33,350 nt of DNA, taken from Rubripirellula sp. (lineage in GTDB: Bacteria; Planctomycetota; Planctomycetia; Pirellulales; Pirellulaceae). Under the pieces are notes generated by a model. The model saw nothing but the letters and a program-made list of their open reading frames with translations, did no database searches and was not told the DNA's origin. Shown in pieces: positions 1 through 33,350 of this stretch. The first letter of the stretch is position 1. Every line of letters begins with the position of its first letter. Made by a program: the position numbers and the translations under genes. The stretch covers positions 1 to 33,350 of the forward strand of contig JAAXJB010000097.1 in assembly GCA_012270065.1 (NCBI GenBank), written 5' to 3'.

Positions 1-276
1 GTGTCTGCACGCGCTGTGTCTGCACCCGATGATGATGGTATCCAGATGTCTGCCCCGGATGCACCATCGGCCGCCCTGCACCCGCCCATCCTGAAAAGTT
101 CTGATTTGCAGAGGATCACGGGCCAGAATGCTGAGGTGGCTCAGTTACCTCCATTGTTCGTACCGGTGTCGGAGTCTGGGGCAAATTTTACTCGGCCGAA
201 TTCGGAAACTCACGGCCCACGAGACTTTTCGCACCCCAGAATACTTCCTGAAATTGAATTGGAGTTGCAGCCATGA
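1..276 (+). CDS. C-terminal end of an unidentified gene (5' truncated by window)
   Basis: The frame is open from the first base and stops at TGA 274-276, so this is probably the end of a gene that begins upstream. The visible 91 residues are rich in Pro, Ser and Asp, with a repeated SAPD motif near the start, and look disordered. I recognise no domain. Its stop overlaps the ATG of the next gene (ATGA at 273-276), which is the same coupling seen between the following genes. That overlap is the main reason to believe the frame is real and belongs to the same transport operon. The GTG at position 1 need not be the true start. Confidence 0.5.
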   Translation: MSARAVSAPDDDGIQMSAPDAPSAALHPPILKSSDLQRITGQNAEVAQLPPLFVPVSESGANFTRPNSETHGPRDFSHPRILPEIELELQP

Positions 277-1220
277 TGAAGCGAAATGGAAAACGATGCG
301 TGTTCACCGGCAGGAAAACGGTTTTACTGACGACGCAAGTTGTAATTCTGCTGTGTTTCGCGCCTGTGGTGATGGCTCAGACACGGAACCTGCCGTCCGG
401 TCCACGACCAACATCGACCATGTATGAAGGATTCACGATACCGAAGCACGAAATTCTTGTTGCGGCCTCCGAGCTTGGGCGTTTGAAGACCATGGAGGTC
501 AAAGTGGGAGACAAAGTCCGGGACGGCGAACTTCTCGGTAGCCTGGAAGATTCCACGCAAGTTTCCGCGGTTCGAATTGCATCTGCAAAGGCGAACATGA
601 CGGGTGAACTGGAAGCAGTGCGGGCAGAACACAAACTGGCCCAGCTTCGTGTCCTGAAACTCCGGGAACTTGCTTCTGAAAAAATGGCAAGGCCGGATGA
701 ACTTGCCCGTGCTGAAGCGGATCTTGAGATCGCTCAAGGTCGTATGAAAGCAACCGAGGAGCAGATTCTGCTGAACAAGCTTGAACTTGAACGGCATCAG
801 GTTGCTTTAAGGCGACGAAAGATCCTTGCACCCATGAGTGGAATCATCGCTGATGTTCTTCGTCTGCCGGGGGAATATGTGACGCCGGCGGATCCAGCCG
901 TGGTCAGGTTGTTGGTGGTGGATCAGGTTTACGCAGTTTTCAATATCCCCGTGTCGGAGGCCAGCCGTGTGACGGTCAATTCACCCGCGAAGGTTTATCT
1001 GCGGGGTGCACAGCGGACGATCGACGCGGTTGTGAGTACTGTTGCGCCCATGATCGATGGTGAGAGTGGAACGGTCGAGGTGAGGTTGGAGATCAATAAC
1101 ACCGACCATCAAATCAAGTCAGGCGATCGTTGCACGTTGCAGGTTTTTCCACGGCAGGAGCAGGCAAAAAGAGTTCACCCAAAACGTGCGGTCATGGATA
1201 CAGGTTCGGTGAGAAAATGA
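273..1220 (+). CDS. Periplasmic adaptor (HlyD/RND membrane-fusion protein family)
   Basis: This 315-aa protein has an N-terminal signal peptide (basic n-region, hydrophobic core about residues 17-32, likely cleavage after VMA near residue 35). Residues about 59-95 form the first half of a biotinyl/lipoyl barrel-sandwich (VKVGDKVRDGELLGSLED). A Glu/Arg/Leu-rich coiled-coil hairpin follows (about 95-185), then the second lipoyl half (ILAPMSGIIADV) and a beta-barrel region. This is the layout of periplasmic adaptors that bridge an inner-membrane component to an outer-membrane channel. The start ATG at 273 has GGAG eight bases upstream and overlaps the preceding stop. The stop overlaps the next start in the same ATGA fashion, so translation is probably coupled. 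The family assignment is firm; the cargo is unknown. Confidence 0.88.
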   Translation: MMKRNGKRCVFTGRKTVLLTTQVVILLCFAPVVMAQTRNLPSGPRPTSTMYEGFTIPKHEILVAASELGRLKTMEVKVGDKVRDGELLGSLEDSTQVSAVRIASAKANMTGELEAVRAEHKLAQLRVLKLRELASEKMARPDELARAEADLEIAQGRMKATEEQILLNKLELERHQVALRRRKILAPMSGIIADVLRLPGEYVTPADPAVVRLLVVDQVYAVFNIPVSEASRVTVNSPAKVYLRGAQRTIDAVVSTVAPMIDGESGTVEVRLEINNTDHQIKSGDRCTLQVFPRQEQAKRVHPKRAVMDTGSVRK

Positions 1221-2644
1221 ACTCCGATTACTTTGTCGTCAATCCATCCAAGGCGCCAGTTCGCGAACGCGGTGATAATGTCGGTCGGGAACACGATGCT
1301 CTCGTGTCATCGCTCGATCAGGCAATGGACCAACTAAGTCAGGTGGAACGGCAGTATCTGTTGGACAGCGAGCTCAATCTCGAACGTACCTTTGCTGTGA
1401 TCCAGTTGCTTTCAGCCATCGGTAACGCAGGCAGTCGTGCTGCGGCAGTCATCACAGTCGCTGAATTTCTTGCCGAGCATGGTGAAAATGTTCATGTGCG
1501 ATTTGGCATTGGTGCGGAAATTCTGAGGAGTTTTGGAGACCGCCGTTTGGGCTGGTTGAAATCGGAGAGCGCACTCTTTGAAGAATATTCGGGACGTTGG
1601 AATACCACCTCTGAACTGGATTCTGATCAACCCGCAAAGAACGTGTCGGTCACACGGATAAGTCAGGAAGTGGGTATCTTTCTGCAGCAACCCGACGGTC
1701 AGCAGAGAATCGCGTTCTGGATCGAAGGGGACGGAAAGCAATCTGAAAATGCTTTTCGATGGCTGGAGCCAGTCCTGCAGGCAATCGGAGACGTTTTGTG
1801 GAGCAGGCCCAGACGCGACTACTGGAAATGGAAAGGAAAGGTAGGCAGTCGTATTGCACGTATCAGCACGGTTGCAGCTGTGTTGGCTTCGTTGTTTCTT
1901 ATCTGGCCAGTTTCGTATCGCGTTCGTTGTGAAGCAAAAGTTGACACTTATTTTCAACGTATGGTTGCAGCTCCCTTCGACGCAACACTTGAGCAGGCTC
2001 TGGTGAAACCGGGGGAACAGGTCAAGGCCGGACAGGTTTTGATCAGGCTTGACGGGCGACCATTGCGTCTGGAACTGGACGCCGTTGAGGCGGAAATACA
2101 GGAAATCCGCAAAGAGCACGATGTTGCACTTGCAAACCGGCAGATTGCAGATTCGCAGCAACTCGCGCTGAAACGGAGACGCCTCGACCGGAAACGGGAT
2201 CTGATCAGCGATCGGCTGTCAAATCTTGAGATCACCAGCCCAATTGATGGTGTGGTGATCAGTGGTGATCTGGAAAAGTTCATTGGAGCGCCGGTGGAGC
2301 GTGGGCAGGGCATGTTTGAAATCGCACCGTTGCATACGCTTCAAGTTGAATTGGAAATTCCTGATTATGAAATCGGCTATGTGCAGCGGGGTGCAGTGGC
2401 AAGTATCAAACTGGATGCCATCGGTGGACAGGCCATGACCTTGAAGATTGAAGACATTCATCCCTCAGCCGAACTGAGAAATGATCAGAACGTGTTTATC
2501 GCGAAGGTCCGGGCTCAGAATCACGATGGGGCGTTGAGACCGGGAATGCTTGGAAACGCTACGGCTTATGGACCCCTGCGGCCGAGAATCTGGTCACTGG
2601 TAAGGCCTGCATGGGAGCGTGTGCTTTGGTGGGTGGGATATTGA
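1217..2644 (+). CDS. Membrane-anchored HlyD-type adaptor with GAF-like N-terminal domain
   Basis: The start is ATG 1217, overlapping the upstream stop (ATGA), which gives 475 aa; an in-frame ATG at 1130 would extend into the previous gene and was not used. Residues about 50-205 form a predicted globular, cytoplasmic region with a GAF-like pattern. A single membrane segment lies at about 212-232 (STVAAVLASLFLIWP). Behind it is an HlyD-like module: lipoyl half (VKPGEQVKAGQVLIRLDG), a coiled coil rich in Arg and Glu, second lipoyl half (EITSPIDGVVISGDL) and a beta-barrel ending in LRPGMLGNATAYG. The orientation suggests a cytoplasmic sensor domain joined to a periplasmic adaptor. The HlyD part is firm; GAF is inferred from pattern only. 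It sits between a soluble adaptor and an M50-adaptor fusion, in one operon. Confidence 0.85.
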   Translation: MNSDYFVVNPSKAPVRERGDNVGREHDALVSSLDQAMDQLSQVERQYLLDSELNLERTFAVIQLLSAIGNAGSRAAAVITVAEFLAEHGENVHVRFGIGAEILRSFGDRRLGWLKSESALFEEYSGRWNTTSELDSDQPAKNVSVTRISQEVGIFLQQPDGQQRIAFWIEGDGKQSENAFRWLEPVLQAIGDVLWSRPRRDYWKWKGKVGSRIARISTVAAVLASLFLIWPVSYRVRCEAKVDTYFQRMVAAPFDATLEQALVKPGEQVKAGQVLIRLDGRPLRLELDAVEAEIQEIRKEHDVALANRQIADSQQLALKRRRLDRKRDLISDRLSNLEITSPIDGVVISGDLEKFIGAPVERGQGMFEIAPLHTLQVELEIPDYEIGYVQRGAVASIKLDAIGGQAMTLKIEDIHPSAELRNDQNVFIAKVRAQNHDGALRPGMLGNATAYGPLRPRIWSLVRPAWERVLWWVGY

Positions 2645-2672
2645 CGCTAATGCCATCAGTGGAGACAGGTTC

Positions 2673-5207
2673 GTGAACAAACAAGCCGGTGACAATCCAG
2701 ATCCGGATCACGGAAGCGATGAGTCCAGACGATCCACTGGAACCGGGGTCAGCATGATGACTGATTCCTCTTCCCGTTATGCCATCGAATCCGAGGTTAT
2801 CTTTCTGCAGCGACATGAAGCAGGAGAAAGCTTTGTCGTTGCGAAGCATATGGCACGATCAACCTATTACCGTCTTGGGATGGAAGAGTATCAGGTTGCC
2901 CGCCTGCTGACAGGGACTCGATCTGCACAGGAAATTGTGGCAGAGCTGCGTAACCGGGGTATCGAATGGAAAATCGCGGAGGTTGCGGAACTCATCGGCT
3001 GTTTCGTTTCCAGCGGTCTTGCGAGTCTGCCTCAAGGACAGCAAGAAGATCTGATGACATCGCTTACCATGTCGGAGGTAGAGCAACAGCGTTTCTCAAG
3101 AGAATCATCGCGCGGCTCGGAAACCACCGCGGCGACGCCCGTTGTTGAAACACCGGATGCCGTGCGTCAGCGTGCTCCGAATGAACCCGAACCAGCTGAG
3201 TACCTGCCTCGTCGCCATCGAAAGAAGAGTGAGCCGGCGTCAGTCGATTCAGATGGGCAAGCGACAGACGGATGCCAGGCTGGTATCGATGTTCCTGACT
3301 CGCCCAGGCAAGACGCCGAAACGGAAAAATTGTCACCCGAATCACCAAGTGCCTCGTGGGTTGAATCGGACCAGCCGCGACAGAAATCTCGTTTTCAGGA
3401 TTCCAGAAATTCAAAAGGAATCTGGTATCGACGCCTGGTGGCTGCTCTGTCTTTGATTGTTTGCCAACGTCTGTCACTCGTGGATGGTGATCGCATTGCC
3501 CGCTGGTGGAATGCAAGGCTGGGGGTCGTTTTTAGCCACAAAGGATTCGTGGCTTGGCTGCTGCTTGTGGGTAGCGGAATATCGCTTGTCGTTTCGTGCC
3601 GACGGCAATTTGCCGACGAGTTGACATCCATTTTCAATCCTGATCTTTGGGTGATGCTTCTGACACTGTGGGTGTTCGCAAAGGTTTGGCATGAACTGGG
3701 TCATGCTATCGCCGCCCGGCACAATGGAGTGCGTGTTGGTAAGGCTGGCGTGTTGTTCTTTTTTCTAGCGCCTTTGCCGTACGTGGATGTCACGGATACA
3801 TGGAAATTGAGCAGTAAATGGAAGCGAATTCAGATCGGGCTTGGTGGTGTTTATATCGAATTGGCTCTGGCCGCCATCGCAGCATGGGTTTGGTGGTTCA
3901 CGCCTGGAACGCTTGTTGGACATTTGGCTGCCCAATTCTTTCTTGTCGCGGGGCCTGGCACTCTATTGGTCAATGCAAACCCGCTTCTTCGACTGGATGG
4001 GTATTACGTTCTGTCCGACCTGACAGGGATCTCTAATTTGAGAATGCATGGTCGAAGGCAACTTGCCAGCCTGACAAACCGATTGCTCATGCGTACCGAG
4101 CCTGTTCAGAGCCTGTTGAAAGGCTGGAGATGTCCCTTTGCAACCTGTCACGCATTCTTGAGTGTGATTTTTCAGTGTGTTTGGATGACAGGACTGGTGG
4201 TTGCGATTTCCTCCTGGATGAGGGGGCTTGGTCTTGTCGTGGCAATGGCAGCAATCTGTCTTTGGTGCATCCTGCCTTTGGCTGCCTGGGTTCGCAGAAT
4301 GTGGCATTATCAGGCAGACACGGCTTGGCAGTTGACTGTGCAGCGACTGCGACTGTTTTCACTGGCCGCTCTTGCTGCATTTGCTTTGAACTTCCTGATG
4401 ACAGATGCCTCGCCTTGGAAGAGACGCATTCCGGTCGTCGTGCAGAATCGCGCTCCGCAGATCGCCCGTGCCATGGCTGATGGTATGGTCAAAGCAATTC
4501 ATGTGAACTCTGGACAAAAGGTATTGCCCGGTATGCTCTTGCTTGAGCTGGAGAATCCCGAGTTGGACATGCAGCGTAGTGATCTGGTTGATGAGTTGGC
4601 GATCGCGGAGAGCAAGGCCGTGCAGTATCGCCGCATGAGCAGGATATCCCAAGCTGCTGCCGAATCCGGTAATGCCGCCAGTCTGCGACGACGCATTGCA
4701 GAATTGGATGAGCAAATCGCAGGAATGAAAATCGTGGCGGAACGTACTGGATATGTGCTCAATCCTGACCTGCTGCTACTCAAAGGATGCTATGTGAAGA
4801 TGGGGCAGGAACTGTTTCGAGTCATGGATCCGGAGCAGAAAGAACTACTTGCATCCGTTGCGCCCGCGGACCTTCTGGCTTACCGTCAGGCGGCTATCAA
4901 TGGCACACCGGTTTCAGTTCGCCTGCGTGGTGGCGATCGATTCCGTGTGCAGCCGACAGAGCTGCAGCCCCGTGCCCGGCGAAAAGTTCTGCATCCGACT
5001 CTGGCAGCCACATCAGGTGGACCGATTCCCGTGGAAAGTTCGGAGGACGCTGCATCACGGCTTCAGGCCCTTCAGCCACAGATGATGGGTGTGATTCCAA
5101 TGGACTCATGGAGCAGTGGCCGTACTCGCGACGGGCAGATCGGGGTGATGACAATCACCGACAATCGATCTGTGTTCTTTCGGATTCTCGAGCACCTCGA
5201 TCTTTAA
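2673..5207 (+). CDS. PqqD-like / M50 site-2 protease / HlyD-like fusion protein
   Basis: From GTG 2673, which has GGAG upstream, the protein is 844 aa; ATG 2754 is an alternative start. Residues about 36-120 resemble the PqqD/RRE winged-helix fold (LTGTRSAQEIVAELRNRGIE), followed by a polar linker of about 120 residues. Membrane helices then carry the zinc motif HELGH (His340, Glu341, His344) and the second S2P motif NANPLLRLDG (Asn434 to Asp442), so the protease core looks intact. More helices follow, then a periplasmic HlyD-like lipoyl and coiled-coil region from about residue 590. Such proteins are often named putative peptide zinc metalloprotease. PqqD-like domains bind leader peptides in RiPP (modified ribosomal peptide) systems, so a peptide cargo is an inference. 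The gene closes the adaptor operon, and a 20-base tandem repeat covers its stop. Confidence 0.87.
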   Translation: MNKQAGDNPDPDHGSDESRRSTGTGVSMMTDSSSRYAIESEVIFLQRHEAGESFVVAKHMARSTYYRLGMEEYQVARLLTGTRSAQEIVAELRNRGIEWKIAEVAELIGCFVSSGLASLPQGQQEDLMTSLTMSEVEQQRFSRESSRGSETTAATPVVETPDAVRQRAPNEPEPAEYLPRRHRKKSEPASVDSDGQATDGCQAGIDVPDSPRQDAETEKLSPESPSASWVESDQPRQKSRFQDSRNSKGIWYRRLVAALSLIVCQRLSLVDGDRIARWWNARLGVVFSHKGFVAWLLLVGSGISLVVSCRRQFADELTSIFNPDLWVMLLTLWVFAKVWHELGHAIAARHNGVRVGKAGVLFFFLAPLPYVDVTDTWKLSSKWKRIQIGLGGVYIELALAAIAAWVWWFTPGTLVGHLAAQFFLVAGPGTLLVNANPLLRLDGYYVLSDLTGISNLRMHGRRQLASLTNRLLMRTEPVQSLLKGWRCPFATCHAFLSVIFQCVWMTGLVVAISSWMRGLGLVVAMAAICLWCILPLAAWVRRMWHYQADTAWQLTVQRLRLFSLAALAAFALNFLMTDASPWKRRIPVVVQNRAPQIARAMADGMVKAIHVNSGQKVLPGMLLLELENPELDMQRSDLVDELAIAESKAVQYRRMSRISQAAAESGNAASLRRRIAELDEQIAGMKIVAERTGYVLNPDLLLLKGCYVKMGQELFRVMDPEQKELLASVAPADLLAYRQAAINGTPVSVRLRGGDRFRVQPTELQPRARRKVLHPTLAATSGGPIPVESSEDAASRLQALQPQMMGVIPMDSWSSGRTRDGQIGVMTITDNRSVFFRILEHLDL

Positions 5208-5231
5208 ACTAGAGCACCTCGATCTTTAAAC
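5190..5231 (+). repeat. 20-bp direct tandem duplication across the M50-fusion stop codon
   Basis: The 20 bases at 5190-5209, GAGCACCTCGATCTTTAAAC, recur exactly at 5212-5231, separated by TA (period 22). The TAA stop of the M50 fusion lies in the first copy, and the second copy is untranslated. It looks like a recent slippage duplication. Confidence 0.95.
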
Positions 5232-5470
5232 AGTCCCTGCCTGCATGTTTTTCAGGAACGTCTCTGACTGCAGGAAAAGCAGTGACTGAACTCGGACCGG
5301 CTTTTGCTGCAGACGGTTACCAAGGTAGACGCTACCAGAGTGATGCGGTTGGCGCAGGGGGCGGATACTGCAGGGCAAGAGCTGGAAACACGTCCAACGG
5401 TATTCCGGGCCCCGCCTCGACTCGGGGAATCCGTAATGCCGTCTGGACGTGCGAGTGACTCTGCATCGAC

Positions 5471-5489
5471 TGACACAAATATGACACAG
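5471..5489 (-). promoter_or_regulatory. Pho-box-like direct-repeat element, copy 1
   Basis: The top strand reads TGACACAAATATGACACAG: two 7-base repeats TGACACA separated by four A/T bases. On the bottom strand this is TGTGTCA-TATT-TGTGTCA. An 11-base period with a 4-base A/T spacer is the layout of Pho boxes and other OmpR/PhoB-type response-regulator sites, although the half-site differs from the enterobacterial CTGTCAT. An identical 19-mer occurs at 10177-10195. The sequence also contains the ATG of the small ORF at 5481, so it could instead be conserved 5' coding sequence. Which regulator would bind is unknown. Confidence 0.35.
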
Positions 5490-5765
5490 TTTGAAGCGGT
5501 GGTGAGCTCATTCCAGCCATTATCAGCTGAGGATCAGCTTAGTCTGATATGGAAGCTTCTCTCACTTAGGAGCACAAGCGAGGCTGAAGGTGAACTAGGT
5601 GCGATCGCCAAAGTTAAAACTACAACGATGCAAGAAGCTATTCATCTCGACGGCTTTCTCTGGAAACGATCAACGTTTATCAAATCTACAACTGCAAGTG
5701 TGCGATGCAGGACTACGGCAGAACGGCGCAACCGGGTTCAATTACCGGTTGAAAACCACTTCTAA
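5481..5765 (+). CDS. Small ORF; start resembles the orange-carotenoid-protein N-terminal domain (possible remnant)
   Basis: ATG 5481 opens a 94-codon frame. Residues about 11-23 (FQPLSAEDQLSLIW) closely match the sequence at the start of the carotenoid-binding N-terminal domain of cyanobacterial orange carotenoid proteins (FKQLSAEDQLALIW in Synechocystis OCP, from memory). The match stops after about 20 residues, and the rest shows no OCP pattern, whereas an intact domain is about 150 aa. It may be a decayed fragment of a helical carotenoid protein. A chance match, or a short antitoxin-like protein of the kind that also uses L-P-x-E-E-R-L helices, remains possible. No Shine-Dalgarno sequence is evident, and the start lies inside the 19-base repeat. 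Confidence 0.25.
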   Translation: MTQFEAVVSSFQPLSAEDQLSLIWKLLSLRSTSEAEGELGAIAKVKTTTMQEAIHLDGFLWKRSTFIKSTTASVRCRTTAERRNRVQLPVENHF

Positions 5766-5843
5766 TAAATCCATGGGGGCTCAGGTGGGAGCAAAAATAT
5801 CGCTCAGTCAGGTCGTGGCCGGTCGGAGGATCTGCAGTGCGAC

Positions 5844-7166
5844 TCACTTCACAGTGATTTCGTTCAAGTTTCCTGTGTTGGAAGCGAAGGTGTCCGTTTC
5901 GACTCCAAGGTTCTGCAGCATGGTCACGAACAGATTGCAGAGTGGCTGGTTGCGTTCGCGGCTGAACGCGAGGTGTTGGCCATGGCGGAAGCCGCCGCCG
6001 GCCAGCAGGATGGGAAGATTGGTGGTGTCGTGAATGTTCGCGTCCCCGAGATTGCTGCCGTAGAGAACCATGGTGTTGTCCAAAAGTCGCTGACCATTCT
6101 CGGGCTTGGCCGCGAAGTCATCGATGAGCTTTCGCAGTTGTATGAGATGTTCCCGGTCTGCGGCCTTAAGCTGCCGCAACTTCTCCTCGTTCTGGCCGTG
6201 ATGGCTGAGATTGTGGTAGGTGGTGGTTGTCTCTTCCTGGTTAGGCAGGCGTAAGACCGGAGCGCGGAATGAATCCACGATCAGCGTAATGATGCGGGTC
6301 GAGTCGCTCTCGAAGGCAAGCTGTGTCATGTCGAGCATGAGTCGAAGCTGGTCGAAGAATCGCTTGTTGTCGCCGATGTCCGCAGGCGGAGATCGGTTCG
6401 TCTGCGGCTTCGGTCGCTGCTCCCATTCGCCGGCAGTAAGCAGACGCTGTTCCACCTCGCGCACCGAGGTTAGATATTGATCGAGTCGCTCCCGGTCGGC
6501 GGCGGGCAACGTGCGATTGAAACGCCTGGCTTCGAGGTTGAGCGTGTCCAGAATGCTGCCGCGCCGGCGAAGGCGATCGAGTTGACGTTGCACGTCGCCG
6601 GGGGCGCCCTGAACAAACATCTTCCGAAACACGTTCGCCGGGCTGGTTTCAGGTGGAAGCAGGACTCCGTCACGCGTAAACGAGAGGCTGCGTTTCGCCG
6701 CCTCACTCGGTCGAGTGACGCCCAGATTCAGTGTGCGAAATCGCGTCGACTGGGGAAGTTGTTCGGCTGCGAATTGATCCAGTGAGACCGTGTTGCGAAA
6801 GCCGAATTTGAACGCGCCCGGCGCGGCCGTTAGGAAGCAGTTGTCGGTGCTGTGCGCGCCATCCACACCGGGATGGGATAGACCGCTGAAAACGGTGAAT
6901 TCGTCGCGCACGTCCGACAACAATTCAAGATACGGCGAGGGCTTGTAGTCTCGCCCCGTTCCTGTCGGCGCGAAGTACTTCGGAAGGAGACCGAGATTGT
7001 TGACGATCACGAGCATACGCCGCGGTGCCACGACCGGTGTCGCCGCGCGGACCAAAACCGGACGCATGCATTCCAGTGCCGGCAGGGCGAGACTGACACC
7101 CATACCCCGTAGGAATGCACGACGCGGCAGACGTGATGAGGCGGTGGAAATGTGTGGTCCGTTCAT
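5844..7166 (-). CDS. DUF1552 Tat-exported protein
   Basis: This 440-aa protein starts with a twin-arginine signal (RRAFLRGMG, residues 15-23) followed by a hydrophobic stretch, so it is probably exported folded. The rest matches DUF1552, a planctomycete-enriched family: MLVIVNNLGLLPKYF near residue 50, the DGAHSTDNCFLTA segment, a central RRRGSILDTL helix, and a C-terminal NTMVLYGSNLGDANIHDT segment like that of sulfatase/DUF1501-type folds. The start ATG overlaps the stop of the upstream DUF1592 gene (ATGA, 7163-7166), so the two are coupled. The biochemical role of the family is not established; association with the partner cytochrome is inferred from constant gene pairing. Length and motifs look intact. 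Confidence 0.9.
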   Translation of the reverse strand: MNGPHISTASSRLPRRAFLRGMGVSLALPALECMRPVLVRAATPVVAPRRMLVIVNNLGLLPKYFAPTGTGRDYKPSPYLELLSDVRDEFTVFSGLSHPGVDGAHSTDNCFLTAAPGAFKFGFRNTVSLDQFAAEQLPQSTRFRTLNLGVTRPSEAAKRSLSFTRDGVLLPPETSPANVFRKMFVQGAPGDVQRQLDRLRRRGSILDTLNLEARRFNRTLPAADRERLDQYLTSVREVEQRLLTAGEWEQRPKPQTNRSPPADIGDNKRFFDQLRLMLDMTQLAFESDSTRIITLIVDSFRAPVLRLPNQEETTTTYHNLSHHGQNEEKLRQLKAADREHLIQLRKLIDDFAAKPENGQRLLDNTMVLYGSNLGDANIHDTTNLPILLAGGGFRHGQHLAFSRERNQPLCNLFVTMLQNLGVETDTFASNTGNLNEITVK

Positions 7167-9703
7167 TGATTTGCCATCCCTTGGTTTGCTCCCAAAAAGA
7201 TCCTGCTATTTATCAGCGCCATCATCAGGTCGCGTACGCGGTAATCATTGTTGGCGCAGGCATCCAGTATTGACTCGATCTCGGCCCGATCTCCGAAGCG
7301 AACAGGCGTGCCAGTGGCGTAAACTGTGAACTGGTTGAGAAGATTGCGAGCGATTTGACGCGAGTCGTCCCGTAGCAGAGTCTTCAGGTCGTGGATGTTG
7401 TCAAACTGGCGACCATCGGCGAGCCTACCGCTGGCGTCCACTTTCGATGCGATCGTGTAGCTGAAATCGTGGCCGGCGCGGTCGATGCCGGACACGCGTC
7501 CTCCTGCTTCCAGGCCGCGATAGTGTGCACGCCATGCACCGAAGACATCGAAGTTTTCCAGCGCGAGACCAACGGGATCGAACTTTGCGTGACAGCCGGC
7601 GCATGTTTTTGATGCGGTGTGTTTGGCAATCAGTTCCCGAATGGTTTGCGCGCCACGGATGTCAGGTTCGACGGCAGGGATACCTGGAGGCGGCGGCGGT
7701 GGTGGCTGGCCGATGAGGCGGTCCATGATCCAGACGCCGCGCAGCACAGGCGAGGTGCTGGTGCCGTCCGCGGAAAGCTTCAGAACGGACGCCTGCGTCA
7801 GCAATCCGCCATAAGGGCTGCTCCTCGGCAGGTCAACACGCTGCAAGTTGGAACCTTTCACTTCGTCCAGTCCGTAATGCCTTGCGAGGCGATCGTTCAC
7901 GAAGGCAAAGTCTGCGTCAATCAACGAATCCACGGGAAGATTTTCGCGAATCATCGTCGCGAAAAAAGCTCGGGTCTCACGGCCCATCGACTCGACAAGG
8001 TAATCATCCAGCCGATACTCCGGATAAAGGCGAACGTTGGGGTCATCCCGGCGCAGCTCGCTCAGGTTGAGCCAGCTATTGGTGAAATGTCTGACGAAGT
8101 GATCAAAGCCGTCGCCCGCGATGAGACGTTGCGCTTGTGCTCGAAGCGTTGTCGGATCACGCAGTTTCTGGTCCTGAGCAAGCATGATTAGTTCTGCATC
8201 GGGACGCGAGTTTGTTAGAAAATGCGATAGCCGGTTGGCAATCGTGAAATGATTGTCGCTCGTCATCGGCTCGCGCAGGTACAGAGAAAGATTGGAGCAG
8301 AGAAACGCCTGATAACCGGACTGCAAGGCCTCGGCGAGCGCCTCGCCGCTGTTCAGTTCTCCTAGAATAAGTTCCTCAAATGGTGCGATGGCCTCCTCCG
8401 GCACGGGCTCACGCGCGGCAAGCTCGATGAAACGGCGTAGAAGCCGTTTGGCTTCTGCCTGCGGATTATCTGATTTCACTTCAACGCCAAGGTCATCAAA
8501 CAGCACACGATGCGAGGCGGGAGGCCACGTTTCTGGCGAGAGGGGACCTTCAATCTCGAGCCACTGGAAAGCGACGCCCGGCTGCCCGCCTTCCGGGAAG
8601 GGTGGGTAACGGTAGTACCCCGTTTTCCCCAGTGCGTCGATCTGTGGTGAGGGCAGGCCAAGCAGCCCGTATTCGATCGTCTGCCCCTCCTGCAGGTACA
8701 CGACTGTTTCGTAGACACGTTGCTCTGGCAGAATGTCGATGATGCCGCCCGTGGGTCGTACGTTCTCAGCAATGTCGTGGTTGGTTGGTTTGCGGGCACG
8801 AAACGTCATCGGCACCGAACGCGTGCCGATCTGCAGCACAAAGTCTTTCAGTTGCACCACAGAACGTGCGGAGAAACGAACACGGTATTCCCCCGATGTG
8901 TGAGCGATCACTTTGTCAGGCCACAGTGCGTATGGCCATCCGGGTGATCGAAACAGAGCCAATTCAACCGATGGATCCGGTTCATTTGTCTGCCCTTTCG
9001 GAGGTGATCTTAATTCGAGGTCGATACCCTTTGAGTCACGAGTAAAGAATAATGATTCCCTGCCGCCAGCGAGGTACCATTTGGAGGCCAACTGTTTGCC
9101 TTCGACACGGAGTTTTTCCACCGGTGGTGGATCCTTGGTGGAAACGATGGCTGAAGAAAGAGCGATTTCCACTGCATCGAGATACGCCATGAGTTGCAGA
9201 CGCGACATGTCGAGCGAGCTGGAAACCTTGTCGCAATGATGGCTTTGGCGGTCGTGAGGCAAACGGTCGAGAATGTCGAGATGCGGAAGGTGCAGGAGGT
9301 CACGCAGGTTCTGTTGGAACTCGATGCGGTTCAGACGACGCATCGGACCTCGCCCGCTTGTGGCAATTTTCGCGAGGTCTGCTGCCGCGAGAGGACGGCG
9401 CAATGCCGTGACCATCAATGCTCTTTCAGACTCGGGCAAGTCATTCGGGGTGGGCGGCATCTCCCCCTTCATAATGCGATCGTGAATTTGAATCCAGCGA
9501 TCCTGTGTGGCGCGATCCTCAAGATCAAAATCCAGCGAAGTCAGGTCCAAGTTACCTTTCTTGGACGAACCGTCGTGGCAGCCAACACAGTTCCGCTCCA
9601 ATAGTGCAGCGGCCGGCGCTGGAATCTCATCGGCATGCAGCACCGATGTGGCGAGCAGTAGGCCAAGAAAGAGTGAGAACGTGGATTGCATGATGGGATG
9701 CAT
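7163..9703 (-). CDS. Planctomycete cytochrome with PSCyt1 and DUF1587/1592/1588/1585 domains
   Basis: This 846-aa secreted protein has a signal peptide (hydrophobic about residues 8-22, ending in LHA). A c-type heme motif CVGCH (Cys39-His43) lies in a PSCyt1-like module. Then comes the DUF1587-type segment (MRRLNRIEFQQNLRDLL) and a carbohydrate-binding-like beta region (about 180-390). The DUF1592 and DUF1588 regions follow (NRLSHFLTNSRPDAEL; LTQASVLKLSADGTSTSPV). A second heme motif, CAGCH (Cys701-His705), precedes DUF1585 at the C-terminus. Domain order and length fit the family. It is transcribed toward the DUF1552 gene with a 4-base overlap. Electron transfer or polysaccharide-related oxidation in the periplasm is a reasonable inference, but substrates are unknown. 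Met5 is an alternative start. Confidence 0.9.
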   Translation of the reverse strand: MHPIMQSTFSLFLGLLLATSVLHADEIPAPAAALLERNCVGCHDGSSKKGNLDLTSLDFDLEDRATQDRWIQIHDRIMKGEMPPTPNDLPESERALMVTALRRPLAAADLAKIATSGRGPMRRLNRIEFQQNLRDLLHLPHLDILDRLPHDRQSHHCDKVSSSLDMSRLQLMAYLDAVEIALSSAIVSTKDPPPVEKLRVEGKQLASKWYLAGGRESLFFTRDSKGIDLELRSPPKGQTNEPDPSVELALFRSPGWPYALWPDKVIAHTSGEYRVRFSARSVVQLKDFVLQIGTRSVPMTFRARKPTNHDIAENVRPTGGIIDILPEQRVYETVVYLQEGQTIEYGLLGLPSPQIDALGKTGYYRYPPFPEGGQPGVAFQWLEIEGPLSPETWPPASHRVLFDDLGVEVKSDNPQAEAKRLLRRFIELAAREPVPEEAIAPFEELILGELNSGEALAEALQSGYQAFLCSNLSLYLREPMTSDNHFTIANRLSHFLTNSRPDAELIMLAQDQKLRDPTTLRAQAQRLIAGDGFDHFVRHFTNSWLNLSELRRDDPNVRLYPEYRLDDYLVESMGRETRAFFATMIRENLPVDSLIDADFAFVNDRLARHYGLDEVKGSNLQRVDLPRSSPYGGLLTQASVLKLSADGTSTSPVLRGVWIMDRLIGQPPPPPPPGIPAVEPDIRGAQTIRELIAKHTASKTCAGCHAKFDPVGLALENFDVFGAWRAHYRGLEAGGRVSGIDRAGHDFSYTIASKVDASGRLADGRQFDNIHDLKTLLRDDSRQIARNLLNQFTVYATGTPVRFGDRAEIESILDACANNDYRVRDLMMALINSRIFLGANQGMANQ

Positions 9704-9867
9704 TTGGGTGCCTTTTTCTGCGCCTTCTCACAAGGGGATGGCTTGGGAAAGCCATTTCGCTGATCGCCACACACGTCGTAGATCGCCTTTGCTTTGATGG
9801 ACGGGGCAAGAACTGCTTCTTGCCACAGTCAGTATACAAGGCCCGCGCCAACTGCGATGTCGTAGGG

Positions 9868-10053
9868 TCAAAAGACTCTCGCTTGCCACGCAGGATTTCG
9901 AGTTCGTGCAAGGGACGGATGGAACGAGATATTTATCATGCAATCCAGGCACACAGCCTCATTGCAACCTTCACAATCCTTGATTTTGTGGTCCGGAAAA
10001 GACAATTTACAAACGCCAGATGCGTAATACGAATCACTCACGTCTAATCTCAT
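9868..10053 (-). pseudogene. Possible relic of a small cysteine-rich (zinc-binding) protein
   Basis: A 61-codon minus-strand frame contains CEGCNEAVCLDCM with a further upstream Cys, a spacing that could bind zinc. The frame stops soon after (at 9868-9870). From about 9915 downward another minus-strand frame reads HELEILRGKRESFDPTTS and continues about 60 codons, as though a frameshift had split one gene. I do not recognise a family, and no Shine-Dalgarno is obvious. This is a weak call. Confidence 0.2.
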
Positions 10054-10080
10054 TGTGTCTGGCTAGATAACCATTTTCAG

Positions 10081-10116
10081 TATGGCCGCATACCGCGTTA
10101 TGGCCGCAGACCGCGT
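10081..10116. repeat. 18-bp imperfect tandem repeat with inverted partner
   Basis: TATGGCCGCATACCGCGT at 10081-10098 is followed directly by the same sequence with one change (T to G) at 10099-10116. The core ATGGCCGC then recurs inverted as GCGGCCAT at 10126-10133, so a hairpin can form. The function is unknown. Confidence 0.85.
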
Positions 10117-10176
10117 TCAAACATTGCGGCCATTACCATTGCACCCGAAAATCACTCTGCGGCTATCAACTGCAAT

Positions 10177-10195
10177 TGACACAAATATGACACAG
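10177..10195 (-). promoter_or_regulatory. Pho-box-like direct-repeat element, copy 2
   Basis: This is an exact copy of the 19-mer at 5471-5489: two 7-base repeats with a 4-base A/T spacer. The bases just before it (ACTCTGC and a following ATC-AC) also partly match copy 1, so the two regions may share ancestry. It lies about 475 bases upstream of both the minus-strand DUF1592 start and the + strand outer-membrane-factor start, which is far for a direct promoter site. Confidence 0.35.
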
Positions 10196-10672
10196 AATGG
10201 TGGGCAACAGAGCTGCGAGGAGTCACCGGAGGAATCAGAAAAGGCGAGTATGCAAGTGTCTGCACTTCTGTGCTACCTACTACAAACCAGCCAAGGGCCC
10301 CCACTTGGACTCACACTTCGCCCGGACTCACAGCTCGTCCGGATTTCCTAATCGTTAAACCCGACTTGACTGGCTTTGTTCTCTCAACCGGATGCACCCG
10401 CAGGACCGTGCAGTTGCACATCGTCGATGCGCTAGATTCACTCATCCGAAGCTGATCAATGTGGCGATTGTTCCACCTGTACGGGTGATTGCTGTCGCAA
10501 CGGTTCTTTTGAAAAGACGGGCACAATCGCATCCGTGTCGTGTGGCATGGCTGCGAAGCAGATGGACGCTCTACCCGGTATGGCAGCCATGGCTTCTGGG
10601 GCTCCGGAGAGATCCGGGGCTGAATGAAGCTTCTGGAAGGACCAACATTTGGAACCAGCAGAGGAAAAAGAG

Positions 10673-12532
10673 ATGCTTGGCAAGTGGTCTCGTGGAAAGG
10701 GTCATCAATCGTCCTCTTGGCACGCAGGGTTTCGGGGACCGGATGCAGCTATCGGATGGCTTCATGCTCGTGGCTTGGCCTGTTGTCTGGCAGCGGCTGC
10801 GATGGTCGTGTCCGGTTGTGCTTATACCGGTGGCGTGAAGGAATACATCGACAATGGATTCAAAGTCGGCCCGAACTACGCCAAGCCCGTCGCTCCGGTA
10901 GCCACCAGTTGGATTGACGAATACGACGATCAGATCAAGTCCGAGCTTCCGAACTATGCGGACTGGTGGACAACCTTCAATGACCCTGTCTTGAATGGGC
11001 TGATGGAGGAAGTTTCCAGACAGAACCTGACGCTCAAGTCGGCCGGTTTGCGGGTCATGCAGGCACGTTATATCAGGGACATCACAGCGGGAACTATTTT
11101 TCCGCAACAGCAGCAGGCCGTTGGTTCTTATCAAAGGAGTCAGTACAGCGATACGATCGCCGCTGGCTTGTTGCCTCGGAATACCGATCTGTTCAAGGTC
11201 GGATTTGATTCATTCTGGGAACTGGATGCATGGGGAAAGTTCCGGCGTGCCATCGAATCGGCTGATGCCAGCCTCGACGCATCGGTAGAGGATTATGATG
11301 CGATTCTGGTATCGCTGCTTGGTGAGACTGCCATTGCCTATGTGGATCTGAGGACAGCTCAGGAAAGACTGCGGTATGCCAAGGCAAATGTGGAGATCCA
11401 GAAAGGTTCTCTGAAACTTGCCAACCTGCGTTTTGAGGCGGGTGCAGTGAGCAAACTGGATTCGACTCAGGCGGAGACCATTCTGGCAAACACGCAGCAG
11501 TTGATTCCTCTCTTTGAAAACCAGGTGCGTGCCGCCAACAACAGTCTTTGTGTTCTGTTGGGGATTCCCCCGCGTGACTTGAGTGATCAGCTTGGTGACG
11601 GTTCCATCCCTGACTTGCCAGCAGATCTGGTGGTCGGAATTCCAGCCAACCTGCTGCGGCGTCGTCCAGACGTTCGAGCGGCAGAACGCCGTGTGGCGGC
11701 TCAGAGCGCGGCAATCGGTGTGGCAGCCGCTGATCTGTTGCCGCACCTGTCGGTGACAGGTTCTGTCTCTCTGAATGCCAACGATTTTTCGGACCTGTTC
11801 GATTCAAGCAGCTTCGGTGGGGTGATCGCTCCTGGGTTCACCTGGGACATTCTGAATTACGGCCGATTGGCTAATAACGTCAATTTGCAGAAAAGCCTTT
11901 TTCAGGATCTGGCTGTCCAATACCAGCAAACAGTGCTGAGTGCCAATTCCGAGGCGGAGACAGCGATCAATACTTTCTTGAAGTCCAAGCAGCGTCTGAT
12001 ATTCGTCGGACAGGCCGTGACTGCATCGAAGCAGTCAGTCGATTTGGCTCAAACGCAGTACAAGGAGGGATCGGTTGACTACAACCGCGTCTTCAATCTG
12101 CAGACATCACTTGTTTCAGACCAGGACAATCTGGCAAGCGTAAGAGGTGAGGTAGCTCGCAGCGTGATCGCGACTTACAAGGCACTCGGGGGGGGATGGC
12201 AAATCCGGTTCGGAAATCGCGGAGGTGGCGGCGTATCACTGGAGCAGGTTCCTGTCCCACCAGCAGAACAGGCACCGTCACAGGAAGCAGACAATTCAGC
12301 CCAGCAGGACAGCAAGCAACCGACCGCCGGGAGTGAGGCAAGTGCTGCGGATTCCCCTCAGGCAGAAGCCCCCAAGTCTGAGCCGGTCGGTGACAATGTC
12401 GACCAGCAAGGAAAAACGGGGCAGCCTGCCGGTGATGTCGATCCTACGAAGCAGCAGGTGTCGGGAAAGCCCGTCTCGGAAGTTGGTGATCCAGTAAGTG
12501 ACTTGCCCGAGGTCTTGGTCGAAAATCTTTGA
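10673..12532 (+). CDS. Outer-membrane efflux lipoprotein (TolC/OprM, NodT family)
   Basis: I chose ATG 10673 because AGAGG lies upstream at a good distance; a TTG at 10649 would add eight residues. The 619-aa protein has a long basic N-terminus, a hydrophobic stretch and a lipobox VVSGC (Cys49), so it is probably a lipoprotein. NodT-family features follow: VGPNYAKP, WWTTFNDPVLNGLM, FWELDAWGKFRRAIESADA, then after the repeat boundary LLRRRPDVRAAERRVAAQSA and ITPGFTW-like APGFTWDILNYGR. About 110 Gln/Pro/Ser/Glu-rich residues extend beyond the usual end, likely a disordered tail. No adaptor or pump gene is adjacent. The nearest candidates on this strand are the adaptors at 0.3-5.2 kb, so I infer it may serve them. 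Confidence 0.9.
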   Translation: MLGKWSRGKGHQSSSWHAGFRGPDAAIGWLHARGLACCLAAAAMVVSGCAYTGGVKEYIDNGFKVGPNYAKPVAPVATSWIDEYDDQIKSELPNYADWWTTFNDPVLNGLMEEVSRQNLTLKSAGLRVMQARYIRDITAGTIFPQQQQAVGSYQRSQYSDTIAAGLLPRNTDLFKVGFDSFWELDAWGKFRRAIESADASLDASVEDYDAILVSLLGETAIAYVDLRTAQERLRYAKANVEIQKGSLKLANLRFEAGAVSKLDSTQAETILANTQQLIPLFENQVRAANNSLCVLLGIPPRDLSDQLGDGSIPDLPADLVVGIPANLLRRRPDVRAAERRVAAQSAAIGVAAADLLPHLSVTGSVSLNANDFSDLFDSSSFGGVIAPGFTWDILNYGRLANNVNLQKSLFQDLAVQYQQTVLSANSEAETAINTFLKSKQRLIFVGQAVTASKQSVDLAQTQYKEGSVDYNRVFNLQTSLVSDQDNLASVRGEVARSVIATYKALGGGWQIRFGNRGGGGVSLEQVPVPPAEQAPSQEADNSAQQDSKQPTAGSEASAADSPQAEAPKSEPVGDNVDQQGKTGQPAGDVDPTKQQVSGKPVSEVGDPVSDLPEVLVENL

Positions 12533-12564
12533 TCAGGCAGGCACTCACTGAGGCACAGGATGAA

Positions 12565-13191
12565 ATGAAAAGCGGATGTTTTGAAACGGGAATGGATATC
12601 GTGATGATTTTTACGAAACATGGTGCCGCAGCACTGCTTGCAGTGATGATGCTTGTCAGCAGCTCGAACGCCGTCGAGCCATGCCGGACGTTTTTCGGGT
12701 GTCCCGTTCCGGATTGCATTGGCAAGTGGTGTTGCGATGATTACCGTGCCAAGTGTCCGCCATGCGTCAAAGTGCCTTTGTGTTTTGGCTGTGATGACTA
12801 CTGCAGAAAACCATCACCGCGGGTGTGTGTGCCCCTCTGTTTTCGCTGTGATGATTATTGCAGGAAATGCCCGCCACCGGTTTGCCGGCCACCCTTGCTG
12901 CTGTCAGTTCCGTGGGAAACCTGTCATGACGCGTGTGATTGCCAGAAAAAAACAGTGCTTGGGAAAAAACAAATTGGTCATGAAAATCGCACGGTGGCTG
13001 CAAAAGACCAACAGGCATTGTCTGATGCAGGAAGCGGACTTGAGAATTCGTTTCGTGTGATCGATTCTTCTTCTGATTTGAATCAATCGAGAATGGGCCG
13101 TTCCGTACAGCCCGTGGTGGGGTTTCGGAGTCCATTGATTCCGGAAACGCCCTCCAGGAACCCGGTATTCATTGAACGCGTTGATCGATGA
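12565..13191 (+). CDS. Secreted cysteine-rich protein with three 19-residue repeats
   Basis: Start ATG 12565 (AGGA just upstream) gives 208 aa; ATG 12604 is an alternative that gives a cleaner signal peptide. A hydrophobic stretch ending in SSSNA suggests export. Residues about 57-113 are three repeats of exactly 19 residues, each opening with CDDY and followed by Arg/Lys, Pro and Cys (CDDYCRKCPPPVC in the third). About 20 cysteines fall within some 80 residues. The rest is polar and featureless. I recognise no characterised family; metal binding, disulfide cross-linking or a surface role are all possible. It follows the outer-membrane factor by 32 bases, so the two are probably co-transcribed, which makes it a candidate cargo or accessory. 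Confidence 0.75.
   Translation: MKSGCFETGMDIVMIFTKHGAAALLAVMMLVSSSNAVEPCRTFFGCPVPDCIGKWCCDDYRAKCPPCVKVPLCFGCDDYCRKPSPRVCVPLCFRCDDYCRKCPPPVCRPPLLLSVPWETCHDACDCQKKTVLGKKQIGHENRTVAAKDQQALSDAGSGLENSFRVIDSSSDLNQSRMGRSVQPVVGFRSPLIPETPSRNPVFIERVDR
12733..12903 (+). repeat. Three 57-bp in-frame repeats encoding CDDY modules
   Basis: Units begin at 12733, 12790 and 12847 with an exact 57-base period. Each opens TG(C/T)GATGA(T/C)TA(C/T). The DNA has diverged more than the protein, mostly by silent changes, which suggests the repeats are kept for their amino-acid pattern. Confidence 0.85.
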
Positions 13192-13313
13192 AACGCCATG
13201 TCGTGACCCGCGTTTTCGTGCCCGGAAATTCGACTGGACAGGCTGCACATTGCTCGGCTTAGGTGACGGGAAAGTTAATCCTTTCCGGAGCCAACTGCGG
13301 GACCGTGTGATTT

Positions 13314-14435
13314 CTAGGATGGATAGTCGATGTCCAGTTCATCATCGTCGATGTCGTTATCCATGTATGCGTCATCGGTGAATTCGCCTTCACTGAATTC
13401 GTCGTCACTGAATTCGTCTTCCGAGTCTTCGTCGTCAAGAAAATGTCCTTCTTGCGAATCGTGAGCTTCGTTTGCTGGAATCGATCCCCGGTCCATCAGT
13501 TCCGCAGGCGGGCTATCATCATTTTCCGGGATCCAGCGGATGGTTGGTCGTGGAGGATCGGAAAGAGCATCAATGCATTCCATGGCCATCCAGTTGATTT
13601 CACCCGGGCCTTCTGCCGTATCACCATCTTCGACCTGTTCCTCGCTCTGCAGCATGTACAGGGAAGCACTCCGCAGGAAACCCTCAATGTCGCTCGGTTC
13701 GAAGTCTTCCGTCCTGTAAACGGCTTCGATATCAGGAAGATCAAACTGGCCATTGCCGACGGTATCCATCAAGGACCATTTTTCTGTGGCCCGAAACAGC
13801 CGCACGTTGGTCCACATGTCCAGTGGCGGCAATTCGTGGCTCCACGCATAGTTCATGCCGTGGCGGAGGCCGTCAGCATCACGAAGCACTTCGCCACCTG
13901 GGTTGAAGTAGCAGATGGCGTCGGGCATCTCCAGCAACGTTGCAACTGCTTTTGAAAGAAATTGGAGTTCCTTGAGGGGATCGTATTCTTCGGGTAACAG
14001 CGGCAAATCGTCGTCCTGTTCGTTTACATCATCCACGCCCAGGACATAGCTGATCAGAAGGCGGACGTGAGAAGTATGTTCTTTGACGTGTTCGCCACCG
14101 TCTTCCCACCCCCAGGACTGTTCGGCGGCACGTTCAAGACAACCAGGAAAGGCGAGTGGGGAGTACTGCCCAAGTGACCAGGCGACAAATCGTTCCGGTG
14201 ACTCGTCGGGGTCTCCCATGTCGTCTGGCCATGGCGAGTTGGCGGGTGTCACCAGCAGATGACCGTTGGATTTCGGTGCGTATTGATAAACCAGAGTTTG
14301 CGGCGCGTCATCGTCATCCATGGATTCGTGCTGCCCAACGCACAGAAAATCTTTCAGCTGCTTCTGTAACGCAGCAATTTCCACCGGTTTGCGAAATAGG
14401 ACACACATGCCCTGAGTGAACAATCCTTTGGCCAT
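13314..14435 (-). CDS. DUF4261 domain protein with acidic C-terminal tail
   Basis: This 373-aa cytoplasmic protein lacks a signal peptide or membrane segment. The body resembles DUF4261: an opening MAKGLFTQGMCVLFRKPVEI, then a segment WGWEDGGEHVKEHTSHVRLL and a C-terminal PDIEAVYRTEDFEPSDIEGF. The last 70 residues are extremely acidic, with repeats of the type DDEFSEGEF and long Asp/Glu runs, and are probably disordered. The family function is not known to me. Its 3' end faces the cysteine-repeat gene across 122 bases, and 238 bases separate its start from the acyltransferase gene upstream, so it may be transcribed alone. Confidence 0.75.
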   Translation of the reverse strand: MAKGLFTQGMCVLFRKPVEIAALQKQLKDFLCVGQHESMDDDDAPQTLVYQYAPKSNGHLLVTPANSPWPDDMGDPDESPERFVAWSLGQYSPLAFPGCLERAAEQSWGWEDGGEHVKEHTSHVRLLISYVLGVDDVNEQDDDLPLLPEEYDPLKELQFLSKAVATLLEMPDAICYFNPGGEVLRDADGLRHGMNYAWSHELPPLDMWTNVRLFRATEKWSLMDTVGNGQFDLPDIEAVYRTEDFEPSDIEGFLRSASLYMLQSEEQVEDGDTAEGPGEINWMAMECIDALSDPPRPTIRWIPENDDSPPAELMDRGSIPANEAHDSQEGHFLDDEDSEDEFSDDEFSEGEFTDDAYMDNDIDDDELDIDYPS

Positions 14436-14673
14436 TCTTTCCTCGAACGGAGTGCAGAACCGATCAGTTATCCGGATGTTGAACGGACCTCTCGGCTGTC
14501 AATTTTGACGCATCATAGCGAGACAAGCTGTCAGCATGAACAGGATACATCCGCGTTCTGACTAAATTCGTCATCAATCTGAAATAATCAGATCTTCGGG
14601 GCGATCAATCAATCACACAGAGATGTGCGGGATTTTGTGAGGGCAAAGGTCCAAAGTCCCGACCAGAATACGT

Positions 14674-15993
14674 TCAAGCCGCGCGACGGAATTGTCCATC
14701 CGATTCCGATTCTGAGTCCTGCGACTCAGCGTTCCTGATAGAAAGGATCGGATTGGACTCTGATGCTTCCCCTCTGTCGGCGGGCGGTGACCATTGGAAG
14801 CCCAGTAATTGCCCGAGGCGACTTCGCCTGACCAGACCCTCGTAGGTCAGCAACGAAACGCCGCTGGAGATTGCAAATGAAAAAGTAGTCTTGAGCAGCG
14901 GGTTTGTATCGGGGAGGAGCAGCTTCAGGTCCAGTTGGGTGAGGCCCAGAAGCGGATGGTGAACGATGTACACCCAGAACGAAGCAGCCGCCAGATAGCC
15001 AACAGAATTCGGAATCCTGGAGATCTTTTTGACTGAGATTCCGATCAAAAACAGGGTCGTCAACAACGCGGCAACCGCCGTCAATGTCGCCAGCAAAACT
15101 CCTGCCAGCATCGAACTGGCCTGTTGGGTTGGATCAGGAGAACTCGCCCATTGTGCAAGTTGCCATCGTCCCATCAACAAGGCTGCGATCCCAGTCATCA
15201 AAGCAGGCGCTGACAAACGTGTCGCCCACTGCCTGACCTGCATCAGTTTGGGATCGTGAATCGCAAGCAGCAGACCAAGTGTGAAAAAAATGCCGCTGTA
15301 AAGCCACTTGGCGGGAACGGGTAAAAATGAATGTTGAAACCCCCAAACAACCTGGGGCTCAAAGTAAAGCACAGCGGAGGAAGCTACAACGGTCAGAATC
15401 AAGGAAGTTCTGAGGTCGGGCTGAAAGCCTTTGATCCGTGGATACCGTCTGGTCAGGAGGGCAAGGCCTGTCAGGCAAGTGATGTAAAGAAACAGGTACT
15501 GCAGAAACCACAGGTGACTCAAGCCCCAGAGATTCTCGCCCAGTGGAGGGTCCACTTTCAGGCTCTTCAGTTTGACGGGAGAGACAAGCCCCTCGGCAAC
15601 CCAACTGCCAACCCAACAGTAAAGATCCAGTGGAAGGATCACCACAGCGCCAAACAGAAGTGGTACCAGCAACCTTCGGGCGCGTCCGCGAAAAAGCGAG
15701 CGAGGTCCGCGTTGCTTCAGCGTTCGCCAAGCAAAAAATCCTGCCAGAACCAGAAACAACGGCATGATGAACAGCTCGATCGACCAGAACAGAAGGTCGA
15801 TCGCAGTATGCGGTGTGTCGGCTACCGACCAGCTCAGGCCCGGCATCGGATGACGCAGATACGGAACGCATGCGTGCAGCAGCACGACACCCAGGGCGGC
15901 AAACGCGCGGAGGGCATCCAGCCCGGCAAAGTTGGAACGTGTTGAGGAGGCGGCGGTCGCTGAATCAGCGGCGCGGAGAGGTAGTATGTCCAT
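14674..15993 (-). CDS. Acyltransferase-3 family membrane protein
   Basis: This 439-aa integral membrane protein has about ten hydrophobic segments. The family signature GLDALRAFAALGVVLLHA with its catalytic-type His occurs near residues 24-41, followed by a polar loop with RRLLVPLLFG and a second HP-containing segment (WVYIVHHPLLGL) near residue 345. Members transfer acyl groups from the cytoplasm to surface polysaccharides, glucans or other extracellular acceptors. The middle (GLSHLWFLQYLFLY) resembles glucan succinyl-transferase (OpgC/MdoC) relatives. The substrate cannot be told from the sequence. The C-terminal 40 residues are Ser/Glu/Asp-rich. Neighbouring genes give no clear pathway; it is separated by 136 bases from the FAD oxidoreductase. 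Confidence 0.85.
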   Translation of the reverse strand: MDILPLRAADSATAASSTRSNFAGLDALRAFAALGVVLLHACVPYLRHPMPGLSWSVADTPHTAIDLLFWSIELFIMPLFLVLAGFFAWRTLKQRGPRSLFRGRARRLLVPLLFGAVVILPLDLYCWVGSWVAEGLVSPVKLKSLKVDPPLGENLWGLSHLWFLQYLFLYITCLTGLALLTRRYPRIKGFQPDLRTSLILTVVASSAVLYFEPQVVWGFQHSFLPVPAKWLYSGIFFTLGLLLAIHDPKLMQVRQWATRLSAPALMTGIAALLMGRWQLAQWASSPDPTQQASSMLAGVLLATLTAVAALLTTLFLIGISVKKISRIPNSVGYLAAASFWVYIVHHPLLGLTQLDLKLLLPDTNPLLKTTFSFAISSGVSLLTYEGLVRRSRLGQLLGFQWSPPADRGEASESNPILSIRNAESQDSESESDGQFRRAA

Positions 15994-16105
15994 GATCTCT
16001 GCTGACTACCAAAACCACGCCATTTTCTGAAAGTGCAATGAGTTGTTTTTCAAAATGGAGAAGGGCGAAGACTGTCCGATGATAGCAATGCTGTCGTCGG
16101 GCATT

Positions 16106-16141
16106 CCCTTTTCAATTCAGGTGCCCTTTTCAGTTCAGGTG
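16106..16141 (-). repeat. 18-bp tandem duplication across the FAD-oxidoreductase stop codon
   Basis: On the + strand CCCTTTTCAATTCAGGTG (16106-16123) is followed directly by a copy with one mismatch (16124-16141). The oxidoreductase stop (TGA, complement of 16130-16132) lies in one copy. Because 18 is a multiple of three, the other copy supplies a second in-frame stop. Confidence 0.93.
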
Positions 16142-17302
16142 CCTGATGAGTGGTGTCGCAAGTTTTGGAAAAGCCGCCAAGGTTGTGCCAGCTACCCCTC
16201 TGATCCAACCGGACCTCAAGGCACCGGTGACGATCCGGCAGGTCCACTTTTGTCGCCTCAGCAGAATTTTCAGTTCCTGATTCCAGCGGTCGCCAATGGC
16301 GGCAAGCTGACTTTGACCTGCCTGTTCCAGGCAGGACCCGATCATGTCTGCGGCGGCGATTCCACTTTTCAGTCCCCAGGTCATGCCTTCGCCAGTGAAC
16401 GGTTCGACATAGCCGGAGGCATCCCCGACAGTCAGAATTCTGCCAGAGCCGGCAAGACGCGTTCTTCGCAATGGGGGTGTCGTCATGACCTTTGACATGT
16501 CGTTCCATTGGAAGTCGGGAAAACGGCTGCGTTGGAGAATCTGCTGCACACGATCTGCCGGCGTGCCCCGTTGGGCCGCGTCTGAACCTGATCGGAGTGC
16601 AGCGGCAATGTCGACTCGGCCACTTTCCAGTCGAACCAGTCCAACGTATCCGTCGTCGTCACATGCCATGTAGATCACATGAGGAAGAAGCTCATCATTG
16701 TCGGCAGTCCATGACACCCCGAATGGTCCATGAGGAGACTCGGTCCATGGCAGGACAGAGTTGACACCTTGCGAGTTCAGCCCTGTGGCCAGCACGACAA
16801 CATCGAATTCGAGTTCTTCGATGCTTCGTCCTGTTTGCAGGTTGACGCGGATTTTGCTGGAGTCAATGTCGGTGATGCGGGCCTTGCAAGGCTGTCTGAC
16901 GATACATCCTGCATCCTTCGCTGCCTGCAGCAGAATGGGGTCCAGAGTCGAACGTGAGATCGCGAGGCCACGTGGCAGGTTGACCTCGAGCTTGCGTCCA
17001 CCCATCGATGCATGCCAACCCGTCAACGCTGTCCCTTGGGTCATGATCTGCTGAAAGAGCAGGTTTTCCGTTTCCATGGTGAGATCTCCGCCGACTTTTG
17101 CCGGCTGTGTCCTGATTGGCATCGTGCCCAACTGCTTGAGTGTTTCAAGACCTGCACCGCCAAGACAGCACCCGCATACCTTCTCCCGTGGAAATTCTGC
17201 TTGCTCGACCAGCGTCACCTTGACCTTTTGTCCGCACAGGCGGATTCCACAGGCACTGCCGGCAACGCCGGCTCCGATGACGAGCACAGAGGTTGGTTTC
17301 AT
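16130..17302 (-). CDS. FAD-dependent oxidoreductase (geranylgeranyl-reductase-like)
   Basis: This 390-aa protein opens with an FAD-binding Rossmann motif GAGVAG (residues 10-15) and an acidic residue ending strand 2 (Glu33). Next comes PREKVCGCCLGGAG (38-51), a motif of the geranylgeranyl reductase and halogenase-like monooxygenase group. The second FAD contact GDASGYVEPFTGEG is at 293-306. All expected FAD motifs are present and the length is normal. The start ATG overlaps the stop of the methyltransferase gene (ATGA, 17299-17302), so the two are coupled. In other bacteria this gene pair commonly flanks a type III polyketide synthase making alkylresorcinol-type lipids. None is seen here, so the substrate is open. 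Confidence 0.85.
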   Translation of the reverse strand: MKPTSVLVIGAGVAGSACGIRLCGQKVKVTLVEQAEFPREKVCGCCLGGAGLETLKQLGTMPIRTQPAKVGGDLTMETENLLFQQIMTQGTALTGWHASMGGRKLEVNLPRGLAISRSTLDPILLQAAKDAGCIVRQPCKARITDIDSSKIRVNLQTGRSIEELEFDVVVLATGLNSQGVNSVLPWTESPHGPFGVSWTADNDELLPHVIYMACDDDGYVGLVRLESGRVDIAAALRSGSDAAQRGTPADRVQQILQRSRFPDFQWNDMSKVMTTPPLRRTRLAGSGRILTVGDASGYVEPFTGEGMTWGLKSGIAAADMIGSCLEQAGQSQLAAIGDRWNQELKILLRRQKWTCRIVTGALRSGWIRGVAGTTLAAFPKLATPLIRHLN

Positions 17303-18075
17303 GTCATGGATGTTCCCGAGGACGGGATTGCCCGGGCAAGTGAAGGGATTGCGTCTTGCACTGCAACCTCGTCAATGGTTGCGATGAAGCGGCAGGGGAA
17401 GAGACGCTTGATTTTGGTGGAATGTCCCAGTGCTTGCTGCGAAATGGTTTGAAACTCGGGGATGGTAAAAGCGCCCTGAACGCTCAGTCTGGCGTCCGTG
17501 TGGACCACCTTGGAACGTGACAGCAGTCTGCTTGCGACCGTGACAAGCGCCAGGTTCAGATGGCTCCTTTCAAGATCACAGACCAGAACAGTACCGTTGC
17601 TTGCGGTTCGCATCGCCTGTAACAGTTGACTTGCCTGATGATTCTCCAGATGGTGCATGAAGAGTGAACAGGTCACCATGTCGAACCCTGACGGCAGTGG
17701 ATTTTGAAGACAATCGTGCTGCAGTGAATCCACCATCAGACCGGCTGCTTTGGCCCGACGTTGTTGTTCTTCCACGGCGACCGAGCGCACGTCCAGCAGT
17801 GTCAATTGAAGTTCCCAGCCCTCGTGTTTGGCCCAGGTAGCCCATCTCAAGGGAAGTGCCCACGAACAACGGGCAACGTCGAGGAAAGTGAGTTTTCGAT
17901 CACGACGACCCATCGCTATCCGCTTGATCCGACGGTACATCGCTGACGCCACGCCGCTGCAGCGATTCAATCGTGCCAGGCCTCGCAAAGCCGCTTCGTG
18001 ATCATCCCGCGGTAAATCGGGATCATCCATCAATTCCGGTTGCAGGTTCCGTGTCCTGAGGTTGAAGTCGGGCAA
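17299..18075 (-). CDS. Class I SAM methyltransferase-like protein with altered motif I
   Basis: Start TTG 18075 keeps the family's usual N-terminal sequence (LQPELMDDPDLP, then ALRGLARLNRCSG), so I prefer it to ATG 18030. The 258 aa align in outline with methyltransferases found beside type III polyketide synthases. Motif II (LLDVRSVAVEEQQRRA, 93-108) and the later FDMVTCSLFMHHLEN (131-145) are recognisable. The SAM-binding motif I, normally a glycine-rich D-V-A-x-G-x-G-D-V-P, reads LDVARCSWALP at 65-75 and has lost its glycines. The frame is otherwise intact and coupled to the FAD oxidoreductase. The enzyme may therefore be impaired, or repurposed as a partner protein. Confidence 0.75.
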   Translation of the reverse strand: MPDFNLRTRNLQPELMDDPDLPRDDHEAALRGLARLNRCSGVASAMYRRIKRIAMGRRDRKLTFLDVARCSWALPLRWATWAKHEGWELQLTLLDVRSVAVEEQQRRAKAAGLMVDSLQHDCLQNPLPSGFDMVTCSLFMHHLENHQASQLLQAMRTASNGTVLVCDLERSHLNLALVTVASRLLSRSKVVHTDARLSVQGAFTIPEFQTISQQALGHSTKIKRLFPCRFIATIDEVAVQDAIPSLARAIPSSGTSMT

Positions 18076-18424
18076 GAATGCGTTGGCGTGAACTGTACGT
18101 GTTTGCGGGCTGTGTTTCGACGGGGCTGTGTTTCGACGGGAATGCGAATCGCGGCGGTGTGCCCGGATTCAAGTAAATTTCGGCTTGTGGGCTGCAGCCG
18201 GTTTCGTTTTCGCATTGGGTCGTCACCCGTTGCTAGTTCTACCGGCTTCACTGGAAAGAAACCACCAACTTGTGGTGTGAAATCTGATTCTTGGTAGAAC
18301 TCGGGTCGCGTCAGACGAACGGGAGGATTCTGCGTTTTGACCTGCTGCCGGGAACTGATGCCTGTAATTCACGAAGAGATGCGCGGAATTGTTGGAACAT
18401 CAGACTCAGGCGAGTCGTTGATCC
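18076..18424. other. 349-bp leader between lgt and the methyltransferase gene
   Basis: Both flanking genes run on the minus strand, so this is the likely promoter and leader of the methyltransferase/oxidoreductase pair. It holds a 16-base tandem repeat (18107-18138). It also holds a 9-base inverted repeat, AGTTCTACC at 18235-18243 and GGTAGAACT at 18293-18301, enclosing a small ACCAC/GTGGT hairpin (18261-18276). No T-run follows, so this is not a classical terminator. No gene is evident. Confidence 0.6.
18107..18138. repeat. 16-bp exact tandem repeat
   Basis: GGGCTGTGTTTCGACG occurs at 18107-18122 and again at 18123-18138. It lies 32-63 bases upstream of the methyltransferase start on the minus strand, where it could affect the promoter or leader. 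Confidence 0.92.
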
Positions 18425-19705
18425 TCAGTCAAGCTTTGCGGCGTTTTTCTGCACCGAAGACGGGTTTCGGTTTGCCAGGTAAATCCAGCACAAACCGACG
18501 AGTGCACCGGTCAAGACGCAGATACTCACCCATTGGGAGATCGATAACGATGTTCCAAATTGTCCACCCTCATCGTCCCGGATCAATTCCAGCACAAAAC
18601 GCAGGACGGCGTAGCCTGCGAAACCCAGCATCATCACTGTTCCGTCGCGCAGCTTCGAGTCAGGGATCAGACACAGTGTGATGCAAAGTAGCAAGGCGGT
18701 GACGCTGCTGAGAATTTGTGCGGCAAAGACTGGCAGAGCGGTATCGGGAAGCTCCGATGGTTCCCAACGCATTCTCTGGCCGTCGATGGTTGCAACGATG
18801 CCTGTTCTTGCGTCTTCGGCAGGGATGTCGCGTGGGGCACTGGCAAGCGAGTTGGCGTCATGATCCAAAAACGTGACCTGCTGACCCGTGCGAATGTTTT
18901 TCTGGGCAGCCAAACTGCCCGGTACAACGTTGGTGATCCGTCCCGACTCAGGGTCAAATCGAAAACCGAGCAGCTCGCCATTGAGTTTCTGTTCGGTGTA
19001 CACAGGACTGTTGGGAGGGAATTTCAATGCCATCGCGTGGTCCTCGCAGCGACCACCGTAGCAGCAGCCATTCATCACGCACCCCATCCGGCCCAGAAAG
19101 ACCCCCAGGAACATGCAGGGAACCACCACATCACCGAATTTCAGCCACGGCAGTTTCTTGCGGTAAAGGTAAATCGAAGCTGCAAGGACCCCACCAATGA
19201 AGGATCCATAAACCACCAAACCACCCTGAGTGAATGTCAGTATTTCGATCAGCCTCTCACCCCAAGTGCCGACATTGAATTTTTCTCGATACTGAATCAC
19301 ATAAAAGGTGCGGGCACCAACGATACCTCCGGCAAAAGCCCAGGGAGCGACCGAATAAATCAGTTCTTTATCAAAGCCACGTCGCTTGGCCCGGTATGCA
19401 GCAAGCCAAACTGCAGTTCCCACAGCCAGCAGCAGCATGACTCCATAGCCACGAATCGCCATGCCCACGGGCATTCCGTCAAGGTTGGTCAATTCAACTC
19501 TTGGCAGGATCAGGACGATGCCGGCCACCATCGCAGTCCACAGCAGCCATTCACGGCTCAGGATTTCTACTGGTGATAGGCCTCGCAACTTGCTGACGCC
19601 AAGGCGAATGGCCAGCGAGATCAGCAGCACCAGAAGCAGCCAGCCTACCCCAAACACGGGAATGCCAGCCAGTTCGTGGGGGATCAGCAAGAGGGTTCGC
19701 TGCAT
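18425..19705 (-). CDS. lgt: Prolipoprotein diacylglyceryl transferase with internal PDZ-like insertion
   Basis: Lgt transfers diacylglycerol from phosphatidylglycerol to the lipobox cysteine of lipoproteins at the inner membrane. The protein is 426 aa against about 290 in E. coli. Family motifs are present: RGYGVMLLLAV, GGIVGARTFYVI, GGLVVYGSFIGG (161-172), GRMGCVMNGCCYG (205-217) and GYAVLRFVLELIRDD (364-378), with Arg206 and Arg369 matching the essential arginines. The position of E. coli His103 is Tyr166. About 80 extra residues (240-318) sit between the GRMGC loop and the last helices. They contain VVPGSLAAQKNIRTGQQV, a PDZ-like pattern. The N-terminus also has about 60 extra hydrophobic residues. 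The reading frame is intact. Confidence 0.9.
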   Translation of the reverse strand: MQRTLLLIPHELAGIPVFGVGWLLLVLLISLAIRLGVSKLRGLSPVEILSREWLLWTAMVAGIVLILPRVELTNLDGMPVGMAIRGYGVMLLLAVGTAVWLAAYRAKRRGFDKELIYSVAPWAFAGGIVGARTFYVIQYREKFNVGTWGERLIEILTFTQGGLVVYGSFIGGVLAASIYLYRKKLPWLKFGDVVVPCMFLGVFLGRMGCVMNGCCYGGRCEDHAMALKFPPNSPVYTEQKLNGELLGFRFDPESGRITNVVPGSLAAQKNIRTGQQVTFLDHDANSLASAPRDIPAEDARTGIVATIDGQRMRWEPSELPDTALPVFAAQILSSVTALLLCITLCLIPDSKLRDGTVMMLGFAGYAVLRFVLELIRDDEGGQFGTSLSISQWVSICVLTGALVGLCWIYLANRNPSSVQKNAAKLD

Positions 19706-19830
19706 CGAAGTTCCGTCAGGTTTTTCGTAAAGAAGGCTTGCCGCATTGATCTGGACGGACTCACTGCCTCTTTTCTACGCTCCGCAAGCCATTCGCGTCC
19801 AGATCGTACTTTCTCTGGCTAGCTACTTTG

Positions 19831-19844
19831 TGAGCAAATGCTCA
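19831..19844. promoter_or_regulatory. 14-bp dyad in the divergent lgt/secreted-protein promoter region
   Basis: TGAGCA-AA-TGCTCA is a perfect 6-base dyad with a 2-base spacer, 106 bases upstream of the + strand start at 19950 and 126 bases upstream of lgt. It could be an operator; no regulator is implied. Confidence 0.25.
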
Positions 19845-19949
19845 TTCCGGGGCAAGTTCATGCGTTTTCGTCGCCTTCGGGTGAGATCGCCAGAAAGCGG
19901 CTGAATGACGTGAAAAGTGGTCTTCGAAATTCTGCTTTGGGTAACAAAT

Positions 19950-20705
19950 ATGACCAGTTTGAAGCCGTTTTTTGGCACGGGAGCGTTGACCGCTCTGTGC
20001 ATTCTGGCGAACTTCGCTTTGCCAGCATTAGCATCAGCAGCAGATCAGGTTTTCTGCGTGAAGACAAAGATATTTGTGGGAGATCAGTCTGACCCGGCTT
20101 CCGAGCATCAAATCCTGTTCGATCAGGGACTGGTCTATGACGTGCCACTGGTGAACCGTCGATTCATCACGATATTCGACCCGGCCCAAAAAAAGGTAAC
20201 CCTGTTGGATCGTGATACTCAAGTGCAGGCATCGGTAAGCACGGATGACTTGATCAAGATCACCGCTCAGGCACGAGCGGCTGTGACCGACGCCGAGCAG
20301 AAGAAAAAATTGGGAATGGATGCCAAGGTAGAAATGAGTGAGGAAAAGCCTGGCTACCGAATCAAGTTCGCCAACCTCGAGTACCACACCACCAGTCAAA
20401 AACCTGATGATCCCAAGGTAGCTTCCGACTACGCGATGTTTGTTGATCTCGCCTCACGACTGAATCTGGTTCGTCGGCTCGGTCCTCCACCGTTTGGTCG
20501 CATGACGCTTCACCAGGAACTGGCTGCCAAGGGGGAATTACCTCTCGAGCTGACACTGACCATTGCTGGGAATAAAAGCACAGAAACTTATCGTGCGACG
20601 CATTCGGTCGGCGAACTTGCCGACGCAGAACGTGAAACCATCCACGAGGTTCGAGCTTACCTGACGCTGTATCGGCAAGTTGATCTCAAGGGCTTTCCGA
20701 GATGA
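19950..20705 (+). CDS. Secreted protein of unknown function
   Basis: I start at ATG 19950, which gives a clean signal peptide ending in ALASA (about residue 30); an upstream frame from 19917 is less likely. The mature part is about 220 aa, water-soluble, with mixed alpha/beta composition. It includes FDQGLVYDVPLVNRRFITIF, a Lys-rich helix (AEQKKKLGMDAKV) and a C-terminal helix (ERETIHEVRAYLTLYRQ). I recognise no named domain and no catalytic motif. It is monocistronic, divergent from lgt and convergent with the DUF1080 gene, whose end lies 49 bases away. The coding potential is convincing from its length, signal peptide and protein-like composition. Confidence 0.75.
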   Translation: MTSLKPFFGTGALTALCILANFALPALASAADQVFCVKTKIFVGDQSDPASEHQILFDQGLVYDVPLVNRRFITIFDPAQKKVTLLDRDTQVQASVSTDDLIKITAQARAAVTDAEQKKKLGMDAKVEMSEEKPGYRIKFANLEYHTTSQKPDDPKVASDYAMFVDLASRLNLVRRLGPPPFGRMTLHQELAAKGELPLELTLTIAGNKSTETYRATHSVGELADAERETIHEVRAYLTLYRQVDLKGFPR

Positions 20706-20754
20706 CTTCGGTGATCACGAATCATCCTCGGAACCGCCGAATGATGTTTGTCTT

Positions 20755-21588
20755 CTATTTCTTTTGTTGGCGTTTTCTGGCGTCTTCTCGCCGCTTGACG
20801 ATGCCAGCGAGCTTTTTCTTTTCTGCGGCGAGAGCCTCGGGTGAAATGACAGCAGGCTCGACGGGTGTCATGTCGATTTTGTCACGCTTGTCGAGTTCTT
20901 TCAGTTCTATGTTTCGGTACCAGACCGGATCGCCATGATCCTGCAGGCTCAGGTTGGCACCACGTGCCTCCAGGTTACCGCCTCGTTTTTTGAGCAAATC
21001 GACATGGAACGCCCATCTTGGATCTCTGTAATCCAAGTGGATTACCTTCACCCCGTTGAGCCAATGCTGTATGACCGTGCCCTTGCAGACGATGCGTCCT
21101 GAATTCCACTGTCCGACCGGTTTGGTCATGTCTTTCGAGGGTTGCATGCAGAAGTACAGCGAGGCTGCGCTGGTTCGCGGGTTTCTGCCGTCGGCATGAA
21201 CAGCATTGTCAAGGATCTGATACTCATACTGCGTTGGTCGGTAATAAACACCACTGTTGCTGCCTCGGCTGACCTTCCATTGGAATCGCAGTTCAAAATC
21301 ATCAGGCATCTTCTGTGCGGTGTAGACAAGGCTTCCGCCTTTACCCAGGCGTGAGATCACGCCTGATTCGATTTTCCAGTTTCCACTGTGTTTCCAGCCA
21401 GTGAGTTCGTCACCGTGGCTCAAGTCCTTGAAACCATCCGTATTCGAGTCGGCGGAAACGGTGGTTGAATCTTCTCCGTTTGCAGTTGGCAAGATTGCAT
21501 TGCAGATAGTTCCAGACAGAATGATCCCGCACACGGCGAGGGAACGCAGGATTACAGGAGAGAAAAGCGTGTTTGAGTGGAATGGCAT
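20755..21588 (-). CDS. DUF1080 (3-keto-disaccharide hydrolase-like) secreted protein
   Basis: This 277-aa protein has a hydrophobic N-terminal signal, with a second hydrophobic patch near ILSGTICNAI. Residues about 52-232 match DUF1080, a concanavalin-like beta-sandwich. It opens with FKDLSHGDELTGWKHSGNWKIESGVISRLG-type sequence (52 onward), then FELRFQWKVSRGSNSGVYYRP, YQILDN, a HWLNGVKVIHLDY strand and the closing HGDPVWYRNIELKEL. Some members of this fold cleave 3-keto-glycosides, and planctomycetes have many copies. The C-terminal 45 residues are a Lys/Arg/Glu-rich helix (LAAEKKKLAGIVKRRE) likely outside the domain. It is monocistronic, with 365 bases upstream shared with the divergent zinc-ribbon gene. 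Confidence 0.88.
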   Translation of the reverse strand: MPFHSNTLFSPVILRSLAVCGIILSGTICNAILPTANGEDSTTVSADSNTDGFKDLSHGDELTGWKHSGNWKIESGVISRLGKGGSLVYTAQKMPDDFELRFQWKVSRGSNSGVYYRPTQYEYQILDNAVHADGRNPRTSAASLYFCMQPSKDMTKPVGQWNSGRIVCKGTVIQHWLNGVKVIHLDYRDPRWAFHVDLLKKRGGNLEARGANLSLQDHGDPVWYRNIELKELDKRDKIDMTPVEPAVISPEALAAEKKKLAGIVKRREDARKRQQKK

Positions 21589-21953
21589 GGCAGCAACTTG
21601 TTCGTCGAGTGGAAGTTGGGAGTGGGAGTTGGGAAAGGCCTACAACTGATGATTAGCCAGTCAGGGTAAGAACCAGTTTAAACCACCATTCGGATGGTTG
21701 TTCATCCCACCGTCTTGGAGTTGTCAATCTTTTTCGGAGCATGTTTCCAACAGAGCGAGTGCGACAGCTAATGACGGTGCTTTTTTGGGGAAAACGAATT
21801 TTGATGTGTTGGCAAACCGGGGGCGATCTCGGATCGTGATTTCGATTACAATGTTGCGAAACAAACCGTCGGGTTCCTCAGCAGCGTTACTGGCAAACCA
21901 ACGAGCGTAACGAGCGTAACGAGCGTAACGAACGAAACGAGAGAGAGTCTGAA
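21589..21953. other. 365-bp divergent promoter region
   Basis: This region lies between the minus-strand DUF1080 gene and the + strand zinc-ribbon/DUF4190 gene, so it should contain both promoters. It includes G-rich imperfect repeats of the form GTTGGGAGTGGGAGTTGGG near 21614-21633 and the 9-base array at 21900-21926. I see no small gene or RNA gene in it. Confidence 0.6.
21900..21926. repeat. 9-bp tandem repeat (three units plus degenerate copy) before a TTG start
   Basis: AACGAGCGT is repeated three times from 21900, followed by decayed copies (AACGAACGAAACGAG) to about 21941. The array lies directly before the purine-rich GAGAGAGAG stretch that should act as the Shine-Dalgarno of the gene starting at 21954, so copy-number change could alter the leader. 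Confidence 0.9.
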
Positions 21954-22604
21954 TTGAAAATCAAATGTCCCGCTTGCGGTTCGATCGTTGACGTCGAGGC
22001 ATCGATGTCAGGCCAGGTTGTTGATTGCAGTTGTGGAAAAAAACTGAGGGTGCCGATGGTTGGCGGCAGCGACGTCACTGGTGACAAAGCTGGGTCTCAA
22101 GCCGGGGCGGGTATCGGCACGGATAGTGACTCGCAATTCGGTCAGCCAGCGGGCTCGACATCGGGGCAGGATGCACGCGGTGAAGTTCCTGACGCCGGTA
22201 GCAACACTTTTGGTGGTCAGACTTCTGGTGACTCTGGAAGTGTTTTTTCAAACCCGGTTGAGGGGAATCCTTACACTGCAACTGGCAACACGACGATGGC
22301 GCCGATGCCAACGGGGCCAGGGGAAAATGTAGGTCTTGCGATCGCCTCCATGGTGCTCGGTATCTGTTCGATTGTGTTTACCCTCCTGTGTTGTGGAGGC
22401 GCTCTTTTTGCTATTCCTTCGTTGATCATGGGAATCATTGCAATCAAGCAGGCGAACCGTGGTGAAGCGGGTGGCAAAGGCATGGCCGTCGCCGGTGTTG
22501 TGATGTCAGCGATCATTCTGGTGCTGACCTTACTTGGAATCCTCGCGTACGGTGCGATGATCATTTTTGCGATCCAGCAAGGTGGCGGACCACCTCTTCC
22601 CTGA
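21954..22604 (+). CDS. Zinc-ribbon plus DUF4190 membrane protein
   Basis: The start is TTG 21954. It is supported by the GAGAGAG tract upstream and by the sister gene at 22710, which begins with the same MKIKCP sequence at an ATG. The 216-aa protein has an N-terminal zinc ribbon (Cys5, Cys8, Cys25, Cys27), a linker of about 90 residues rich in Gly, Ser, Gln and Asp, then a DUF4190-like region. That region has two membrane helices: GLAIASMVLGICSIVFTLLCC and, after the short FAIPSLIMGIIAIKQANRG turn, AVAGVVMSAIILVLTLLGIL. The role of this domain is unknown to me. The ribbon implies a cytoplasmic N-terminus. It probably begins the operon that continues with the RDD gene 105 bases downstream. Confidence 0.8.
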   Translation: MKIKCPACGSIVDVEASMSGQVVDCSCGKKLRVPMVGGSDVTGDKAGSQAGAGIGTDSDSQFGQPAGSTSGQDARGEVPDAGSNTFGGQTSGDSGSVFSNPVEGNPYTATGNTTMAPMPTGPGENVGLAIASMVLGICSIVFTLLCCGGALFAIPSLIMGIIAIKQANRGEAGGKGMAVAGVVMSAIILVLTLLGILAYGAMIIFAIQQGGGPPLP

Positions 22605-22709
22605 CACGGTTTTGTGCGGTGTGAATGAACTGGGGTGAGGTGCCGGTTGGGACCGACCTGCAGGTTGCTCATCGGGTTTGAATGAAGACGATAGAATTGT
22701 TTGAGTACC

Positions 22710-23579
22710 ATGAAAATTAAATGCCCATCATGCCAGTCGGTATTGAACATTCCGCCTTCAGCGGCTGGCAAGCTTGTGAAGTGTCCCTGCGGAAAACAGT
22801 TGCGGGCTCCCAACGCACCAGCAGGCAGCGCACCAGCAGGCAGCGGTCCAGCAGCAATTGGGGCTGCGTCGCATTCCAGGCCCGTTGCGAAACGACCGGC
22901 AGCGGCCACAGCATTTGATGACGGGCTCATCGATGAGTTGACCGAGGGTGATCTTCAACCGATCAGACAAGCGGGAATGCCAGCGGTCGGCCCTGCCGGA
23001 TCCGGGAACACGAATAAGCTGTTGCAAGAGCATGCCGCGACGGCGGGAGGCGGTTCCGGTGGCAATTTTCGGGTCGGGCCGTTGGCCTCGCCTTGGATTC
23101 GACTCGGTGCTGCGGTGATCGATGGTTTCATTATTAATTTGATAATGCTGCCCATGATGTGGGTGGGATGGCTTTTGTTTGTTCAGATGGCTTTTGATGT
23201 CGAAGGCTTGAATGCTGCTTTCCAGGCTGCGCAAACCGACCAAGAAAAGTCCTATCGGGCAGGGCAGTTGCTGGCTGGTACTTTAATGGCCTACGGTTTG
23301 ACATATTTCCTTGCTGGAATTCTACCCCTGACAATTTTCTCAATCATGTTGACTAAATTTGGGCAGACACCTGGCAAGAAGTTGTGCAAAATCCGAATCG
23401 TACGGGCGGACACCAAACAGCTTCCCGGTTTTGTGAAGGCTGTTGTAGTCAGGTCATGGTTAGGGCAGCTTGTTGCTTCGATCCCAGTCCTTGGACTGGT
23501 CGGAGTGTTGTTGATTTTTGGTGCCAAGCGACAGACCTTGTGGGACATGATGGCTGGAACCATCGTGGTAGAGTCATGA
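22710..23579 (+). CDS. Zinc-ribbon plus RDD-family membrane protein
   Basis: From ATG 22710 the protein is 289 aa; a TTG at 22701 is less likely. The N-terminal zinc ribbon has cysteines at 5, 8, 25 and 27, exactly as in the preceding gene. An Ala/Gly/Pro linker follows with a small in-frame tandem repeat (APAGS twice). The C-terminal half is an RDD domain: ASPWIRLGAAVIDGFIINLI with the family Arg and Asp, two or three helices, FGQTPGKKLCKIRIV, and the closing RQTLWDMMAGTIVV. RDD proteins are proposed ion or solute transporters; no specific substrate can be read here. The stop overlaps the next gene's start (ATGA, 23576-23579), so it is coupled to the cytochrome gene. Confidence 0.85.
   Translation: MKIKCPSCQSVLNIPPSAAGKLVKCPCGKQLRAPNAPAGSAPAGSGPAAIGAASHSRPVAKRPAAATAFDDGLIDELTEGDLQPIRQAGMPAVGPAGSGNTNKLLQEHAATAGGGSGGNFRVGPLASPWIRLGAAVIDGFIINLIMLPMMWVGWLLFVQMAFDVEGLNAAFQAAQTDQEKSYRAGQLLAGTLMAYGLTYFLAGILPLTIFSIMLTKFGQTPGKKLCKIRIVRADTKQLPGFVKAVVVRSWLGQLVASIPVLGLVGVLLIFGAKRQTLWDMMAGTIVVES
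22815..22844 (+). repeat. 15-bp in-frame tandem repeat in the linker of the RDD protein
   Basis: GCACCAGCAGGCAGC occurs twice in direct succession and encodes APAGS twice. A partial third copy (GGTCCAGCAGC) follows. It lies in the disordered linker and is tolerated in frame. Confidence 0.85.
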
Positions 23580-26050
23580 TGCGGATGATAACTGGCGTGG
23601 TTTGCCGAGTTCGTGTTCTGATATTGATTGTCGCCTCGGTGCTGGGAACCCGTTCGCACGCAATCGATTTTGCACATGAGGTGGTACCCGTCTTACGTGC
23701 ACACTGCGTGAAATGTCATGGTGGCGATGAAGCCAAAGGTGGATTCTCGCTGAACACCAGGAAGCTGTTTCTCGAGGGGGGAGCCGCTGAACCGGGGGAT
23801 GCAAAAGAGTCTCATTTTCTTGAACTGATTGCGTCGGCTGATATCGATATGCAAATGCCTCCCAAGGATTTGCCGCGTGTGCCAGCGGAGCAACGGCGGA
23901 TACTTGCCCGCTGGGTCAATGAAGGCTTGCCGTGGACGAGCGGTTTTACGTTTCGGGAAAATTCCTACGTGCCGCCTCTGTTGCCAAGACAAGTGAATCT
24001 GCCGGGGCCCGTGGGGCTCAATCCAATTGACCAGATTTTGCGAAAGCACTTCAAAGAGGCAGGGCTTGTGCCGCCCAAGCCAGTTGACGATTCCACTTTT
24101 TTACGACGCGTGTCACTGGATCTGGTCGGATTGCTGCCAACTCAGGAGCAGCGACGACGTTTTCTGGCCAGTGAGAATGCAAACAAGCGACAAGTCTTGG
24201 TTGATGACCTGCTGGGACGTGATGTCGACTATGCCGAGCATTGGCTGACGTTCTGGAATGATCTGCTGCGAAATGATTACACGGGAACGGGGTTCATCAC
24301 AGGCGGTCGCAAGCAGATCAGCAAATGGCTTTATCGCTCGCTGATTGAAAACAAGCCTTACGATCAGTTTGCAAGAGAGCTGATCGCGCCGCCCACAAAG
24401 GAGAGTCGTGGATTCATTGATGGAATCAAGTGGCGAGGTGAGGTGAGTGCCGGGCAGACGGTTGAGATCCAGTTTGCTCAAAGTGTTGCCCAGTCTTTTC
24501 TGGGAATCAATCTTAAGTGTGCATCCTGTCACGACAGTTTCATTGATCAGTGGAAGCTTACGGATGCTTATTCGCTGGCTGCCGTCTATTCCAACCGCAA
24601 GTTGGATATTCATCGCTGTGACAAGCCAACCGGTGAAGTTGCCACACCAGCATGGCTGTTTCCGGAATTGGGCAGTATCGATGCCGGTTTATCACCCGAC
24701 GCAAGGTTGAAACAGCTTGCTGATTTGATGACTGATCATCGCAATGGACGTTTTGCCCGTACCATCGTGAATCGTCTTTGGGCCCAGTTAATGGGACGCG
24801 GGATCGTGCATCCACTTGATGCGATGCACACTGAACCATGGAATGAGGATCTGTTGGACTATCTTGCCAATGCGCTGGTTGAGTCAGGATATGATCTCAA
24901 GTCCGTGTTGCGACTGATTGCGAGTTCGGATGTTTATGGTGCAGAGTCCGCAGTTCTGGGCAGCGGGGCCGATGCTGATGAGGATGTTTTTGGCAGACGC
25001 CGTGCCCATCGCATGACTGCGGAACAATTCATGGACGCGGTCTGGCAATTGACCGGCGGAGGTCCGTCAAAAATTGATGCGCCTGTGATTCGCGGCAAGA
25101 TGGATCCGGATGCAGCAGAGGGAATGGATCTGAAGGGTGAATGGATCTGGGGCCAGTCGCAGTCCCAGGGAAAACCTGCGCCTGCAGGCGAGACGCTGGT
25201 GTTCCAGACAGAATTGCGCGTTCCCTCGGCCATCGAGACCGCGATGGCAGTGATCACCGTTGACAACGCATTTGATCTGTACATCAATCGGAAGAAGGTT
25301 CTTTCAGGCGCCGAGTGGAGTGAACCGGGTGTTGTTTCATTGACGAATTGGCTGAAAGTCCAGAAGAATGATACCGTGCCTGCCAACCAGATCATGGTTG
25401 TGGCCCGCAATGCAGGATCCGGCCCCAATCTCGCCGGTTTGTTCTTTCAGGCTCAGTTGAAGCTGAAGAACCAGTCTATGATCACTCTGGCTTCGGGACC
25501 GCAATGGACTTACAGCGACGAAAAGCAAATTCAACGCAAGGCACGTTCAGGAAAGTTCGAGGGGCCTTGGAAGAAAGTGGTCAGCTCCGGTCGCCCTGCA
25601 GTTTATGCCGGTGTGAACGGTAAGTTACGTTCAGGGTTAGCCCGAGGAACTCTGGGTGATTCGACCATGGTGCGTGCAGGACTGGTGAAGAGCGATTTCC
25701 TGATGCGGTCATTGGGAAGACCGAATCGTGATCAGATTGTTACCTCCAGACCGGCAGAGTTGACGACGCTGGAGGCCATTGACCTTTCCAATGGAGAGAC
25801 CCTCGCAAAGGCCTTGCAGACGGGAGCAGGAAAGTATGTCGATGCGGGCTTGCCGGATCAGGAATTGGTGGAGCAGATCTTCATTGCTTCGTTGACGCGT
25901 TCACCCACTTCCGATGAACTGGCGGTTTGTCTGGATGCATTGAAGACGACACAACGGCAGGACGTTGAAGATGTTTCAGAACGCGAAACGGTGGTTCAGG
26001 ATCTGCTCTGGGCCATTTTGATGATGCCGGAATTCATCATGGTAAGATAG
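23576..26050 (+). CDS. Planctomycete cytochrome with PSCyt1, DUF1549 and DUF1553 domains
   Basis: The start ATG at 23576 overlaps the RDD stop and is followed directly by a signal peptide (VRVLILIVASVLGTRSHA), giving 824 aa. Codons upstream belong to a longer open frame inside the RDD gene. A heme motif CVKCH (Cys44-His48) lies in the PSCyt1 module. DUF1549 follows (FLRRVSLDLVGLLPTQEQRRRF; second motif CASCH at Cys315-His319), then the first part of DUF1553 with FARTIVNRLWAQLMGRGIV. A beta-sandwich-like insert lies at about 520-640. The C-terminus ends with the characteristic QDLLWAILMMPEFIMVR. The family pairs with DUF1501 proteins, as here (21 bases downstream). A periplasmic redox role is inferred; the substrate is unknown. 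Confidence 0.9.
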   Translation: MMRMITGVVCRVRVLILIVASVLGTRSHAIDFAHEVVPVLRAHCVKCHGGDEAKGGFSLNTRKLFLEGGAAEPGDAKESHFLELIASADIDMQMPPKDLPRVPAEQRRILARWVNEGLPWTSGFTFRENSYVPPLLPRQVNLPGPVGLNPIDQILRKHFKEAGLVPPKPVDDSTFLRRVSLDLVGLLPTQEQRRRFLASENANKRQVLVDDLLGRDVDYAEHWLTFWNDLLRNDYTGTGFITGGRKQISKWLYRSLIENKPYDQFARELIAPPTKESRGFIDGIKWRGEVSAGQTVEIQFAQSVAQSFLGINLKCASCHDSFIDQWKLTDAYSLAAVYSNRKLDIHRCDKPTGEVATPAWLFPELGSIDAGLSPDARLKQLADLMTDHRNGRFARTIVNRLWAQLMGRGIVHPLDAMHTEPWNEDLLDYLANALVESGYDLKSVLRLIASSDVYGAESAVLGSGADADEDVFGRRRAHRMTAEQFMDAVWQLTGGGPSKIDAPVIRGKMDPDAAEGMDLKGEWIWGQSQSQGKPAPAGETLVFQTELRVPSAIETAMAVITVDNAFDLYINRKKVLSGAEWSEPGVVSLTNWLKVQKNDTVPANQIMVVARNAGSGPNLAGLFFQAQLKLKNQSMITLASGPQWTYSDEKQIQRKARSGKFEGPWKKVVSSGRPAVYAGVNGKLRSGLARGTLGDSTMVRAGLVKSDFLMRSLGRPNRDQIVTSRPAELTTLEAIDLSNGETLAKALQTGAGKYVDAGLPDQELVEQIFIASLTRSPTSDELAVCLDALKTTQRQDVEDVSERETVVQDLLWAILMMPEFIMVR

Positions 26051-26071
26051 GAAGTTGTGACGGATCAATGA

Positions 26072-27601
26072 ATGCATTTTGATGAAGATGCACCTCAGAA
26101 ACACGTACTTGCTGTCATGGGTTGTTGTGTAGGATCGGTTTCGAAAACCACGTCAGATGTAATCAAGGTGGCTCCTGAAGAAGCGATAGAAAGACGACGT
26201 TTTTTGAAAAACATGGCTGCTGCCGGAACAGCAACAATGGCCATGGGAGCGCCCAGGAATCTGCCTGGAATGGATGCGATTGTGCAGCCAGAGCCAACGG
26301 CTGATTCCTGCATCCTGATCTGGATGGGTGGCGGCATGGCAGCGCCGGACACGTTTGATCCCAAGACTTATGTTCCCTATGAAGTCGGGCTGCCGGTCGA
26401 AAAAATGGTCAGCACATTTCCTGCCATTGATACCGCGGTCGACAACATCAAAATCTGCGAGGGGCTCGAGGAAATTGGTTCCGTGATGGATCGGGCCACC
26501 TTGATCCGCTCTGCTGTCCAGCCGGATCTTGGCAGTATTCTGCATTCCCGTCACCAGTATCACTGGCATACGGGGTATGTTCCTCCTCAGACGGTGGCAT
26601 GCCCACATATCGGGGCGTGGATGGCGAAGGTTCTGGGGCCAAAAAATCCCGTCATTCCACCTTTCATCAATATCGGACAACGGTTGGAAGGAGTGGGAGA
26701 AAAAGAGGAACTCAAGGCATTCACAACGGCGGGTTTTTTTGGCAGCGCATTTGGTCCCATGAACCTGCCTTTCCCGGAACAGGCTTCCCGTTCTGTGTTG
26801 CCACCTCAAGGCATGAATGCGGGAAGGTTCGCCAACCGGGATCGCCTGTTCAGAAAACTGGTGGCGGAGAGTCCCCAGCGTGAATTTGCAAGTGACTTTC
26901 ATCAGGAGTCCATTTTGCGTTCCATGGACAAGGCGTATCGCCTGCTCAGCAGCAAAGAACGATCGGCTTTTGACATCACGCAGGAACCCAAAGACAGTTA
27001 CGAAAAGTACGATACTTCGAGATTTGGGCGTGGCTGTCTGTTGGCGCGTCGATTGGTTGAGTCCGGCGCACGGTTTGTCGAGGTGACGACGGAGTATGTT
27101 CCTTTTCTGCATTGGGACACTCATGCGGATGGTCATCGGACGGTCGCACGGATGCACAGTGAAATGGACCGGCCGATTGCACAACTGGTTCTGGATCTGG
27201 AGTCGCGTGGGTTGTTGGATCGCACACTGGTCATCATCGCATCGGAATTCAGTCGTGATGCGATCGTGGAAGGACGCCCGGGATCATCGGCCAACGATCA
27301 GGCCACCCACAAGGTTGACAAGCTCGGCGACATCAAGCATTACGGTCTCCATCGTCATTTCACTGGTGGCACAAGTGTTGTGATGTTTGGCGGGGGAACC
27401 AAACGCGGTTTTCTCTACGGCAAAACCGCGGACGAGCGACCGTTGCTCGCGATTGAGAATCCTGTCACCGTGACGGACATGCACGCCACCATCATGCACG
27501 CCATGGGAATCAGTCCAAAGACCGGTTTCGATATTGAGGGTCGGCCGTTTTACGTCACTGAAGATGGCAAGGGAAAGCCAGTGATGGATATTTTTGTCTG
27601 A
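26072..27601 (+). CDS. DUF1501 Tat-exported protein
   Basis: This 509-aa protein lies 21 bases after the cytochrome gene. A twin-arginine motif RRRFLKNMA (41-49) followed by an Ala/Gly/Met-rich hydrophobic stretch marks Tat export, though the n-region of 40 residues is unusually long; ATG 26117 is an alternative start. DUF1501 features include SCILIWMGGGMAAPDTFDPK, IKICEGLEEIGSVMDRATLIRS (motif RS), SILHSRHQYHWHTGY, the central RRLVESGARFVEVTTEY and DRTLVIIASEFSRDAIVEG, with metal-ligand-like Asp/His positions (HWDTHADGH) of the alkaline-phosphatase/sulfatase fold. A hydrolase or binding role is inferred from fold only. It is co-transcribed with the cytochrome. Confidence 0.9.
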   Translation: MHFDEDAPQKHVLAVMGCCVGSVSKTTSDVIKVAPEEAIERRRFLKNMAAAGTATMAMGAPRNLPGMDAIVQPEPTADSCILIWMGGGMAAPDTFDPKTYVPYEVGLPVEKMVSTFPAIDTAVDNIKICEGLEEIGSVMDRATLIRSAVQPDLGSILHSRHQYHWHTGYVPPQTVACPHIGAWMAKVLGPKNPVIPPFINIGQRLEGVGEKEELKAFTTAGFFGSAFGPMNLPFPEQASRSVLPPQGMNAGRFANRDRLFRKLVAESPQREFASDFHQESILRSMDKAYRLLSSKERSAFDITQEPKDSYEKYDTSRFGRGCLLARRLVESGARFVEVTTEYVPFLHWDTHADGHRTVARMHSEMDRPIAQLVLDLESRGLLDRTLVIIASEFSRDAIVEGRPGSSANDQATHKVDKLGDIKHYGLHRHFTGGTSVVMFGGGTKRGFLYGKTADERPLLAIENPVTVTDMHATIMHAMGISPKTGFDIEGRPFYVTEDGKGKPVMDIFV

Positions 27602-27781
27602 GCAGAATCTGGTGTTTGGAACGGAACGATTTTTCGTGTTACGCGGCTGTGAGTTTTCCTTGATACACTGCCATGCCACTTCTGGCTTGCGGTTTTTCTG
27701 TCTGACCCCAAGGGGTACACAGAACGTCAACGATCGCTGACAATCATACTGACAAGACATTCCTCAGGAAGGTGCCCCGCG

Positions 27782-28804
27782 ATGGCTCGAAACGAACAAC
27801 TCATACGTCAGCACAAATTATTGCAATTGCTTGAGTATTCCAGATTCGGAAGAACGCTCGATGAGTTGCGCGGCGATCTTGTCGCTGATTTGGGATTGTC
27901 GAATTTGCACGAACGCACGGTGCGAAGGGATGTGGAAGCCTTGCAGGCCGCTGGTTTCGATATCCAGAACGATACCGTCGAACGGGGCAAAGTTTACAAA
28001 CTGGGCCCCAACAACACGGGGGTTCATGAAATTGGCATTTCAGCCACGGAGTTGATTGCGCTGTCCATCGGGCGGGAACTGATTTACCCGCTCATCGGGA
28101 CGCAGTACTGGCGCGGGATCGAATCTTTCTGGAATAAAGTTCAGGAGTCAGTCCCAAATGGTGTCTATGACCACTATTCCAGATATCGCAAGACACTGCA
28201 TGTGTTTGGCTCACCGCAAAAAAGCTACGAAAAACAGGAAGGCATGTTGAAGACCGTACACCGTGCGATTCTTGAGCATCGAGTGGTGGAGATCGAATAC
28301 GAGTCTGTTGGCAAGCCGGTCACCACCCGCCGGGTGGAACCTTATGGTCTGGCTGTTTATCAGAGCAGCATTTATGTGGTTGCAGCTGCCCCCGAAGTCG
28401 AGGATCCTGCCGACCGGCTGAGGCACTGGAAGTTGGATCGGTTTCGGCATGCCACTGCACTTGATGAGTATTTCAAGCCTGATCCCAATGTTGATCTATC
28501 GGAGCATCTCGGTAAGTCGATTGGTATTTTTTCGGGTGAAGAAGCAACGCTCGTGAAAATCAAGCTTGGCCAGCGCGCAGCGGCATGGGTGAGAGAGGAT
28601 CCATGGCATCCCGAGCAGAAACTGGATGTTGATGAGGCAGGATCTGCTCTTTTGACAGTTCCTGTTTCCCATCCCAGGGAAGTTCTTCCCAAGGTCCTGT
28701 CGTTGGGGGCTGATGCTGAGGTTCTCGAGCCGATCTCGTTTCGCGAAGCGGTGGCCCAGTCGGTACAGGAAATGGCTGCTGCTTATGGAAAAGCTGCGAG
28801 CTGA
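27782..28804 (+). CDS. WYL-domain transcriptional regulator
   Basis: This 340-aa protein starts at ATG 27782, with AGGAAGG about eight bases upstream. Residues about 5-80 form a winged-helix DNA-binding domain of the HTH_11/DeoR-like type (ERTVRRDVEALQAAGFDI is the recognition helix and wing). The WYL domain spans about 155-225, with the pattern VEIEYESVGKPVTTRRVEPYGLAVYQSSIYVVAAA read in parts. A C-terminal WCX-like segment (LTVPVSHPREVLPKVLSLGADAEVLEP) follows. WYL proteins respond to nucleic-acid or nucleotide ligands and regulate varied systems, including DNA repair and defence. No obvious target gene lies next to it: the neighbours are a DUF1501 gene and a TPR-protein gene. Confidence 0.88.
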   Translation: MARNEQLIRQHKLLQLLEYSRFGRTLDELRGDLVADLGLSNLHERTVRRDVEALQAAGFDIQNDTVERGKVYKLGPNNTGVHEIGISATELIALSIGRELIYPLIGTQYWRGIESFWNKVQESVPNGVYDHYSRYRKTLHVFGSPQKSYEKQEGMLKTVHRAILEHRVVEIEYESVGKPVTTRRVEPYGLAVYQSSIYVVAAAPEVEDPADRLRHWKLDRFRHATALDEYFKPDPNVDLSEHLGKSIGIFSGEEATLVKIKLGQRAAAWVREDPWHPEQKLDVDEAGSALLTVPVSHPREVLPKVLSLGADAEVLEPISFREAVAQSVQEMAAAYGKAAS

Positions 28805-28850
28805 ATGCAATAAAAACTTTGAATCGCACAAGGTTCCGTGGAAAGCACGC

Positions 28851-28920
28851 CCGGGCAGGGATGTCTGGCCGCGCAATCGGTCAGACCATTGACGACCACG
28901 CTTGGACGAGCCCTGCCCGG
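28851..28920 (+). other. Structured intergenic element (long-range stem with inner hairpin)
   Basis: CCGGGCAGGG at 28851-28860 pairs perfectly with CCCTGCCCGG at 28911-28920. Inside, GTCTGGCC at 28863-28870 pairs with GGTCAGAC at 28879-28886 (one G-U pair, loop of eight). Together they could fold as a closing stem with an inner hairpin. The element sits 47 bases after the WYL stop and 110 bases before the next start. Only AAAA, not a T-run, follows, so a simple terminator is unlikely on the + strand. It could be a leader or small-RNA structure. Confidence 0.4.
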
Positions 28921-29030
28921 AAAAGCCGCACTGGGACGCGAAATTTGTCAAGTTGACTGTACCGGTTGTTGCAGGAGTCGTTAAATTGAAGGGGTGCGCT
29001 TCTTTCTTGGAAACGGGTGAAATTTGAATC

Positions 29031-31025
29031 ATGGGCTCTGTATCTGGTAATCGGTGGTTTGGCTGGTTGTCTGGCTTCGCAGTGTTTCTGGCATTGGCAA
29101 GCGGCGTGGGGCGATCGGTCACTCAACTTGCCACTGCGCAGCAGCCGGCATCCGTTGTCAACGCTGGTGGAAATGACCAGTCTCAGCAGCAGGGTTCGAA
29201 ACAGGCCCGGTCGTCGGACGAAGTTCAGCGATTGATTGAGAATCTCGGTTCCGACAGTTACGTGACCCGCGTGCAGGCACGCGAAAAATTGCAGCGTATG
29301 GGACTCCAGGCAATCGATGCATTGCGAAAAGCCGAGGATCATCTCGATTATGAGATCGCTCTGTCTGCCAAATCGATCATGGGCAGTTATGCGATTCAGT
29401 GGTACGAGAGTGATGATCCGCAACCAGTTCGTGATGCGTTGGAAGAATACGGAGCTCAGAAGAGTGCGGAGCGGCTGAGCAGAATCATGATGCTCGCAGA
29501 ACTGCCCGATCGCATGGGCCTCAAGGCATTGGTGCGTGTGACACGTTTCGAGACTTCTCTGGCGCTCAGCCGAAGAGCCGCGATGGAGATCATGGAGCAA
29601 GCTTTGGCGAAGCTTCCCGAGGAACGGGAGAAGAATTCGGCACTGATTCTTGAAGGTCTCGCAGCAACCGAACGCCCGTCGGCAGACTGGCTGAGAGTGT
29701 ATTCGGCGGATTTGGCAAATGGTCGTTATTCAGTGAAGCAATGGCGTGACGTGATACGGGCGCAACGGGATGCGATTGACGCTTTGCAGTCGACTGAAAT
29801 CACTCGTGAAAGTGTTCTGAACCTGGTGCGAATCTGCGCTGTTCGAGCTTTACGAACAGGCGACGATGCAGAAGCGCTGCGATTGGCAATGGAACATTCT
29901 GATCTTGTGAATGCGACCACCACCAACCTGATCGAAGCCTGTAACTGGGCGATCGACAATGGGCTTCATCCTTTTGTCGAAGGGCTTTACACGAAGAACC
30001 GCCCGATGTTTGAGCGTTCGCCGATTTTGCTCTACAGTCATGCTCACGCTCTGAAAGTAGGCGGGAATGAAGACGAAGCAGAACGTCTTGCCGAAGCTGC
30101 GTTTCAGAAAAATCCTTTTCCTGACACGGATGACGAAGACAAAACCCTGCAACCAAGAGAGTTGGAGGAAAAATCCAATCTGCATCGGGAGATTGCAGGC
30201 AAACTGCGGGAACGCGGTTTGTTCCAGTGGGCCGAAAGGGAATACACAAACATCATTGAGTCCATGCCGTTTGACGATCTCAATTCCCTGGTGGCCAGAA
30301 TCGAGTTGTCACAGATGCATGTGGATTTGAATCGCCACCAGGCTCTGGTCGACTTGTTGAGCCCTGTCGTGGACCGCATGAACAAAGATGCCCAATTTCG
30401 TACCAAGCTGATGATGCATCCCGGGTTGGGGCGGTTCAGCCAAAGGTGGAAATCGCAGATTGATTATCACTCGGCATTGATTGCGCTGGAGAAAGAAGTC
30501 GATGACGCGGACGAGAGTGAGGTTGTCCGTGAAAAGGCACGCAAGGGCATGATGGATGCGTTCTTGGCTAATCAGCAGGACATCGATGTGCTGATCCGCA
30601 TGTTTCGAACCAGGGGGGATGACCAATGGCGAGCCGATGTAAAGCGGCTTCTTGCCAAGACAAGTCGGACCTTTGAAATCGAGGTTGCCAATCGCGAGGC
30701 AATGTACAAACAGATGCGTACGCCTGAGGCAGGAGAGGGTTTAGCAGAGGCCCTGAATAATTATGCGTGGCTGATTTGCAACACAGAGGGAGATTTTGGG
30801 AAGGCTCTGAAGAACAGCCTGCGTTCACTTGAGTTTGTCGAAGACAGTGCCAAACTCGACACTTGTGGCAGGTGTTACTTCGCGCTCGGGGATTTCGATA
30901 ACGCAATTCGGGTTCAGAAACGGGCGTTGGAATTGGACCCTTACTCGCCACCATTGAAAAGACAGTTGGCGGAATTTGAAAGTGCCAAAGCCAAATCTGA
31001 TGAGGTACCGGTCAAGGACGAGTGA
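29031..31025 (+). CDS. Exported repeat protein (HEAT-like plus TPR-like)
   Basis: This 664-aa protein has an N-terminal signal or anchor (hydrophobic about 10-28) and then a Gln/Ser-rich stretch. Residues about 60-120 look like one or two HEAT-type helical repeats (LGSDSYVTRVQAREKLQRMG, then LDYEIALSAKSIM). The middle and C-terminal parts are almost wholly helical, with TPR-like patterns, clearest at about 600-650 (LEFVEDSAKLDTCGRCYFALGD, then FDNAIRVQKRALELDP). This suggests a scaffold in the periplasm. No catalytic motif is seen. It is probably co-transcribed with the beta-propeller gene 55 bases downstream. The Shine-Dalgarno sequence is weak (GGGTGAAA region). The precise function is unknown. 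Confidence 0.82.
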   Translation: MGSVSGNRWFGWLSGFAVFLALASGVGRSVTQLATAQQPASVVNAGGNDQSQQQGSKQARSSDEVQRLIENLGSDSYVTRVQAREKLQRMGLQAIDALRKAEDHLDYEIALSAKSIMGSYAIQWYESDDPQPVRDALEEYGAQKSAERLSRIMMLAELPDRMGLKALVRVTRFETSLALSRRAAMEIMEQALAKLPEEREKNSALILEGLAATERPSADWLRVYSADLANGRYSVKQWRDVIRAQRDAIDALQSTEITRESVLNLVRICAVRALRTGDDAEALRLAMEHSDLVNATTTNLIEACNWAIDNGLHPFVEGLYTKNRPMFERSPILLYSHAHALKVGGNEDEAERLAEAAFQKNPFPDTDDEDKTLQPRELEEKSNLHREIAGKLRERGLFQWAEREYTNIIESMPFDDLNSLVARIELSQMHVDLNRHQALVDLLSPVVDRMNKDAQFRTKLMMHPGLGRFSQRWKSQIDYHSALIALEKEVDDADESEVVREKARKGMMDAFLANQQDIDVLIRMFRTRGDDQWRADVKRLLAKTSRTFEIEVANREAMYKQMRTPEAGEGLAEALNNYAWLICNTEGDFGKALKNSLRSLEFVEDSAKLDTCGRCYFALGDFDNAIRVQKRALELDPYSPPLKRQLAEFESAKAKSDEVPVKDE

Positions 31026-31080
31026 TCCTGACGCAGATGTGAATTGGTCGATTGTGATTGAAATGATTCAGGGAATGAAG

Positions 31081-32367
31081 ATGAAACGGTTTGGTTCCAT
31101 TTTGGTGAAGTGTTTCACAATCGTGGGACTGAGTTGTTTGCAGTTGAGTGTCTCAAACGCTCAGGATTGGCGTGTCTGGAGAGGACCGACCCTCGATGGG
31201 CATGCACCGACTCAGGCAGAAGCCAATGTTCCTGTGGAATGGTCGGAGCAGCAGAATATGAAATGGCGTGCAGCCGTTCCAGGCAAAGGGCACGCAAGTC
31301 CCATTGTTGTCGGTGGCAGTATCTTTCTGGTTTCGCACATCGAGCAGGATCGGACGATCTGTTTGCTCAAGTACAACGCGGCTGATGGCAGGCCAGTTGG
31401 CAGGCTTGTTTTGCATCGCGGGGTTGTCGCGCCGCCTTATCTGCACAAGAAAAATACCTGTGCTTCAGGAACACCCTCGAGTGACGGAAAAGCGATTTAC
31501 ATTGTCGTGCAGGTTGGGGACGCAATTCATGCTTCAGCAGTGTCGCTTCAGGGACGGCTGATCTGGCAACGAGCCGTCGCACCCTATCGTGCAGGCAATG
31601 GCTGGTTCGGTTATGGCGCATCACCTCTGCTGGTTGGAAACGTGTTGGTGATACCAGTGGAGACGGATAACCGGGACGGAGGGCTGTTTGCGATAAGCAC
31701 GGTCGATGGTCGACCGCTGTGGCGAGCGCCACGCCCGCAGGAAACCGGATACTCGTCACCGATTCTGGCCGAAATCCAGGGCCAACCACAAATTCTGATC
31801 AGTGGTGGCCATCGGATTGCAGCCTACCGTCCCTCAGATGGCAGGTTGTTGTGGCAAGTGGAAGCAACTAGCCGTACGACATGTGGAACCATGGTCTGGA
31901 AAAACAACATGGTGTTTGCGAGTGGCGGTTATCCCGAGCCAGGCACTTATGGCGTCATGGTGAGTGAAAATGGGCCAAAGGTGATGTGGCAGAATCGTGT
32001 CAAATGTTACGAGCAGTCCATGCTTGTTGCTGGAGATTACCTATACGGATTCGCGGACAATGGAATCGCATATTGCTGGCGATGTTCAGACGGCCAGGAA
32101 ATGTGGCGGCAGCGACTCGGTGGTCCTGTGAGTGCCTCGCCCTTGCTGGTGGGGGATCGCATTTATGCGTCGAATGAACGTGGGCTCACATTTGTCTTTC
32201 GCGCGTCGCCTGACAAGTTTGAGTTACTGGCGGAAAATGTTTTGGGTGATAGCTCATTTGCTTCTCCCGTCTATGCCGATGGAAAACTTCTGTTACGGCA
32301 TGCCTCTTCGGGATCAGGCACACGGCAGGAGTTCCTTGCAGCTGTGGTGGCTCCCGAAAATCCTTGA
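31081..32367 (+). CDS. Secreted PQQ-like beta-propeller protein
   Basis: I chose ATG 31081 because GGGA lies about six bases upstream and a compact signal peptide follows (FTIVGLSCLQLSVSNAQ); ATG 31075 and 31063 are in frame too. The 428-aa mature part begins DWRVWRGPTLDGH, the usual opening of planctomycete PQQ-like proteins. It then carries repeated blades with the pattern Gly-Arg-x-x-Trp (DGRPLWRAPRP, DGRLLWQVEAT, DGQEMWRQRLG) and alternating ASPLLVGDRIYA-type strands. Most such proteins do not bind PQQ but act as scaffolds or ligand-binding propellers. It follows the TPR-type gene by 55 bases. There is no evidence of a heme domain, so it is not a complete PQQ dehydrogenase. Confidence 0.87.
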   Translation: MKRFGSILVKCFTIVGLSCLQLSVSNAQDWRVWRGPTLDGHAPTQAEANVPVEWSEQQNMKWRAAVPGKGHASPIVVGGSIFLVSHIEQDRTICLLKYNAADGRPVGRLVLHRGVVAPPYLHKKNTCASGTPSSDGKAIYIVVQVGDAIHASAVSLQGRLIWQRAVAPYRAGNGWFGYGASPLLVGNVLVIPVETDNRDGGLFAISTVDGRPLWRAPRPQETGYSSPILAEIQGQPQILISGGHRIAAYRPSDGRLLWQVEATSRTTCGTMVWKNNMVFASGGYPEPGTYGVMVSENGPKVMWQNRVKCYEQSMLVAGDYLYGFADNGIAYCWRCSDGQEMWRQRLGGPVSASPLLVGDRIYASNERGLTFVFRASPDKFELLAENVLGDSSFASPVYADGKLLLRHASSGSGTRQEFLAAVVAPENP

Positions 32368-32618
32368 TCGCTGCGCGGAGGTTGGGAAAGAGGATGCGAG
32401 CCGGGCGCACATCATACACCTCAATTGCGGTACACTCTGGCACAGGAAGATGAGCAAGCGGTGCAATGTTGCTGGCCGGCTCGTGGTTCATTGTCAAATC
32501 GCATGGCCTGTGCTTGACTTGCGTGATGAACTTGATGTGCAAAGCTCACTTCCCATCTGCTCTGGGCGCAGACAAATTGGATCACGCGTTCCTTTCCTCT
32601 TGTTGGTTCCGTATTGGC
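32368..32618. other. 251-bp gap before the hexulose-phosphate-synthase-like gene
   Basis: No gene, hairpin or clear promoter motif is seen here. A frame on the + strand in phase with the next gene opens at 32466, but its residues do not resemble the family's N-terminus. The gap probably holds the promoter or leader of the 32619 gene. Confidence 0.5.
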
Positions 32619-33314
32619 ATGAAACCCGTTGTACAGATATCGCTCGACTTGACGACCATTGATGAGGCTCTGGAAACTGCAGAGATGGCACTGCGAGCAG
32701 GTGTGGATTGGCTCGAGGCGGGGACGCCGCTGATTCTTGCCGAGGGATTGCATGGTGTAAAGAAACTGAGAGAGAGGTTTCCGGACGTCCCGATCGTTGC
32801 AGACTTGAAGACCATGGATGGCGGATATCTTGAGGCGGAGATGATGGCCAAGGCGGGCGCGACTCATGTTGTTGTCATGGCGCAGGCTCACGAGGAAACC
32901 ATCAAATGCGTTGTTAAGGCAGGGGCTGACTATGGTGTTGGCGTGATGGGTGATAACCTCGGTTATCAAACGATGGTGGATGGAGCAAAACGACTAAGGG
33001 ATCTGGGTTGCGGTTACATCGTCCACCATATCGGTTATGACGAGCGAAGAGGAATCGCGGCTCGAGGGGAAAGGATGCCAAGCCCCTTGGATGATTTACG
33101 GGCGGTGGTGGATGCAGTCGATGTTCCCGTCCAAGCGGTGGGCGGGTTGTCCATTGAACAGGCGGTGGCCTGCCCCAGGTATGGTGCCCCGCTGGTTGTT
33201 CTTGGCGCGCCATTGACAATTGATGCTGATGCCTTCAAAACAGCGGACGGAGACTTGGAAAGTTCGCTTCGATTGATCTGTGAGCAAGTGCACGCCCAGG
33301 AAACTGGTAATTGA
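32619..33314 (+). CDS. 3-hexulose-6-phosphate synthase-like (HUMPS/OMPDC superfamily)
   Basis: From ATG 32619 the protein is 231 aa, the usual length; a longer frame from 32466 adds unrelated residues. The TIM-barrel sequence fits the hexulose-6-phosphate synthase branch: VQISLDL with Asp10, WLEAGTPLIL with Glu33, and the signature DLKTMD with Asp62, Lys64 and Asp67. Later blocks include AGATHVVVMAQAHEETI, a phosphate-binding-type AVGGLSIEQAVACPRYGAPLVVLGAPL and a helical end. The synthase joins formaldehyde to ribulose 5-phosphate; related members decarboxylate 3-keto-gulonate 6-phosphate, so the exact reaction is not proved. No phosphohexuloisomerase gene lies in the window. Tandem 13-base repeats begin within its stop region. 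Confidence 0.8.
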   Translation: MKPVVQISLDLTTIDEALETAEMALRAGVDWLEAGTPLILAEGLHGVKKLRERFPDVPIVADLKTMDGGYLEAEMMAKAGATHVVVMAQAHEETIKCVVKAGADYGVGVMGDNLGYQTMVDGAKRLRDLGCGYIVHHIGYDERRGIAARGERMPSPLDDLRAVVDAVDVPVQAVGGLSIEQAVACPRYGAPLVVLGAPLTIDADAFKTADGDLESSLRLICEQVHAQETGN

Positions 33315-33350
33315 AACTTGCAATTGAAACTTGCAATTGAAACTTGCAAT
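33309..33350 (+). repeat. 13-bp tandem repeat starting at the stop codon and leaving the window
   Basis: AATTGAAACTTGC is repeated exactly from 33309, 33322 and 33335, with a fourth copy begun at 33348 where the window ends. The first copy contains the last codon and TGA of the preceding gene. The total copy number is unknown. Confidence 0.95.

Follow-up and report, generated by a model that had tools for sequence, protein, structure and literature searches.

Type I secretion systems of the LapA/SiiE type carry giant repeat adhesins by means of an adaptor and a TolC-type channel, and c-di-GMP genes lie near their loci. A little-studied arrangement was reported in 2015 by Kamneva, Poudel and Ward, a secondary SecA_DEAD / type-I-like locus that encodes an HlyD adaptor, GAF-HlyD and M50-HlyD proteins and at times an OEP channel; an ABC transporter was not identified, the role was called "completely unknown", and the passages of the paper considered here name no substrate (PMC4452313). 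The words PqqD, adhesin and cadherin do not occur in its main text, and searches of one open-licence library found neither a cargo assigned to this locus nor anything on a PqqD/M50/HlyD system.

Here we consider 33,350 nucleotides of Rubripirellula sp. (the window; contig JAAXJB010000097.1), whose first base is the end of the contig. An initial annotation had described a trio of transport genes there and proposed a perhaps undescribed exporter of peptides, though the same trio together with a SecA-like ATPase is already part of the 2015 description (PMC4452313). The trio genes very probably belong to a bacterial export machine that has received little study. Judging by relatives in other genomes, its cargo seems to consist of giant, adhesin-like surface proteins, not small peptides.

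Adaptor and channel genes

The genes all lie on the forward strand. Adaptor 1 (gene A, positions 273 to 1220, 315 residues) is an HlyD/RND-type membrane fusion protein, scoring 120.8 bits against the RND-type adaptor model TIGR01730 (cut-off 94.9) and exceeding the cut-offs of both PF16576 and PF13437; the Biotin_lipoyl match of the window's HlyD/biotin-lipoyl adaptor, at 14.6 bits, is below its cut-off of 22.1. Adaptor 2 (gene B, 1217 to 2644, 475 residues) exceeds the cut-offs of HlyD_3 and HlyD_D23, and consists of an N-terminal alpha/beta domain, a single hydrophobic segment and a C-terminal HlyD part, with MacA the best structure match to its predicted model among the matches listed. By topology only, the modelled N-terminal domain appears GAF-like; GAF is not among its best 50 structure matches, and of two sibling homologues scanned that of locus L098 has a GAF match (8.4e-6), which is absent from the proteins of L046 and the window. 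Gene C (2673 to 5207, 844 residues from a GTG start, with ATG at 2754 also possible) encodes the PqqD-like/M50/HlyD-like fusion. The sequence has ATGA overlaps at 273-276 and 1217-1220 and a gap of 28 bases (2645-2672) between genes B and C, so that profiles and sequence together confirm the layout first described.

The gene upstream of the trio is truncated, its C-terminal tail occupying positions 1 to 276 in a frame open from the contig end, with a TGA at 274-276 that overlaps the next ATG. Gene order makes an outer-membrane channel of the OEP/TolC type its most likely identity, since such a gene precedes the trio in 26 of the 29 window-type loci (OEP identity Pfam-checked in 7 of the 26) and the remaining three are cut at that point. 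The 91-residue tail itself speaks for this reading in one comparison and not in another: it aligns to the channel tail of locus L036 with a score of 75 (shuffled mean 35, maximum 64), and to the cut upstream gene of L037 with a score of just 34. A second OEP gene, a candidate partner, lies at 10649 to 12532 (PF02321, 1.1e-37) and has counterparts in L036 (75% identity) and L037 (72%), in both cases downstream of the trio.

The fusion protein

The M50 part of the fusion matches Peptidase_M50 (PF02163) with 40.1 bits against a cut-off of 27.2, and the predicted model places HExxH and the second DG motif of this family in membrane helices. Within the HELGH zinc-protease motif (3690 to 3704), H340, E341 and H344 are invariant in 11 orthologues, as is the second catalytic motif NPLLRLDGY (3978 to 4004) save for Y/F at one place. 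Among related ORFs, a set of 79 that includes the near twins L095 and L096, HExxH is present in 78 and DGY in all 79. The anatomy of the operon was read correctly at the outset and the catalytic motifs are conserved, whereas the reading as a peptide exporter finds no support. The C-terminal adaptor domain (4419 to 5204) scores 28.5 bits against PF16576 (HlyD_D23), slightly below the cut-off of 30, and its fold agrees, with Foldseek matches of the fusion to MacA, MexA and AcrA.

A PqqD-like domain, with the fold that binds leader peptides, is supported at positions 2784 to 3032 (residues about 38-120) by profile, fold and model. The window protein alone gives no Pfam match for it, and phmmer with this region alone gives no match; among 25 homologous N-termini, seven match PF05402 (E up to 10; best 7.6e-8), and a profile of these N-termini has the PqqD structure 3g2b as its top solved match (E=1.4e-4). 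Window-type and sibling N-termini align with 98.8% probability. Residues 42-113 of the predicted fusion model form three strands followed by three helices, and a Foldseek search with the whole fusion has no PqqD chain among its best 50 matches. The profile of the homologues' N-termini and the topology of the window's model point to membership in the PqqD-like/RRE fold, in line with the domain first proposed.

Among NCBIfam models the M50 part comes closest to two RiPP proteases, scoring far below cut-off with both: the daptide M50 protease NF041824 (148.4 bits; cut-off 300), to which it is thus not assigned, and YydH/LiaK NF058609 (40 bits; cut-off 225).

Conservation of the locus and the search for a motor

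All 29 window-type loci contain the fusion together with both adaptors, which makes the trio more than a chance association. The order channel, adaptor 1, adaptor 2, PqqD/M50/HlyD fusion is kept within one clade (support 1.0), and as the closest two of the 29 fusions are 96% identical the loci are not independent.

The initial annotation's reading that an energy-providing pump is missing stands, in that a rough screen by motif and size, applied to 332 ORFs from the 29 loci without a positive control, found no ABC, RND or MFS gene in the operon and no ABC exporter with an adaptor as in type I secretion. The sole ABC-motif ORFs, in 3 of the 29 loci (L056, where it is PF00005, L059 and L061), all lie downstream on the opposite strand, and a classical pump was dropped as an explanation. 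The screen also flagged, beyond the cluster itself, three large ORFs with multiple TM segments, which family matches assign to an O-antigen ligase (L066), a cytochrome oxidase (L071) and the sodium symporter family (L069).

SecA is found within none of the 29 window-type loci. Each of the 13 genomes tested, 11 with a window-type cluster among them, has SecA-like genes elsewhere, and such genes lie near DUF4347 matches on G000:C37 (where no M50 stands beside SecA), G005:C160 and G020:C358. A single-sequence genome scan gave no confirmed match. In the sibling cluster L046, from the same genome as the giant gene on G000:C63, SecA is placed between channel and adaptor.

Giant proteins linked to the locus

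The candidate cargo proteins are giants, their open frames reaching about 10,000 residues, and bear near the N-terminus an LExR-x-LLS motif and DUF4347; many have a conserved, hydrophobic, membrane-like C-terminal segment (S..Y..W..RG...P.W...DP). Where an OEP gene is in view, such a giant gene adjoins it head-to-head in 12 of the 26 window-type loci and in 15 of the 26 sibling loci. Cultured planctomycetes whose locus is contiguous include Rhodopirellula europaea 6C (L066) and Rubripirellula obstinata (L053). These counts use a pattern widened after a narrower version had missed LFS and LYS variants, follow removal of duplicates (L049, L050, L052, L053, L070, L096), and exclude from the 12 the locus L071, where LEDRVLL has no subsequent S or A. 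Among 497 ORFs of at least 400 residues the motif is found in 28, of which 24 are head-to-head with the channel gene and two directly behind M50. No LExR giant is adjacent in 13 of the 26 window-type loci, looser motif included; ten of these have a GGDEF-HD-type gene at the place (eight Pfam-tested, L059, which is cut, and L061 assigned by N-terminal likeness) and three have neither.

Co-occurrence across genomes gives a similar picture. In Planctomycetota, M50-HlyD is present in 11 of 11 genomes matching LEPR-8K (LEPR-XLL), a model of 24 positions only, with M50 in 32 of 149 genomes sampled (Fisher p 9e-9), and in Burkholderiales in 36 of 42, with M50 in 49 of 250 (p 2e-26), both tests ignoring kinship. 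In the six exceptions from Burkholderiales no frame exceeds 507 residues, and we suspect chance matches, yet they are counted as misses. In the same order, 25 of the 91 LEPR matches have an M50 match no more than 20 kb away, in all 25 cases on the same strand. Conversely, an LEPR-8K match is missing from 21 of the 32 M50 genomes of the Planctomycetota sample, 13 of the 49 in Burkholderiales, nine of the 60 near relatives and the Chlorobium genome that carries L111, where M50 and SecA are both present, and the model also matches one of 14 control genomes (Deinobacterium chartae).

The N-terminal model A6 matches 17 of 18 genomes, G000:C63 included, and in 15 of the 17 the match begins at model position 10 or earlier and so covers the motif. 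G014 has the cluster and no A6 match, G013 matches with the DUF4347 part only, and G003 and G027 have A6 matches with no window-type fusion among the matches listed. When whole window-type giants were scanned with NF012209, three of four were slightly below cut-off and the fourth was not among the matches listed; in genome scans several exceed the cut-off.

The window's own genome also carries such a gene, on a separate contig (G000:C63) unlinked to the cluster. It encodes a giant of 2,261 residues with DUF4347, eight cadherin stretches and the C-terminal segment, and is followed by a GGDEF-HD gene, a predicted c-di-GMP enzyme. Its motif, LESRILLS, is a variant not listed by NF012209. A model of the C-terminal segment matches one of the 149 genomes of the phylum sample, namely this one.

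Alternative explanations

A Lap-like device, in which another exporter moves the giants and c-di-GMP controls an M50 fusion and adaptors that do no more than retain, trim or release them, would fit the GGDEF-HD genes that adjoin both the giants and the cluster, and would find a possible M50 target in the C-terminal segment. We nevertheless consider it unlikely, as no ABC exporter was found in the operon (the three nearby ABC-type ORFs being on the opposite strand) and siblings place SecA between channel and adaptor. Efflux of small molecules or metals with an unlinked pump, the M50 cutting some unrelated envelope protein in a regulated way, would agree with RND-type adaptors being the top-scoring models for adaptor 1 and with MacA, MexA and AcrA among the solved-structure matches listed for the adaptor 2 and fusion models, but is quite improbable given that three adaptor units and a fused protease stay together in all 29 loci of one clade and that the locus is linked to giant genes. 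The peptide exporter first proposed, whose PqqD-like domain would read a leader, whose M50 would cut it and whose adaptor domain would pass the product, has the PqqD fold and the RiPP relatives of its M50 part on its side, but those relatives score far under their cut-offs, none of the scanned neighbours stood out as a RiPP maturation gene, and position and co-occurrence favour giants, so that small peptides are probably not what is exported, and we set this reading aside as highly improbable.

A proposed exporter of giant adhesins

We infer export, cleavage and motor, and think it reasonably probable that the cluster is the envelope-spanning core of a SecA-assisted, M50-processed exporter for giant LExR/DUF4347 adhesin-like proteins. 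The PqqD-like domain of the fusion, presumably cytoplasmic, would recognise the N-terminal LExR-x-LLS region of the cargo, which seems to lack a Sec-like hydrophobic core; a SecA-like ATPase, acting in trans in the window clade, would push the chain; M50 would cleave it, either behind the N-terminal motif or within the hydrophobic C-terminal segment; and the HlyD domains and a TolC-type channel would carry it out of the cell, with c-di-GMP perhaps governing display or release. More tentatively, and with the odds somewhat against it, this could be a dedicated pathway for giants marked at both ends (by LExR-x-LLS and, in many, the C-terminal segment). The PqqD-like domain would capture them, a second SecA would supply the drive, and an intramembrane M50-adaptor protein would cut them and pass them on to TolC, with c-di-GMP in control. 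We know of no numbered bacterial secretion system like such a two-end-marked pathway.

Comparison with known systems

The window shares with the 2015 locus the HlyD adaptor, its HlyD domains being above cut-off, and the protein with M50 and HlyD domains. It differs in that the 2015 locus has a SecA_DEAD gene, found in none of the 29 loci of the window clade, and an OEP only sometimes, where the window clade has one in 26 of 26 uncut loci. What is new here is a candidate cargo, the giant LExR/DUF4347 proteins, for a locus type known since 2015, for which the passages considered of the earlier description name no substrate. If true, the link would supply an orphan secretion locus with a named cargo, with candidate signals and with a protease open to testing, and SecA-plus-M50 would join the small set of modules able to feed a TolC-type channel.

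The N-terminal elements borne by the candidate cargo are themselves catalogued, as LEPR-XLL (NCBIfam NF012209) and DUF4347 (PF14252); the literature passages considered on LEPR-XLL make no link to this locus. The RiPP proteases NF041824 and NF058609 have an M50 core related to that of the fusion, whereas the window's M50 is fused to an HlyD domain and no peptide biosynthesis genes were noticed nearby. Though the window operon has no ABC ATPase that we found, and differs from LapA/SiiE type I secretion in its fused intramembrane protease and the N-terminal motif on its proposed cargo, the two resemble each other in adaptor, TolC-type channel, c-di-GMP genes and, if the giants are indeed the cargo, a giant adhesin.

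A conserved trio behind an outer-membrane channel

The window ends on the left with its contig (bases 1-33350 of 47,609; genome 7.0 Mb). The trio proposed at 273-5207 in the initial annotation is borne out by gene coordinates and domain searches: gene A (273-1220) encodes an RND-type adaptor above the NCBIfam cut-off, gene B (1217-2644) an adaptor with two HlyD domains above cut-off, and gene C (2673-5207) a fusion with Peptidase_M50 above cut-off and an HlyD match slightly below it. Around the fusion's stop codon (about 5189-5231), a near-perfect tandem duplication of ~20 bases places agcacctcgatctttaaac there twice.

We collected ten orthologous loci and 79 loci with organism names, labelling ORFs by cluster-built profiles; 29 loci of the window's type were left once duplicates had been taken out, and their fusion proteins form one clade (29/29, support 1.0). 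The trio is fixed across these genomes, both adaptors and the fusion being present in every locus. A gene for a TolC-type outer-membrane channel (OEP) lies ahead of adaptor 1 in 26/29, and in the remaining three (the window, L037 and L064) a contig end cuts this region; Pfam confirmed the identity of all 7 window-type OEP proteins scanned. The window's 91-residue upstream frame aligns with the channel tail of the orthologous locus L036 better than 200 shuffles, but not beyond shuffles with the cut L037 gene, so its identity as a channel comes chiefly from gene order. A search of the operon in the 29 loci turned up no ABC, RND or MFS gene; therefore, as far as orthologues tell, the pump-less operon first described does not continue into an ABC or RND component just outside the window.

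A second OEP gene lies within 10649-13191, downstream of two unrelated genes and followed, with a 4-base overlap, by a 220-aa ORF; L036 and L037 have this channel behind their trios too, and L037 also the 220-aa gene (44% identity). The large gene pair on the opposite strand between trio and second channel (5844-9703) is presumably the planctomycete DUF1552/DUF1592-type pair. Several Stieleria/R. baltica-type loci (L056, L058, L061) have a ~350-aa gene behind the fusion, in L058 an endonuclease/exonuclease/phosphatase family protein.

The N-terminal domain of the fusion

The AlphaFold2 model of gene C, based on 36 aligned sequences and with a mean pLDDT of 80.7, runs from a three-strand/three-helix domain through a low-confidence linker and a helical membrane part to an adaptor, and its Foldseek matches include MacA, MexA and AcrA. 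Neither Pfam PqqD nor phmmer gave a match for the window's own N-terminus, and the best 50 Foldseek rows for the whole fusion contain no PqqD chain. Among homologous N-termini, PF05402 matches 7/25 (E up to 10; best 7.6e-8), and their joint profile finds PqqD 3g2b at 1.4e-4, with TfuB1, PqqC/D and TbiB1 appearing above 0.01, interspersed with unrelated rows. N-termini of the window's type align with those of sibling loci, the related M50-HlyD loci of the other type, at a probability of 98.8%. Profile and predicted topology together support a PqqD-like fold, as initially suggested.

Giant proteins as candidate cargo

In 12/26 window-type and 15/26 sibling loci with the OEP in view, the channel gene stands head-to-head with an ORF whose N-terminus bears a LExR-x-LL-type motif. 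These loci contain 497 ORFs that are 400 aa or longer, and 28 of them carry the motif: 24 are head-to-head with the channel, two (L092, L094) directly downstream of M50 and two elsewhere (L059, L072). Several window-type examples are giants: in four genomes their open frames span 7,102 to 10,579 aa. In all four scanned the motif is followed by DUF4347, along with further domains that include laminin-G and cadherin-type ones. Across 11 aligned N-terminal stretches, whose start codons are putative, no strongly hydrophobic segment of the kind seen in a Sec signal peptide occurs within the first 60 residues (the highest 15-residue means are 0.45-1.33). Of the 14 window-type loci left, one (L071) carries a giant that matches a looser form of the motif, ten have a ~800-aa membrane gene at that place (PAS-GGDEF-HD in 8/8 scanned), and three have neither.

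A model of motif plus DUF4347 (A6) matched 17 of 18 genomes, with no match in G014; 15 matches start at model position 10 or earlier, and those of G013 and G027 later, among the matches listed. Since G003 and G027 match with no window-type fusion among the matches listed, the model is not specific to the window-type cluster. The best match in the window's genome (G000:C63) is a 2,261-aa giant (L166:8188-14973) with a LESRILLS motif, DUF4347 and eight cadherin stretches, and the next gene encodes a PAS-GGDEF-HD protein (L166:15167-17602). In G012 a giant is likewise followed by a PAS-GGDEF-HD gene (L147) and adjoins the channel cluster (L039), so that the three are linked by position across genomes, though apart in the window's own.

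Many complete giants share a similar closing stretch: S, Y, W, R, G, P, W, D and P do not vary in an alignment of 13 ends, drawn from both Planctomycetota and Burkholderiales. A profile built on 9 ORF ends, two from the same gene, also matches L080, L092, L094, L103 and L107, each at 6.2e-16 or lower. The ORFs of L059 and L072, which are complete, carry the motif and are not head-to-head with a channel, end differently. At its most hydrophobic, the segment reaches a 21-residue hydropathy of 1.3-1.9, marginal for a membrane helix; a scan over 19 residues at 1.6 detected no such helix in the window genome's giant, and none of three giant ends scanned matched an NCBIfam or Pfam family above its cut-off. 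M50-HlyD is present in 14/15 Burkholderiales genomes with the segment. The segment is not a universal mark, as it occurs in only 1/149 genomes of the phylum sample, the window's own.

With a 24-position LEPR-XLL model (LEPR-8K), matches were found in 11 of the 149 phylum genomes, all within the 32 that have M50-HlyD. Among 250 Burkholderiales genomes M50-HlyD occurs in 49, LEPR-8K in 42 and both in 36, and 25/91 LEPR matches have an M50 match no more than 20 kb away, always on the same strand (25/25). In 60 near relatives, including the window's own genome, the figures are 60/60 for M50-HlyD and 51/60 for LEPR-8K; of the four genomes behind non-planctomycete loci, all three Burkholderiales match LEPR-8K and the Chlorobium genome (L111) does not. 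The co-occurrence p-values ignore kinship. Counting against giants as cargo, 21/32 M50-HlyD genomes of the phylum sample and 13/49 of Burkholderiales have no LEPR match.

A proposed SecA-like motor

No SecA gene lies in any of the 29 window-type loci. SecA-like genes (frames about 590-800 aa long, except for one of 309 aa that is cut) occur in all 13 genomes searched, 11 of which carry the window-type cluster, and most also hold a long gene (about 1,240-1,330 aa) taken for canonical SecA. The window's genome has a full SecA cluster at G000:C8 (L046; OEP, SecA, adaptor, adaptor, M50) and an orphan SecA-like gene at G000:C52, and we infer that SecA acts in trans for the window-type cluster. A role as motor fits the SecA-like genes near DUF4347 matches at G000:C37, G005:C160 and G020:C358; the first contig has no M50 match, and the others none beside the SecA-like gene among the matches listed.

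At G000:C37 (L146, 2-4894) the DUF4347 gene points away from a 320-aa gene and the SecA-like gene, and similar neighbours occur at G005:C160 and G020:C358. The window's genome has two further M50-HlyD clusters (L046, G000:C8, 2-17455), of which the SecA-bearing one has a head-to-head LEDRILYS/DUF4347 gene cut at the contig end. In Chlorobiaceae (L111, L112) a giant ORF precedes an M50-HlyD/SecA locus; about 1,695 aa of the ORF are visible, its start lying outside the locus.

Proposed role and comparison with published loci

Anatomy, linkage and conservation of catalytic residues are what is directly established. In our view the cluster is reasonably likely to be an exporter of giant adhesin-like proteins. 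On this reading, the PqqD-like domain would receive the giant's N-terminal motif, a SecA-like ATPase would provide the drive, M50 would cut the giant, the adaptors and channel would conduct it, and c-di-GMP would regulate the process. The cluster might instead only retain or release giants, or might serve several cargoes, and either would weaken the claim.

The suggestion of an unusual, perhaps undescribed exporter holds in that no classical pump was found in the operon, but only partly as to novelty: the window's system belongs to a kind of locus already published in 2015 (PMC4452313). In the parts of that paper dealing with them, such loci combine M50/HlyD, HlyD/biotin-lipoyl and GAF-HlyD proteins with a secondary SecA_DEAD ATPase, and sometimes an OEP protein; SecA is proposed as the ATPase and M50 as the membrane pore, and the role of the locus is called 'completely unknown'. 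Whereas the window-type loci are without SecA in the locus, the loci described there carry their own SecA_DEAD.
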